Assembly: GCA_030539285.1 (NCBI GenBank)
Contig: JAUNSH010000014.1
Coordinates: 1 to 53,372 of the forward strand
Direction: 5' to 3'
Length of the DNA stretch: 53,372 nt
DNA from: Eubacteriales bacterium
GTDB taxonomy: Bacteria; Bacillota; Clostridia; Oscillospirales; Oscillospiraceae
Shown here: piece after piece, positions 1 to 53,372 of the stretch
Layout of the letters: each line of letters opens with the position of its first letter
How positions within the stretch are numbered: position 1 is the first letter of the stretch
Notes under the pieces: generated by a model
What the model was told of the DNA's origin: nothing
The model's input: only the letters and a program-made list of their open reading frames with translations
Database searches by the model: none
Made by a program: the position numbers and the translations under genes

Positions 1-677
1 AGACCCGCCGCTGGAACCCCAAAATGGCCCCCTACATCTACACCGAGCGTAACGGCATCTACATCATCGACCTGCAGAAGACCGTTAAGAAGCTGGAGGA
101 GGCTTACAACTTCGTCCGTGAGACCTCTGCCAACGGCGGCAACATCCTGTTCGTCGGCACCAAGAAGCAGGCTCAGGACGCTATCCGCGAGGAAGCTGCC
201 CGCTGCGGCGGTTACTATGTCAACTCCCGCTGGCTGGGCGGTATGCTGACCAACTTCCGCACCATGCGTTCCCGTATCGACCGTCTGGCTCAGCTGAAGA
301 AGATGGAAGAGGACGGCACCTTCGCCATGCTGCCCAAGAAGGAAGTCATCAAGCACCAGGGCGAGATCGCGAAGCTGGAGAAGTACCTGGGCGGCGTGAA
401 GGAAATGAAGAAGATCCCCGCTGCCATGTTCATCGTTGACCCCCGGAAGGAGCGCAACGCCATCGCCGAGGCCAAGAAGCTGAACATCCCCGTTGTGGCT
501 ATTGTCGATACCAACTGCGATCCCGACGAGATCGACTACGTGATCCCCGGCAACGACGACGCCATCCGCGCCATCCGTCTGATCGCCTCCGCCATGGCTA
601 ACGCCGCCATCGAGGGCCGTCAGGGTGAGGACACCGAGGTCGCCGCTGAGACTCCCGCCGAGGCCGCCGCTGAATAA
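1..677 (+). CDS. rpsB: 30S ribosomal protein S2 (5' truncated by window edge)
   Basis: Small-subunit ribosomal protein S2, which binds the 16S rRNA late in 30S assembly. The reading frame is open from base 3 ([18 protein letters not shown]), so the first Met at 24 is internal and the true start lies upstream of the window. S2 signatures are visible: IYIIDLQKT, the [15 protein letters not shown] stretch, [12 protein letters not shown], and [18 protein letters not shown]. The C-terminus is an Ala/Glu-rich tail ending at TAA 675-677. It is followed after 44 bp by tsf, the conserved bacterial rpsB-tsf order. Identification is certain; only the N-terminus is missing. Confidence 0.98.
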
Positions 678-721
678 GCTTGCCCCTACCATACAATTAT
701 CGTATCAGGAGGAAATAGAAA

Positions 722-1651
722 ATGGCTTTTACCGCTCAGGATGTTAAGAAGCTCCGTGAAATGACCAACGTCGGCATGATGGACTGCAAGAAGGCCCTGC
801 AGGCCACCGACGGCGATATGGACAAGGCCGTTGACTGGCTGCGTGAAAAGGGTCTGGCCAAGGCCGCCAAGAAGGCCGGCCGTATCGCCGCTGAGGGCGT
901 GGCTTACGCCGCTGTCATCGACGGTGTGGGCGTGGTCATCGAGGTCAACTCCGAGACCGACTTCGCCGCCAAGACCGATGCCTTTATGGATCTGGTCAAG
1001 AACCTGGCTACCATCGTGGCTACCCAGAACCCCGCTGACGTGGAGGCTCTGAAGGGCTGCACCTACCCCAACTCCAACCTGACCGTCACCGAGATCATGC
1101 AGGAGAAGGTCATGTCCATCGGCGAGAACATGCAGATCCGCCGCTTCGCCCGCTTCGATGCCAACACCTCCGTGGCTTACGTCCACGCCGGCGGCACCCA
1201 CGGCGTTCTGGTGAACCTGGCTGTGGAGGGTGACGTGGACGTCACCGAGATCGGCAAGAACGTGGCTATGCAGATCGCCGCCATGTCCCCCAAGTACTGG
1301 GACAAGGCTCAGGTGCCTCAGGCCGACGTGGACAAGGAGCTGGCCGTGCAGGTGGCTCTGATGGACAACGACCCCAAGATGGCTTCCAAGCCCGCCGCTG
1401 TGAAGGAAAAGATCGCTGCCGGCAAGATGGCCGCCTTCTACAAGGAGAGCTGCCTGCTGCAGCAGGAGTTCGTCCGCGGCGACCTCTATAAGGGCGACGT
1501 GGCCGGCTACATTGCCGACGCTGCCAAGAAGCTGGGCGGCAAGGTCACCTTCGTTGACGCCATTCACTACATCAAGGGTGAGGGCATCGAGAAGAAGGAA
1601 GAGGACTTCGCCGCTGAGGTGGCTGCCCAGATCGCCGGCGCTGCCAAGTAA
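722..1651 (+). CDS. tsf: Elongation factor Ts
   Basis: Nucleotide exchange factor that releases GDP from EF-Tu, cytoplasmic. The 309-aa protein begins with the UBA-like N-terminal domain (KKLREMTNVGMMDCKKAL) and has the core dimerisation signature SETDFAAKTDAF at about residues 77-88, followed by two core subdomains. Length is usual for the family. The ATG is preceded by AGGAGGAAAT (706-715), a strong ribosome binding site. The gene is cotranscribed with rpsB, and an intrinsic terminator follows 17 bp after the stop. Nothing unusual. Confidence 0.98.
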   Translation: MAFTAQDVKKLREMTNVGMMDCKKALQATDGDMDKAVDWLREKGLAKAAKKAGRIAAEGVAYAAVIDGVGVVIEVNSETDFAAKTDAFMDLVKNLATIVATQNPADVEALKGCTYPNSNLTVTEIMQEKVMSIGENMQIRRFARFDANTSVAYVHAGGTHGVLVNLAVEGDVDVTEIGKNVAMQIAAMSPKYWDKAQVPQADVDKELAVQVALMDNDPKMASKPAAVKEKIAAGKMAAFYKESCLLQQEFVRGDLYKGDVAGYIADAAKKLGGKVTFVDAIHYIKGEGIEKKEEDFAAEVAAQIAGAAK

Positions 1652-1668
1652 TTCACCTTTCATGCAAG

Positions 1669-1699
1669 AAACTCCCTGCCTTCCGGCGGGGAGTTTTTT
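1669..1699 (+). terminator. Intrinsic terminator of rpsB-tsf
   Basis: Stem AAACTCCC / GGGAGTTT (1669-1676 with 1688-1695) around a short loop, running into a T run at 1693-1699. It sits immediately after tsf. Confidence 0.9.
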
Positions 1700-1726
1700 G
1701 GCGGCAGGGCGGCAGGGCCGCCTGCC

Positions 1727-1798
1727 AATGCGTGCCCGGGTGGTCTGTATTCGCTGCGCCATTGGGTACTGCTCGGTTTCGTTCCCAATTCATTCATT
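1727..1798 (+). repeat. Dispersed repeat R3, copy 1
   Basis: About 70 bp beginning AATGCGTGC and containing TCTGTATTCG and CGCCATTGGG. It aligns by eye at roughly 75% identity with 41791-41862. Both copies follow a transcription-unit end and a GC-rich GCCGCC-type stretch, so this is a dispersed intergenic family rather than a gene. Function unknown. Confidence 0.7.
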
Positions 1799-1885
1799 GG
1801 TCGCCCACCCTCCGTTGTTTCGGGACGCCCGGACGGACAGGACGGCCTTTTTCAGTTCAGCCGTATACTGACGTTTCGACAGCGC

Positions 1886-1990
1886 AAGGCTCCCCCTTTT
1901 AGGGGAGCTGTCAGCGCAAGCTGACTGAGGGGTGCACCCCTCCGCCCCGGCTTACGCCGGGCCACCTCCCCTACGAGGGGAGGCTTTGCT
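1886..1990. repeat. Dispersed repeat R2 (GGCTCCCC... palindromic family), long copy
   Basis: A chain of hairpins: GGCTCCCCC-ttt-AGGGGAGC, TCAGCGCAAGCTGA, CCCGGC-ttac-GCCGGG, CCTCCCC-tacg-AGGGGAGG. Shorter relatives occur at 5252-5296, 17430-17476 (minus orientation) and 33913-33939. I recognise this type from intergenic regions of gut Clostridia. No coding sense is visible. Confidence 0.75.
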
Positions 1991-2128
1991 CCGCAAATTT
2001 CAATTTGCTGTTTATCTGCTTGTACCCGTTTCCTCCTGATGGGAAACAGGGTGGTGGAGCGTGCGGTACAAATCCTGTCTCCCTCCCCCTGCTGGGTGTT
2101 TTTTTGACACACTGGTGTAGGGTTAGCT

Positions 2129-2218
2129 GTAGGGGCGGGGCATTGACCCGCCCTTCTGCGTCAGCAGCACGTTCCATGTGCCGCTTCGCGGACGGGAGGG
2201 GCATTGCCCCTCCCCTAC
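2129..2218. repeat. Paired palindromic repeat R1 (MITE-like), copy 1
   Basis: Two palindromes face each other: one at 2129-2153 (GTAGGGGCGGGG, loop CATTGA, CCCGCCC) and one at 2194-2218 (GGGAGGGG, loop CATTG, CCCCTCCCCTAC). The outer ends GTAGGGG and CCCCTAC are terminal inverted repeats of a 90-bp unit. Related units are at 6885-7034, 22398-22502 and 30519-30595; single palindromes are at 3855, 24739 and 41859. Confidence 0.75.
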
Positions 2219-2442
2219 AGGGTTTGTGAACTGTAACGTGCTGGAAGGGATACGAATATGGCAGGTGCTGGTCACGGTATCCCCCCAGCTGTGCCGGCCC
2301 CCATTGAGAGGAGCCTTGCACTGTCGAAAGCTGTCGTTTCAGTGTGCGGCTGAACTGAAAATGCCCGTCCCGTCCGTCCGGGCGTCCCGAATCAGAAGTT
2401 TGGAGTTAGAAGTTATTCTTTCACCCCTCACTCAACACTGCA

Positions 2443-2670
2443 TTACCTGCTCTCCGGCACTTCCAGAAAGTGAAGGGCCACTCTCTCCCCAAAGTCCCGT
2501 CCCATGGCCCGCCGGATAGGCTCGTCCAGGTCCGAGTGGAGTACGTGGGCGTCACAGCGTTCATAGCCCCGCTGCGCAGCAGGGACCTGATGCACGTGCT
2601 CATCAGCCCCAGCGCCTTCTGATACTTCACCGTTTTTCCCGTTTCGCTGCCGATAAGAGCCAACCTTCAC
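2443..2670 (-). pseudogene. Possible decayed gene fragment with frameshift
   Basis: On the minus strand two overlapping frames each carry protein-like sequence. One reads KYQKALGLMSTCIRSLL, the other QRGYERCDAHVLHSDL then GRDFGERVALHFLEV. Joined by a one-base indel near 2575-2585 they would form the tail of a soluble alpha/beta protein, loosely resembling the end of a GNAT acetyltransferase (inference from pattern only). No start codon with a ribosome binding site is seen. It lies in a repeat-rich region, consistent with decay. Confidence is low. Confidence 0.3.
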
Positions 2671-2686
2671 AGAATGTTTATCTCTC

Positions 2687-2715
2687 TTGACTTTCCATCG
2701 AAAAAAAGCTAAACT
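2687..2715 (+). promoter_or_regulatory. Sigma-A promoter for the DUF362 gene
   Basis: TTGACT (2687-2692), 17-bp spacer, TAAACT (2710-2715), about 30 bp upstream of the start at 2745. Confidence 0.7.
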
Positions 2716-2744
2716 ATCCCTAGATATTTTTCAGGAGGTACATT

Positions 2745-3848
2745 ATGGCATCCAAGGTTTATTTTACCGACTTCTGCACCGGCACGTCGGAGACGCTGCC
2801 CCAGAAGCTGTCCCGGCTGATCCTCTCCGCCGGCATTGACCAGATCGATTTTCAGGACAAGTTTGTTGCCATCAAAATTCATTTTGGCGAGCTGGGCAAC
2901 ATGGCCCATCTGCGCTCCGGCTACGCCCGGGTGCTGGTGGACATCATCAAGGACCTGGGCGGCAAGCCCTTCCTGACCGACTGCAACACCATGTACGTCG
3001 GCTCCCGGAAGAACGCTCTGGACCATCTGGAGACTGCCTACTTAAACGGCTTCACCCCCTACTCCACCGGCTGCCACATCCTGATCGCCGACGGCCTGAA
3101 GGGCACCGACGACGTGGACGTGCCCGTGGTGGGCGGCGAATACGTCAAGTCCGCCAAGATCGGCCGGGCCATCATGGACGCCGACATCGTCATTTCCCTG
3201 AACCACTTCAAGGGCCATGAGGAAGCAGGCTTCGGCGGCGCCATGAAAAATCTGGGCATGGGCAGCGGCTCCAATGCCGGCAAACGGGAGATGCACAGTG
3301 AGGGCCGCCCTGAGGTTGACCCGGAAAAGTGCGTCGGATGCGGCACCTGCGCCAAATACTGCGCCCACGACGGCCCCCAGCTGGAGGGCGGCATTATGCA
3401 CATCGACTGGACCAAGTGCATGGGCTGCGGGCGGTGCATCGACGTGTGCCCCGTCAAGGCCATCCACCCCGCCTACGCCCAGTCCGCCGCTATCCTGAAC
3501 TGCAAGATCGCCGAGTACACCAAGGCGGTGCTGGACGGCCGGCCCAATTTCCACATTACCCTGGTCCGGGACGTCAGCCCCTACTGCGACTGCCACCCGG
3601 AGAACGACGTTCCCATTGTCCCGGATGTGGGTATGTTCGCCTCCTTTGACCCGGTGGCGCTGGACCTGGCCTGTGCCGAGGCCGTCAACGCCCAGACCAT
3701 CATGCCCGGCTCCAAGCTCCAAAAAGCCAACCGTCCGGACCTGGATAACCTCACTGGCTCCTTCCCCCACACCGACTGGCGCAGCCAGATCGCCCACGCC
3801 AGAAAGATCGGTCTGGGCGAGGATTCCTATGAATTGATTACAATTTAG
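2745..3848 (+). CDS. DUF362 protein with two 4Fe-4S ferredoxin motifs
   Basis: 367-aa cytoplasmic iron-sulfur protein. The N-terminal two thirds match the DUF362 pattern (YFTDFCTGTSETL, IHFGELGN, LTDCNTMY, VISLNHFKGHEEAGFGGAMK). From about residue 191 there are two ferredoxin clusters, CVGCGTCAKYC and CMGCGRCIDVC, each followed by proline or a nearby Pro, then a C-terminal DUF362 remainder (PDVGMFASFDPVALDLAC). The family is thought to act in electron transfer but its substrate is unknown. AGGAGG precedes the ATG by 7 bases. It is a single-gene unit with its own promoter and a downstream terminator shared with rodA, which converges on it. Confidence 0.9.
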   Translation: MASKVYFTDFCTGTSETLPQKLSRLILSAGIDQIDFQDKFVAIKIHFGELGNMAHLRSGYARVLVDIIKDLGGKPFLTDCNTMYVGSRKNALDHLETAYLNGFTPYSTGCHILIADGLKGTDDVDVPVVGGEYVKSAKIGRAIMDADIVISLNHFKGHEEAGFGGAMKNLGMGSGSNAGKREMHSEGRPEVDPEKCVGCGTCAKYCAHDGPQLEGGIMHIDWTKCMGCGRCIDVCPVKAIHPAYAQSAAILNCKIAEYTKAVLDGRPNFHITLVRDVSPYCDCHPENDVPIVPDVGMFASFDPVALDLACAEAVNAQTIMPGSKLQKANRPDLDNLTGSFPHTDWRSQIAHARKIGLGEDSYELITI

Positions 3849-3854
3849 TTCACC

Positions 3855-3883
3855 GTAGGGGCGGGTCATCGACCCGCCTCTAC
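3855..3883. repeat. Palindromic repeat R1, single unit
   Basis: GTAGGGGCGGG, loop TCATCGA, then CCCGCC and TCTAC: one R1 palindrome without a partner, directly after the stop of the DUF362 gene. Confidence 0.7.
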
Positions 3884-3893
3884 AATATGCACA

Positions 3894-3930
3894 GACCGGG
3901 ATATCCAAATCGGATACCCCGGTCGTTTTT
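3894..3930 (+). terminator. Intrinsic terminator
   Basis: GACCGGG (3894-3900) pairs with CCCGGTC (3918-3924) with an inner ATATCC/GGATA stem, followed by five to six T (3926-3930). It lies between the convergent DUF362 and rodA genes. Confidence 0.85.
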
Positions 3931-3932
3931 GA

Positions 3933-5093
3933 TTATCCCCGGTATGGCTGCACGTACCGTTCATGACTAAGCGACGACGGTCGGGCGTAAGCGCCGGATA
4001 CCAGTCCCAGCATGGCGAAGATGGTGACCACGGAGGAGCCGCCGTAGCTGATCAGCGGCAGGGTCAGGCCGATAACCGGCATGACGCCGATGCACATGCC
4101 CACGTTGATCATCAGCTGGAACATCAGGGCCGAAGCCGCGCCGTAGCACACCAGACGGCGCATATAGTCCTGGCACCGGACGCCCACGTAGATGCACCGG
4201 GCGATGATAGCCAGCTCCAGCAGCATGATGGCCACACAGCCCACAAAGCCCAGCTCCTCACCCATGGAGGAGAAAATATAGTCCGTATGCTGGGCAAACA
4301 GGGCGCCGCTCTGGGTACGGTTGCCGTCGAACAGCCCCTGGCCCGTCAGGCCGCCGCCGGTGAGGGACTGGAGATTGATTTTGGAGTGATACCGTTCGTT
4401 GATGCCCTGAGGGTCGATGGTGGGGTCAAACAGGATCAGGATCCGATTCCGCTGGTACTGGCCCAGGAACTGCCACAGGATGGGGAACATGGCCGCGATG
4501 CCGCCAATGGCCAGGGCAAACCACCACAGGCTGACGCCGCCGGCAAAGGCCATGCCGATGAAAATAAACACGAAGATCAATGACACGCCCATGTCCGAGG
4601 ACAATGCCAGATTCAGGCCCACCAGAAGTCCCAGGTGCATCAGCATATGGATGATGGAAACCGGGTGGGAGATCCGGTTCTGGTGGGAGGACATGACCGA
4701 CGCCATAATAATAATGTAGGTGATCTTACAGATCTCAGCAGGCTGGACGCTGATCACGCCCAAGTCGATCCAGCTTCGGTTGCCGGTGTTGTTGTCCGTG
4801 CCCAGAGGGCTGATCAGCATGAGAAGCAGCAGCACATTAAAGGCCACCATCATCCCCCGGTGCTCCGACAGAAAGTCCAGGTCGATGGAGGACACCAGCG
4901 CGTACATCAGCACGCCCAGGCCGATGGAGACCACCTGAACGGCGATATACTTAAAATTGCTGCCGAATTTTTCGGCGGAGGTGGCGCTTGCAATACAGAT
5001 CACGCCGAAGCCCGCCACGCACACACACAGGATCAGGAGGAACATATCGCCCTTCTTTATGAAATCCTTCAGTTCTTCAAAATAATGGCGCAT
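3933..5093 (-). CDS. rodA: SEDS-family peptidoglycan glycosyltransferase RodA/FtsW type
   Basis: 386-aa polytopic membrane protein of the SEDS family, which polymerises peptidoglycan from lipid II together with a class B PBP during elongation. Visible features are about ten hydrophobic segments, RSWIDLGVISVQPAEI in the first half, the large extracytoplasmic loop with TGGGLTGQGLFDG and FSSMGEELGFVG, and the C-terminal PLISYGGSS motif. A ribosome binding site GGAGGCGGAG precedes the ATG, and a promoter is at 5125-5153. The N-terminus starts with a short charged cytoplasmic stretch. It stands alone, not in an mreBCD cluster; SpoVE or FtsW are alternatives within the same family. Confidence 0.88.
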   Translation of the reverse strand: MRHYFEELKDFIKKGDMFLLILCVCVAGFGVICIASATSAEKFGSNFKYIAVQVVSIGLGVLMYALVSSIDLDFLSEHRGMMVAFNVLLLLMLISPLGTDNNTGNRSWIDLGVISVQPAEICKITYIIIMASVMSSHQNRISHPVSIIHMLMHLGLLVGLNLALSSDMGVSLIFVFIFIGMAFAGGVSLWWFALAIGGIAAMFPILWQFLGQYQRNRILILFDPTIDPQGINERYHSKINLQSLTGGGLTGQGLFDGNRTQSGALFAQHTDYIFSSMGEELGFVGCVAIMLLELAIIARCIYVGVRCQDYMRRLVCYGAASALMFQLMINVGMCIGVMPVIGLTLPLISYGGSSVVTIFAMLGLVSGAYARPSSLSHERYVQPYRG

Positions 5094-5124
5094 TTCTCCG
5101 CCTCCTTTTCCATACTACCCGTGG

Positions 5125-5153
5125 ATTATATCATTTTGTGTGATAAAAGTAAA
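5125..5153 (-). promoter_or_regulatory. Sigma-A promoter for rodA
   Basis: Minus strand: TTTACT (5148-5153), 17-bp spacer, TATAAT (5125-5130). Confidence 0.6.
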
Positions 5154-5251
5154 TAGCGGAAATGTAAACGTCCTTTGAACAGCGGGCAGGGCCTGCTGCC
5201 AATACGTTACGAACAGGGTCTATCCCATGACATCCCCTGGGCCCCTCGACC

Positions 5252-5296
5252 AAAGCCTTCCCCTTTGGGGAAGGCCTTGCTTCGCAAATTCCAATT
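5252..5296. repeat. Dispersed repeat R2, short copy
   Basis: Hairpin AAGCCTTCCCC-ttt-GGGGAAGGCCTT followed by GCTTCGCAAATT. The same tail (GCTCCGCAAATTTCAATTTGCT) follows the long copy at 1990-2010, so hairpin and tail travel together. The rest of the 5154-5357 gap shows nothing else I can support. Confidence 0.65.
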
Positions 5297-5357
5297 TACC
5301 ACCTTGCTGTGTCAAGTCGATAAGCATTAAAAAAGATAAGGAAAACCCATAAAAAAG

Positions 5358-5386
5358 TTGACTTTTTCTATTTCTCCCGGTATAAT
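5358..5386 (+). promoter_or_regulatory. Sigma-A promoter for the symporter gene
   Basis: TTGACT (5358-5363), 17-bp spacer, TATAAT (5381-5386). The leader to the start at 5469 is about 75 bases and contains TAACTTTCCATTTTCAACTT, related in inverted sense to 29185-29205. Confidence 0.85.
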
Positions 5387-5468
5387 CTTAACGGTTTATT
5401 TACATTTCGAGCGTCCCGAAGGGACACCATAACTTTCCATTTTCAACTTATCATTGCGGAGGTCTGTT

Positions 5469-6829
5469 ATGCAGCGAGAGCACCTGGGAAGCCGTCTGGG
5501 CTTCATTCTGCTCAGCGCGGGTTGCGCCATCGGCATCGGCAACGTCTGGAAATTCCCCTGGATGACCGGGCAGTACGGCGGCGGCGCCTTTGTGCTGATC
5601 TATCTTGTATTTCTTCTGGTGCTGGGGGTCCCTGTGCTGACCATGGAGTTTGCCATGGGTCGGGCCGCCCAGAAAAGCCCCCTGAAAATGTATGAACAGC
5701 TGAAACCCGGAAGCAAATGGGGCTGGCACGGCTATGTGTGTCTGCTGGGCAACGTCATGCTCATGATGTTCTACACCACCGTGGCCGGGTGGATGCTCCA
5801 ATATTTCGTGAACACCGCCGCCGGCGCTTACGTGGGGCTGGACACCGCGGGGATCGAAGCGAAATTCGGAGAAATGCTGGCTTCTCCCGGCAAAATGACC
5901 CTTTACATGGGCATCGTTGTGGTCATCGGCTTCTCCGTCATCTCTCTGGGCGTGCAGAAGGGATTGGAGCGGGTCACCAAGTGGATGATGATGGCTCTGA
6001 TCCTTCTCATGTGGGTGCTGGCCTTCCACAGCATGACCCTCCCCGGCGGCGGCACGGGCCTGTCCTTCTACCTGATCCCGGATTTTCAGCGGATGGCGGA
6101 CATCGGCGTGGGCAATGTCATTGTCGGTGCCATGAATCAGGCCTTTTTACCCTCAGCCTCGGCATCGGGGCCATGGCGATTTTCGGCAGCTACATTGGAA
6201 AAGACCATGCCCTCATGGGAGAGGCCGTCCGGGTCGGTTTACTGGACACCATGGTAGCCCTGTGTTCGGGCCTGATCATCTTCCCCGCCTGCTTTGCCTA
6301 CGGCGTGGATGTGAACAGCGGCCCCGCCCTGATCTTCATGACCCTGCCCAACGTGTTCAACCACATCGCCCTGGGGCAGTTCTGGGGGAGCCTGTTCTTT
6401 CTGTTTCTGACCTTCGCCGCCTTTTCAACGGTTTTGGCGGTGTTTGAGAACATCGTCTGCTGCGTCAGCGAGATGACGCTTTGGAGCCGGAAGAAGACCT
6501 GCGCTTTTTGCTGCGGCGGGATGTTCCTGCTGAGCCTGCCCTGCCTGCTGGGCTACAACCTGTGGCAAAATGTGCGGCCCATCGCCGGGCACGATATCCT
6601 CGACAGCGAGGATTTTCTGGTCAGCAACCTCCTGCTGCCCCTCGGTTCCCTGATCTTCATTCTGTTCTGCACCACCCGCTACGGCTGGGGCTGGGAAACG
6701 TTCCTGAAAGAAGCCAACGAGGGCACCGGCCTGAAGGTGGCAAAATGGATGCGGCCTTATATGACTTACGTCCTGCCCGTCATTGTCTTTGTGATCTTCG
6801 TGGTGGGTCTGGTGGGATTCTTCCAATAA
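5469..6829 (+). pseudogene. Sodium:neurotransmitter (NSS/LeuT) family amino-acid symporter, frameshifted
   Basis: Na+-coupled amino-acid importer of the LeuT/NSS fold. The N-terminus has the family signature GCAIGIGNVWKFPW, then LTMEFAMGRAAQKSP and successive membrane helices. The frame starting at ATG 5469 (RBS GCGGAGG) runs to 6257, but homology changes frame at 6144-6148: five T follow MNQA, whereas six would give AFFTLSLGIGAMAIFGSY and continue in the other frame to TAA 6829. Joined, the protein would be about 453 aa with 11-12 helices, the normal length for bacterial members. Everything outside the single base is intact, so this is recent inactivation, phase variation or a sequencing error. 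Confidence 0.85.
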
Positions 6830-6834
6830 CGCAG

Positions 6835-6866
6835 ATGCTCCCGGCAATTCCAGCCGGGAGCATTAT
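6835..6866 (+). terminator. Intrinsic terminator after the symporter
   Basis: Perfect stem ATGCTCCCGGC / GCCGGGAGCAT (6835-6845 with 6853-6863), followed by TATTGTATT. Confidence 0.75.
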
Positions 6867-6884
6867 TGTATTATGTTCCGTGTT

Positions 6885-7034
6885 GTAGGGCGGGGTCATG
6901 ACCCCGCCGACCACGTTGGATATTTTTGACGCTTTCGTCCAACGCAGAACGCATCGAGGTCAATTTACCAATACCATTCACCGAAAGTTGCATGTAATCG
7001 AAACCGGATCGGCGGGGTCATGACCCCGCCCTAC
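6885..7034. repeat. Paired palindromic repeat R1 (MITE-like), copy 2
   Basis: Palindromes at 6885-6908 and 7011-7034, both built around GGGGTCATGACCCC, with outer GTAGGG and CCCTAC ends. The 100-bp spacer between them has no reading frame of note. It fills the gap between the symporter terminator and the end of galT. Confidence 0.8.
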
Positions 7035-7048
7035 GCATTTTCATTTCA

Positions 7049-8542
7049 TTACTGATTGACTGCATCCACGAATTTCAGGAATGCGTTCTTTCCCTCGGGG
7101 GTATTCTTGTATACACCCGCGTCCTCCAAAACCTCGGTAAAGACCTTTCCGGTCTCCTTGAGGATAATATCCAGCGCGTTGTCCCCGGTGAAGGTGTATT
7201 GCTTTTTCAGCTCCTCCACCCAGGGTGCGTGCTTGCTCAGCACCTCGTCAGCGGCAATGTCTGCCCCGGACACGATGGCGGCTGCCAGGTCCGTCAGCTC
7301 CTGCTTTAACCGGCTGGGCAGAACGGCAAGACCCATGACCTCGATGAGGCCGATGTTCTCCTTCTTGATGTGGTGCTTGTCCGCGTGGGGGTGGAACACG
7401 CCCAAGGGGTGCTCCGGGGTGGTGATGTTGCACCGCAGCACCAGATCCAGCTCGTACAGCTCTCCCCTGCGGCGGGCAATGGGGGTGATGGTGTTGTGGG
7501 GCTCCCCGTCAGAGCAGGCGATCACGCCCACGCTTTCGTCAGAGTAGCCCCGCCAAATGGTAAGAATTTTGTCCGCCAATTCTGCAAGTCTCGCCGGGTC
7601 TTTTCCATCCAGACGGATGACGCTCATGGGCCACTTCACGATGCCCGCCTTTACGTCCTCGTAACCTTTGAAGGAGACTTCCTTTTCCATCCCTGCCTTT
7701 TCCATGGCGAACTGGTAGTGCCCGCCCTGAAAATGCTCATGGCTCAGGATGGAGCCGCCCACAATAGGCAGATCGGCATTGGAGCCGACAAAGTAGTGCG
7801 GGAAAGCCTTCACAAAGTCCAGCAGCTTCTCAAAGGCGCTGCGGTCGATCTTCATGGGCACGTGCCGGGAGTTGAAGACGATGCAGTGCTCATTATAATA
7901 GACGTAGGGCGAGTATTGCAGGCACCAGTCCTCCCCGCTGACCTGAATAGGGATGATGCGGTGGTTGGCCCGGGCAGGGTGGTTCATGCGCCCGGCGTAG
8001 CCCTCGTTTTCCCGGCACAGCTGACACTTGGGGTAGGCCGTCTGAGGGGCATCTTTCGCCGCGGCAATGGCCTTGGGGTCCTTCTCTGGCTTACTCAGGT
8101 TGATGGTGATGTCCATTTCGCCGCACTGGCTTTCGTACTTCCATCGCATGTCTTTCGCGATGCGGTAGCGGCGGATGTAGTCGGTGTCGCAGCTGAATTG
8201 ATAGTACCAGTCCGTGGCTTCCACCGGGGAAACCGCGTACTTCTCCGCAAAGGTACGCACCACTTCTCTGGGCATGGGAGTCACCGCGCCCATGATCCGG
8301 GTGTCGAAAATGTCCCGGGCGGTGATGTTGTCCTCGCACAGCCCCTGCGCCACGGCGTAATCCAGAATCCCCGCCAGAATTTCCTCCAGATTCTCGCTCT
8401 GCGGCTCGTCGGAGAGTTCATAGTCGTCCTTGCGCAGGATATCCAGCAGGCGGTTGGTGAGCACCTGATGGTCAACCGGCTCGGCAAGGCCCCGGTTCAT
8501 AGCATAGGAGACAAGAGAATCGATCAGGGTTTCAATTTTCAC
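7049..8542 (-). CDS. galT: UDP-glucose--hexose-1-phosphate uridylyltransferase (Firmicutes type)
   Basis: Second enzyme of the Leloir pathway: transfers UMP from UDP-glucose to galactose-1-phosphate, cytoplasmic. 497 aa, the long class II GalT typical of Firmicutes rather than the 350-aa E. coli type. Active-site region GGSILSHEHFQGGHY is clear (His-x-His-x-x-Gln type), and CQLCRENEGYAGR plus HPARANHRIIPI match the N-terminal domain. The start overlaps the end of galK by 4 bp (ATGA type), so translation is probably coupled. Ends 14 bp from a palindromic R1 element. No galE or galactose transporter is next to it. Confidence 0.95.
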   Translation of the reverse strand: MKIETLIDSLVSYAMNRGLAEPVDHQVLTNRLLDILRKDDYELSDEPQSENLEEILAGILDYAVAQGLCEDNITARDIFDTRIMGAVTPMPREVVRTFAEKYAVSPVEATDWYYQFSCDTDYIRRYRIAKDMRWKYESQCGEMDITINLSKPEKDPKAIAAAKDAPQTAYPKCQLCRENEGYAGRMNHPARANHRIIPIQVSGEDWCLQYSPYVYYNEHCIVFNSRHVPMKIDRSAFEKLLDFVKAFPHYFVGSNADLPIVGGSILSHEHFQGGHYQFAMEKAGMEKEVSFKGYEDVKAGIVKWPMSVIRLDGKDPARLAELADKILTIWRGYSDESVGVIACSDGEPHNTITPIARRRGELYELDLVLRCNITTPEHPLGVFHPHADKHHIKKENIGLIEVMGLAVLPSRLKQELTDLAAAIVSGADIAADEVLSKHAPWVEELKKQYTFTGDNALDIILKETGKVFTEVLEDAGVYKNTPEGKNAFLKFVDAVNQ

Positions 8543-9750
8543 GCTTCGACCTCCATCTCCACGCCGCCCTGGGGCCGGATGGACAGCACATGGCAGGCTC
8601 CCTCCCCCAGCGCCGCGTCAATACCGGCCCGGAAGGATTCCAGCAGGTCGAAGGGCACAAAGGCCTGCACCGTCCCGGCGAAGCCGCCGCCGTGGACCCG
8701 GTAAGCGCCCCGGCCCTGTAAATAGTGCTCGCACAGGCCCAGGGCCACCGCCATGGCCTGCTGCTTCACATACCCGGCTGGAACCACATTTTGCAGGTAC
8801 ATCCAGCTGGAGTAGCCGGATTCCTTGGTCAGCCGCAGGAAGCCCTCGAAATCGCCCCGTTCCAGGCACGCCACCTGCTGGGGCACCCGGCGGTTTTCAT
8901 TGTATTCGTGGATGACCCGCATGACCGCCCGATCGCCGCAGGTTTCCCGCAGAGCGGGGATGGCGGCATAAAAGTCCTCCTCCCGGATCTGGGTCACCAC
9001 CTCTTTCCCAAAATATGCGCAAACCTGCTTCATCTCCCCGGGCACGGCGGCGTATTCGTCGGTCAGGTCGGCGTGGTCAGCCCGGGAGTCGATGATGCAC
9101 AGGGCGTGGCCCGTGGTGGAAAAGTCAAAGTGCACCGGGCGGATGTCCGGGTGGTCCTTGTCCGCAAAGTCGATGGTGACCAGCCCGCCCACGGCAGAGG
9201 CCGTCTGATCCATCAGGCCGCAGGGCTTGCCGAAGAAGACATTTTCCGCATACTGTCCGATCTGGGCGATCTCCGGCTGGGATACCCGGCCGTCAAAGTA
9301 CAGATGGTTGATAATGGTGCCGATGAGCACCTCGAAAGCGGCGGAGGAGCTGAGGCCCGAGCCGGGCAGCACCGTGGACTCGCAGTAGGCGTCAAAGCCC
9401 CCCACCTTGCAGCCCAGCTGAGAAAACCGTGCCGCCACGCCCCGGATCAGGGCCGGGGTGGAATTGATCTCGGCTTCCACCGGCTCCAGCGCGTCCAGCC
9501 GCACCTGACATAGGGGGTAGCCCTTGGACTGGACCCGGATCACATCGGTGCCGTTGGCCCGCACCGCCGCCACTGTATCCAGGTTCACCGCGCCGGCCAG
9601 CACCCGGCCCCGCTGATGGTCAGTGTGGTTTCCGCTGACCTCCGTGCGGCCCGGCGCGGAGAAATAGCGTTCCGCCGCCGCATCAAAGGCCGCCGCAAAC
9701 CCGGCGTCCAGTCGTTTTTTGTCGTTTAAGGAAAGAATCAATGCAGCCAT
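8539..9750 (-). CDS. galK: Galactokinase
   Basis: GHMP-family kinase that phosphorylates galactose at C1 with ATP. 403 aa. Three family motifs are present: GRTEVSGNHTDHQRG near residue 35 (galactose binding), PGSGLSSSAAFEVLIG at about 132 (phosphate-binding loop), and VHGGGFAGTVQAFV near the C-terminus. The start MAALILSL is preceded on the minus strand by GGGAGGTTTTC. First gene of a galK-galT operon. I see a TATAAT at about 9797-9802 on the minus strand but no convincing -35, so a regulated promoter is possible. Confidence 0.96.
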   Translation of the reverse strand: MAALILSLNDKKRLDAGFAAAFDAAAERYFSAPGRTEVSGNHTDHQRGRVLAGAVNLDTVAAVRANGTDVIRVQSKGYPLCQVRLDALEPVEAEINSTPALIRGVAARFSQLGCKVGGFDAYCESTVLPGSGLSSSAAFEVLIGTIINHLYFDGRVSQPEIAQIGQYAENVFFGKPCGLMDQTASAVGGLVTIDFADKDHPDIRPVHFDFSTTGHALCIIDSRADHADLTDEYAAVPGEMKQVCAYFGKEVVTQIREEDFYAAIPALRETCGDRAVMRVIHEYNENRRVPQQVACLERGDFEGFLRLTKESGYSSWMYLQNVVPAGYVKQQAMAVALGLCEHYLQGRGAYRVHGGGFAGTVQAFVPFDLLESFRAGIDAALGEGACHVLSIRPQGGVEMEVEA

Positions 9751-9893
9751 GAAAACCTCCCGGAATCAGCCCGCAGGCAAGTCGTTATCGGATTTATTAT
9801 ACCGTGGATCCCCGGGAAATGGAAGTGGAAATTTTCCAAATTCCAGGGCTTTTCCCCTTCAAAAAAGAAAATTAAAAAAATCGAAAAAAGAAC

Positions 9894-9921
9894 TTGACTT
9901 TTTCGCGATATATGGTAGAAT
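9894..9921 (+). promoter_or_regulatory. Promoter of tRNA-Ala
   Basis: TTGACT (9894-9899), 16-bp spacer, TAGAAT (9916-9921), 34 bp before the tRNA. Confidence 0.85.
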
Positions 9922-9955
9922 ACAGAGGTCGTCAAGCGGACGACATCCAGAATAT

Positions 9956-10031
<76 letters not shown>

Positions 10032-10069
10032 AAAGTGTTGAAAACCATTGGTTTTCAACACTTTTTTCT
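10032..10069 (+). terminator. Terminator of tRNA-Ala
   Basis: Perfect 15-bp stem (10032-10046 with 10050-10064) with a 3-base loop, followed by a T-rich run to 10069. Confidence 0.9.
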
Positions 10070-10102
10070 TTTTCCTCTTACTTTTCACAAGGGATTATAG
10101 AC

Positions 10103-10140
10103 CGCTTGAATACTCTGCAAATTTGAGTCATTCAAGAGGT
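10103..10140 (+). other. att-like partial duplication of the tRNA-Ala anticodon arm
   Basis: CGCTTGAAT (10103-10111) and CATTCAAGAGGT (10129-10140) repeat 9980-9988 and 9991-10002 of the tRNA in the same order, separated by 17 bp instead of 2. It lies directly in front of an integrase remnant, as expected of a scarred attachment site. Confidence 0.5.
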
Positions 10141-10161
10141 GTAGTTATAGCAAGAATATCC

Positions 10162-10322
10162 ATGCGAAATGTTCAGAAATCCCCTGTTTCCGAGTATTTT
10201 GATCTTTTTCTCTCTTCGGCTGCTGCCAGAGGCGTAAAGGACAAAACCCTGAGTACCTACAAGCAACACTTCCACTCCATCTCCAAAAGGTTGGATGTAA
10301 CCCTCCCTCTGAACCGCTTGCC
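10162..10322 (+). pseudogene. Tyrosine recombinase/integrase N-terminal fragment
   Basis: Translates as SEYFDLFLSSAAARGVKDKT then LSTYKQHFHSISKRLDV, the SAM-like core-binding domain at the N-terminus of phage-type tyrosine integrases. The catalytic domain (R...HxxR...Y) is absent: after about residue 50 homology stops and the sequence switches to unrelated protein in another frame. ATG 10162 is a plausible start but has no strong ribosome binding site. It reads away from tRNA-Ala, the usual position of an integrase at its attachment site. Broken and presumably non-functional. Confidence 0.6.
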
Positions 10323-10328
10323 GACCTT

Positions 10329-10716
10329 TTGGAAACCCATTGTACGAAGGGATCTTCCGCTGAGAATATTGCGGATCTGTTTGATCTGCTGGGCTGGAAT
10401 GTGGATGCCCACGCAAGCACAGACCGCAGATTCCAAACCGTAGAGGATGCTGAGCAGACGATCATCGATTATGGTGGACTGGGTAGATTGGGCAGGCCAT
10501 TGGCAGGTGCTGATCGGTATTGATACCTGCGGCACAGACACCCCTTATGATGATGTGCTGATTTTTGCGGATCCTTATGATGTGACAGACCATAAGCAGG
10601 ATGGATATTACACCTATCCTTTCGGAAGATTTTTCGGTATGTGGCGGGAAGGCCCCTGTGCGCAGAAGGTGGAACCCTATCAGCAGCCTTTTGTGGCAGC
10701 ATGGCCGAAAGCTTAA
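10329..10716 (+). pseudogene. C39-like papain-fold peptidase remnant, frameshifted
   Basis: Two frames carry consecutive parts of one protein. The first (10341-10446) reads NIADLFDLLGWNVDAH; the second (about 10465-10716) reads MVDWVDWAGHWQVLIGID, ILIFADPYDVTDH-like sequence and YPFGRFFGMWREG, typical of C39_2-type peptidase domains with the catalytic His in AGHWQ and Asp in ADPYD. The switch near 10446-10470 also loses some residues. The N-terminal Cys region is missing, having been joined to the integrase fragment. Not a functional gene. Confidence 0.5.
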
Positions 10717-10876
10717 AATCAGGGAGCGTCAGGCGTTGATCCCGTGGCGAACATAAAAAAACTTACGACCCTGCATTCTAACGGTCTGCACAGCTGATTG
10801 GCGGTGTATCGATGCTGTCCGCTTATGGCTAGACACGGATTATTGAGCATCGGCTAACACCCAGTGCTCTTTCCAT

Positions 10877-10901
10877 GCCCGGAGAAATCCGGGCTATTTT
10901 T
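10877..10901 (+). terminator. Intrinsic terminator
   Basis: GCCCGGA-gaaa-TCCGGGC (10877-10894) followed by TATTTTTAT, downstream of the C39 remnant. The sequence from 10717 to 10876 shows nothing else I can identify. Confidence 0.75.
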
Positions 10902-10914
10902 ATACCAGCTTTTA

Positions 10915-10936
10915 ATAAAACGGTTAAAACCGTTTT
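10915..10936 (-). terminator. Terminator of the ECF sigma operon
   Basis: AAAACGGTT / AACCGTTTT (10917-10925 with 10928-10936); on the minus strand it is followed by ATTAAAA. It sits 25 bp beyond the end of the membrane partner gene. Confidence 0.55.
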
Positions 10937-10960
10937 GCCTCGATTCTGTATGTCGGTCAA

Positions 10961-12091
10961 TTAGGGGATCCAATAGCGGATGATCTGCACCACCTGCTCC
11001 TGCCGGACGGTGATGACCGTGTTATAGCAGTTGAAGGGCGTTTCGCTGGCATGAATAGCCGATGGGACATCCTCGTACTCATAAACCAAGCCGTCAGGCT
11101 CCTGTTCCAGGTCGTCGTGATCTTCAAAGGTGCAGTCAGCAGACAGGGGAAGGGTGATCGTTCCCAGTTCATAGTAGACCGGCTGGTCATTCATTTCTTT
11201 GGTGCGGTACAGACCGTCATGCTCGATCAGCTCCACGCCGCCGCTTTCGATGCCGCCGTTGATGATGACGGCGCCGTGATCCCACAGGATGCTCTCGACG
11301 GTCACCGGTTCCCGACAGACCTCGATCTGGTCACCCTCTTTCAAGCTCTGAATATCTTCCAGTTCATAGCGGTCATAGTCATAGATCTTTGCGGTCAGGG
11401 AATAACCGTCCCCGTTCTTGACGAGGTCTGCTGCTGTGAAGTCCACGGAGTAGCCGCCGTCGGCAAAGGCATCCTCCGCACTTTCCATAGGATACAGCGG
11501 CATAACATATCCCAGCTTTTCCACAATGGTTTGGGCGGTATCCAGCAGCACCTGGACATCGCTGCCGCCGGCAACACACCACTGTACCTCGACCTCCGGG
11601 GCATACCAGCCCACCCAGGCCGCATCCTCGGACTTACGCAGCTGGACGGAAACATCTTCGCCGCTCCAGTCCAGGCTCTCCGTCCAGTCAGCATAAATGC
11701 CGGAGATGTCCTGGGGCTGCTCTGCCTTTAAGGCACGGCAGTAGTACGCCTGCCCATCCTGTTCAAAATTGACTTCTGCCATTTGGTTGTCGTTTTCTCC
11801 TGTGTCAATCAGGTAGTAAGCGGTTTCGGAGGCACTGTCCGGCAGGGGGATGGAGTAACCCAGCTGCTGAAACTCAGCTTCGCTGGATTCGTGTATGGGA
11901 CTTGCGATCATGACCGGTTGGTCGGTGCTTCGGCGGGTCATGGTGACGGCAGTCACAGCCACTGCCAGACAGGCGGCGATCGCCCCGGCGCTGTACAGCC
12001 AGGACCACTTCTTCCGCATGGGCTGCTGCGCTTCCTCCAGCAGGTCATCGTCCACGGCGTTCATCCATTTCTGAAAACGAGTTTGATTCAT
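10961..12091 (-). CDS. Membrane protein, likely anti-sigma factor
   Basis: 376-aa protein of unknown family. Residues 1-28 are a charged cytoplasmic segment (MNQTRFQKWMNAVDDDLLEEA), residues 29-50 form one membrane helix (WLYSAGAIAACLAVAVTAV), and the remaining 320 residues are predicted outside the cell, acidic and rich in beta-type sequence. It overlaps the ECF sigma gene upstream by 4 bp (ATGA), the arrangement of sigma/anti-sigma pairs. The short N-terminus is a plausible sigma-binding segment but I see no zinc-binding HxxxCxxC motif, so it is not a ZAS-type anti-sigma. The role is inferred from topology and context. Confidence 0.65.
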   Translation of the reverse strand: MNQTRFQKWMNAVDDDLLEEAQQPMRKKWSWLYSAGAIAACLAVAVTAVTMTRRSTDQPVMIASPIHESSEAEFQQLGYSIPLPDSASETAYYLIDTGENDNQMAEVNFEQDGQAYYCRALKAEQPQDISGIYADWTESLDWSGEDVSVQLRKSEDAAWVGWYAPEVEVQWCVAGGSDVQVLLDTAQTIVEKLGYVMPLYPMESAEDAFADGGYSVDFTAADLVKNGDGYSLTAKIYDYDRYELEDIQSLKEGDQIEVCREPVTVESILWDHGAVIINGGIESGGVELIEHDGLYRTKEMNDQPVYYELGTITLPLSADCTFEDHDDLEQEPDGLVYEYEDVPSAIHASETPFNCYNTVITVRQEQVVQIIRYWIP

Positions 12092-12690
12092 AGTCCGATC
12101 CTTTCCTGTTCCAGTTCCGCGCGCAGCCGTTCCCGTGTGCGGAACAGGGATGTCTTAATCTTTGCTTCACTGACGCGGCATTCTTCCGCGATCTCCCGAA
12201 TACTCTCCCCGTACCAGTAGCGGCGCAAAAAGAACACGCGGGCCTCAGCGCTCTGACGGCGCAGGAAGCCGTTCAGCACCCGACGCAGCTCATAGGCATC
12301 CAGTTCTGTGTCCGGATCACCCTGCCCGGTAACGATCCAGGGTTCCAATTCCTCAAAAGCGTCGGTGAGCGCGGTTCTGCGCTGTTCGGCAGTATTGTAG
12401 TTATAGCGGTCCAATGCCAGATTCCGGGTGATGCGGGCCAGATAGGCCCGCAGAGAGCGGGGGCGTGCCGGCGGGATAGCATTCCAGGCACGAAGATAGG
12501 TGTCACTGACACACTCCTCGGTGTCCCTGGGGTCTGCCAGGAGCCGCTGGGCCACACTGCGGCACAGCGCGCCATATTTTTTCTGCGTCTGGGTAATGGC
12601 TTCCTCACACCGCAGAAAGAACAGCTGAATGATCTGCTGATCTGACATGGCGGCTGAAAATTGAGCTTCCTCTGTTTCGATTTGTTCCAT
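12088..12690 (-). CDS. ECF-type RNA polymerase sigma factor
   Basis: 200-aa group 4 sigma-70 protein. Region 2 reads SVAQRLLADPRDTEECVSDT followed by YLRAWNAIPP (about residues 46-76) and ARITRNLALDRYN; region 4 reads FFLRRYWYGESIREIAEEC then VSEAKIKTSLFRTRERLR, the helix-turn-helix that contacts the -35 element. It is the first gene of an operon with a membrane partner. GGAGGAAATACT precedes the ATG. Upstream lie both a sigma-A promoter and an ECF-like promoter on the same strand (12727-12764), suggesting autoregulation. The signal sensed is unknown. Confidence 0.9.
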   Translation of the reverse strand: MEQIETEEAQFSAAMSDQQIIQLFFLRCEEAITQTQKKYGALCRSVAQRLLADPRDTEECVSDTYLRAWNAIPPARPRSLRAYLARITRNLALDRYNYNTAEQRRTALTDAFEELEPWIVTGQGDPDTELDAYELRRVLNGFLRRQSAEARVFFLRRYWYGESIREIAEECRVSEAKIKTSLFRTRERLRAELEQERIGL

Positions 12691-12726
12691 AGTATTTCCT
12701 CCGGTATTTGAAGCGGCTTCACCCTA

Positions 12727-12755
12727 TTAGACGGCACTATATCCGTTTTCGTTAC
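12727..12755 (-). promoter_or_regulatory. ECF-type (autoregulatory) promoter
   Basis: Minus strand: GTAACG (12750-12755), 16-bp spacer, CGTCTAA (12727-12733). AAC in the -35 and CGTC in the -10 are the usual ECF sigma signature. Confidence 0.55.
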
Positions 12756-12764
12756 AGAAGTCAA
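12736..12764 (-). promoter_or_regulatory. Sigma-A promoter overlapping the ECF promoter
   Basis: Minus strand: TTGACT (12759-12764), 17-bp spacer, TATAGT (12736-12741). It is offset by 9 bp from the ECF-type elements, so the two holoenzymes would compete. Confidence 0.65.
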
Positions 12765-12821
12765 GCGGAATATTTTTTGCTATTCCAAGTTTAATGTGAG
12801 ATTATAGATGATCAGAAAATG

Positions 12822-12859
12822 AATCCCCTGTAAGGCAGGTTCAACACCTTACAGGGAAT
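12822..12859. other. Hairpin in non-coding gap
   Basis: CCCTGTAAGG / CCTTACAGGG (12826-12835 with 12847-12856), extended by AAT/ATT. It is not followed by a clear T run on either strand. No gene lies between 12765 and 13271. Confidence 0.4.
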
Positions 12860-12941
12860 TTCAGTTTTGCCTAACACTGGGGAATATATGGCTGCGCGTG
12901 CTTTGAACTACATATTCAAATTCAGTACATATTGGTATCTG

Positions 12942-12984
12942 GCAAAAACAAAAGCTCCTCACCGCCGTAATGGTAGTGAGGAGC
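12942..12984 (-). terminator. Minus-strand terminator without an annotated gene
   Basis: GCTCCTCAC / GTGAGGAGC (12954-12962 with 12976-12984); on the minus strand it is followed by TTTTGTTTTTGCC. The only upstream minus-strand sequence is 12985-13146, which has a short open frame ending in MREGESSHLNLVML-type sequence through the stem. Possible small RNA or leader peptide. Confidence 0.45.
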
Positions 12985-13146
12985 ATTACAAGATTGAGAT
13001 GGGAGGATTCCCCTTCCCTCATTTGGTAGGCAGTGAAAACGGCGATTTGTCCCGGTTGATTGCAAAATTTTTCACCTTTGTATGATTGAACAAAACACAC
13101 GCGCAATATTTGTAAATAACTCCGAACAGCGCGCAACGCCGGGCGA

Positions 13147-13175
13147 TTGAACCAGCTCACTTTTTGCGGTATACT
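13147..13175 (+). promoter_or_regulatory. Sigma-A promoter for the TfoX-C/MFS/phosphoesterase operon
   Basis: TTGAAC (13147-13152), 17-bp spacer, TATACT (13170-13175). The 90-base leader holds a stem TGCCGCTC-ggtatt-GAGCGGCA (13232-13253) just upstream of the ribosome binding site. Confidence 0.85.
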
Positions 13176-13271
13176 GTCAGTAAGTTCGCAAGGCAAAAAA
13201 ATGTCTTCGAGGCCGCAAGAGGAAAAAGAAATGCCGCTCGGTATTGAGCGGCACGAATGGAGGATATTCAA

Positions 13272-13529
13272 ATGGGAGAATTATCAAAGCTGCCGAACAT
13301 CGGCAAAGCTGTGGAAGCGCAGCTTATACAGGTAGGAATCGAAACCCCGGACGCCCTTCGGGAAGCAGGGGCGAAAGCCGCATGGCTGAAGATTCAGGAG
13401 ATCGACCCCAGCGCCTGCATCCATCGGCTGATGGCATTGGAAGGTGCCATTCGGGGCGTGAAGAAAACCATGCTGCCGGATGCGGCGAAGGCAGACTTGA
13501 AAGCGTTCTATCAGGAGCACAAGCGTTAA
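13272..13529 (+). CDS. TfoX/Sxy C-terminal-domain protein
   Basis: 85-aa cytoplasmic protein made only of the TfoX C-terminal (helix-hairpin-helix-like) domain: LSKLPNIGKAVEAQLIQVGI, TPDALREAGAKAAWLKI, IDPSACIHRLMALEGAIRG. In gammaproteobacteria TfoX links to competence, but stand-alone C-domains like this one are widespread and uncharacterised. I chose ATG 13272 rather than 13257 because GGAGGAT lies 7 bp before 13272 and nothing precedes 13257. First gene of an operon with the MFS transporter 97 bp downstream. Confidence 0.85.
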   Translation: MGELSKLPNIGKAVEAQLIQVGIETPDALREAGAKAAWLKIQEIDPSACIHRLMALEGAIRGVKKTMLPDAAKADLKAFYQEHKR

Positions 13530-13626
13530 GCAACCGAATTTGTGTTGCCATCCATTTCCGAACGCGGTGTAATAGAGAAAAGCCCATTCGGGCAAATCTC
13601 TGAAATTCAAAAGGAAGCGAAAAACC

Positions 13627-14832
13627 GTGAAAACGAAAAAGCGCGCGCTGGTTTCCGGCGCGATGGCGTTTATCACCCTGATGGGCATTGTCAGCCTGTT
13701 CTCGGACATGACTCACGAGGGTGCGAGAAGCGTGCTGGGGGAATACCTGAACCTTGCCGGGGCATCGGCGGCGACCATCGGGTTTGTCTCCGGCGTGGGG
13801 GAGCTGTGCGGCTATGCCCTTCGGCTGCTGTCCGGGTTCCTTGCGGACAAGACGAAAAAATACTGGACACTGGTCATTGTGGGCTATGCCTTGCAGGTGC
13901 TGGCTATCCCGGCACTGGCCCTCATCCCGGAGAACGGCTGGGTGCTGGCCTGCGGTCTGGTAATTCTGGAACGGGTGGGCAAGGCCATCAAGAAGCCGGC
14001 AAAAAATACGCTGGTCAGCTTTGCCGCCAGTGAGGTCGGCACCGGAAAGGGCTTCGCCTATCAGGAGTTTCTCGACCAGTTGGGCGCGTTCCTCGGCCCG
14101 GTGATTCTGTTTGTCATCAGCCTCATCAAGGACACCGGCAATCTGTTCTCCACCTATCGGGTCTGTTTTGCCTTTCTTGGCATTCCAGCCCTCATCACCA
14201 TTGGCCTCGTGATCTTCTCCAAAATCAAGTACCCGAACCCGGAGATGTTCGAAAAAGCAGAGGAGGAACACAAGGAATTTCGCGTTCAGAAATCTTTTGT
14301 GCTTTACATGGCGGCGATCTGCTGCTATGCCTTCGGCTTTGCGGACTTCACCATGATCACCCTCCACGCCGCCAAAACCGCCGCCTTCCCTGCCGCGTCA
14401 TTGAGCCTGCTGTACGCGCTGGCCATGGCGGTGGATGCCTTCGCCGCCCTGTTCTTCGGCTGGCTGTTTGACAAGGTGGGACTCAAGGCCATGGTGCTGG
14501 CCACGCTTTGCAGCACCTTCTTCTCCTGCTTCATTTTCCTGACGGGAAATCCTGTGTGCATCCTCATCGGCATTGTCCTGTGGGGCATCGGCATGGGCGC
14601 GGAGGACAGCATTATGAAAGCCGCCGTCAGTCAGATCATCCCCAAGTCCATGCGCAGCACCGGCTTTGGCATTTTTGAAACCGGCTTCGGCATCGCCTGG
14701 TTTCTGGGCAGCTGGCTGCTGGGCGCGCTGTACGACTACAACCCGCTGTATCTGGTCATTGTGTCCGTAGCCGCACAGATTTTGGCGATCCTGTTTTACC
14801 TCGCCTGCATCCGCAGAAGGGCGCAGGAGTGA
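13627..14832 (+). CDS. Major facilitator superfamily transporter
   Basis: 401-aa membrane protein with 10-12 predicted helices. The first cytoplasmic loop holds LLSGFLADKTKKYW, a divergent form of the MFS motif A (GxLaDrxGrk), and the second half repeats it as FFGWLFDKVGLKAM. The start is GTG 13627 after AAAAGGAAGCG; upstream ATGs have no ribosome binding site. Substrate unknown; an efflux role is likely from the fold only. It is flanked in one operon by a TfoX-C-like gene and a phosphoesterase gene that begins 14 bp after its stop. Confidence 0.88.
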   Translation: MKTKKRALVSGAMAFITLMGIVSLFSDMTHEGARSVLGEYLNLAGASAATIGFVSGVGELCGYALRLLSGFLADKTKKYWTLVIVGYALQVLAIPALALIPENGWVLACGLVILERVGKAIKKPAKNTLVSFAASEVGTGKGFAYQEFLDQLGAFLGPVILFVISLIKDTGNLFSTYRVCFAFLGIPALITIGLVIFSKIKYPNPEMFEKAEEEHKEFRVQKSFVLYMAAICCYAFGFADFTMITLHAAKTAAFPAASLSLLYALAMAVDAFAALFFGWLFDKVGLKAMVLATLCSTFFSCFIFLTGNPVCILIGIVLWGIGMGAEDSIMKAAVSQIIPKSMRSTGFGIFETGFGIAWFLGSWLLGALYDYNPLYLVIVSVAAQILAILFYLACIRRRAQE

Positions 14833-14846
14833 TGGGAGGAAACCAC

Positions 14847-15302
14847 ATGGCAAAACGAATTGCCGTTCTGTCTGACACCCACGGTCTGCTTCGCCCGGAG
14901 GTACTGGATGCCATCTCCGGGTGTGATGCCATCATCCACGGCGGCGACATCAACAAGCTGGAAATTCTCGACCGTCTGCGTGAAGTCGCCCCAGTCTATG
15001 TAGTGCGGGGCAACAACGACAAAGAGTGGGCCGAGAATATCCCCGCCACGCTGACCTTTCAGATCGAGGACTGCCGGTTCTTTCTAGTGCACAACAAAAA
15101 GGAAGTGCCCAAAGACTTGACCGGCATCGACGCGGTCATCTTCGGGCACTCCCACAAGTATTTTGAGCAAACCATCGACGGGCGGCTCTGGCTGAACCCC
15201 GGCAGTTGCGGCAGGCGGCGCTTCGATCAGGAGATCACGCTGGCGATGCTGACGGTGGAGGGAAAGGCTGTTTCTGTTCAAAAAATCACGATTCAGCCGT
15301 AA
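14847..15302 (+). CDS. YfcE/MJ0936-family metallophosphoesterase
   Basis: 151-aa cytoplasmic phosphodiesterase of the calcineurin-like superfamily. All metal-binding motifs are present: LSDTHG (residues 8-13), HGGDI (32-36), RGNNDKE (56-62), HNKK and FGHSHK (about 107-112), with the final GSCGRRR. Family members hydrolyse phosphodiesters in vitro; the natural substrate is unknown. ATG 14847 was chosen because GGGAGGA (14834-14840) precedes it; GTG 14829 and ATG 14832 lie upstream of that site. Last gene of the operon. Confidence 0.9.
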   Translation: MAKRIAVLSDTHGLLRPEVLDAISGCDAIIHGGDINKLEILDRLREVAPVYVVRGNNDKEWAENIPATLTFQIEDCRFFLVHNKKEVPKDLTGIDAVIFGHSHKYFEQTIDGRLWLNPGSCGRRRFDQEITLAMLTVEGKAVSVQKITIQP

Positions 15303-15316
15303 TTCCGTCATTCAAT

Positions 15317-15360
15317 AAGGACTGGATTTCACCTTTAGGGTGCGATTCAGTCCTTCTCTG
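15317..15360. terminator. Terminator between convergent genes
   Basis: AAGGACTG / CAGTCCTT (15317-15324 with 15348-15355) with an inner CACC/GGTG stem, followed by TCTCTGTT. It separates the phosphoesterase gene from the convergent TIGR04076 gene. Confidence 0.7.
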
Positions 15361-15361
15361 T

Positions 15362-15676
15362 TCACTCCGCGTCCTCGTTCAGGGCTTCCAGATAAAAGCT
15401 CACGGGCCGGAAGCCATCATTGCAGGAAATCATGGCGGATTTGGGATTCTTCATCCAGCCGTCATAGAAATCCCCGCCGCCGTGCGCAAGGGTCATGACA
15501 AAGGGAGAAATGCTGTCCCATGCGCTGTCACAGAAGCCCTCTGGCTTACACCAGCCGTTGGCGATCCAGACCTGTCCCTCTTTGACTTCGCAGGCGTGCT
15601 GGATGGGATTTTCGTACCTCTCCATCAGGTCGGGATAGCAGGCTTTTCGGATGGCGGTAATGCGTACTTTTTTCAT
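15362..15676 (-). CDS. TIGR04076 family protein
   Basis: 104-aa cytoplasmic protein. The family pattern is visible: MKKVRITAIRKACYPDL at the start, GWCKPEGFCDSAWDSI in the middle (two Cys), and MISCNDGFRPVSFYLEAL at the end (Cys followed by DGxRPV). The conserved cysteines suggest metal or redox chemistry, but no function is established. A very strong site AAAGGAGGGGGGAT precedes the ATG. Minus-strand gene following a small ORF at 15736-15939, possibly in the same transcript. Confidence 0.85.
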   Translation of the reverse strand: MKKVRITAIRKACYPDLMERYENPIQHACEVKEGQVWIANGWCKPEGFCDSAWDSISPFVMTLAHGGGDFYDGWMKNPKSAMISCNDGFRPVSFYLEALNEDAE

Positions 15677-15735
15677 GGGAATCCCCCCTCCTTTTCTGAT
15701 TCCATTTTAGCCCAATGTGTGCAGGATGTAAAGCT

Positions 15736-15939
15736 TCAGCAGGCAAGATAAATGAAATCATACGGGTCTAGGTTTGCCTGCTCCAGTGCAGCCACCCGGT
15801 CATCCGGGGCCATCTCCCGCAGTTCTTCCTCGCTCAGCCCTGCCAGACACAGTTGGTCCCGGAATGGCTCGTATTCCGCGTCCGGCACCGCTTCCTCCTC
15901 GTTCCAGTGAAGCAAATCTTCCAAAAGTCGAATAATCAT
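15736..15939 (-). CDS. Small acidic protein of unknown function
   Basis: 67 residues, MIIRLLEDLLHWNEEEAVPD at the N-terminus and NLDPYDFIYLAC at the C-terminus, net negative with two predicted helices and no membrane segment. I do not recognise a family. It is supported as a gene by GGGAGGT seven bases before the ATG on the minus strand and by a TATAAT at 15973-15978. The following TIGR04076 gene begins 59 bp downstream. Confidence 0.6.
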   Translation of the reverse strand: MIIRLLEDLLHWNEEEAVPDAEYEPFRDQLCLAGLSEEELREMAPDDRVAALEQANLDPYDFIYLAC

Positions 15940-16098
15940 AGTCGTAACCTCCCATTCTTGTTTCTGGCCCCATTATACCGGGAATCTGTCCAAAAAATCG
16001 GGTGTCATTTGATTCAGGGAAGTTTATTGGACATTTTCCCTGATAGAATACGTTCAGAAAGCAAAGGAATCCCGCATCATTTGAATGGAGGTAACGAT

Positions 16099-16917
16099 AT
16101 GGCATTTACGATCAGCGGTTTCGGCAGAGAGCCGGCCGACAGACAGAAAAACACTCCCACGAACGAAACCCAGCGCAGAACCACTGCGCCCCGAAAGTCG
16201 GTGGTGCAGGTCAGCTTCCCCGGCAGGGGCGGGACGCTGGCTTACTACAATGACCGGTTCGACCTGAAGGCCGGAGACCGGGTATATGTGGAGGGCAAGC
16301 TGGAGGGCCAGTTGGGATATGTGGTCTCCGTGAACTACAGTTTCAAAATCAAGCTGTCGGAGTACAAGCGGGTCATTGCCGTGGTGGATACCCACGTCCA
16401 CGGCGAGTTTTACATAGCCGGCTCCCACTTCCTGACCTTTGATCCATCCGCGATTCCGGCAGAACAGGTGACGACATGGTTTAGGGCACCTGCCGCGGAT
16501 GACGAGGAGTACGCCAGCGGAAATGATGACGCGTCCTTCCATCTGGATAGCTTGCAGGAGATGCACGTCAGCGATGCCATTGCGGAACGGGGACACAACT
16601 ACTACATGGAAAATCGGGTGCGCTATCTTTGTCTGGATGGCACAAGGGGCTACGCCATAGTGGAGGGCACGCAAGCCTACGCCGTCGAGTTCGAGTATCA
16701 GGACGGCGAGATTCGCAATCTCCTGTGCGACTGCTTTTGCAGCTACCCCTGCAAGCACGAGGTTGCGGCAATGCTGCAGCTGCGGGAAACGCTGGAGGTG
16801 GTTGAAAAGCAGTATTCCGCCCAGTATGCGCAGACCGGCTATTTTGCGGTCATTTGCAAGGGGACGCTGTTCTCCTTTGCCATTGATGGAAATGACGGCG
16901 GTAGTTTCACTTTGTGA
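16099..16917 (+). CDS. SWIM zinc-finger protein
   Basis: 272-aa protein. Residues 30-115 form a beta-rich domain (VVQVSFPGRGGTLAYYNDRF, AGDRVYVEGKLEGQLG, IAVVDTHVHGEFYIAG) resembling a PSP1/primosomal-type fold. Residues 208-227 hold the SWIM finger: CDCFCSYPCKHEVAAML, pattern CxC...CxH, a predicted DNA- or protein-binding zinc site. The preceding NYYMENRVRYL is typical of SWIM proteins. ATG 16099 follows TGGAGGTAACG. Monocistronic, with a large hairpin structure downstream (17239-17334). Role unknown. Confidence 0.82.
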   Translation: MAFTISGFGREPADRQKNTPTNETQRRTTAPRKSVVQVSFPGRGGTLAYYNDRFDLKAGDRVYVEGKLEGQLGYVVSVNYSFKIKLSEYKRVIAVVDTHVHGEFYIAGSHFLTFDPSAIPAEQVTTWFRAPAADDEEYASGNDDASFHLDSLQEMHVSDAIAERGHNYYMENRVRYLCLDGTRGYAIVEGTQAYAVEFEYQDGEIRNLLCDCFCSYPCKHEVAAMLQLRETLEVVEKQYSAQYAQTGYFAVICKGTLFSFAIDGNDGGSFTL

Positions 16918-17238
16918 TTCAGTTCTGTCTGTACTTCATTCTCTATGTGGCCTCTGCACTCCCTTTTCCTTATGGTCGTTGTGTGAATACTTTATATAAG
17001 TCCGCAATTCGCTACATAGTGCGAAAAACCGGAAGCCGGAAATATTGAAATTGAAATGAGGCATAGGCTGCTTTCAAATTTGCATAGCGGCAGCCGTCAA
17101 GGAGATACCGTGTCTCCGGCTGATAACAGGAATGCGGCGAAAGAACGATCTATTCCCTCCTATGATCGGGTATTCATACCATTTGGAAAGGCGCCCCCTC
17201 CCTATGGCATCTCTCGGAATCTTCTTCGGGACAATCAT

Positions 17239-17340
17239 AACCACCGGCCGTGTGAAGCTGTAAGATAAAGGTAGACACATGGAAAACCACCATGTTGTCT
17301 ACCTTTATCTTACAGCTTCACCAGGCTGGTGGTTTTCTTT
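17239..17340 (+). repeat. Large nested inverted repeat with terminator-like ends
   Basis: Long arms at 17252-17282 and 17290-17321 pair almost perfectly (GTGAAGCTGTAAGATAAAGG with its complement, then GTAGACA and CATGG). Outside them AACCACC (17239-17245) pairs with GGTGGTT (17328-17334), followed by TTCTTT. An alternative 10-bp stem GAAAACCACC (17282-17291) with GGTGGTTTTC (17328-17337) excludes the outer one. The flank TCATAACCACCGGCCGTG is identical to 53244-53261. The gap 16918-17238 holds no recognisable gene. Confidence 0.8.
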
Positions 17341-17344
17341 AACC

Positions 17345-17380
17345 AAAAAGGCCCGTTGACCATGTTGGTCAGCGGGCCTT
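17345..17380 (-). terminator. Terminator of the ATP-grasp/esterase operon
   Basis: AAGGCCCGTTGACC / GGTCAGCGGGCCTT (17348-17361 with 17367-17380); read on the minus strand the stem runs into TTTTT (17349-17345). It is 98 bp beyond the ATP-grasp stop. Confidence 0.85.
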
Positions 17381-17429
17381 ACAGTCTGCCAAAGGACTCA
17401 TGCTTTCACTGAAGAAATTCTCCCGTGAT

Positions 17430-17476
17430 GGTGCACTCTCTCCGCTTCGGCAGCTCCCCCAAAGGAGGAGCCAAGG
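17430..17476 (-). repeat. Dispersed repeat R2, partial copy
   Basis: Minus strand: GGCTCCTCC-ttt-GGGGGAGCTGCC (17449-17472) followed by GAAGCGGAGAGAGTGC, a degenerate R2 unit. Confidence 0.6.
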
Positions 17477-17478
17477 GA

Positions 17479-18672
17479 TCATTCGTACTGTGCGGCCAGA
17501 TCCTCGTAGTAGGCCATCATTTCTTCCTCGGTGTCGAAATTGGCCACGTACATCTGGTTCGCCATGGCGCCGGACAGGGCCTCGGGGATGCGGCCCCACA
17601 TGACCATCTTGGGGCCATACTTCATCATGACCTCGTAGTCGTCCAGCTTGTAGTGCTTGCCGTCCCGGCGGCCGTAGAAGGCGCAGTAGTGGGGGTTGCC
17701 GATGGACTTGGTATTCTTATCAAAAGCCACCATATCCGCCCAGATCTTGTAAACATCGGTCTCCTGAGAGTAGTTGTACATCTCGGGGGTGTAGCCGCCG
17801 GCGGGACGCATATTGACTTCCAGACCCAGCACGTCGCCCTTCTTGCCCAGGCCCTCCTGGTCGTCGTTGAGGACGAAGAATTCCAGATGGATGAACCGGC
17901 TCTTGACGCCGAAGGCCTTGACGGTGGCAAGGCCCGCCTGACGGATCTTCTCCGGCAGCTCCTTGACCAGATAGTACACGGAATCTCCGGCGGTGTTCAC
18001 AATGTCCATCAGGGACAGAGGGGTAATGTTGCCGGACTCAAAGAGCATCTCACCCTTGGAATCCACGATGCCGTCAAAGGTCTGGACATAGCCGTTGACG
18101 AACTCCTCCATGATGTAGATATTGTCATCCTTGGTATCGATGAACCACTGGACATCCTCGTCGGACTTGAGCTTGAAGGTGTTGGCAGCGCCCACGCCGT
18201 TGTCAGGCTTGACCACCACGGGGTAGCCCACGGTGTGGGCAAACTCCAGCGCGTCTTCCAGACCTTCCACAATGTGCCACCGGGCGGTGGGCAGGCCGGC
18301 CTTGGCGTAGTACTCCTTCATGGCGGACTTGTACTTGATCTTGTCCATATCCGCAAGCTTCGGGCCGGTGGTGATGTTGAACTCGGTGCGCAGCCAGGCG
18401 TCCCGCATGAGCCAGTACTCGTTGTTGCTTTCCAGCCAGTCGATCTTGCCGTACTTGAAGGTGAAGAAGGCCACGGCCTTGAACACCTCGTCGCTGTTTT
18501 CCAGAGAGCTTACCTTGTAGTATTCGTGCAGGGAATCCCGCAGCTCCTGCAGCAGCTCATTGTAAGGGCAGTCGCCGATGCCCAGCACCCGCATACCGTT
18601 ATTCTTCAGCTCCCGGCAGAACTTCCAGTAAGTCATGGGGAAATTGGGGGAAATGAATACGAAGTTTTTCAT
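17479..18672 (-). CDS. ATP-grasp superfamily ligase of unknown substrate
   Basis: 397-aa cytoplasmic enzyme. The ATP-grasp core is clear: pre-fold domain MKNFVFISPNFPMTYWKFC, then VGYPVVVKPDNGVGAANTF (ATP-binding loop, about residues 145-165), IYIMEEFVNGYVQTFDGIVD, and the metal-binding LGLEVNMRPAGGYTPEMYN. ATP-grasp enzymes join a carboxylate (as acyl phosphate) to an amine or thiol; the partner here is unknown. The N-terminal domain resembles carboxylate-amine ligases of the CarB-like group. AGGAG precedes the ATG. Last gene of a three-gene unit with two esterases upstream, ending at a terminator. Confidence 0.88.
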   Translation of the reverse strand: MKNFVFISPNFPMTYWKFCRELKNNGMRVLGIGDCPYNELLQELRDSLHEYYKVSSLENSDEVFKAVAFFTFKYGKIDWLESNNEYWLMRDAWLRTEFNITTGPKLADMDKIKYKSAMKEYYAKAGLPTARWHIVEGLEDALEFAHTVGYPVVVKPDNGVGAANTFKLKSDEDVQWFIDTKDDNIYIMEEFVNGYVQTFDGIVDSKGEMLFESGNITPLSLMDIVNTAGDSVYYLVKELPEKIRQAGLATVKAFGVKSRFIHLEFFVLNDDQEGLGKKGDVLGLEVNMRPAGGYTPEMYNYSQETDVYKIWADMVAFDKNTKSIGNPHYCAFYGRRDGKHYKLDDYEVMMKYGPKMVMWGRIPEALSGAMANQMYVANFDTEEEMMAYYEDLAAQYE

Positions 18673-18718
18673 GAAATTAACTCCTTATCTTCTATCTTGT
18701 ATCTATGTATCTTGTATC

Positions 18719-19471
18719 TTAACCAAGGAACCAGGGAAGGTACGTCTGCACCATCTTATACCACCAGGGCCAGTCGTGGTTCACATCCTTGCCCCAGTAT
18801 TCGAACCGGGTGTGGATGCCCTTCTGGCAGCACACGGTGTCCAGCCACCGGGTGGATTCCAGCAGCGGCTCCTCCCACGCGCCCTGACCGCAGACGATCA
18901 GGCTCTTCTGGCTGTTGTACATATCCTTGTAGAAGTGGCCGTCGGGCAGATTCTGCAGATACAGGCAGGGGCAGTTGTTGTACACCAGATCGTCGCAGTA
19001 ATCGCCGAAGAACTCCTTGTTGTCGTACAGGCCGGAGATGGCGAAGCAACTGTCGAACAGATCGGGGCGGCGGTAGTACAGGTTTGCCGCGTGCATGGCA
19101 CCCATGGAGGCGCCGAAGGTCAGGATACCCTGGTCATAGCCGTTGGCAAGTCCCGCGATGTGCTTGATGGTGGGCACCATTTCGTTGACCACGTAGTTGT
19201 ACCACTTCTCGTGGTTCTCGATGCGCCAGCGGTTGTCCGCGCCCTGAGCGGCCCAGGCCTCGTTGTCGATGGTGTCGATGGCGAAGACCATGCACTTGCC
19301 GGACTCGATCCAGGGGGACCAGTAGTCCACCATGTGGAAGGATTCAAAATCCCAGAACCGTCCCGCTTGGCAGGGGATGAACAGCACAGGCTTGCCGCAG
19401 CTGCCGTAGATCTTGAACTCCATCTCCCGGTTCAGATAGCCGCTCCAATGTTTTTCGTACCGAATTTCCAT
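18719..19471 (-). CDS. Alpha/beta-hydrolase esterase (esterase D-like) 1
   Basis: 250-aa predicted cytoplasmic hydrolase without signal peptide. Nucleophile elbow GASMGAMHAA (G-x-S-x-G, Ser at about 116), and a C-terminal catalytic His candidate in KDVNHDWPWW. Sequence such as FKIYGSCGKPVLFIPCQAG and FAISGLYDNKEFFG places it in the putative-esterase (PF00756-like) group, which includes S-formylglutathione hydrolase and siderophore esterases. AAGGAGA precedes ATG 19471. It is 46 bp upstream of the ATP-grasp gene; that spacer has direct repeats of ATCTTGTATCTA. Probable substrate is the ester product or precursor of the neighbouring ligase (inference). Confidence 0.82.
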   Translation of the reverse strand: MEIRYEKHWSGYLNREMEFKIYGSCGKPVLFIPCQAGRFWDFESFHMVDYWSPWIESGKCMVFAIDTIDNEAWAAQGADNRWRIENHEKWYNYVVNEMVPTIKHIAGLANGYDQGILTFGASMGAMHAANLYYRRPDLFDSCFAISGLYDNKEFFGDYCDDLVYNNCPCLYLQNLPDGHFYKDMYNSQKSLIVCGQGAWEEPLLESTRWLDTVCCQKGIHTRFEYWGKDVNHDWPWWYKMVQTYLPWFLG

Positions 19472-19492
19472 GTTTTCTATCTCTCCTTCAAT

Positions 19493-19530
19493 GTCATCCT
19501 GAGTGAGCGCAGCGAGTCGAAGGATCTTCC
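19493..19530 (-). repeat. R4 end repeat (GATCCTTCGACTCGC family), left end
   Basis: Plus strand begins GTCATCCTGAGTGAGCGC and ends AGTCGAAGGATCTTCC. It matches the complement of 19854-19892 except for a few bases. Confidence 0.85.
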
Positions 19531-19542
19531 CCCCTCCGATAC

Positions 19543-19823
19543 TCAATCCCACTCCTGTGACAAATCGCGCCACTCAGGATTTTCTTTTACAACCAAGGCA
19601 TTCTTTTTGCCCGTGTCCACTTTTTCAGTTGTTTTTCCCGTGAAATCGCGCTGTACACATCGTTGGTGTATTCATAATACACCAGTTTGTGAACATTGTA
19701 TTTCTTTGTAAAACCGTCCGCCAAACCATTGCGGTGTTCATACAGTCGGCGGGGCAGATTGTTCGTCACGCCGATATAAAGAACGGAGTCGTCCCAATTT
19801 GTCAGAAAATAGACGTAATACAT
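19543..19823 (-). pseudogene. GIY-YIG (URI-type) endonuclease, frameshifted near the C-terminus
   Basis: Single-domain GIY-YIG nuclease: MYYVYFLTNWDDSVLYIGVT carries the Y-V-Y...Y-I-G signature, followed by the conserved Arg and Glu in NLPRRLYEHRNG and SAISREKQLKKW. The open frame stops at 19587 after 78 aa (AKRMPWL). If the five-base run at 19604-19608 (A on the coding strand) had six bases, the protein would continue AKKNALVVKENPEWRDLSQE to TGA at 19543-19545, the normal URI-family ending. GGAGGG precedes the ATG. The catalytic part is intact, so activity may survive. It lies inside the inverted-repeat element. Confidence 0.85.
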
Positions 19824-19853
19824 TCTGTCCCTCCGTATACAAATCAGGAAGCC

Positions 19854-19892
19854 GGAAAGATCCTTCGACTCGCTTCGCTCGCTCAGGATGAC
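19854..19892 (+). repeat. R4 end repeat, right end
   Basis: GGAAAGATCCTTCGACTCGC then TTCGCTCGCTCAGGATGACA. ATCCT/AGGAT can close a small stem within each copy. Same orientation as the solo copy at 44728-44766. Confidence 0.85.
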
Positions 19893-19908
19893 AAACGTTG
19901 TACGCTGT

Positions 19909-20664
19909 TTAAAGCCCCAGACAGTCCATAAAAATGGGGATCTGCTGTTCCCAGCTGGCTTCGGAATGGTTGCCGCCGGGGACGATCCGCAGGGCCAGAT
20001 TTACCCGCTTGGTCAGAAGCAGGTGTGCCGTGGAGATCATGGACTCCGGGGTGGCCGCGTGGTTGAACATTTCCAGCTCGCCGTAGTCCATATATATTGT
20101 TGTGTCCCGGCGGATGTGGGCACGGGCCACAAATTCCAGCACCTTGCCGGGAGCCACCCACAGACTGGGGGACAGACAGGCGCCCCGCTGGAAAATGTGG
20201 TTATACACCGTCACGCCGTACAGGGCGATCAGCCCGCCCATGGAGGAACCGGCAATAATGGTGTTCTTCCGATCCGGCAGGGTACGATAGTTCTCGTCTA
20301 TAAAGGGCTTCAATTCCTTGACCATCCAGTTCATCATCACGCTGCCCTTGCCCCGGATGTGGCCGTGCTCGGAATTGGTGTAGGTCATGGGAGCGTACTC
20401 CACAAGCCGGCGGTTGCCCTCGTGGTTACACTCCACGGCGACGATGATCAGTTCCTTGGGGTTTTCCTCCAGAAATTTCGCCATGCCCCAGGACTTTCCA
20501 AAGGTGGCGTCCGAATCAAAGAACACGTTGTGCCCGTCGAACATATACATGACGGGATAGCGCTTGTCCGGATTTTCCTCATAATCCTCCGGCAGCCAGA
20601 TGTAGGCGCGGCGGGGCGTGTCGCTGGACAGCTTCGGAATCGTCACATTCCATTTGTATACCAT
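19909..20664 (-). CDS. Alpha/beta-hydrolase esterase (esterase D-like) 2
   Basis: 251-aa predicted cytoplasmic hydrolase. Features: RRAYIWLPEDYEENPDKRYP then VMYMFDGHNVFFD, nucleophile elbow IIAGSSMGGLIALYG (Ser at about 131), acid region and the His in GGNHSEASWEQQ, in the usual order of the putative-esterase family. It shares fold but little sequence with esterase 1. I chose ATG 20664, preceded by GGAGGG; the frame is open upstream but lacks a good site. First gene of the esterase 2-(element)-esterase 1-ATP-grasp unit, with an excellent promoter 50 bp upstream. Confidence 0.85.
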   Translation of the reverse strand: MVYKWNVTIPKLSSDTPRRAYIWLPEDYEENPDKRYPVMYMFDGHNVFFDSDATFGKSWGMAKFLEENPKELIIVAVECNHEGNRRLVEYAPMTYTNSEHGHIRGKGSVMMNWMVKELKPFIDENYRTLPDRKNTIIAGSSMGGLIALYGVTVYNHIFQRGACLSPSLWVAPGKVLEFVARAHIRRDTTIYMDYGELEMFNHAATPESMISTAHLLLTKRVNLALRIVPGGNHSEASWEQQIPIFMDCLGL

Positions 20665-20713
20665 TGGTTGCTTTCCCTCCGAAAAAAGCACGTCGTGCTG
20701 AAATATAGAGGAT

Positions 20714-20742
20714 AGTATACTTTCAAAATCGGCAAATGTCAA
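20714..20742 (-). promoter_or_regulatory. Strong sigma-A promoter of the esterase/ATP-grasp operon
   Basis: Minus strand: TTGACA (20737-20742), 17-bp spacer, TATACT (20714-20719). Confidence 0.9.
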
Positions 20743-20912
20743 TCGCTGGAAGCGGAAATGTTGTATTTGCACAAAAAACAATCGCCCATGGGGCGCGGAC
20801 GTGCAAATATTGCCCTCCCCTTCCCTGCCCGCCGGGGGCGCGAAAATCCCCGCTCCGTGATTTTTCACAAAAGAAAAAGTGGAACGCGGCCAAATTCCAG
20901 CGCATAAAGTTA

Positions 20913-20941
20913 TTGAAAAAGTGCCGGAATCAGAGTATACT
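20913..20941 (+). promoter_or_regulatory. Sigma-A promoter for the uracil permease
   Basis: TTGAAA (20913-20918), 17-bp spacer, TATACT (20936-20941). Only about 30 bases separate the start site from the gene, so there is no room for a riboswitch. Confidence 0.85.
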
Positions 20942-20977
20942 GACCTACGGATACTATATAGAGAGGATGTATTCTTC

Positions 20978-22333
20978 ATGGAAAACAACGAAGCGGTCTA
21001 CGACGTAAAAACCCTCGGCACGCCCAAGACGCTGGTCCTCGGAGTGCAGCACCTGTTCGCCATGTTCGGCGCGACAGTCCTGGTGCCCGCCCTCACCGGC
21101 CTGAACGTGTCCACCACCCTGCTGTTCGCCGGTCTCGGCACATTGCTCTTCCACCTGATCACCGGCCGGAAGGTACCCGCGTTCCTCGGCTCCTCCTTCG
21201 CTTTCCTGGGCGGCTACGCCGCCATCGCCCCCATGCTGGACGGCGCCCCCAACACCGCAATGCTGCCCTACGCCTGCTTCGGCGTAGCTGTTGCCGGTCT
21301 TGTGTACCTGGTGCTGGCCGCGTTCTTTAAGGCCTTCGGCGCGGGCAAGGTCATGCGCTACTTCCCGCCCATCGTCACCGGCCCCATCATCATCTGCATC
21401 GGCCTGTCTCTGGCCGGCTCCGCCATCAGCAACTGCCGCACCAACTGGCTCATCGCTCTGGTGGCCATTATTGTGGTCGTTGCCTGCAACATCTGGGGCA
21501 AGGGCATGGTCAAGATCGTCCCCATCCTGCTGGGCGTTGTGGCCTCCTACCTGTTCGCCCTGATCATCGCCCCCTCCGCCCGGGCCAACGTGGCTGCCGC
21601 CGTGTCCTCCGCCAAGTGGTTCGGCCTGCCTGTGATCTGGGAGAACACCGTGTTCTCCATCTTCTCCACGAACTTTGACGCAGGTCTTCTGCTGACCTCC
21701 GTCATCACCATCGCCCCCATCGCTCTGGCTACCATCGTGGAGCACATCGGCGATATGTGCGCCATCTCCTCCACCGTGGGCAAGAACTTCGTGGCTGACC
21801 CCGGTCTGCACCGCACGCTGGTGGGTGACGGTCTGGCCACCACCCTGGCCTCCCTGTTCGGCGCTCCCGCCAACACCACCTACGGTGAGAACACCGGCGT
21901 GCTGGCGCTTTCCAAGGTCTACGACCCCAAGGTGGTCCGTCTGGCCGCTGTGTTCGCCATCGTCCTGTCCTTCTGCCCCAAGTTCGCCGCGCTGATCGTG
22001 GCCATGCCCGCCGCCACCATGGGTGGTGTCAGCCTGGTGCTGTACGGCATGATCTCCGCCGTGGGTGTCCGCAACGTTGTTGAGAATCAAGTGGACTTCA
22101 CCAAGAGCCGCAACGTGCTGATCGCCGCCATGATCCTGGGTCTGGCTGTGGGCCTTAGCTACAACGGCGCCATCGTCATCGCTATCGGCTCCGTGTCCAT
22201 CAGCCTGTCCGGTCTGGCCGTGGCCGCTCTGGTGGGCATCTTCATGAACGCTGTCCTGCCGGGCAAGGATTACGAGTTCGGCGTCAACGCCCAGGGCGAT
22301 ACCTCCGTGAACTTCGGTTCCCGGGCAAAGTAA
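20978..22333 (+). CDS. uraA: Uracil permease (NCS2 family)
   Basis: 451-aa integral membrane nucleobase:cation symporter with 14 predicted helices. Family landmarks: GVQHLFAMFGATVLVPALTG at the N-terminus, GSSFAFLGGYAAI, the substrate-binding ALATIVEHIGDMCAISS (Glu and His in helix 8), DPGLHRTLVGDGLATTLASL and PANTTYGENTGVLALSKVY, closest in pattern to UraA rather than xanthine permeases. I chose ATG 20978 (after GAGAGG); an open frame exists further upstream but begins before the promoter. Single-gene unit with its own terminator; no pyr genes adjoin it. Confidence 0.93.
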   Translation: MENNEAVYDVKTLGTPKTLVLGVQHLFAMFGATVLVPALTGLNVSTTLLFAGLGTLLFHLITGRKVPAFLGSSFAFLGGYAAIAPMLDGAPNTAMLPYACFGVAVAGLVYLVLAAFFKAFGAGKVMRYFPPIVTGPIIICIGLSLAGSAISNCRTNWLIALVAIIVVVACNIWGKGMVKIVPILLGVVASYLFALIIAPSARANVAAAVSSAKWFGLPVIWENTVFSIFSTNFDAGLLLTSVITIAPIALATIVEHIGDMCAISSTVGKNFVADPGLHRTLVGDGLATTLASLFGAPANTTYGENTGVLALSKVYDPKVVRLAAVFAIVLSFCPKFAALIVAMPAATMGGVSLVLYGMISAVGVRNVVENQVDFTKSRNVLIAAMILGLAVGLSYNGAIVIAIGSVSISLSGLAVAALVGIFMNAVLPGKDYEFGVNAQGDTSVNFGSRAK

Positions 22334-22347
22334 GCTCCACAAAATCT

Positions 22348-22378
22348 GCCGGGTTTCGTCTGAAACCCGGCACTTTTC
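22348..22378 (+). terminator. Terminator of uraA
   Basis: GCCGGGTTT / AAACCCGGC (22348-22356 with 22363-22371) followed by ACTTTTCC. Confidence 0.85.
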
Positions 22379-22397
22379 CTGTCAAAAAAACAAACCT

Positions 22398-22502
22398 GTA
22401 GGGGCGATGCCCACATCGCCCCTTCGCAAATGTTTCGTATTCGCCAAAATCGGCAACTATCATTGAACTGCACCGCGGGCCGATGTGGGCATCGGCCCCT
22501 AC
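22398..22502. repeat. Paired palindromic repeat R1 (MITE-like), copy 3
   Basis: Palindromes at 22398-22422 (GCGATGCCCACATCGC core) and 22477-22502 (CCGATGTGGGCATCGG core). The two cores are reverse complements of each other and the outer ends are GTAGGGG and CCCCTAC. Confidence 0.8.
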
Positions 22503-22515
22503 GGCAAGGTAGTAT

Positions 22516-23262
22516 TCACTTCAATTCCAGTTTTGCCTCCCGCACAGCTTCCCCGCTGGTCACCGGGATATGCCACTCGTCCAGTCCCGGCAGGCCCATG
22601 GGTACGCCCTCCCGGCGGAAACGCATTTTGCTTTCGGTTTCCGTTTTGCCGCTCATGTGGAACGCCCTCGCTCCCGGCAGCTTTTCACGGAAGACAGCAA
22701 TGACGTTTGCGTTCACACCTGCGCCGATCAGGACTTCCGGGCCGTTTTCCGCATCCCGGAGGTGCAGGAGACACCCAATTGTTCCTATTCCGTCCAAGCA
22801 CTTCCCCGCACCGCCGCTGGTCAGCACCGTGTCAAAGCCCAGCTTTGCGGCGGCCCGGTAGGTGTCTTCCAAATCCCGGGACACATCGATACAGCGGTGC
22901 AGGGTCAGGCCCAAGCCGCTGACTTCTTTCAACAACGGTTCCATGGCGTTTCCGTCCAGTTCGCCCTCCGCTGTCAAACAGCCGATGACGAAACCATTGG
23001 CCCCGGCATCCCGCAATGCTGCCATTTCCATAGCCATCTGCTCCACTTCCTCTGGGGTGTAGAGAAAATCTCCGCCCCGGGGGCGCATCAGGCAGCGGAT
23101 GGGGATATCGCTGACACGGCGGATCTGCTTCAAAAGCGCCGCCGAAGGGGTCAGTCCCCCTACACTCAGAGCGCTGCACAGCTCTAATCTGTCCGCGCCC
23201 CCGGCGATGGCCGCCATGGCGGAGGCGTAGGAATCCACACAGACCTCCAAAATTCGATTCAT
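22516..23262 (-). CDS. cutC: CutC family copper homeostasis protein
   Basis: 248-aa TIM-barrel protein. Signatures: ILEVCVDSYASAMAAIAGGA and DRLELCSALSVGGLTPS at the N-terminus, IRCLMRPRGGDFLYTPEE, GFVIGCLTAEGELD, LHRCIDVSRD, LTSGGAGKCLDG and GAGVNANVIAVF. The family is annotated for copper homeostasis but the biochemical role is unsettled. The start overlaps the stop of the upstream alanine symporter gene by 4 bp (ATGA), and AGGAGGA precedes it, so the two are cotranslated. Pairing with an amino-acid symporter gives no obvious metal link. Confidence 0.93.
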   Translation of the reverse strand: MNRILEVCVDSYASAMAAIAGGADRLELCSALSVGGLTPSAALLKQIRRVSDIPIRCLMRPRGGDFLYTPEEVEQMAMEMAALRDAGANGFVIGCLTAEGELDGNAMEPLLKEVSGLGLTLHRCIDVSRDLEDTYRAAAKLGFDTVLTSGGAGKCLDGIGTIGCLLHLRDAENGPEVLIGAGVNANVIAVFREKLPGARAFHMSGKTETESKMRFRREGVPMGLPGLDEWHIPVTSGEAVREAKLELK

Positions 23263-24641
23263 TCCAGTTCCTCCTTTCGGGCTTCGTAGTCCTTCAGTGC
23301 CGCGATCGCCTGCCCGGACATGGGCACCACGGCGATCAGATTGAAAATGGTCATCAGGCCGATGCCGATGTCCCCCAAGTCCCACACAAAGGTATAGGCC
23401 GCCAGTCCGCCGATGAACAGCATCACCAGTGCCACGATCTGATAGCTCCGCTGGGCCGCCCAATGGTCACCAAACAGATAGGCCACGTTGGAGCGGGCAT
23501 AATAGAGGATGCCGATGAAGGTGGAAAAGCTGAACAGCCACAGGGTCACCGCCACAAAAATCACGCCCCACTGTCCAAAATGACAGCCCATGGCGGTTTG
23601 CAGCAGTGCCATGCCGGACAGACCCTCCAGGGCTTCCTGCGGGGCCAGGAGCATGAGCATGGCGGTGCAGGTGCAGATCACGATGGTGTCGAGGATCACG
23701 CCGAAGGCCTGCAGCAGCCCCGCCTTTGCCGGGTGGCTGACCTTTGCGGCAGCGGCGGCGCAGGGGGCGGAACCGCTGCCTGCTTCATTGGAGAACAGGC
23801 CCCGCTTGACACCGTTCATCAGCGCCCCGCCGAAAGCCCCCGCAGCTGCCTGCCGCAGTCCAAAGGCTTCCTCCACGATGCGTCCAAAGACGTCGGGCAG
23901 CAGGGCGGCGTTTTTCACAATGACAAAAATCGCCAGGACGAAATAGAACCCCGCCATAATGGGCACGATCACGTCCAGCACCTTCACGCTGGCATTCTTC
24001 CGCAGAACCACCGCCGCCGCCAGGGCCACCAAAACCACCGTGGAAATTATAGGCGGAATGGAAAAGGCGTTCTGGAAGGCAGCGGACACGGAATTGCTGA
24101 TGACCTGGCTGACGCCGCACCAGCACAGCAGCCCCGACAGGGCAAAGGCAACAGCGATCAAACAGTGCCTTTTCTGCTTATCCCGGCAGAAAAAGGCGTG
24201 GATGTAGTAAGCCGGGCTGCCCCGGTAGCCGCCGAACAACGGATCGGTCTGTTTGTAAAGCTGGGCCAGCGTGGCCTCCACAAAGGCGGTGGACGCGCCC
24301 ATCAGCGCTGTCACCCACATCCAGAACACCGCCCCGGGACCGCCCACGGAAATGGCCGCCACCACGCCCACCATGTTGCCCATGCCGACCCGGGTAGCCG
24401 TGGACACGATGAGGGCCTGGATGCCGGAAATGGCTCCGCTCTTTCCTTTCGATTCCCGGTGGATCAGGACCCGCAGCATTTCTGGGAAGCACCGCACAGG
24501 AAGCAGCCGGGTACGCACCGTAAAGTACAGCCCCGCCGGGATCAGAAGGGCCACAAGCAGGGAGATGCCGATTCCGCCGCCAATGGGAATTTTGAACAAA
24601 TCTCCCCACAGAAAATTGTATACCGCCGAAATAATACCCAT
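23259..24641 (-). CDS. Sodium:alanine/glycine symporter (AGCS family)
   Basis: 460-aa membrane protein with about 11 helices that imports alanine or glycine with Na+. Family motifs: GGIGISLLVALLIPAG, SGIQALIVSTATRVGMGNMV then GVVAAISVGGPGAVFWMW, LFGGYRGSPAYYIH, and GALMNGVKRGLFSNEAGSGS with APCAAAAAKV. I chose ATG 24641 (MGIISAVYNFLWG) with AGAGGT before it; the frame continues upstream through the promoter. First gene of an operon with cutC, divergent from a LysR-type regulator gene, which makes LysR control likely. Confidence 0.94.
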   Translation of the reverse strand: MGIISAVYNFLWGDLFKIPIGGGIGISLLVALLIPAGLYFTVRTRLLPVRCFPEMLRVLIHRESKGKSGAISGIQALIVSTATRVGMGNMVGVVAAISVGGPGAVFWMWVTALMGASTAFVEATLAQLYKQTDPLFGGYRGSPAYYIHAFFCRDKQKRHCLIAVAFALSGLLCWCGVSQVISNSVSAAFQNAFSIPPIISTVVLVALAAAVVLRKNASVKVLDVIVPIMAGFYFVLAIFVIVKNAALLPDVFGRIVEEAFGLRQAAAGAFGGALMNGVKRGLFSNEAGSGSAPCAAAAAKVSHPAKAGLLQAFGVILDTIVICTCTAMLMLLAPQEALEGLSGMALLQTAMGCHFGQWGVIFVAVTLWLFSFSTFIGILYYARSNVAYLFGDHWAAQRSYQIVALVMLFIGGLAAYTFVWDLGDIGIGLMTIFNLIAVVPMSGQAIAALKDYEARKEELE

Positions 24642-24653
24642 TTTATCTACCTC

Positions 24654-24681
24654 TTGACAGATTTCACAACGAGTATATAAT
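24654..24681 (+). promoter_or_regulatory. Sigma-A promoter for lysR-vanX-ybaK
   Basis: TTGACA (24654-24659), 16-bp spacer, TATAAT (24676-24681). The leader of about 155 bases to the LysR gene contains a perfect 30-bp palindrome (24739-24768). Confidence 0.8.
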
Positions 24682-24701
24682 AGATAGCGGTATAAGTCCA
24701 A
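24672..24701 (-). promoter_or_regulatory. Divergent promoter for the alanine symporter/cutC operon
   Basis: Minus strand: TTGGAC (24696-24701), 18-bp spacer, TATACT (24672-24677). Its -10 overlaps the -10 of the plus-strand promoter, so the two cannot be occupied together. Confidence 0.65.
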
Positions 24702-24738
24702 TTGATGAATTAAATCCGCTTCATTAAATATATAAATG

Positions 24739-24768
24739 CGTAGGGCGGGGTCATGACCCCGCCCTACG
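24739..24768. repeat. Palindromic repeat R1, perfect single unit
   Basis: A 30-bp perfect palindrome: CGTAGGGCGGGGTCA and its complement. It shares the GGGGTCATGACCCC core with the pair at 6885-7034 and lies in the 5' leader of the LysR transcript. Confidence 0.85.
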
Positions 24769-24844
24769 AAGTGACACATTCCAATTTGTCGGCTCACTGG
24801 GCAAACGTCAATCAGAATTTATAAATCTTCTGGGAGGGTCAGCC

Positions 24845-25744
24845 ATGGATCTTCGGGCACTGAACATTTTTATAGAAGTCGCCGAGCTGGGCAGCTTCAC
24901 CCGGGCCGGCGAAAAGCTGGGCTATTCCCAGCCCACCATCTCCTTTCAGATCAAGCAATTGGAAAAAGAAATGGGCGCCCAGCTCTTTGACCGCATCGGC
25001 CACACTGTCACCCTGACCGACGCGGGCCGGGACGCCCTGGGCTACGCCCAGCAGATCTGCCACGCCGGTCAGGCAATGCTGCTGGGTTCTCAGCGGCGGC
25101 GGGAGCCTGCGGGAAAGCTGCGGCTGGGGATGGCGGACTCCCTGTGTGAGCCGCTGATCGTGGGGCATTTTTCTCAGTTCCGCACGGCCTATCCCAAGGT
25201 CTGCCTGCACATCACCACGCTGGACACCAGCGCCCTGCTGGAAGCCCTTGACCACAACGATGTGGACATGATCTGCACCATGGACGACCACGTTTACGAC
25301 ACCAACTACGTCATTGCCGACGAGGAGGAGATCGGCGTGCATTTCGTGGCATCGCCCAGGCATCCCCTGGCGGCGCTGCGGTCTGTGGCCCTGGATCAGC
25401 TTCTGGATCAGCCCTTCCTGCTGACGGAAAAGGGCATGAGCTACCGGCGGCTCATGGATGAAAAGCTGGCCAGAAGCTCCCTGGAGATCACCCCCGTGCT
25501 GGAAACCGGGCAGGCCGACCTGATCTGCAAGCTGGTGGGGGAAAACATGGGCCTGTCCTTCCTGCCGGATTACGTCACTGAAAAAATGGTGCGTTCCGGG
25601 CTTTTGACGCGGCTGAACGTGCCGGGGCTGCGGGTGGTGGTCTGGAAACAGCTGCTGTACCGCCAGGAAAAATGGCTGTCCGCCCCCATGCAGGCCATGA
25701 TCGACCACATGAAGGGCATCCGGCTCACGGAGGAAACACGATGA
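24845..25744 (+). CDS. LysR-type transcriptional regulator
   Basis: 299 aa. N-terminal winged helix-turn-helix MDLRALNIFIEVAELGSFTR, AGEKLGYSQPTISFQIKQLE (residues 1-60) and a C-terminal periplasmic-binding-like effector domain. A ribosome binding site GGGAGG precedes the ATG. Divergent from the alanine symporter/cutC operon and cotranscribed with a VanX-like dipeptidase and a YbaK protein, so it probably senses an amino acid or dipeptide and controls both directions (inference). A LysR-type T-N11-A box is expected between 24681 and 24740 but I cannot single one out. Confidence 0.93.
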   Translation: MDLRALNIFIEVAELGSFTRAGEKLGYSQPTISFQIKQLEKEMGAQLFDRIGHTVTLTDAGRDALGYAQQICHAGQAMLLGSQRRREPAGKLRLGMADSLCEPLIVGHFSQFRTAYPKVCLHITTLDTSALLEALDHNDVDMICTMDDHVYDTNYVIADEEEIGVHFVASPRHPLAALRSVALDQLLDQPFLLTEKGMSYRRLMDEKLARSSLEITPVLETGQADLICKLVGENMGLSFLPDYVTEKMVRSGLLTRLNVPGLRVVVWKQLLYRQEKWLSAPMQAMIDHMKGIRLTEETR

Positions 25745-26469
25745 AGCGGCGGATACTTGCGGTTCTGTTGACCCTTGCCATTCTGCTTTGCGGATGCGGG
25801 AAAACGCCCGCGCAGACGGAAGCTCCCGCCACGGAACCCATCCCGGTACAGACGGCGGCCCCGGAAACACAGCCTCGGGAAATCCTGCCGGAAACCACTG
25901 TCCCGGAGCCGGCCCCCGAGGATCTTGTACGGGTGGCGGACTACATTCCGGGCATTTATCAGGAACTGATGTACGCCACGGACCAGAATTTCACCGGGCA
26001 GGTCATCTATGATTTTTCCGACGCCTATCTGCGCTACGGCACCGTCAAAAAACTGGCGGCGGTCTGTGAAGATCTGGCCGAATTGGAGCTGTCCATCAAA
26101 ATCTGGGACGGATTCCGTCCGGTCAGCGCACAATTCAGACTTTGGGAGGTCTGTCCGGACCCAGCCTTCGTTGCCAACCCCCAGAAGGGTTACAGTTCCC
26201 ACAGCCGGGGCAATACCGTGGATGTGACGCTGGTGGGCAAAGATGGCACAGAGCTGGAAATGCCCACAGGCTTTGACAATTTCACCGCCAGGGCTGACCG
26301 GGACTATTCCGACTGCACCGAAGCTGCCGCAGCCCACGCGGAGCTTTTGGAAATTCTCATGGAAAAGCATGGCTTCAAAGGATATTCCGCGGAATGGTGG
26401 CATTTTTCCGATACGGAAGAATATCCAGTGGAAGAAAACTTCTCGCCAGCCCAGAAAGAAGGAACGTAA
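25741..26469 (+). CDS. VanX/DdpX-type D-Ala-D-Ala dipeptidase lipoprotein
   Basis: 242-aa M15D-type zinc dipeptidase predicted to cleave D-alanyl-D-alanine outside the membrane. Residues 1-19 are a lipoprotein signal (ILAVLLTLAILLCGCG, lipidated Cys in LCGC), followed by a Thr/Pro/Glu-rich linker to about residue 58. Catalytic motifs: WDGFRPVSAQ (Arg), SSHSRGNTVDVTL (His and Asp zinc ligands), and SAEWWHFSD (Glu and His). The start overlaps the LysR stop (ATGA). True VanX is cytoplasmic and unanchored; the lipoprotein form argues for wall-fragment turnover rather than vancomycin resistance, and no vanA/vanH genes are nearby. Confidence 0.88.
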   Translation: MKRRILAVLLTLAILLCGCGKTPAQTEAPATEPIPVQTAAPETQPREILPETTVPEPAPEDLVRVADYIPGIYQELMYATDQNFTGQVIYDFSDAYLRYGTVKKLAAVCEDLAELELSIKIWDGFRPVSAQFRLWEVCPDPAFVANPQKGYSSHSRGNTVDVTLVGKDGTELEMPTGFDNFTARADRDYSDCTEAAAAHAELLEILMEKHGFKGYSAEWWHFSDTEEYPVEENFSPAQKEGT

Positions 26470-26939
26470 TGTCAATCGAAAAAGTAAGGCGCTATTTTGC
26501 CGAATACGGCGCAGCGGACCGGATCCTGGAATTCCCCGTTTCCAGCGCCACTGTGGACCTGGCGGCGCTGGCGCTGAACTGCGCCCCCTGCCGCATTGCC
26601 AAAACCCTGTCCTTCGGCGTGCACGATACCCCCGTTCTGATCGTCACCGCCGGGGATGCCCGAGTGGACAACGCGAAATTCAAAGCACAATTTGGTGTCA
26701 AGGCGAAAATGCTGTCCCACGAGGACGCCGCGGAAAAAATCGGCCACGCTGTAGGCGGTGTGTGCCCCTTTGCAGTCAACGACGGCGTGGCGGTTTATCT
26801 GGATGTGTCACTAAAGCGGTTTGACACCGTTTTCCCCGCCGCGGGCAGCAGCAACAGCGCCATTGAACTGACGATCCCCGAGCTGGAACGGTTTTCCGCC
26901 TCCCTCGGATGGGTGGACGTATGCAAGGCATGGCAATAA
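26469..26939 (+). CDS. YbaK/EbsC-family aminoacyl-tRNA deacylase
   Basis: 156-aa cytoplasmic protein of the ProX/YbaK editing superfamily, which removes wrongly attached amino acids from tRNA. Pattern: LEFPVSSATVDLAALALNCA, CRIAKTLSF, VLIVTAGDARVDNAKFKAQF (with the conserved Lys), GHAVGGVCPFAV. ATG 26469 overlaps the dipeptidase stop by one base (TAATG). Operon partner of LysR and the D-Ala dipeptidase; an alanine-related editing role is possible but not shown by sequence. Confidence 0.88.
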   Translation: MSIEKVRRYFAEYGAADRILEFPVSSATVDLAALALNCAPCRIAKTLSFGVHDTPVLIVTAGDARVDNAKFKAQFGVKAKMLSHEDAAEKIGHAVGGVCPFAVNDGVAVYLDVSLKRFDTVFPAAGSSNSAIELTIPELERFSASLGWVDVCKAWQ

Positions 26940-26965
26940 CTTCAAAAGTTAACAGCATCTTCAAA

Positions 26966-26991
26966 CATTTTCTTTGAAAATGGATTATAAT
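26966..26991 (+). promoter_or_regulatory. Putative operator and promoter of the CobW operon
   Basis: CATTTTC-ttt-GAAAATG (26966-26982) is a perfect 7-3-7 palindrome ending 3 bp before TATAAT (26986-26991). No good -35 is present (AAACAT at 26963), so the palindrome occupies the -35/-10 interval and probably binds a repressor or activator. A metal-sensing regulator would fit the genes downstream. Confidence 0.6.
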
Positions 26992-27034
26992 AATGTGTTG
27001 AGAAAATCAATCACACTGGAAAGGTGAGACTATT

Positions 27035-28234
27035 ATGACAAAAATTGATATCTACTCCGGCTTCCTGGGCGCCGGAAAGACGACCCTCATTAAGAAGATG
27101 ATCCAGGAAGCCTATAAGGGCCAGAAGATCGTGCTGATCGAGAACGAGTTCGGCGAGATCGGCATTGATGGCGGCTTTTTGCAGGACGCGGGCATCAGCA
27201 TCACCGAGATGAATTCCGGCTGCATCTGCTGCTCTCTGGTGGGCGACTTCGGCAAGGCCCTGACCAAGGTCATCGCGGAGTACAACCCCGACCGCATTCT
27301 CATCGAGCCCTCCGGCGTGGGCAAGCTGTCCGACGTCATCGGCGCGGTGAAGAAGGTCATGAATGACGAGGTCACCCTGGGCTACACCGTAGCTGTGGTG
27401 GACGCCGGCAAGGTCAAGGTGTATATGAAGAACTTCGGCGAGTTCTACAACAACCAGATCGAGACCGCCTCCGCCATCATCCTGTCCCGTACTGATTCCA
27501 TCCCCCAGGCCAAGCTGGATACCGCCGTGGCCATGCTGCGGGAGCACAACGGCAAGGCCGTCATCGTCACCACTCCCTGGGGCCAGCTCACCGGCGAGCA
27601 GCTGACTGCCGCCATGGAGGGTCAGTCCACCCTGGCAAATGAGCTTGCCCAGCTGGTACACGAGCACGAGCATCACCACCATCATCACGACCACGACGAG
27701 GATGATGACCATTGCTGCTGCGGCCACGACCACGAGCATCACCATCATCACCACGACGAGGATGAGGATGACCACGAGTGCCACCACCATCACGGTGACG
27801 AGGGCTGCCACGAGCACCATCACGGTCATGAGGACGAGGCCCACTGCTGCCATCACGACCATGAGGAGCATGAGCACCATCACGAGCATGGCGAGCACTG
27901 CACCTGCGGCTGCCACGATCATGACCATGAGCACCACCATCACCACCACGACCACGACGCCGATGAGGTGTTCACCTCCTGGGGCGTGGAGACTGCCAAG
28001 AAGTTCGACAAAGCATCCGTTGAAAATGCCCTGCACGCTCTGGACACCGGCAAGTACGGCATGATCCTCCGGGCCAAGGGCATCCTGCCCGCCGCCGACG
28101 GCAGCTGGATCCACTTTGACTACGTGCCCGAGGAGTATAATGTCCGCACCGGCTCTGCCGACATCACCGGCAAGCTGTGCGTCATCGGCTCCAAGCTGGA
28201 CGAGCACGCCATCGCGGAACTGTTCGGGGTGTAA
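27035..28234 (+). CDS. CobW/COG0523 metallochaperone-type GTPase with His-rich loop
   Basis: 399-aa cytoplasmic G3E GTPase. Walker A FLGAGKTTLIKK (residues 9-20), the metal-binding CICC motif in MNSGCICCSLVGDFG (about 66-70), guanine region SRTD, and a C-terminal CobW domain (GKYGMILRAKGIL, WIHFDYVPEEYNV). Between them, residues 208-309 are an extreme metal-binding loop of His, Asp, Glu and Cys, with runs such as EHEHHHHHHDHDED and CCCGHDHEHHHHHH. COG0523 proteins deliver zinc or other metals to client proteins under limitation; the loop suggests storage or buffering. Starts an operon with a second CobW-like gene 3 bp downstream, behind a palindromic operator. Confidence 0.93.
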   Translation: MTKIDIYSGFLGAGKTTLIKKMIQEAYKGQKIVLIENEFGEIGIDGGFLQDAGISITEMNSGCICCSLVGDFGKALTKVIAEYNPDRILIEPSGVGKLSDVIGAVKKVMNDEVTLGYTVAVVDAGKVKVYMKNFGEFYNNQIETASAIILSRTDSIPQAKLDTAVAMLREHNGKAVIVTTPWGQLTGEQLTAAMEGQSTLANELAQLVHEHEHHHHHHDHDEDDDHCCCGHDHEHHHHHHDEDEDDHECHHHHGDEGCHEHHHGHEDEAHCCHHDHEEHEHHHEHGEHCTCGCHDHDHEHHHHHHDHDADEVFTSWGVETAKKFDKASVENALHALDTGKYGMILRAKGILPAADGSWIHFDYVPEEYNVRTGSADITGKLCVIGSKLDEHAIAELFGV

Positions 28235-28237
28235 GCC

Positions 28238-29182
28238 ATGCAGGAAATTCCCGTATACGCCTTTACCGGATTCCTGGATTCCGGCAAGACGAAATTCATT
28301 CAGGAGACGCTGGAGGACGAACGGTTCAACGCAGGCGAAAAGACCCTGCTGCTGCTCTTTGAGGAGGGCGAGGAGGAATACGACCTGTCCACCTATCCCC
28401 ACAAGAACGTCTATATCGAAGTCCTCGACCAGCAGACCGTCACCACCAAGCAGCTTCAGGCCCTGCAGAAAAAGTACAAGGCTGAGCGGGTAGTTGCCGA
28501 GCTGAACGGGATGCAGCAGGTAGGAGACCTCTATATGCGCTTCCCGGAAAACTGGGTGGTTGCCCAGGAGGTCATGTTCGCCGACTCCACCACCATCATG
28601 GCTTTCAACGCCAATATGCGCAATCTGGTGATGGACAAGCTGGTGGGCGCCCAGATGGTGGTGTTCAACCGGCTGGAAAAGGGCGCTGACGTGATGCCCT
28701 TCCACAAGCTGGCCCGGGCCGCTTCCCGCCGCATCGATATTCTCTACGACTACACCGACGGCACCACGGAATTTGACGAGATCGAAGACCCCCTGCCCTT
28801 TGATATTAACGCCCCCATTGTGGAGATCAAAGACGAGGACTACGCCCTGTTCTACCGGGACGTATCCGAGGAGCCTCAGAAGTACGACAGCAAGACTGTC
28901 CGCTTCAAGGGGCAGGTAGCCATGCTCCGCCGGGACAAGAACGGTATGTTCGCCCCGGGCCGGTTCGTCATGACCTGCTGCGTGGAGGACATCCAGTTCT
29001 GCGGCATCCCCTGCCGGTACGCCAAAGCGGCAGAATTAAAATCCCGTGATTGGGTCATGGTCACGGCGAAGGTCGCCGCCGAGAAGCACCCCCTGTACAA
29101 GGGAGAGCTTGGCCCAGTGCTCACCGCCATTGAGGTCACCACCGGCGCAGTCCCTGCTGAACCCGACGTGGCAACATTTTAA
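28238..29182 (+). CDS. CobW-like GTPase fused to a YcgQ/DUF1980 C-terminal domain
   Basis: 314-aa protein. Residues 1-170 are a divergent CobW-type GTPase: Walker A FTGFLDSGKTKFIQE, but the CxCC metal motif is replaced by AELNGMQQVGDL. Residues 205-300 match the C-terminal domain of YcgQ/TIGR03943 proteins: DVSEEPQKYDSKTVRFKGQV, PGRFVMTCCVEDIQFCG (Cys-Cys), KSRDWVMVTAKVA. Normally YcgQ is membrane-bound and paired with a YcgR/DUF318 permease; neither membrane helices nor a permease is present here. It begins 3 bp after the His-rich CobW gene, so they are surely co-expressed and probably share a metal. Confidence 0.85.
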   Translation: MQEIPVYAFTGFLDSGKTKFIQETLEDERFNAGEKTLLLLFEEGEEEYDLSTYPHKNVYIEVLDQQTVTTKQLQALQKKYKAERVVAELNGMQQVGDLYMRFPENWVVAQEVMFADSTTIMAFNANMRNLVMDKLVGAQMVVFNRLEKGADVMPFHKLARAASRRIDILYDYTDGTTEFDEIEDPLPFDINAPIVEIKDEDYALFYRDVSEEPQKYDSKTVRFKGQVAMLRRDKNGMFAPGRFVMTCCVEDIQFCGIPCRYAKAAELKSRDWVMVTAKVAAEKHPLYKGELGPVLTAIEVTTGAVPAEPDVATF

Positions 29183-29205
29183 TAATTGAAAATGGAAAGT
29201 TGACA

Positions 29206-29235
29206 GTTGAAAGTTATTATTCCTTAACTTTCAAC
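29206..29235 (+). other. Hairpin upstream of rarA
   Basis: GTTGAAAGTTA / TAACTTTCAAC (29206-29216 with 29225-29235). It may end the CobW transcript weakly or belong to the TTGAAAATGGAAAGTT motif that also occurs inverted at 5430-5448. Confidence 0.45.
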
Positions 29236-29256
29236 TATATTTAGGGAGGGCTGCTT

Positions 29257-30522
29257 ATGTATCAGCCGCTGGCCGATCTTCTGCGGCCCACCACATCGGA
29301 CGAGGTCTACGGACAGGAGCATATCTTAGGGCCAAATGCCGTACTGCGGCGGCTCATTGACTCCGGGAATATCCCCAACATGGTCTTCTACGGCCCCAGC
29401 GGCACAGGAAAGACCACGGTTGCCAACATCATCGCCAAACAGACCAACCGCACTCTGTATAAGCTCAATGCCACCACCGCTTCCACGGCGGATATCAAGG
29501 AAATTGTATCCCAGCTGGACACCTTTATGGCCCCCAACGGGGTGCTGCTGTATCTGGACGAAATTCAGTCCTTCAACAAAAAGCAGCAGCAGTCCCTTCT
29601 GGAACACATCGAAAACGGCAAGATCACCCTCATCGCCTCTACCACAGAAAATCCCTATTTCTACGTATTCAACGCCATTTTAAGCCGCTCCACCGTGTTT
29701 GAATTCAAGCAGATTTCGGCGGAAGCGGCGCTGAAAGCGGTACACCGGGCGGTTGCCTTCATGGAAAACCGCACAGCCTTGCGGGCGGAACCCGAGGACG
29801 GGGCATTGGAGTACATCGCCATGGCCTGCGGCGGGGATTTGCGCAAGGCCATGAACGCAGTGGAGGTGCTGTTCTCCGCCGGACAGCCAAAGAACGGCGC
29901 ATTGCCCCTGACTTTGGAGGACGCAAAAGCCGTCACCCAGAAGAGCGCCCTGCGGGCCGACCGGGACGGGGACAACCACTACGATTTGCTGTCCGCCCTG
30001 CAAAAGTCCATTCGCGGCTCTGATCCGGACGCGGCCTGCCACTATCTGGCCCGGCTGCTGGAAGCGGGGCAGATGCAATCTGCCTGTCGGCGGCTTATGG
30101 TGATTGCCGCTGAGGACGTGGGCCTTGCTTACCCCCAGATCATTCCCATCGTCAACGCCTGCGTGGACATGGCCCTGAAACTGGGAATGCCGGAGGCCCG
30201 GATTCCGCTGGGAGATGCCGCCGTGCTGATGGCCACCAGCCCCAAGTCCAATTCCGGCCACATCGCTCTGGACGCGGCGCTGGCGGACGTGCGCAGGGGC
30301 AAAACCGGCTCCTTCCCCCGTCATTTGCAGAACGTCCACGCCGACACCTACACCATGGAGCGGGAACAGGGGTATCTGTACCCCCACGACTACCCCAATC
30401 ACTGGGTACAGCAGCAGTATCTGCCCGACGAGTTGGTCGGCACTCATTATTATGAGTATGCTGATAATAAAATGGAGCAGGCCGCGAAGCAGTATTGGGA
30501 CAAGGTAAAGAACGCTCAGTAG
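29257..30522 (+). CDS. rarA: Replication-associated recombination protein A (RarA/MgsA AAA+ ATPase)
   Basis: 421-aa AAA+ protein related to clamp loaders, acting at stalled replication forks. Walker A VFYGPSGTGKTTVANIIA (about residue 46), Walker B LLYLDEIQSFNKKQQQSLLE, sensor 1 IASTTENPYF, sensor 2 CGGDLRKAMNAVEVLF, and the C-terminal tetramerisation domain ending GYLYPHDYPNHWVQQQYLPD. Length and order are normal. Preceded by GGGAGGG. Its TAG stop (30520-30522) lies within the first bases of an R1 palindrome. Confidence 0.95.
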   Translation: MYQPLADLLRPTTSDEVYGQEHILGPNAVLRRLIDSGNIPNMVFYGPSGTGKTTVANIIAKQTNRTLYKLNATTASTADIKEIVSQLDTFMAPNGVLLYLDEIQSFNKKQQQSLLEHIENGKITLIASTTENPYFYVFNAILSRSTVFEFKQISAEAALKAVHRAVAFMENRTALRAEPEDGALEYIAMACGGDLRKAMNAVEVLFSAGQPKNGALPLTLEDAKAVTQKSALRADRDGDNHYDLLSALQKSIRGSDPDAACHYLARLLEAGQMQSACRRLMVIAAEDVGLAYPQIIPIVNACVDMALKLGMPEARIPLGDAAVLMATSPKSNSGHIALDAALADVRRGKTGSFPRHLQNVHADTYTMEREQGYLYPHDYPNHWVQQQYLPDELVGTHYYEYADNKMEQAAKQYWDKVKNAQ

Positions 30523-30595
30523 GGCGGGCTGCCCTCAGCCCGCCGCGTGAAACCAGATACGCAGCAAGCGGCGGCTTGAAGGCAAGCCGTCCTAC
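30519..30595. repeat. Paired palindromic repeat R1 (MITE-like), copy 4
   Basis: Palindromes at 30519-30544 (GGGCTGCCCTCAGCCC core) and 30571-30595 (CGGCTTGAAGGCAAGCCG core) with outer GTAGGG and TCCTAC. The rarA stop codon is supplied by the repeat end. Confidence 0.75.
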
Positions 30596-30618
30596 AGGAT
30601 GATTTCTGCGGAGGTAAT

Positions 30619-30810
30619 ATGGACATCCGAATCAACGACATTCTGGTCATGAAAAAGCCCCATCCCTGCGGGGAGAAGCGCTGGCTGGTGCTGCGCACCG
30701 GGGCGGACTTCCGCCTGCGGTGCATGGGCTGCGGGCATGAGGTCATGACCCCCCGGTTCAAGGCGGAAAAGAATATCCGCACGATAGAACACAGCAATCC
30801 CTCCGACTGA
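30619..30810 (+). CDS. DUF951 protein
   Basis: 63-aa small protein of the DUF951 family found next to translation and chromosome-partition genes in Firmicutes. Cysteines in [11 protein letters not shown] and [12 protein letters not shown] form a likely zinc ribbon; an Arg/Lys-rich C-terminus suggests nucleic-acid contact. GCGGAGGTAAT precedes the ATG. The stop at 30808-30810 is inside the terminator stem that follows. Function not established. Confidence 0.88.
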
Positions 30811-30831
30811 TGTCAGCCGGAGGGATTTTTT
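30796..30831 (+). terminator. Terminator overlapping the DUF951 stop
   Basis: AATCCCTCCG / CGGAGGGATT with inner CTGA/TCAG (30796-30827) and a run of six T (30826-30831). Confidence 0.9.
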
Positions 30832-30929
30832 CTATGATGAATGGCGGAACTTGCGGCGGGCGTGGGACAGCTTTGCGACCAACTTCTTTGTCCCTGGGGG
30901 TTATACTGGGCATCAAGGAGGTGGACGTG

Positions 30930-31703
30930 TTGACGGTGTATCTGGATCTGGTGATGCTTCTCAATTTTCTGGTGGATTTTCTGCTGCTTTTGGGCACGAA
31001 CCGCCTGTCCGGCTTCCCCGCTGCCCCCGGACGGTGCGCGCTGGCAGCGGGCCTTGGCAGCGTCTACGCCGCCTGCTGCCTGCTGCCGGGGTTCCGGTTT
31101 CTGGGGAATTTTCTCTGGCGGTGCGTCAGCCTGTGCCTGATGGCGCTGATTGCCTTCGGTTTTCGGCGGGACGCGGTGAAGCGGGGCGGAGTGTTTCTGC
31201 TGTTGAGTCTTGCGCTGGGGGGCATGGCCCTGTGCTTTACGCGGCAGAACTTTGCCGCCCTGGCTCTGGGGGCGGCGGGGGTGTGGCTATTGTGCCGGGT
31301 GTCCTTCGGGGATGGAGCGGTGGGCCGGGAATATGTGCCGGTGAGCCTGAGCTACGGAGGAAAAACAGTCCACTTCACCGCCCTGCGGGACACCGGCAAC
31401 ACCCTCCGGGACCCCATCACCGGGGAGCCTGTGCTGGTGGTATCCGGGGAAGTGGGGGAAGCTCTCACGGGGCTGACTCTGCGGCAGCTGTCCGCCCCCT
31501 TGGAGACCATGGCCGCCCGTCCCCTGCCGGGACTGCGGCTGATCCCCTATCACGCGGTGGGAAACAAAGGCGGACTGATGCTTGCCATGCGGTTCCCCGG
31601 CGCGGTGGTAGGAAACAGGCAGCAGACTATATTGGCGGCCTTTGCCGCCGAGGGTTTGGGAAGCACAGGCATGTATCAAGCGCTGACAGGAGGGGCATTA
31701 TGA
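30930..31703 (+). CDS. spoIIGA: Sigma-E processing peptidase SpoIIGA
   Basis: 257-aa membrane aspartic protease that activates pro-sigma-E in the mother cell during sporulation. Five N-terminal helices ([20 protein letters not shown] onward) are followed by a cytoplasmic domain with the catalytic Asp in [25 protein letters not shown] (30915-30921) best fits TTG 30930 (8-base spacing); GTG 30927 is the alternative. Overlaps sigE by ATGA. Upstream, TATACT (30902-30907) stands 23 bp from TTGCGA, recalling the long spacing of Spo0A-activated spoIIG promoters, but I see no convincing Spo0A box. Confidence 0.9.
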
Positions 31704-32404
31704 ATCTACGAAAACTACTGAACATTTTGGGCCTGATCCGGGAGCAGGACATTTTCTACATCGGTGGCAGCGACATTCTGCCCCCGCCTCTGAAGGGGCA
31801 GCAGGAGCAGGACGCGCTGGAAGCGTTGGAGCGCGGGGAGGAAGACGCCAAGCAGACGCTGGTTGAGCACAATCTGCGGCTGGTGGTCTACATCGCCCGG
31901 CGGTTTGAAAACACCGGCATCAATATTGAAGACTTGATCTCCATCGGCACCATCGGGCTGATGAAAGCCATCGGCACCTACCGGTTGGAGAAAAAGATAA
32001 AGCTGGCCACCTACGCCTCCCGGTGCATCGAAAACGAGATCCTCATGTACATCCGAAAAACCGCCAATCAGAAGACAGAAATCTCTCTGGACGAACCCAT
32101 CAATATGGACGGAGAAGGAAATGAACTGCTGCTGTCGGACATCCTGGGCACCGACGAGGACACCATCTCCCGGCCCCTGGAGGAGGATGTGGACAAAAAA
32201 GTGCTCCGACAGGCTCTGGAGACCCTGCCTCCCAGAGAGCAGGAGATCGTGTTCCTGCGATTTGGCCTTGAGGGGCGCAAGGAGCTGACCCAGAAGGAGG
32301 TGGCCCAGACCATGGGCATCTCCCAGTCCTACATCTCAAGACTGGAAAAGCGAATTCTGCAAAGACTGAAAAAAGAATTCCTTCGACAGACAAGCTGCGC
32401 TTGA
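31700..32404 (+). CDS. sigE: Sporulation sigma factor SigE (pro-protein)
   Basis: 234-aa mother-cell sigma factor. The N-terminal 25-30 residues ([20 protein letters not shown]) are the pro-sequence removed after SpoIIGA activation. Region 2: [40 protein letters not shown]; region 3 and region 4: [17 protein letters not shown] then [19 protein letters not shown]. Start ATG 31700 overlaps the spoIIGA stop. In most Clostridia sigG follows; here rex follows instead, with the rex -35 overlapping the sigE stop codon. Confidence 0.96.
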
Positions 32405-32429
32405 TTTTTTCGATTCGGTATGGTATAAT
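32401..32429 (+). promoter_or_regulatory. Sigma-A promoter of rex
   Basis: TTGATT (32401-32406), 17-bp spacer, TATAAT (32424-32429). The -35 overlaps the last codons of sigE. Confidence 0.85.
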
Positions 32430-32449
32430 CGATACAAAATTTTATCGAT
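32428..32449 (+). promoter_or_regulatory. Inverted repeat over the rex start site (possible operator)
   Basis: ATCGATA (32428-32434), 8-bp spacer, TATCGAT (32443-32449), spanning the expected transcription start. It does not match the usual Rex box, so the regulator is unclear. Confidence 0.5.
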
Positions 32450-32481
32450 ATACTTTTGTACCGATTGGAACCGAGGTAATT

Positions 32482-33132
32482 ATGGAACAGAAGAAAATCT
32501 CCAAGGCCGTGCTGAAACGCCTGCCCGGCTATCTGGCATACTTAAAGAATATGCCAGAGGGTTCGTCCCCCAACATTTCCGCCACGGCCCTTGCCAACGC
32601 CCTGGACATGGGCGAGGTGCAGGTGCGCAAGGACCTTGCCATGGTGTCCGATGGCGGACGGCCCAAGATCGGCTACCAGCGGGAAGCCCTGATCGACGAC
32701 ATTGAGCAGTTTCTGGGATACGACAACACCACCGATGCCGTGCTCATCGGCGCGGGCAAGCTGGGTCAGGCCCTCATGGGCTACAAGGGCTTCGACGAAT
32801 ACGGCCTGAACATCCTCGCCGCCTTTGACGTCGCCCCCAAGATCAAGAAGACCGAGGAGGGCAAGCCCGTCTACAACATCACAGAGCTTCCCAAATTCTG
32901 CCGCACCCACAAGGTCCTCATGGGTATCATCACCGTCCCTGCCGAGGGCGCCCAGAGCGTAGCCGACCAGCTGATCGCCGGGGGTATCAAGGCCATCTGG
33001 AATTTCGCCCCAACCCATCTGGACGTACCCGCCAACATTCTGGTGCAGAATGAGAACATGGCCACCTCGCTGGCGGTTCTTTCCGTTCACTTGCAGGCCC
33101 AGATCAAGGAAGAAAAAGAAGTCAAGAAGTAA
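32482..33132 (+). CDS. rex: Redox-sensing transcriptional repressor Rex
   Basis: 216-aa repressor that reads the NADH/NAD+ ratio and controls fermentation genes. N-terminal winged helix: VLKRLPGYLAYLKNMPEGS, ALDMGEVQVRKDLAMVSDGG; Rossmann domain with GAGKLGQALMGYKGF (GxGxxG) and C-terminal swapped helix. ATG 32482 follows GAGGTAATT. Monocistronic between its own promoter and a strong bidirectional terminator. Confidence 0.96.
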   Translation: MEQKKISKAVLKRLPGYLAYLKNMPEGSSPNISATALANALDMGEVQVRKDLAMVSDGGRPKIGYQREALIDDIEQFLGYDNTTDAVLIGAGKLGQALMGYKGFDEYGLNILAAFDVAPKIKKTEEGKPVYNITELPKFCRTHKVLMGIITVPAEGAQSVADQLIAGGIKAIWNFAPTHLDVPANILVQNENMATSLAVLSVHLQAQIKEEKEVKK

Positions 33133-33133
33133 A

Positions 33134-33167
33134 AAACGCTGCCATTCCAAACGGAATGGCAGCGTTT
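33134..33167. terminator. Bidirectional terminator between rex and the DUF975 gene
   Basis: Perfect 15-bp stem (33134-33148 with 33153-33167) with loop AAAC. Flanked by an A run on the left (T run for the minus strand) and TTT on the right. Confidence 0.9.
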
Positions 33168-33176
33168 GCGGTTGTA

Positions 33177-33878
33177 TCAGAATTCCACCGGCGGGACGTA
33201 GCTTCTGGCTTCCTGCCGCCCTGTAGAAATGCTGCGGTAGAAAGCCGCGTAGGCCGCGTTTATGTAGGGATTCAGGAACAAAAAGCCGATGCCCATGGTC
33301 AGGCAGGCCAAAATATCCCAGCCGATAAAGGTCAGACCCAGGATGAACAGATCCATCTTATGCCCGTCCATCAGCTTCTGGGAAGCCTTGATGGCTTCGG
33401 AAGCGGTCATCTCCGGGTGGTCCTCCAAAATGAAAGGCGTCATAGCGTAGCTCAGGCTCTTGACGATGCCGGGGATCACAAAGAGCAGCGCCCACAGGCA
33501 GGTATACAGGGTCCGCAGGAAATTCTGGGCAAAGCCCGTGCCGAAGCGGTCAAACTGGCTGAACAGGTCGGAAAACCGCAGTTCCTTCTTATCATGCTGT
33601 TTCAGCAGGAATTTTGCGTAGCCCAATTCCACCGTGCCGCCGAGGATAAAGCTGACAATGCCCAGCAGTCCCGCCATAGATGCCAGCGGCAGCAGCACCG
33701 TCCAGAAAACCGGCGGCAGATTGCGGATGCTGTCCTCATTGAAGTTGAAATTGATGTTGCTCCCGGCCCCGGTGATGGCGCCGCCCAGCAGTCCCGCCAC
33801 CAGCGCCACGCCCACGGAGATGCCCCAGGTCCCTTCCAGATTTCTTCGTGCGATTGCCCTCAGTTCGCTTGATGTCAT
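33177..33878 (-). CDS. DUF975 family membrane protein
   Basis: 233-aa integral membrane protein with about five hydrophobic segments. The family start is recognisable (SSELRAIARRNLEGTWGISV), as are FRTLYTCLWALLFVIPGIVK-like and SYAMTPFILEDHPEMTASEA then IKASQKLMDGHKMDLFIL, the DUF975 hallmark. Function unknown. I chose the ATG at 33878, preceded at some distance by GGGGGA. Its promoter at 33949-33977 lies beyond an R2-type hairpin in the leader. Confidence 0.85.
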   Translation of the reverse strand: MTSSELRAIARRNLEGTWGISVGVALVAGLLGGAITGAGSNINFNFNEDSIRNLPPVFWTVLLPLASMAGLLGIVSFILGGTVELGYAKFLLKQHDKKELRFSDLFSQFDRFGTGFAQNFLRTLYTCLWALLFVIPGIVKSLSYAMTPFILEDHPEMTASEAIKASQKLMDGHKMDLFILGLTFIGWDILACLTMGIGFLFLNPYINAAYAAFYRSISTGRQEARSYVPPVEF

Positions 33879-33912
33879 GATGATAGTCCCCCTTTTTGTA
33901 GGCTTGCTTCTC

Positions 33913-33939
33913 AATGCCTTCCTCTTTGGGGAAGGCATT
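33913..33939. repeat. Dispersed repeat R2, hairpin only
   Basis: AATGCCTTCC / GGAAGGCATT (33913-33922 with 33930-33939) in the leader of the DUF975 transcript. Confidence 0.6.
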
Positions 33940-33948
33940 CTACATCTC

Positions 33949-33977
33949 ATTCTATTGCATTGTACAGCGAAATACAA
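33949..33977 (-). promoter_or_regulatory. Promoter for the DUF975 gene
   Basis: Minus strand: TTGTAT (33972-33977), 17-bp spacer, TAGAAT (33949-33954). It lies just past the end of the upstream ABC transporter gene. Confidence 0.65.
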
Positions 33978-33985
33978 GTACCTCT

Positions 33986-35752
33986 TTACTCTTTCAGTGC
34001 GTCCAGTGCCAGAGCGTTCTGGGTCTTATACAGCTGGGAGTAGATGCCGCCGGTTTTCAGCAGTTCGGCGTGGGTGCCGCACTCGGTGATGATGCCGTCA
34101 GCGATGGACACGATGCGGCTGGCACTGCGGATGGTAGACAGGCGGTGGGCAATGATCAGGGTCGTGCGGCCCTTGGCAAGATTATCGAAGGCCCGCTGGA
34201 TCTTCGCTTCCGTCACGGAATCCAGCGCGGAGGTGGCTTCGTCCAGGATCAGAATGGGCGGGTTTTTCAGGAAGATCCGGGCGATGGCGATGCGCTGCTT
34301 CTGTCCGCCGGAGAGCAGGGTGCCCCGCTCGCCAACGTAGGTCTGGAAGCCCTCCGGCATGGCCATGATATCGTCGTAGATCTCCGCCTGTTTTGCCGCT
34401 TCCTTTACCTCATCCAAAGTCGCGTCGGGTTTGCCGTAGCGGATATTCTCGAACACGGTGTCCGCGAACAGGAACACGTCCTGCTGGACGATGCCGATGT
34501 TCTCATGCAGGCTGTGCTGGGTCACATCCCGGATGTCCAGGCCGTCAATGGAGATCGCGCCGCTGGTCACGTCATAGAACCGGGGAATCAGTTGACATAA
34601 CGTTGTTTTGCCGCCGCCGGAGGGGCCGACGATGGCGATGGTCTCCCCGGGCCGGATCTCCATGGAGACGTCATGGAGCACCGCCAGATCCCCGTCATAG
34701 GCGAAGGAAACGTGGTCAATATCGATTTTTCCCTTGACATTTTCTAATTCTTTCGCGTCGGGCTTATCCTGCACAGCAGGTTCGGTGCGCATGACCTCCA
34801 CGAACCGGTTCAGGCCCGCGAAGCCGTTGGCAAACATCTCAGAGAAGCTGCTCAGCTTGCGCATGGGGTTGACAAAGGACGCGATATACAGGTTGAAGGT
34901 GATCAGGTCCCGGTAGTCCATCTCCCCGCGCATGACGTAGTAGCCGCCGAAGCCCACCACAATGACATTCAGCATACACAGGAAAAATTCCACGCTGCTG
35001 TGGAACATACCCATGGCCTTGTGGAATTCCCGCTTGGAGGTCTTGAACACCTCATTGGCGGCGTTGAAGCGGCCTACCTCCACCGCCTCGTTGGCAAAGG
35101 CCTTGGCGGTGCGGACACCGGACAGACTGCTCTCGATCTCCTGATTGATGTGGCCTGTCTTTTCCTTGGCCCCGGCGGACGCCGTCGCCATCCTCTTGCG
35201 CATGGCCATTGCCACGATCAGAAATACGGGAATGGTCAGCGCTACCACCAACGCCAGCTCCCACCGCACGGACAGCATCACGATGAGCGCGCCCAGAATG
35301 GTCAGGCCGCTGGTCAGCAGGTCCTCCGGGCCATGGTGGGCCAGCTCCGTCAGCTCGAACAGGTCGGTAGTCAGTCGGGACATGAGCTTGCCGGTGCGGT
35401 TGCGGTCGTAATAGTCAAAGCTCAGCTCCTGCATATGGGCAAACAGGTCCTTGCGGATGTCCGCCTCCACCCGGATGCCGAAGGTGTGGCCGTAGTAAGC
35501 TACGATATAGTTAAGGAAGGTACGCAGCACATAGCTGAGCGCCACCACCAGCATGATGAGGAAGAAGGTGCGGTAGAGCTGGTTGGGCAAAAGGTCATAC
35601 AGCGCCTTCCGGGTCACCAGGGGAAAGGCCAGGTCGATGGCGGCGATGCCCACGGCACACAGAATGTCAATGGCAAACAGCGCCTTGTGGTTTCCGAAAT
35701 AGTGTAAAAAGATGGTCAGCGGCGATTTGCGCTGGTAGTCCTGGGTGGTCAT
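33986..35752 (-). CDS. ABC-type exporter, fused permease and ATPase
   Basis: 588-aa half-transporter of the MsbA/LmrA type. Residues 1-320 are the six-helix transmembrane domain; the nucleotide-binding domain has Walker A GPSGGGKTTLCQLIP, Q-loop VQQDVFLFADTVFENIRYG, signature [17 protein letters not shown], Walker B ILILDEATSALDSV and H-loop IIAHRLSTIRSA. Works as a dimer; substrate (lipid, peptide or drug) cannot be told. AGGAGGATATT precedes the ATG, 9 bp after the stop of the DMT transporter gene, so the two form an operon. Only one half-transporter is encoded, implying a homodimer. Confidence 0.93.
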   Translation of the reverse strand: MTTQDYQRKSPLTIFLHYFGNHKALFAIDILCAVGIAAIDLAFPLVTRKALYDLLPNQLYRTFFLIMLVVALSYVLRTFLNYIVAYYGHTFGIRVEADIRKDLFAHMQELSFDYYDRNRTGKLMSRLTTDLFELTELAHHGPEDLLTSGLTILGALIVMLSVRWELALVVALTIPVFLIVAMAMRKRMATASAGAKEKTGHINQEIESSLSGVRTAKAFANEAVEVGRFNAANEVFKTSKREFHKAMGMFHSSVEFFLCMLNVIVVGFGGYYVMRGEMDYRDLITFNLYIASFVNPMRKLSSFSEMFANGFAGLNRFVEVMRTEPAVQDKPDAKELENVKGKIDIDHVSFAYDGDLAVLHDVSMEIRPGETIAIVGPSGGGKTTLCQLIPRFYDVTSGAISIDGLDIRDVTQHSLHENIGIVQQDVFLFADTVFENIRYGKPDATLDEVKEAAKQAEIYDDIMAMPEGFQTYVGERGTLLSGGQKQRIAIARIFLKNPPILILDEATSALDSVTEAKIQRAFDNLAKGRTTLIIAHRLSTIRSASRIVSIADGIITECGTHAELLKTGGIYSQLYKTQNALALDALKE

Positions 35753-35761
35753 AATATCCTC

Positions 35762-36670
35762 CTAATTTTGAACATTGCTTTTCCTCTCTCTTAACGCAAG
35801 AATACTGCCCAAAATAACAATGACAGCACCTGCCCCCTGAATCAGATTGATCGTCTCACCCAAGGTAAAATATCCAACCACCGCTGTTGAAAGCGGGACG
35901 ATCAGCTGTAAGATGTTAAATACTACAACACCCTGCTTCTGAACGATGTAGAACGCCATCAGCATTCCTGTCAGCATCCCATAAACGCCAGCCAGCGCCA
36001 GCCCTGCCAGCAGCCCGGTGCTCACCTCTGAAAGCTGGGCTATTTTTCCGCTCTGAACCGCGATGGAAAGGTACATGATCCCAGATAATGTAGCCGTGGA
36101 AGCGCTGATCACGATGGAGTGCAGCTTTTTGCCTACGTTCTTCACCACCAGATTCTGGATGGACTGGATCAGGATCGCAATGGCCAGAAGCAGCGCGCCT
36201 CTGATAAAGTCGCTGCTTCCCCCGCTTTGGTTTCCGGAAAGGACAAAGATCAGGGAACCGATCACCGCCAGGATACTGCCGATATAAAAGCTGACCTGCT
36301 TTATGCGTCCTCTCTCATCCCGGCAAAAGATGGCCGCCATGATAACGGCCAGCGGCATGGCAAGAATGCCAAAAATGCTGCCTGTCAGTGCCGATGTATA
36401 TTTTAACCCGTTCATGTAGAAATACATATTGCCCGTCATCAGCAGGCCCAGAAGCAGCAGTTTCAGGATCAATACAGGCTCTTTTTTGATTTTTTTGAAT
36501 TCTCCGCTGAATTTGAAAACACAGATCAGGATAAATACAAGACCGCCGGACAGAAAGCGAACGGCGTTATTGTTGATGGTATCAAAGCGGATGCTCATGA
36601 ATCGCATAATGGGAAGGCTGAATCCCATTAAAATAATGTAGAGAACCCGCATTGTGTTTTTATTGTTCAT
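35762..36670 (-). CDS. DMT-superfamily (EamA) transporter
   Basis: 302-aa membrane protein with ten predicted helices in two EamA halves (MGFSLPIMRFMSIRFDTINN at the start; QIGSIL-type and FNILQLIVPLSTAVVGYFTL near the end). Likely metabolite or drug exporter; substrate unknown. Codons are visibly more AT-rich and Lys/Ile/Asn-rich than the neighbours, suggesting more recent acquisition. GGAGGTTGTTGCG precedes the ATG. First gene of an operon with the ABC exporter. Confidence 0.88.
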   Translation of the reverse strand: MNNKNTMRVLYIILMGFSLPIMRFMSIRFDTINNNAVRFLSGGLVFILICVFKFSGEFKKIKKEPVLILKLLLLGLLMTGNMYFYMNGLKYTSALTGSIFGILAMPLAVIMAAIFCRDERGRIKQVSFYIGSILAVIGSLIFVLSGNQSGGSSDFIRGALLLAIAILIQSIQNLVVKNVGKKLHSIVISASTATLSGIMYLSIAVQSGKIAQLSEVSTGLLAGLALAGVYGMLTGMLMAFYIVQKQGVVVFNILQLIVPLSTAVVGYFTLGETINLIQGAGAVIVILGSILALRERKSNVQN

Positions 36671-36705
36671 CGCAACAACCTCCGTTCAGTTCGGAAATTT
36701 TTTTC

Positions 36706-36734
36706 ATTATACCTTTTTTTGTAAAAAAATGCAA
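36706..36734 (-). promoter_or_regulatory. Promoter of the DMT/ABC exporter operon
   Basis: Minus strand: TTGCAT (36729-36734), 17-bp spacer, TATAAT (36706-36711). Confidence 0.8.
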
Positions 36735-36760
36735 CAGGGCTTTTCTAACTTCCGGTGGTA

Positions 36761-36769
36761 TGGTATACT
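36761..36769 (+). promoter_or_regulatory. Extended -10 promoter for the RluA-type gene
   Basis: TGGTATACT (36761-36769): TGn extended -10 with TATACT; the -35 (TTTTCT, 36741-36746) is weak. Confidence 0.55.
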
Positions 36770-36794
36770 GAAAAAAACAGGCAGGAGGTCATTT

Positions 36795-37379
36795 ATGGAG
36801 ATCCTCTATTCCGATAAGGAAATCGTCGTCTGCGTCAAGCCCGTGGGGCTGGACTCGGAAATGGAAGTGCCCGCCGCACTGAAGGAAACCTTGGGCGGGG
36901 AAATCTTTACCCTGCACCGGCTGGACAAAAATGTGGGCGGCGTCATGGTCTACGCTCGTACAAAATCCGCCGCCGCTGCCCTGTCCAAACGCCTTCAGGA
37001 GGGCGCCATGGTCAAGGAATATGTGGCGAATGTCCACGGCACGCCCCCGGAAAATGGGGACTGGGAAGACCTTCTGTGGAAGGACAGCAAAAAGAACAAG
37101 GTATTCGTGGTCAAGCGGATGCGGGGCGGCGTCAAAAAAGCCCGGCTGGAATTTGTCCGGCTGACTGCCGGAGAAGAAAGTCTCGTGCGTATCCGCCTGC
37201 ACACCGGGCGCAGCCACCAGATCCGGGTGCAGTTCGCCAGCCGGGGCTATCCGCTGGTGGGCGACCACAAATACGGGGCGAGGGATCTCTCCCCCGCCCC
37301 TATGTTATTTTCCTGTCAGCTGACATTCCCCTGGAAGGGAAAAACCATGCAGTTTGCGGCAATGCCGGACTGGGCCTAA
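36795..37379 (+). CDS. RluA-family pseudouridine synthase
   Basis: 194-aa enzyme converting uridine to pseudouridine in rRNA or tRNA. Catalytic motif FTLHRLDKNVGGVMVYART contains the Asp; later motifs are LHTGRSHQIRVQFASRGYPL and GDHKYG. It lacks an N-terminal S4 domain, giving a short, catalytic-domain-only protein; the target site cannot be inferred. GCAGGAGG precedes the ATG. Its stop overlaps the stop of the convergent MATE gene (37376-37379), leaving no room for a terminator between them. Confidence 0.92.
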   Translation: MEILYSDKEIVVCVKPVGLDSEMEVPAALKETLGGEIFTLHRLDKNVGGVMVYARTKSAAAALSKRLQEGAMVKEYVANVHGTPPENGDWEDLLWKDSKKNKVFVVKRMRGGVKKARLEFVRLTAGEESLVRIRLHTGRSHQIRVQFASRGYPLVGDHKYGARDLSPAPMLFSCQLTFPWKGKTMQFAAMPDWA

Positions 37380-38710
37380 ACCTTTCGCAGCCATTTCCCG
37401 GTCAGAGTTCGGCTCAGGAAGAAGATCACCCGGCAGACCCAGTCCAGAACCATGGCGATCCACACGCCCACCGCGCCCCAGCCCAGCTGGACGCACAGGA
37501 TCCAGGAGCCGACGATCCGGAAGGTCACCATGGAGCCAATGCCCACCCACATGGTGAACTTCACGTCATTGGCTGCCCGCAGAGCGTTGGGCAGCACAAA
37601 GGAAATGGCCCACAGGACGATGGCAGAGCCGGCGTGGATCCGCACCAGCGTCCGGGTCAGAGCCACCGTTTCCGGTGTCAGGGAGCGGTACAGCCCGATG
37701 AGCTGGTCCAGGAAGGTGAGGATCAGGCCGTTGCTGATGAGCAGCAGCCCCCAGGACCACAGCATCATCTTTTTCACGTAGTAGGTGGCCTGTTCCTTAT
37801 CCCCAGCGCCCACGCTCTGGCCGATCACCGTCACCATGGCAAGACCCATGGCCTGTCCCACCACGATACCCATAGTGTCCAGCGTGTTGGCTACGGCATT
37901 GGCGGAGGTCTGGGTGGTACCAAACAGGGCGATCATGCTGACCACCAGCAGCCGTCCGAACTGGAAGAAGCTGTTTTCGCAGGCAGAGGGGATGCCAATG
38001 CTCAGGATCTTGCCCATCATTTTATGGTCGATGGGATACAGCGCGCGCTTTTCCAGATACAGCTCCTGATCTTTCTTTGCCGCCAGCGACAAGATCACCA
38101 CCGCCGCCACAGCACGGGACACCAGCGTGGGCACCGCCACACCGGCGACCCCCATTTTCAAAACGAAAATGCACAGGGCGTTGCCCGCCACGTTGATGGC
38201 GTTCATGAGCAGGCTCACCTGCATGGACACCTTGCTGTTGCCCACGCTGCGGAAAATGGCGGCCCCCGCGTTATACAGGGCGATGAAGGGAAAGGACAGG
38301 GCGGTGATGCGCAGATAGATCAGTCCCGCGTCCATCACTTCCTGATCAATGGAGCCGAAGAACAGCCGCAGCAGGCCCTTGGCAAAAATCAGGCACAGGG
38401 CCATCATGATAAGGCCCATCCCCCCGGCCAATGTCACCAGCTGCCCGGCACTGCGCCGGGCCTTCTCCGCTTGCCGGGCACCCAAAAGCTGACTGGTGAC
38501 CACCGCGCCGCCGGTGGCCAGGGCCGCGAACAGCACCAAAATCACCGCGTTGATCATATCCACCAGCGATACGCCGGAAATGGCCGCCTCACCCACGGAG
38601 GACACCATGACACCGTCGCACATACCCACCAGAATGGTCAGTCCCTGCTCAATGACCAGCGGAATGATCAACTGAATTAAACGCTTGTTGGAAAACAGCC
38701 GATTCTCCAT
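37376..38710 (-). CDS. MATE family efflux transporter
   Basis: 444-aa membrane protein with 12 helices, exporting cationic compounds with Na+ or H+. Features: LIQLIIPLVIEQGLTILVGM at the start, SVGEAAISGVSLVDMINAVI, GGAVVTSQLLGARQAEKARR, and the second half LGTTQTSANAVANTL-like stretch with GQAMGLAMVTVIGQSVGAGD. ATG 38710 was chosen: GAGGTG lies 8 bp upstream. Stops overlap with the RluA-type gene on the other strand. Confidence 0.92.
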   Translation of the reverse strand: MENRLFSNKRLIQLIIPLVIEQGLTILVGMCDGVMVSSVGEAAISGVSLVDMINAVILVLFAALATGGAVVTSQLLGARQAEKARRSAGQLVTLAGGMGLIMMALCLIFAKGLLRLFFGSIDQEVMDAGLIYLRITALSFPFIALYNAGAAIFRSVGNSKVSMQVSLLMNAINVAGNALCIFVLKMGVAGVAVPTLVSRAVAAVVILSLAAKKDQELYLEKRALYPIDHKMMGKILSIGIPSACENSFFQFGRLLVVSMIALFGTTQTSANAVANTLDTMGIVVGQAMGLAMVTVIGQSVGAGDKEQATYYVKKMMLWSWGLLLISNGLILTFLDQLIGLYRSLTPETVALTRTLVRIHAGSAIVLWAISFVLPNALRAANDVKFTMWVGIGSMVTFRIVGSWILCVQLGWGAVGVWIAMVLDWVCRVIFFLSRTLTGKWLRKV

Positions 38711-38814
38711 CTCTTCGCACCTCAAAAATCAATTTGAGGAAGAGTATAGCACCAAAGAGCGTCATATTCAATGGCAGAAGTTCACAAAGTAGCCCCTTTG
38801 TTTCTGCCTGTTTT

Positions 38815-38853
38815 CGGCAAAAACCGCCGTGGGAGCTTTTCCCACGGCGGTTT
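38815..38853 (-). terminator. Terminator of clpB
   Basis: AAACCGCCGTGGGA / TCCCACGGCGGTTT (38821-38834 with 38840-38853); read on the minus strand it runs into TTTTGCC. It starts 7 bp after the clpB stop. Confidence 0.88.
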
Positions 38854-38859
38854 GGTAAC

Positions 38860-41451
<2,592 letters not shown>

Positions 41452-41474
41452 ACAGCTATCCTTCCTTTCGTCTT

Positions 41475-41501
41475 TTAGCACTCTTTCGTTTTGAGTGCTA
41501 A
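41475..41501 (-). promoter_or_regulatory. CIRCE operator (HrcA binding site)
   Basis: TTAGCACTC (41475-41483), 9-bp spacer, GAGTGCTAA (41493-41501): a perfect match to the CIRCE consensus, between promoter and ribosome binding site of clpB. Confidence 0.97.
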
Positions 41502-41515
41502 ATTCTTTTGTCCTT

Positions 41516-41543
41516 ACTATATCCCATTCTTTGAAAAAGTCAA
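41516..41543 (-). promoter_or_regulatory. Sigma-A promoter of clpB
   Basis: Minus strand: TTGACT (41538-41543), 16-bp spacer, TATAGT (41516-41521). Confidence 0.8.
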
Positions 41544-41644
41544 GGGCTTTATGCCAAAAGCTACAAAAAGTTCATAACTGGCGAAGTGCACAAATTGAAG
41601 GCATTCTTTTCTACCTGCTTAATATTTATTTAACAATTATCCCC

Positions 41645-41771
41645 TTGTTTTTTAATAGGGATGGGTTATAATAAGGGCAGAAAAACGATTTCATTCTTTT
41701 TCATTTTCTTACCTCTCTTTTTCTCTGAAAGAACCCCGGTGTGGTCTGGTCAACCGCACCGGGGTTCTTTC
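41645..41771 (+). ncRNA. Candidate small RNA: orphan promoter plus hairpin
   Basis: TTGTTT (41645-41650), 16-bp spacer, TATAAT (41667-41672), then about 50 bases and a perfect stem GAAAGAACCCCGGTG / CACCGGGGTTCTTTC (41727-41741 with 41757-41771). No gene lies between, so transcription would give an RNA of roughly 90-95 bases. The stem is not followed by a T run, which weakens the terminator reading. Confidence 0.35.
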
Positions 41772-41790
41772 ACGCCGCAAGGCGGCGGAC

Positions 41791-41862
41791 TAATGCGTGC
41801 GCAAGCGATCTGTATTCGTTACGCCATTGGGCATAGCTCGGTATCGTTCCGATTCACCGTAG
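41791..41862 (+). repeat. Dispersed repeat R3, copy 2
   Basis: Starts CTAATGCGTGC and contains ATCTGTATTCGTTACGCC; relative of 1727-1798. It ends where an R1-like palindrome begins. Confidence 0.7.
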
Positions 41863-41890
41863 GGGACGGCGTCCTCGACGTCCCCCCTGC
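41859..41890. repeat. Palindromic repeat R1-like, single unit
   Basis: GTAGGGGACGGCGTC then CTCGACGTCCCCCCTGC: same outer sequence as R1, different stem core (GACGGCGTC / GACGTC). The remaining gap to 42110 is AT-rich and shows no gene. Confidence 0.55.
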
Positions 41891-42110
41891 GTTGCAGGAA
41901 ACGTACTGCGTACAGTCAACACCTGTATTTGTACAATATACATTCTTCCTATAATATACGTCATATTATGTATATTCATTCATCATAAAGCTCCTTGCAA
42001 AATGGATGAAATCGCTGTATATTTGAATATTTCTTCTGAGTATTCCCGTTTTTGTGCATATATTATTAGAATTTTTTAGTTTTTCCTCGCATTATTGGTG
42101 ATACCTATAA

Positions 42111-42139
42111 TTGACGAGCCGTCGGAACGGCGGTATAAT
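42111..42139 (+). promoter_or_regulatory. Promoter with internal palindrome for the amino-acid ABC importer
   Basis: TTGACG (42111-42116), 17-bp spacer, TATAAT (42134-42139). The spacer holds GCCGT-cgga-ACGGC (42118-42131), a palindrome well placed for a repressor. Confidence 0.8.
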
Positions 42140-42198
42140 TCATACATCAATCCACCAAGCCCTTTGACTTGGGAAATGAGAAAAGGAGAGTTACGATT

Positions 42199-43044
42199 AT
42201 GAAAAAGATGTTTGCCATCGTTCTGGCGGCTCTGATGGTCGCTGCCATGTTCGCCGGCTGCGGCTCCTCCGCTGCCACTGAGACCACCGCCGCTGCCACT
42301 GCCGCGGCTGAGACCGCTGCCCCCGCTGAGACCGAGGCTGCCGCCGAGACTGAAGCCGCCGCTGCCTTCACCACCATCGAGGCCGGCAAGCTGATCATGT
42401 CCACCAACGCCGCCTTCCCTCCCTACGAAATGGTCGCCGATGACGGCTCCTTCGAGGGCATTGACGTGGAAGTGGCCGGTGCCATCGCCGAGAAGCTGGG
42501 CCTGGAGCTGGTCGTGGACGACATGGACTTCGATGCCGCTCTGCTGGCTGTGCAGCAGAGAAAATCCGACATCGTTATGGCCGGTGTCACCGTCACCGAG
42601 GACCGGAAGATGGTCATGAATTTCTCCGACACCTATGCCGTTGGCGTGCAGGTTGTCATCGTTAAGGAAGGTTCCGATGTAACGCTGGACAATCTGGCTG
42701 ACCAGATGATCGGCTGCCAGCGCGGCACCACCGGTTACATCTATGCTTCCGGTGACTACGGTGAGGATCATGTCACCGCCTACGACAACGGCGCTTCTGC
42801 CGTGCAGGCTCTGATGAACGGCCAGGTAGACTGCGTCATCATCGACTCCGCTCCCGCTGAGGCCTTCGTGGCTGCCAACGCCGGTCTGACCATTCTGGAC
42901 ACCGAGTACACCAGCGAGGACTACGCCATCGGCATGAACAAGGACAACACCGCCCTGCTGGACGCTGTGAACGCCGCTCTGGCCGAGCTGACTGCTGACG
43001 GCACCGTGCAGGCTATCGTGGACAAGTACATCTCCGCGAACTAA
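42199..43044 (+). CDS. Polar amino-acid ABC transporter substrate-binding lipoprotein
   Basis: 281-aa extracellular solute-binding protein of family 3. Signal peptide with lipobox (VLAALMVAAMFAGCGSS, Cys lipidated at about 22), then an Ala/Thr/Glu-rich low-complexity linker to about residue 58, then the bilobed domain: LIMSTNAAFPPYEMVADDGS, GIDVEVAGAIAEKLGLELVV, ALLAVQQRKSDIVMAGVTVT. Binds an amino acid; which one is not clear. ATG 42199 follows AAAGGAGAG. First gene of an importer operon; hairpins downstream probably reduce read-through to the permease. Confidence 0.94.
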   Translation: MKKMFAIVLAALMVAAMFAGCGSSAATETTAAATAAAETAAPAETEAAAETEAAAAFTTIEAGKLIMSTNAAFPPYEMVADDGSFEGIDVEVAGAIAEKLGLELVVDDMDFDAALLAVQQRKSDIVMAGVTVTEDRKMVMNFSDTYAVGVQVVIVKEGSDVTLDNLADQMIGCQRGTTGYIYASGDYGEDHVTAYDNGASAVQALMNGQVDCVIIDSAPAEAFVAANAGLTILDTEYTSEDYAIGMNKDNTALLDAVNAALAELTADGTVQAIVDKYISAN

Positions 43045-43063
43045 GGAATCTTTTCCGTTTGCC

Positions 43064-43089
43064 ATAAGGGCGGCGAAAGCCGCCCTTAT
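43064..43089 (+). other. Stem-loop after the binding-protein gene
   Basis: ATAAGGGCGGC-gaaa-GCCGCCCTTAT, a perfect 11-bp stem with a GNRA-type loop and no immediate T run; likely an mRNA 3' stabiliser. Confidence 0.7.
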
Positions 43090-43118
43090 CTGGTATTTTT
43101 CGATTATCCGCGCAAAGC

Positions 43119-43153
43119 CGCTTTTCCCACCACCCGGCGGAAAAGCGTTTTTT
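43119..43153 (+). terminator. Intrinsic terminator inside the importer operon
   Basis: CGCTTTTCC / GGAAAAGCG (43119-43127 with 43139-43147) followed by six T. Partial termination here would make more binding protein than permease. Confidence 0.8.
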
Positions 43154-43199
43154 CGGAGATAATCACCCCTACATTAAATATATATAAAGGAGTGCGCTT

Positions 43200-43961
43200 G
43201 TGGAACAGTATGAGGCATGGAAAGTCCTGCTCCGGGCCGGAGAAGCCACCGGCTGGCAGGAATTTTACGTCAAATTCTATCAGGCTTTCATCGACGGCAA
43301 TCGATGGAAACAGTATTTAAACGGTGTCGGCACCACCCTGTTGGTCACCGCCATGGCTCTGGCCATCGGCATCATCCTGGGTATTCTGGTGGCCATGATC
43401 CGCACCGCCCACGACCAACAGCGCCCCGGCAAGCACAACCCCGTGCTGGGCGTTCTCAACGGCCTGTCCCAGGTCTACGTCACCGTCATCCGCGGCACGC
43501 CTATGATGGTGCAGCTGCTCATTATGGGCTTTGTCATCTTCTCCTCCTCCCGGAACTACACCATGGTGGGCGCCCTGACGCTGGGCATCAACTCCGGCGC
43601 TTACGTCTCCGAGATCATCCGGGGCGGCCTGATGGCTCTGGATCCCGGTCAGGCAGAGGCGGGCCGCAGCCTGGGCCTGAATTATGTGGACACCATGCGC
43701 TTTATCGTCATCCCTCAGGCCTTTAAGGCGATCTTACCCGCTCTGGGCAACGAATTCATCATTCTGCTGAAGGACACCTCCCTGATCACCGTCATCGGCG
43801 GCAAGGAGCTGGTCTACGCCGCCCAGGCCATCTACGGCAGGACTTACGAGCAGATGTTCCCGCTGATCGGCATCGCCTGCATCTATCTGCTGCTGGTCAT
43901 GATCTTCAGTTGGCTGCTGAGCATTCTGGAAAGGAGGCTGCGTCAAAGTGATCGACGTTAA
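43200..43961 (+). CDS. Polar amino-acid ABC transporter permease
   Basis: 253-aa HisM/GlnP-type inner-membrane permease with five helices. Starts at GTG 43200 behind AAAGGAG. Visible: [20 protein letters not shown] (helix 1), [15 protein letters not shown], and the ATPase-contacting EAA loop [20 protein letters not shown]. About 35 soluble residues precede helix 1. Its end overlaps the ATPase gene by 14 bp. Confidence 0.94.
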
Positions 43962-44670
43962 GCATTTGAGCAAGTCCTTCGGCGACCATCTGGTGCTGGA
44001 CGACATTTCCGAACACATCTATCCCGGCGACAAGGTGGTCATCATCGGCCCCTCCGGCTCCGGCAAGTCCACGTTCCTTCGCAGCCTGAACCTGCTGGAG
44101 GAGCCTTCCGCCGGCAGCATCATCTTCGACGGCGTAGAGATCACCAGCCCCAAGACGGACATCGACAAGGTCCGCCGCCAGATGGGCATGGTGTTCCAGC
44201 ACTTTAACCTGTTCCCCAACATGACCATTCAGAAAAATATCACTCTGGCCCCCGTCCGCACCGGGCTGATGACCCAGGCAGAGGCTGACGAAAAGGCTAT
44301 GCAGCTGCTGCGCCGGGTGGGTTTGGAAGAAAAGGCCAACGCCTATCCCAACCAGCTCTCCGGCGGTCAGAAGCAGCGGATCGCCATCGTTCGGGCCCTG
44401 GCCATGAATCCCAAGGTCATGCTCTTTGACGAGCCTACCTCCGCTCTGGATCCGGAGATGGTTGGCGAGGTACTGGCCGTCATGAAGGAGCTGGCCGCCG
44501 ACGGTATGACCATGGTGGTGGTCACCCACGAGATGGGCTTTGCAAGAGAAGTCGGCAACCGCATTCTCTTCATGGACGGCGGCAAGATCGTTGAGCAGGG
44601 CGCTCCCGAGGCCGTATTCGGCAATCCCCAAAACCCCAGACTCCGGGATTTCCTGTCCAAGGTACTGTAA
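43948..44670 (+). CDS. Polar amino-acid ABC transporter ATP-binding protein
   Basis: 240-aa GlnQ/HisP-type ATPase. Walker [19 protein letters not shown]-loop [13 protein letters not shown], signature [17 protein letters not shown], Walker [15 protein letters not shown]-loop [13 protein letters not shown]. Start is GTG 43948 overlapping the permease gene, so translation is coupled. Completes the importer; terminator follows. Confidence 0.96.
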
Positions 44671-44684
44671 ATTGCATACAAAAT

Positions 44685-44713
44685 GCCGGAATTGCGCAAA
44701 CCGCAATTCCGGC
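44685..44713 (+). terminator. Hairpin ending the importer operon
   Basis: GCCGGAATTGCG / CGCAATTCCGGC (44685-44696 with 44702-44713); the T run after it is poor (GTTCCGTATT). Confidence 0.65.
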
Positions 44714-44727
44714 GTTCCGTATTACAA

Positions 44728-44766
44728 GGAAGATCCTTCGACTCGCTCTGCTCGCTCAGGATGACA
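44728..44766 (+). repeat. R4 end repeat, solo copy
   Basis: GGAAGATCCTTCGACTCGCT then CTGCTCGCTCAGGATGACA, nearly identical to the ends of the GIY-YIG element at 19493-19892, here without a nuclease gene. Confidence 0.85.
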
Positions 44767-44772
44767 AAAGAC

Positions 44773-45066
44773 TTACTCCAACACGTGCTCAAGACCCATC
44801 TGCAAAATGGTCTTCACGTGGTCGTCCGCCAGGGAATAGAGGATATTCTTTCCCTCCCGGCGGAATTTGATCAGCTGCATCTGCTTTAAGATCCGCAGCT
44901 GGTGGGAGATCGCGCTCTGGCTTAAATTGACCTTGTCCGCAATGTCCGTGACGCACAGCTCCTCCACCGCCAGCAGCGACAGGATATGCACCCGGGTCGC
45001 ATCGGCAAAGCCCTTAAACAGCTCCGCGATATCCTCCAACGTTTCTTTTTCAGGAACCGTCTGCAC
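44773..45066 (-). CDS. ArsR/SmtB-family metal-sensing repressor
   Basis: 97-aa winged-helix repressor. DNA-binding part NLSQSAISHQLRILKQMQLI. The last helix DDHVKTILQMGLEHVLE carries D-x-H-x10-H-x2-E, the alpha-5 zinc site of SmtB/CzrA-type sensors; the alpha-3N motif (ELCVTD) has only one Cys, arguing against cadmium/lead sensing. Start is GTG 45064-45066 after AAGGAGG. No metal transporter gene is adjacent, so its target lies elsewhere or it only regulates itself. It is divergent from the envelope operon, which begins about 220 bp away. Confidence 0.92.
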   Translation of the reverse strand: MQTVPEKETLEDIAELFKGFADATRVHILSLLAVEELCVTDIADKVNLSQSAISHQLRILKQMQLIKFRREGKNILYSLADDHVKTILQMGLEHVLE

Positions 45067-45096
45067 GCGACTCCCTCCTTCGTGGTCATTTCCCTT

Positions 45097-45125
45097 ATTT
45101 TACCGTAAGAACAAAAAATATGCAA
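45097..45125 (-). promoter_or_regulatory. Promoter of the ArsR gene
   Basis: Minus strand: TTGCAT (45120-45125), 17-bp spacer, TAAAAT (45097-45102). Confidence 0.65.
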
Positions 45126-45205
45126 CCATTTCTTTTTCCCCGATGCGTCCTCATCCCCGTGCTGGGAGAAAGCGACATTTTCTATTAACTTTTTCTTAAA
45201 AGACT

Positions 45206-45233
45206 TTGCAAACGGGAAGAATTGTGTTATAGT
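45206..45233 (+). promoter_or_regulatory. Promoter of the envelope operon
   Basis: TTGCAA (45206-45211), 16-bp spacer, TATAGT (45228-45233). Confidence 0.65.
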
Positions 45234-45284
45234 ATATAGGCTTTATGATGTAATTTTATGCGCATTTTGAAAGAGGCGATCGAT

Positions 45285-46379
45285 TTGAACGAATTATCCC
45301 AAATTTCTGTGGTTCTTCCCTCTCTGGACCCGGACGAAAAGCTCATTGCCGTGGTGGACGGACTGCTTCAATATGGCTTTACCGATATTATTCTGGTCAA
45401 TGACGGCAGTAAGCCGGAGAACCTGCATTATTTCACCGACCTTGCCGCCCAGCACCCAGAGATCACCCTGCTGACCCACGAGGTAAACCGCGGCAAGGGC
45501 GCGGCGCTGAAAAACGCTTTCCGGTATTTTCTGGACAACCGCCCCGAGGGTCTGGGCGTTGTCACCGTGGACGGCGACAATCAGCACCATCCTGAGGACA
45601 CCCGGGCCTGCTGCGAGCACATGCTGGAAACCGGACACGTCACCCTGGGCTGCCGGGACTTCACCCTGGACCATGTTCCCCCCCGGAGCCGCTTCGGCAA
45701 CCACACCACCTCCGCCATCTTCAAGCTCTTCGTGGGCATGACCATCTCCGACACCCAGACCGGCCTGCGGGCCATCCCCCGGGACGTGGTCGAGAAAATT
45801 GCGGATGTCTACGGTGACCGCTTCGAGTACGAGACAAACATGCTGCTGGCCTTCAAGGACAAGGGCATCGACTTTGACGAGGTGAAGATCCGCACAGTTT
45901 ACATCGAAGAGAACAAAAGCTCCCATTTCCGGGTGATCCACGATTCCTGGCGGATCTACAAGCTGATCCTGGCCCATTTCTTCCGCTACACCCTCAGCTC
46001 CCTTGTAAGCGCGGTGGTGGACACCCTGTGCTACGGACTGCTGGGTAATTTCCTGCCACTGACCGGCATGGCCCTGACTGCCGCCGCCGGCGTGGGCGCG
46101 AGGATCGTATCCTCCCTGCTGAATTTCTTCCTTAATAAAAAGCTGGTGTTCCAGACCGATGTGGACACCAAGAAGGCCATGCTCCGCTACTACATGCTGG
46201 CCCTGCCCCAGATGGCGGTGCAGGTACTGCTGACCCAAGGCGTCTATGTGCTCCTGCACATTGGTGAGGGTGCCAGTGTCCTGCGGACGGTGATCTACGC
46301 CATTGTCATGACCGTGCTGTACTTTGTAAGCTACATGATCCAGCAGCGCTGGGTCTTCGCCCCCCAGAAATCCAAGTGA
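45285..46379 (+). CDS. Family 2 glycosyltransferase fused to a GtrA-type membrane domain
   Basis: 364-aa protein. Residues 1-215 are a GT-A glycosyltransferase of the dolichol-phosphate mannose synthase type: ISVVLPSLDPDEKL, DIILVNDGSK, EVNRGKGAALKNAF, VTVDGDNQHHPED (DxD), SDTQTGLRAIPRD. Residues 230-364 are four GtrA helices (FFRYTLSSLVSAVVDTLCYG, SSLLNFFLNKKLVFQ). Such fusions make and flip undecaprenyl-phosphate-linked sugars. I prefer TTG 45285, with AAAGAGG 8 bp upstream, over ATG 45258, which has no ribosome binding site. First gene of a four-gene operon. Confidence 0.9.
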   Translation: MNELSQISVVLPSLDPDEKLIAVVDGLLQYGFTDIILVNDGSKPENLHYFTDLAAQHPEITLLTHEVNRGKGAALKNAFRYFLDNRPEGLGVVTVDGDNQHHPEDTRACCEHMLETGHVTLGCRDFTLDHVPPRSRFGNHTTSAIFKLFVGMTISDTQTGLRAIPRDVVEKIADVYGDRFEYETNMLLAFKDKGIDFDEVKIRTVYIEENKSSHFRVIHDSWRIYKLILAHFFRYTLSSLVSAVVDTLCYGLLGNFLPLTGMALTAAAGVGARIVSSLLNFFLNKKLVFQTDVDTKKAMLRYYMLALPQMAVQVLLTQGVYVLLHIGEGASVLRTVIYAIVMTVLYFVSYMIQQRWVFAPQKSK

Positions 46380-46391
46380 GAGGTAACGTCT

Positions 46392-47558
46392 ATGAGCAAG
46401 AAAAACATGAATCCGGTACCCGGCCCCGATAACGGCGCCGCTATGCCGCCCAAGAAGAAAAAGAAAAAGGGCAGCGGCCTGCTGGGGCGCATCATCCGCC
46501 GGTTCTTCCTGGTGCTGTTTACGGTGGTCATCCTTGCCGTGGCAGCCCTGGTGCTGGTGATGAATCTGGTGTTCAACGGCCCTTCCCCCGCCGCCCGGGA
46601 CACGCTGACCATGTCCCTGATCGAGGCCAGCGCCACCAAGTGGGTGCCCGCCCTGTTCATCGGCGAGGACACCGTGGCCGAGATCCGCACCAGTACCGTG
46701 GAAGGCGACGGTCTGGAGTCCGATGTCACCGACACTACTAAAGTCATCATTCAGGCCAACAATGTCATCACCGGCGACAGCAACGAGTGGGACAACTACC
46801 CCGACGGCGTGCGCATTGAGCGCCGCTCCGGCGACACCTACAACGCCCATATCATGATCGTAAAGGACCCTTCTCAGGTCTATATGGGCACTTCTACCGA
46901 GAAATACTCCACCGCCATCCCCGGCAAGCGCATTACCGAGGTCATGGCCGAGAACGACGATGTCATCGCCGCCATCAACGCCGGTGCCTTTAACGACGAC
47001 GGCACCGCCAGCTCCACCGTAGGCAGCACCCCCCTTGGCCTTGTCATGTCGGGCGGTAACTGCGTCTGGACCAGCGGCAAGCAGCCCGGTCTGGAGGGCT
47101 TCGCCGGCTTTAACGAGGACAACATTCTGGTGGTCTCCAAGACCAATCTGACCAGTGCTCAGGCCGAGGAGCTGAAGATCCGGGACGGCTGCTGCTTTGG
47201 CCCCGTGCTGATCATGAACGGTGAAGTCAATCTGGAAGCCTACAACGACAAGTCCGGACTCAATCCCCGTACCGCCATCGGACAGCGTGCCGACGGCGCG
47301 GTGATCTTTGTCTGCATTGACGGCCGCCAGGCAGGCTCTCTGGGCGGCTACTATTCCGACATAATCGACATCATGCAGGAATACGGCGCTGTCAACGCCT
47401 GCAACATGGACGGCGGCTCCTCCTCCGTCATGATGTACCGGGATACCTACGGCAAGCTGGGCACCGCCGGCGAGACTGTCATGGTCAACAACTATTCTCT
47501 GCTGCAGTCGCAGCCCAGACGGATGCCGAACTTCTGGATGGTTCGGGCCGCATCTTGA
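46392..47558 (+). CDS. Phosphodiester glycosidase (NAGPA) domain membrane protein
   Basis: 388-aa membrane-anchored protein. Lys-rich cytoplasmic start (PPKKKKKKGSG), one helix at about residues 34-57 (FFLVLFTVVILAVAALVLVM), then an extracytoplasmic NAGPA domain: DDVIAAINAGAFNDDGT, RTAIGQRADGAVIFVCIDGR, GAVNACNMDGGSSSVMMY. Family members remove a sugar from sugar-phosphodiesters or act in exopolysaccharide synthesis. GAGGTAACG precedes the ATG, 12 bp after the glycosyltransferase gene; the next gene starts 16 bp on. Confidence 0.9.
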   Translation: MSKKNMNPVPGPDNGAAMPPKKKKKKGSGLLGRIIRRFFLVLFTVVILAVAALVLVMNLVFNGPSPAARDTLTMSLIEASATKWVPALFIGEDTVAEIRTSTVEGDGLESDVTDTTKVIIQANNVITGDSNEWDNYPDGVRIERRSGDTYNAHIMIVKDPSQVYMGTSTEKYSTAIPGKRITEVMAENDDVIAAINAGAFNDDGTASSTVGSTPLGLVMSGGNCVWTSGKQPGLEGFAGFNEDNILVVSKTNLTSAQAEELKIRDGCCFGPVLIMNGEVNLEAYNDKSGLNPRTAIGQRADGAVIFVCIDGRQAGSLGGYYSDIIDIMQEYGAVNACNMDGGSSSVMMYRDTYGKLGTAGETVMVNNYSLLQSQPRRMPNFWMVRAAS

Positions 47559-47574
47559 GAAGGGGGTGTAAGGC

Positions 47575-49530
47575 ATGAAGAAAAAAGACGATTTTGATAT
47601 GGATTTTGACCTTGATCTGGATACCGGAGCTTCCGAGCCTGCCCCCAAGGAGAAGTCCTTCTCCTTCAATGATCTGGACCTGGGACTGGACATGGACTTA
47701 AGCTGGCTGGACGACATGGAGGACACCGCCCCGGAGGAGAAACCCAAGCCGGAACCTCCCAAGCCCGCAAAACGCCCCGCCCCTGTACAGACCCCCGCAA
47801 AAAAGCCCACGGCTCCTCAGCAGAGCGCTCCCAAGAGGAACGCCGCTCCCGCTGGTACTCAGCGTCCTGCCGCCCAGCGCCCCGCAGGCCCACAGCAGAC
47901 CTCCACTGGGCAGCGCCCGGTCAATGGACAGCGGCCTTCAAACGGTCAGCGTCCCGCATCCACGCAGCCCGGCAGCAATGCCCAGCGGCCCAACGCTGCC
48001 AAAGCCCCCGCGAAAAAACCTGCGGCTCCTGTTGAGCAGCCCGCGGCCAAAAAGAAAAAGTCCGGCCCCCGGCTGGGCGGCGTGATCTTCTACACGCTGT
48101 ACTTTATGTTCATCCTGATCTTCTTCCTGGCCACCTTCATCGGCCTGACGTGGCTGCACGGCTGGCTGACGGACTTTGAAATGGCCCAGCCCGACGGAAA
48201 GGCCGAGCAGGTCTTCACCCAGCTGTTCACCGACCCCGACTGGGGCGCGCTGTATGAGTCCGCCGGCGCCAAGGATTCCGCCTACGAGGGCAAGGACGCC
48301 TACGTCGCCTATATGGAGGAGAAGGCGGGCGAAGAGGAGCTGAACTATCTGGAAACCTCTGCAGGCCTTGACAAGTACACCAAGAAATACCTGGTCCGCC
48401 TGGGCACCGAGAAGGTCGCTTCCTTCACTCTGGTGGATAAAAACCAGGTGGACAGTGCCAGCCTTGACAATCTGGAAAGCATCGGCGACATCCCCGACTG
48501 GCAGCTGGGCTCTGTGGAGGTGTTCTTCAACCGTGAGGGCACCTACTACATCGTAAAGCTGGACGGTCACACCGCCTATGTCAACGATGTGGCCATCACC
48601 GATGACCTGACCATTCAGGTGGCTACCACCCTGGCGGAGGAGTATCTGCCCGAGGGTACTACCGGTGCCAGCATGTGCACCCAGCAGATCGACGGCCTGA
48701 TGGCCCAACCCGTGGTCACCATCTTTGACAAATCCGGCAACCAGATGGAGGTCACCTACGACGAAGCTACCCGCACCTTCACCGAGCGTCTGGAAAGCAA
48801 CACCATGAACGACGAGCAGCAGCTGGCTGCCATCACCGCTGCGGAGACTTACTGCAAGTGGATGATCGCGGTGGACAACGACCGTGGTCACGCGGCCCAG
48901 ATCTTCGATCCCTCCGGCACCGCCTACAAGACCCTGACCAGCTTCACCAAAGATCAGTTGTGGATGCAGAGTAACAACGGCTACGCCTTTGACAACGAAT
49001 CCGTCACCGATTTCGCGCTTTATTCCGGTGATATCTTCTCCGTGCGGGTCAGCCTTGATTTGAACGTTACCCGTACTGACGGCACTGTCAAGAACTACCC
49101 CTACGCAGCAAGCCTGTTCTTCCGCAAGAACGATTCCGGCAAGTGGCTGTGCTTCGACTCTACCAACGTGGACGTCACCCAGCCCGTGGGGCGTGTCCGC
49201 CTGACCTTCATGAACGGCACCACCGAGGTCCACAGCCAGTTCTACAGCACCGATTCCAAGGAGATCATCACTCCCGTGGTGCCCACCCCTGACGGCAAGG
49301 TCTTCACCGGCTGGGTCACCATTGAGCAGGATGAATCCGGCGCAACGGTCTACAACCTGCAATTCCAGCCCGACGAGGAAGGCAAGGTCTCCATTCCCGA
49401 GGGCACTACCCTCAAACCCATGACGCTGTACGCCCTGTTCCAGAACCCCGGCGAACAGACTACAGTCACGGCATCCGCGGAAGAACCCACGGATGCCGCC
49501 ACCGAAGCCCCTGAAACGGAAGGAGCGTAA
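47575..49530 (+). CDS. Large membrane-anchored protein of unknown function
   Basis: 651 aa, family not recognised. Residues 1-60 are Asp-rich with repeated D-x-D-x-D patterns (FDMDFDLDLDTG, LDLGLDMDLSWLDDMED); 60-160 are a Pro/Ala/Gln/Lys-rich disordered stretch with repeats of GQRP; one helix lies at about 166-187 (VIFYTLYFMFILIFFLATFI). The rest is extracytoplasmic, with acidic alpha/beta sequence, and ends in a TFMNGTTEVHSQFY...GKVFTGWV module resembling InlB-type B repeats, then a Thr/Glu-rich tail. AAGGGGG precedes the ATG. Cytoplasmic tail could organise the operon's enzymes (inference). Confidence 0.85.
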   Translation: MKKKDDFDMDFDLDLDTGASEPAPKEKSFSFNDLDLGLDMDLSWLDDMEDTAPEEKPKPEPPKPAKRPAPVQTPAKKPTAPQQSAPKRNAAPAGTQRPAAQRPAGPQQTSTGQRPVNGQRPSNGQRPASTQPGSNAQRPNAAKAPAKKPAAPVEQPAAKKKKSGPRLGGVIFYTLYFMFILIFFLATFIGLTWLHGWLTDFEMAQPDGKAEQVFTQLFTDPDWGALYESAGAKDSAYEGKDAYVAYMEEKAGEEELNYLETSAGLDKYTKKYLVRLGTEKVASFTLVDKNQVDSASLDNLESIGDIPDWQLGSVEVFFNREGTYYIVKLDGHTAYVNDVAITDDLTIQVATTLAEEYLPEGTTGASMCTQQIDGLMAQPVVTIFDKSGNQMEVTYDEATRTFTERLESNTMNDEQQLAAITAAETYCKWMIAVDNDRGHAAQIFDPSGTAYKTLTSFTKDQLWMQSNNGYAFDNESVTDFALYSGDIFSVRVSLDLNVTRTDGTVKNYPYAASLFFRKNDSGKWLCFDSTNVDVTQPVGRVRLTFMNGTTEVHSQFYSTDSKEIITPVVPTPDGKVFTGWVTIEQDESGATVYNLQFQPDEEGKVSIPEGTTLKPMTLYALFQNPGEQTTVTASAEEPTDAATEAPETEGA

Positions 49531-49532
49531 AC

Positions 49533-50129
49533 ATGGAGGCAATACAGGCATTCTTTTACCAACTGGCAGTTTCCTTTGACCTGCCCATTCTGGAGTGGAT
49601 CCAGGCCTATATGCAGTCCGATTTTCTGGACACCATTATGCCCATCATCACCCTGTTTGGTGAGGGCGGCATCTTCTGGATCGCCTGGGCGGTGATCCTG
49701 CTGATCATCCCCAAGACCCGGAAAATCGGCCTGTCCATGATCATCGCCCTGCTGCTGGGCCTGCTGGTATGCAACCTGACCCTGAAGCCGCTGGTGGCCC
49801 GGATCCGTCCCTACGACCTGCAGGAGCAGGATTTCGGCGTGTACATCAACCTGCTGATTGACCGGCAGAGCGACTTCTCCTTCCCCTCCGGACACACCAT
49901 CGCTTCCTTCGAGGCCGCGGTTGTGCTGCTGCGCTACAGCAAGAAAATGGGCATCCCCGCCCTGATCCTGGCGATCCTGGTCTCCTTCTCCCGGCTGTAC
50001 CTGTACGTCCACTATCCGACTGACGTGCTGGCTTCCGTGGTGCTGGGCACCGCCTTCGCCTTCGCCGGCTGCGCGCTGGCAAATCTCATCAAGCTGCCCA
50101 CCGTCAAAAAAGGAAAATTCGAAAGATAA
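49533..50129 (+). CDS. PAP2-family lipid phosphatase
   Basis: 198-aa membrane phosphatase with six helices. The three PAP2 motifs are complete: KPLVARIRPY (K-x6-RP), PSGHT, and SRLYLYVHYPTDV (SR-x5-H-x3-D). Likely substrate is undecaprenyl pyrophosphate or a related lipid phosphate, recycling the carrier used by the glycosyltransferase. It starts 2 bp after the stop of the 651-aa protein with AAGGAG, and a strong terminator follows. Confidence 0.93.
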   Translation: MEAIQAFFYQLAVSFDLPILEWIQAYMQSDFLDTIMPIITLFGEGGIFWIAWAVILLIIPKTRKIGLSMIIALLLGLLVCNLTLKPLVARIRPYDLQEQDFGVYINLLIDRQSDFSFPSGHTIASFEAAVVLLRYSKKMGIPALILAILVSFSRLYLYVHYPTDVLASVVLGTAFAFAGCALANLIKLPTVKKGKFER

Positions 50130-50132
50130 CGC

Positions 50133-50171
50133 AAACCGCCGCGGTTCAAGTCGAACCGCGGCGGTTTATTT
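50133..50171 (+). terminator. Terminator of the envelope operon
   Basis: Perfect 15-bp stem (50133-50147 with 50153-50167), loop AAGTC, then ATTT. Confidence 0.85.
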
Positions 50172-50234
50172 GTGTACTACTGTCGCTTTCTCCCGACATT
50201 TGCGGTAAAGAAGCGGCGGGGGCAACTTATGTTC

Positions 50235-50954
50235 CTAGAACGGCAAAAAAGCGGCGATCACAGCGATCACAATGGCGGGCAGCAGATTCGCGACCCGCAC
50301 CTTCTTCCCCCAGACCAAATTGACGCCCACGCAGAAGATCAGCACATTGCCCACCATGGAAAGGTTTGCCAGAGCGGGAGTTGTCATGAGAGGGCGCACA
50401 AGCCCCGCCAGGACCGTAATGCTTCCCTGAAAGATCGCGACCGGGATGGCCGAAAAAACCGCGCCACGGCCCATGGAACAGCTCATAACCATAATAATGA
50501 TAAAATCCAGCACTGCCTTGGTGGCGAGGATGGAATAGTCCCCGGTGATGCCGTCCTCGATGGACCCGACGATAGCCATGGCTCCGATGCATACCGTCAG
50601 AGAGGCGGTGACGAAGGCATCCACAAAACGCTTATCCTTTGCGTTGCCGGTTTTCAGCTTCAGCCACTCGCCAAACCTTTCAAAGGCCCCTTCCAGATTC
50701 AGAAGCTCTCCGATCACCGCGCCGATGGTCAGGCACCCGATGACCAGCATGGCCCCTTGGCTGACGATGGCTCCGTTTTCGACGGTCAGCATCTGCTCCA
50801 AGGCCCCGGTGATGGCGATGAACAGCGTACTGACACCGCAGCACTTGGTCAGCGTGTCCTGCACATTCTCCTTGAGAAAGCGCCCGAACAGTGCCCCGCC
50901 TGCGCCGCCCGCCACGATAGCGGCAGTATTGATGATGGTTCCCAAACCGTACAT
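50235..50954 (-). CDS. DUF554 membrane protein (YdfK-like)
   Basis: 239-aa integral membrane protein with about seven helices. Family landmarks: GTIINTAAIVAGGAGGALFG at the start, GALEQMLTVENGAIV, IGAVIGELLNLEGAFERFGEW, MAIVGSIEDGITGDYSILATKA, and FCVGVNLVWGKKVRVANLLP near the end. Function unknown; widely conserved in Firmicutes. Monocistronic on the minus strand, converging with the envelope operon. Confidence 0.92.
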   Translation of the reverse strand: MYGLGTIINTAAIVAGGAGGALFGRFLKENVQDTLTKCCGVSTLFIAITGALEQMLTVENGAIVSQGAMLVIGCLTIGAVIGELLNLEGAFERFGEWLKLKTGNAKDKRFVDAFVTASLTVCIGAMAIVGSIEDGITGDYSILATKAVLDFIIIMVMSCSMGRGAVFSAIPVAIFQGSITVLAGLVRPLMTTPALANLSMVGNVLIFCVGVNLVWGKKVRVANLLPAIVIAVIAAFLPF

Positions 50955-51011
50955 ATTCTTTCCTTCTCTCTTTCAATTCAGAAGAATCTTACCGCAAACC
51001 CCTTTTTTTGT

Positions 51012-51275
51012 CAATAGGCAAGAGCGTGCAGCGGGTTGTCCTGTTGCAGCGTTCGGTACATGCCGAAGGAGCGGCGCTGACGGCGGCAGTATCTCTCTTG
51101 CCCGGTGATCTCATTTCCCCGCAGCGTAAAGGATTTGACTTTTTCTCCTACTGAATCTATACTACTCTCATCAGGATTCTCAGTGGATTCAATGAAAGCG
51201 GGTAAAACCAGTTTTATGGTATGGCGGTGCCATTGATCACGAAGACCGGTCTGAAAACACAGGGCTTGCCCGGCC
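51012..51275 (-). other. Open reading stretch without start, possible gene remnant
   Basis: One minus-strand frame stays open for about 88 codons (parts: DQWHRHTIKLVLPAFIESTE, KSFTLRGNEITGQERYC, SFGMYRTLQQDNPLHALAY) to a TGA at 51012-51014, but has no ATG/GTG with a ribosome binding site. It overlaps the otnK promoter on the other strand. No family recognised; it may be a fossil or chance. Confidence 0.25.
51135..51163 (+). promoter_or_regulatory. Sigma-A promoter of otnK-otnC
   Basis: TTGACT (51135-51140), 17-bp spacer, TATACT (51158-51163); leader of about 130 bases. Confidence 0.8.
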
Positions 51276-51299
51276 TGCCGCTATCGAAAGGAGCAGATT

Positions 51300-52568
51300 A
51301 TGGAACAAGGCTTGATTTTTGGCTGTATTGCCGATGACTTCACCGGAGGCAGCGATGCCGCATCCTTTTTGGCAGCTGGTGGGATGAATACGATCCTCTA
51401 CAGCGGCATCCCGAGTCCCGGATTTCGGCTTCCAGAGGACTGCGAAGCCGTCGTGATCGCGCTGAAATCACGCACCCAGGAAACCTCGGTGGCAGTTGCG
51501 GATTCCCTGGGCGCTGTCCGGTGGCTTCAGGAGCAGGGAGCCACGCACTTCTATATCAAATACTGCTCTACCTTCGACTCCACACCGTCCGGAAATATTG
51601 GACCGGTCGTGGACGCCGCGCTTGAATTCCTGGATGTTCCCTGCACGCTCCTCTGTCCCGCCCTCCCCGCCAACGGCAGAACCGTTAAAGACGGCATCCT
51701 CTATGTCAATGGTGTGCCCTTGGCTGAAAGCCCCATGAAGGATCATCCGCTGACCCCCATGTGGGAGAGCCGTATTTCCAAGCTTATGGAACCGCAAAGC
51801 AAATATCCCGCCATGGAGCTCCCCTCCCAATTGCTGCGGGGACGCAGACAGGATATGATGGACGTGATCTCGGACTTTTCAAAGGGACAGGAGCACTGCT
51901 ATCTGATCCCGGATTATACCGTCGATACCGACGCGGAGGTCATCGCGGATGCCTTTGGCAGCTTTAAGGTCCTCAGCGGCGGCTCAGGCCTTTTGACAGC
52001 GCTGGCCAGGCGGCTGAAAAAAGGAGGTGCCCCGCAAACTGTTTCTACCCGAACCAGTGGCCCCGCCGTGATCCTCGCCGGCAGCTGTTCCGTCGCGACC
52101 AACGCACAGACGAACTACTATCTCTCCCATGGCGGTGCGGCGGTCCGCCTGGAGGATGCGCAGATATTGAACGGCCGTCAAACGCCAGATGCCCTGTGGG
52201 CACAGGCACGGACACTGGATACTGACGCGCCGCTGATCTACGCCTGGGAATCTTCTGAGGGATTGAAGGCGAAAAGGAACGCCGAAGGGAAAGCCCTCTC
52301 GGCGCTGATTGAAAAAACGCTGGCGGAAACGGCCGCGTTGGCTGCGGCGGATGGCGTACGGCGGATCATTGTGGCCGGCGGCGAAACCTCCGGAGCCGTT
52401 ACCCGCCGTCTGGGGTACCGCACTTTCCGAATCGGACAGAGCATCGCCCCCGGTGTGCCCATTCTGATCCCTCTGGAGCAGCCGGATGTCCGGCTGGTTC
52501 TGAAATCCGGAAACTTTGGACAGGAAGATTTTTTCAGCCGCGCGCTGACTATGACGAAGGAGTTATGA
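51300..52568 (+). CDS. otnK: Four-carbon acid sugar kinase (3-oxo-tetronate kinase, DUF1537)
   Basis: 422-aa cytoplasmic kinase that phosphorylates 3-oxo-tetronate at C4. N-terminal substrate domain begins FGCIADDFTGGSDAASFLAA (DDxTG motif), with KYCSTFDSTPSGNIGPV and PALPANGRTVKDG; the C-terminal ATP domain has VLSGGSGLL, ILAGSCSVATNAQ, IVAGGETSGAV and LKSGNFGQEDFF. AAGGAG precedes the ATG. First gene of a pair with the decarboxylase-type aldolase. Strand composition and the adjacent tRNA suggest an accessory catabolic unit. Confidence 0.92.
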   Translation: MEQGLIFGCIADDFTGGSDAASFLAAGGMNTILYSGIPSPGFRLPEDCEAVVIALKSRTQETSVAVADSLGAVRWLQEQGATHFYIKYCSTFDSTPSGNIGPVVDAALEFLDVPCTLLCPALPANGRTVKDGILYVNGVPLAESPMKDHPLTPMWESRISKLMEPQSKYPAMELPSQLLRGRRQDMMDVISDFSKGQEHCYLIPDYTVDTDAEVIADAFGSFKVLSGGSGLLTALARRLKKGGAPQTVSTRTSGPAVILAGSCSVATNAQTNYYLSHGGAAVRLEDAQILNGRQTPDALWAQARTLDTDAPLIYAWESSEGLKAKRNAEGKALSALIEKTLAETAALAAADGVRRIIVAGGETSGAVTRRLGYRTFRIGQSIAPGVPILIPLEQPDVRLVLKSGNFGQEDFFSRALTMTKEL

Positions 52569-52569
52569 T

Positions 52570-53166
52570 ATGGACACTTTGGAAGAAATACTGGAATTGG
52601 CATGCTGGATCGCCAAGAGCTACTTTGACCGGGGCATGGGCTCCGGGACCTCGGGGAATATGAGCTTCCTCCACGACGGTCATGTGTATATCACCGCGAG
52701 CGGAACCTGCTTCGGCAGGCTCCGCCCGGAGGATTTCAGCTGTGTCGATCTGCAGGGCAGTTTGGTTTCCGGAAAGAAACCAAGTAAGGAATGGCCGCTG
52801 CATTTGGCTGTATATCAGCACGACAACACCTGTGGTGCCGTGATCCACATCCACAGCACCTACAGCGTTCTTTGGAGCTGCCTGGAACACGACAATGAGG
52901 ATGACTGCATTCCTGACTACACGCCCTATCTGCGTATGAAGCTGGGCAGCGTCAGTCTCGTGGACTATGCCGCCCCGGGTTCCCCGGAACTGATGTGCGC
53001 GTTCCGTCGGAAACTGGATGTCTCCAACGGCTGGCTTCTGCGCAACCATGGTCTGGTGGCACCCGGAAAAACGCTGATGGACGCCTTCACTGCCAGCGAA
53101 GAGCTGGAGGAAAGCTGCCGCATTGCATGGGAGCTGCGCGGTCAGCACTGCCGGAAAATCCGCTGA
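52570..53166 (+). CDS. otnC: Class II aldolase/adducin protein, 3-oxo-tetronate 4-phosphate decarboxylase type
   Basis: 198-aa zinc enzyme. Class II aldolase features: GMGSGTSGNMSFLHDGHVYI, the two metal His in AVIHIHSTYS (about residues 94-96) and the third in LLRNHGLVAPG. Paired with otnK, the likely reaction is decarboxylation of 3-oxo-tetronate 4-phosphate to a triose phosphate. AAGGAG overlaps the end of otnK; one base separates the genes. The dehydrogenase and isomerase of the pathway (OtnD, OtnI) and a transporter are not in the window downstream. Confidence 0.88.
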   Translation: MDTLEEILELACWIAKSYFDRGMGSGTSGNMSFLHDGHVYITASGTCFGRLRPEDFSCVDLQGSLVSGKKPSKEWPLHLAVYQHDNTCGAVIHIHSTYSVLWSCLEHDNEDDCIPDYTPYLRMKLGSVSLVDYAAPGSPELMCAFRRKLDVSNGWLLRNHGLVAPGKTLMDAFTASEELEESCRIAWELRGQHCRKIR

Positions 53167-53247
53167 TGCCTTCCATGATCTCCCCGCCCTCTGGAAGAAT
53201 ACCCGGTAGATAAGAACAGGCGGAATGTTATGCTGTGATTCTTTCAT

Positions 53248-53273
53248 AACCACCGGCCGTGCCGGTGGTTTTC
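53248..53273 (+). terminator. Terminator of otnK-otnC
   Basis: AACCACCGGC-cgt-GCCGGTGGTT (53248-53270) followed by TTCC; four T at 53269-53272. The 18 bases 53244-53261 recur at 17235-17252. Confidence 0.85.
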
Positions 53274-53281
53274 CTAAATAC

Positions 53282-53318
53282 AAGAAAAACCGCCGAAACC
53301 CAAGAGATTTCAGCGGTT
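53282..53318 (-). terminator. Terminator of tRNA-Thr
   Basis: Minus strand: AAACCGCTGAAATC, loop, GGTTTCGGCGGTTT, then TTC. It starts right after the tRNA CCA end. Confidence 0.75.
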
Positions 53319-53372
53319 TGGAGCTGCTAGCCAGATTTGAACTGGCGACCTCATCCTTACCAAGGATGCGCT
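53319..53372 (-). tRNA. tRNA-Thr (anticodon GGT), 3' part
   Basis: Minus strand: anticodon arm CATCC-TTGGTAA-GGATG with GGT, T arm GCCAG-TTCAAAT-CTGGC, acceptor 3' strand TAGCAGC, discriminator T and encoded CCA (53319-53321). The 5' half lies beyond the window edge. Confidence 0.92.

Follow-up and report, generated by a model that had tools for sequence, protein, structure and literature searches.

Two esterase-family genes in the stretch of DNA analysed here (the window, 53,372 nucleotides from an Oscillospiraceae genome) are separated by a block in which one small gene for a GIY-YIG nuclease lies between inverted repeats. This arrangement raises the question of whether the nuclease is the enzyme that serves these repeats or a gene that came to lie among them by other means. 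With a probability of roughly 0.6, we consider that the block is a gene-bearing REP element, that its nuclease is the dedicated partner enzyme of the repeat family, and that gene-less pairs and single arms are its non-autonomous relatives.

Anatomy of the block and of its repeat family

By using inverted-repeat and pattern searches, we located a left arm at positions 19492 to 19531 on the plus strand (TGTCATCCTGAG...CGAAGGATCTTCCC, with a TGTC tag at the outer end) and its inverted copy on the minus strand at 19854 to 19893. The original prediction of inverted, nearly identical ends around a single small GIY-YIG gene was borne out, as the arms are 40 nt each, 93% complementary and 322 nt apart, and the sole ORF between them (19587 to 19823, minus strand, 78 aa) has a GIY-YIG domain above the cut-off (Pfam PF01541, E 1.8e-18). 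A Shine-Dalgarno-like GGAGG, seen by direct sequence reading, precedes its start at 19830 to 19834 on the same strand. Both neighbours belong to the esterase family (Pfam PF00756) and share one direction, on the minus strand, with E 2.3e-10 for the gene at 18719 to 19471 and E 1.1e-21 for that at 19909 to 20664. Excision had been expected to restore a 37-bp spacer between them; removing 19492 to 19893 does leave a spacer, of about 35 bp. The end repeat had also been placed alone at 44728 to 44766, where repeat and pattern searches find a true single arm of the same family (44727 to 44766, minus strand). When up to three mismatches were allowed, the arm pattern matched three times in the window (the two block arms and 44732 to 44765) and never in 100 dinucleotide shuffles, which excludes chance.

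Each window arm consists of a 5-bp outer stem (TGTC-ATCCT...AGGAT), an interrupted interior and a CTTCC tail. The description of these ends as palindromic holds in part: on its own, an arm forms an imperfect hairpin and folds no better than shuffles, and the strong fold is that of arm against arm (-82.9 kcal/mol for 19470 to 19920, shuffles -44.4). A known RNA element was rejected as the identity of the block, since an Rfam scan of 19300 to 20100 returned none at the gathering score.

In the host genome (G000; 2.78 Mb in 98 contigs, 84% complete), one pattern detects 31 arms, with none for the reversed-pattern control, and another pattern 34. The proposed collection of all its end-repeat copies therefore gave about 31 arms, mostly in two-arm units of about 100 bp. 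Leaving out one contig-end copy and one weak match, we delimited 21 elements outside the nuclease block, of which 19 consist of two arms and a short spacer, 91-157 bp in all, and two of one arm only. Hence, the expected solo, non-autonomous copies are in fact mostly gene-less pairs, that at 44727 to 44766 being truly single. Since the block is built like these gene-less two-arm units, it can be described as a REP dimer with a gene in its spacer. Target-site duplications of 3, 4, 6 or 7 nt were found at none of the 21 elements, and a single 5-nt match consists of an ACGTA palindrome at an arm edge; the elements thus lack the duplication expected of an insertion sequence or MITE and bear no mark of ordinary transposition. 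Just outside the tag, an ACGT or GCGT motif occurs at 9 of 40 element edges (L001-L030) against a background of 4/399. The host genome has three GIY-YIG matches in all, the other two without such arms within their 3.2-kb loci. A RAYT was rejected as the local enzyme, because no Y1 tyrosine transposase (PF01797, E 0.001) was found in this 84% complete draft.

The orthologue of the nuclease in the sister genome G009, in the same element at the same place, is 93 aa long. Compared to it, the window ORF carries a frame change in an A run near residue 74, which removes the conserved C-terminal segment with the invariant N82 or puts it out of frame; judging from the sequence, this could be either decay or an assembly error. 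Y5, Y16, R26, E63 and N82 are invariant across 41 aligned relatives, and we take them to fill the catalytic roles of the Tyr, Tyr, Arg, Glu and C-terminal Asn. In the part of it used here, the GIY-YIG survey names the motif, the Arg and the Glu (PMC1564403). The 93-aa orthologue is predicted to adopt a single-domain GIY-YIG fold (pLDDT 94.9), and a separate DNA-binding domain is absent from the predicted structure. Its best solved structure matches are UPF0213, SLX1, UvrC and I-TevI, the closest being the UPF0213 protein 1zg2 (profile E 8.5e-8). Three further identities were rejected. First, the G009 orthologue had no match in a PADLOC search for defence systems. Second, NCBIfam gave no named family for the window ORF at E 0.001 and only matches far below the cut-offs for three repeat-linked relatives. 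Third, matches to phage genes were weak in PHROGs (best E 1.5e-5), and in 10 phage records the Rhizobium phage proteins, 34-36% identical at E 1e-5, never covered 80%.

Association of the nuclease with tagged hairpins

Among 60 relatives, 36 gave a match and 30 loci were fetched. Allowing one mismatch, the 16 close loci (L034-L049) have TGTCATnnnGAG-type repeats nearby and the 14 distant loci (L050-L063) have no such tag. These distant loci belong to a GIY-YIG class of the same genomes which we take to be YhbQ-like; its members are short too, like the UPF0213 proteins that include the closest solved structure, are 31-41% identical to the window protein and served as controls.

By scanning one genome per species with a query built from repeat-linked proteins, we obtained at least 571 relatives and kept the best 80. 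These come from Clostridia, Proteobacteria, Chloroflexi, Bacteroidota, Ignavibacteria, Patescibacteria, Cyanobacteria, Actinobacteria, Spirochaetes, Elusimicrobiota and others, with at least ten in the window's genus. Under a strict rule (a C/TGTC tag, then ATNNN and its reverse complement within 66 nt, at most 320 nt from the gene), a hairpin lies on both sides of the gene at 45 of these best 80, on one side at 22 and on neither at 12, one locus being not assessable, that is 67 of 79 assessable loci. When the search was displaced 700 nt outwards, the counts fell to 0 (both), 1 (one) and 65 (none), with 14 not assessable, and at 1100 nt to 0, 1 and 63, with 16 not assessable; the distant class gave 0/14. 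Bare tags behaved likewise: C/TGTCAT upstream together with ATGACA/G downstream, each no more than 300 nt away, was found for 55/80 at the gene, for 1/80 and 0/80 when displaced, and for 1/14 in the distant class. Most of the 13 loci listed without a strict hairpin show tag or stem variants by eye. A relaxed rule leaves only seven of the best 80 without a hairpin but fires in the controls too: at 700 nt, hairpins are two-sided at 8 loci, one-sided at 23 and missing at 35, and in the distant class these counts are 2, 2 and 10. By this relaxed rule, the plasmid-collection records L144-L150 are two-sided in 7/7 cases, against both 1, one 5 and none 1 when displaced; by the strict rule, 4/7 are. 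A crude orientation count, not clean, has the nearest tag pointing away from the gene 98 times versus 43. In the genus, 62 of 65 nuclease matches were examined, leaving out the window copy and two contig-end fragments, and arms were found on both sides at 50, on one side at 8 and on neither at 4. The prediction that GIY-YIG genes of this type are flanked by the repeat is therefore supported on at least one side at 67 of the 79 assessable loci and at 58 of the 62 genus loci, and homologues of the clade carry such repeats across phyla instead of lacking them.

The stems of these repeats covary. At 102 loci, we counted 266 outward YGTCAT tags, and for 205 of them the reverse complement of the tag's own five-base stem comes after it (shuffled mean 46, maximum 63), the stems being ATCCT, ATTCT, ATTGC, ATTTC, ATTCC, ATCCC, ATCTC and others. 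Such compensatory change indicates that pairing matters, though single window arms fold weakly. The left and right stems are identical in 33 of 59 two-sided loci (shuffled 10.8, maximum 20).

Nuclease type and stem core are also inherited together. We mapped the stem cores onto a tree of 114 proteins in which few forks are resolved (7 of 111 inner branches starred). For the 97 labelled rows, 30 changes of stem type are needed (shuffled mean 58.6, minimum 53); for TGC versus other cores, with 100 rows, the number is two (shuffled mean 24.5, minimum 19). With five duplicate rows taken out, the changes are again 30 (93 rows; mean 57.1, minimum 50) and 2 (96 rows; mean 22.7, minimum 19). The TGC-flanked proteins are a single clade of 27 and, in addition to it, L087 from the Patescibacteria. 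Four rows with CCT, TCT or TCC arms (L245, L248, L105 and L235) form a group that is the sister of this clade and is not nested in it, and so gives no evidence of a core switch. The link between core and protein is weaker among the non-TGC loci outside the genus search (27 changes, mean 35.5, minimum 30; 59 rows).

Two nuclease types, REKQ-I and REKQ-L, coexist within the genus. Among its 62 loci, REKQ-I goes with TGC arms at 34 and REKQ-L with other cores at 17. The exceptions are Ile with mixed arms (3), Leu with mixed arms (1) and Ile with non-TGC arms (1, CGC); four loci have no core, and the two without the REKQ motif are L286, EKQ-I with CCT arms, and L295, which is interrupted. The best 80 of at least 571 comprise 30 Leu proteins without TGC, 15 Ile proteins without TGC, 8 Ile with TGC, 1 Ile with mixed arms and 26 unassigned, and no TGC-flanked protein among them has Leu at that position. 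Ile is not sufficient for TGC arms, as shown by the other cores at those 15 of 80 loci and by L286. The association between this residue and the core is mostly shared descent, and it fits a possible recognition contact.

Repeat number and occupied sites

Repeat number correlates with the presence of the nuclease. Of 136 genomes of the genus, 56 have the CCT-type repeat and 89 the TGC type, with zero counts for the reversed controls; the nuclease was found in 52, with 1-3 gene-bearing copies each. At least one repeat is present in 51 of the 52 genomes with the nuclease and in 44 of the 84 without it. At least ten REPs are present in 42/52 versus 20/84 (Fisher 5.8e-11, species not being independent and genomes being draft), and the median is 36.5 versus 1 REPs in these draft genomes, with no correction for phylogeny. 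Conversely, 10 of the 84 draft genomes with no detected nuclease have at least 20 REP copies, and the draft genome G074 has the nuclease and neither counted REP type, its arms looking by eye like tag variants.

The chief rival reading starts from the same correlation. A homing-type parasite, copied by repair into cut gene-less dimers while the REPs spread otherwise, would also be more frequent in REP-rich genomes, because these offer more landing sites. Its gene would be enclosed, as here, in a two-arm unit of the same build as the gene-less pairs, and GIY-YIG domains are classic homing nucleases, the catalytic domain of I-TevI being among the fold matches. The homing endonucleases of this class (I-TevI and its free-standing relatives) share with the present enzyme the catalytic fold and residues and the link to mobility; in contrast to them, it is only about 93 aa long, has no DNA-binding tail and is flanked by palindromes, not placed in an intron. 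We find this reading unlikely, since no other REP-moving enzyme was found when a Y1 transposase was sought, the medians of 36.5 and 1 are more simply explained if the nuclease drives the REPs, and the gene-bearing copies are as few as 1-3 per genus genome and encode no separate DNA-binding domain.

Inside the dnaA-dnaN-recF-gyrB-gyrA cluster we counted 22 of 119 nuclease loci. After removal of six presumed duplicates, 18 of 113 remain there, namely L065, L086, L039, L048, L069, L103, L109, L240, L244, L247, L251-L257 and L261; L132, among the six rows dropped, is probably no duplicate, and it was retained when we reran the tree test. These loci occupy four different gaps (dnaA|dnaN, before dnaN, recF|gyrB and gyrB|gyrA), have different cores and are co-directional, and the origin-cluster state changes seven times on the protein tree (shuffled mean 16). 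Candidate reasons for this placement are the high gene dosage near the origin, early replication, or flanks whose conservation favours recombination. A second favoured slot lies between genes that, from the look of their sequences, presumably encode an ABC-F-type ATPase and an argS-like product (L036, L037, L073, L239, L258, L285, L292 and L293).

The presence of 18 of about 113 loci in the origin cluster, together with the branch-cutting SLX1 among the fold matches, would suit a host function, whereby a structure-selective nuclease processes REP cruciforms or replication intermediates and stays next to the sites on which it acts for the sake of regulation, not of mobility. We give this explanation rather little credence, as the gene is patchily present (52/136 genus genomes) at varying sites, some copies are frame-changed or interrupted, and the flanking arms match a genome-wide repeat.

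Using the esterase genes as anchors, we found a match in 51 of 61 genus genomes and read the best 30 of these 51 loci; one lacked a flank and one was the window itself, which left 28 for comparison. The nuclease element is present in G009 and G067 only, a different TGTC-tagged pair in G075, and neither in 25. Hence, the empty sites that were to be looked for in sister species exist at 25 of 28 aligned loci, and the block is far from shared by all relatives, since two of the 28 sister loci carry the nuclease element. In Azospirillum lipoferum 4B, sufB and sufC are separated by the nuclease gene, which has one CGTC REP dimer to its left and another to its right, and A. oryzae, A. ramasamyi and strain B510 are without it at this site. 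Together, presence and absence in the sister species and in Azospirillum indicate that the unit comes and goes. Several nuclease loci share a slot between species, which points to partly vertical inheritance.

We then compared 22 element-by-genome slots, counted by eye after two poor matches, that of L030 in L230 and that of L008 in L187, had been set aside. A TGTC-tagged repeat occupies nine slots in the sister species (one degenerate) and is absent from 13, and four of the nine hold the TGC family where the host genome has CCT. These swaps between species (4/22) are compatible with replacement through repair, or with insertions that recur at favoured sites. No consistent target site was found, the flanks diverging too fast for exact boundaries. 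The empty site of G076 (L155, between the esterase genes) has a bare TGTCAT, the terminal hexamer of the element, and that of G030 has TGCCAT; by eye, the remaining empty sites show no TGTCAT-like seed. In the sister genomes, L225, L216 and L166 have other inverted repeats in the same intergenic slots, some of which begin with GTAGGGC or GTAGGGG and look GTAG-REP-like; no Y1 transposase was found in the draft host genome.

The two-ended inverted-repeat anatomy and the empty sites would also agree with a passenger gene, carried along by an unnamed transposase that moves the REPs. That the same gene family recurs as cargo across phyla, with its type following the stem core, makes this improbable, as do the few fortuitous transposase associations that the part of PMC3733652 used here reports at CGTC REPs. 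Finally, a chance arrangement or assembly artefact, suggested by the draft genome and the frame-changed ORF, is refuted by the same insertion in G009 and the recurrence of the arrangement in independent genomes and complete records, and has practically no probability left.

Known systems and a possible mechanism

REPs have been divided into a GTAG and a CGTC superfamily, the CGTC tag often being TGTC (Di Nocera et al., 2013, PMC3733652, cited here and below from part of the text). According to that study, CGTC repeats occur in five phyla, mostly as dimers, include Neisseria dRS3 and Rickettsia RPE-4/6, and seem to have no dedicated transposase: transposases sought beside them gave only fortuitous associations, and its authors propose either a loss of the enzyme or the service of many transposases. 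The nuclease clade is found in hosts or genera named there, namely Neisseria, S. meliloti, A. lipoferum and Novosphingobium aromaticivorans (PMC3733652). The present repeats share with the CGTC-tagged REPs the outer C/TGTC tag, a stem starting with a paired AT and the dimeric arrangement, and under the strict rule CGTC hairpins flank the nuclease on both sides in A. lipoferum and N. gonorrhoeae and on one side in S. meliloti. They differ in that CGTC REPs have an 8-9 bp stem with a 4-5 nt loop, whereas the window arms fold weakly, and a tail near CCA, whereas the tail is CTTCC in the window. The Azospirillum arms do fit the 8-9 bp stem and 4-5 nt loop (CGTCATCCCCGCGAAGGCGGGGATCCA), and in A. 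lipoferum the tail is CCAG.

RAYT genes are always flanked by two inverted REPs, according to the part of Nunvar (2010, PMC2817692) used here. Likewise, the REP/RAYT systems (REPtron, REPIN) and the present one have an enzyme gene between two inverted REPs and many gene-less REP dimers. They differ in the enzyme, a Y1 HUH tyrosine transposase there and a GIY-YIG nuclease here, and in the tag, GTAG there and TGTC (CGTC in some hosts) here. The comparison with REP/RAYT drawn in the original prediction is thus apt, no Y1 transposase having been found in the draft genome. By this analogy, the block most likely represents a REP-plus-enzyme system in which a hydrolytic nuclease would replace the tyrosine transposase. 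The inverted-repeat-replacing transposition of IS1272 likewise uses palindromic repeats as replaceable targets and makes no target-site duplication; unlike the lone nuclease here, IS1272 is an insertion sequence with a transposase (PMC5678879, in part). A link between GIY-YIG nucleases and REPs is not mentioned in the relevant parts of the GIY-YIG survey (PMC1564403) and the RepRanger paper (PMC12306157). Titles and abstract openings in the full-text literature gave no such link either; bioRxiv and most subscription journals lie outside this coverage, and a prior description is possible.

GIY-YIG enzymes hydrolyse DNA and, to our knowledge, are not known to join it, so copying borne by repair is likelier than true transposition. 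We infer that REPs are cut by the nuclease and copied in the course of repair. In such a scheme, the nuclease would recognise its own REP, extruded as a hairpin or cruciform, via the stem core, and would then cut it. Host recombination or repair would place copies of REPs, and occasionally of the gene, in intergenic slots, either new ones or ones that have a REP already. That this amounts to a bacteria-wide system, whereby a stand-alone nuclease without joining activity reads the stem core of its own REP, cuts, and has host repair copy the repeat, is a more tentative proposal, to which we give somewhat less than even odds.

If true, the missing enzyme of the CGTC/TGTC REP superfamily would be at hand, and repeats would be dispersed without any transposase. 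A single-domain nuclease that is widespread and matches the stem core of its repeats would be a concrete answer to the question of CGTC REP dispersal raised in PMC3733652, as far as the part cited here goes. It would also give a biology to the TGTCAT repeats that abound in gut and environmental genomes, and provide a very small enzyme with possible hairpin specificity.
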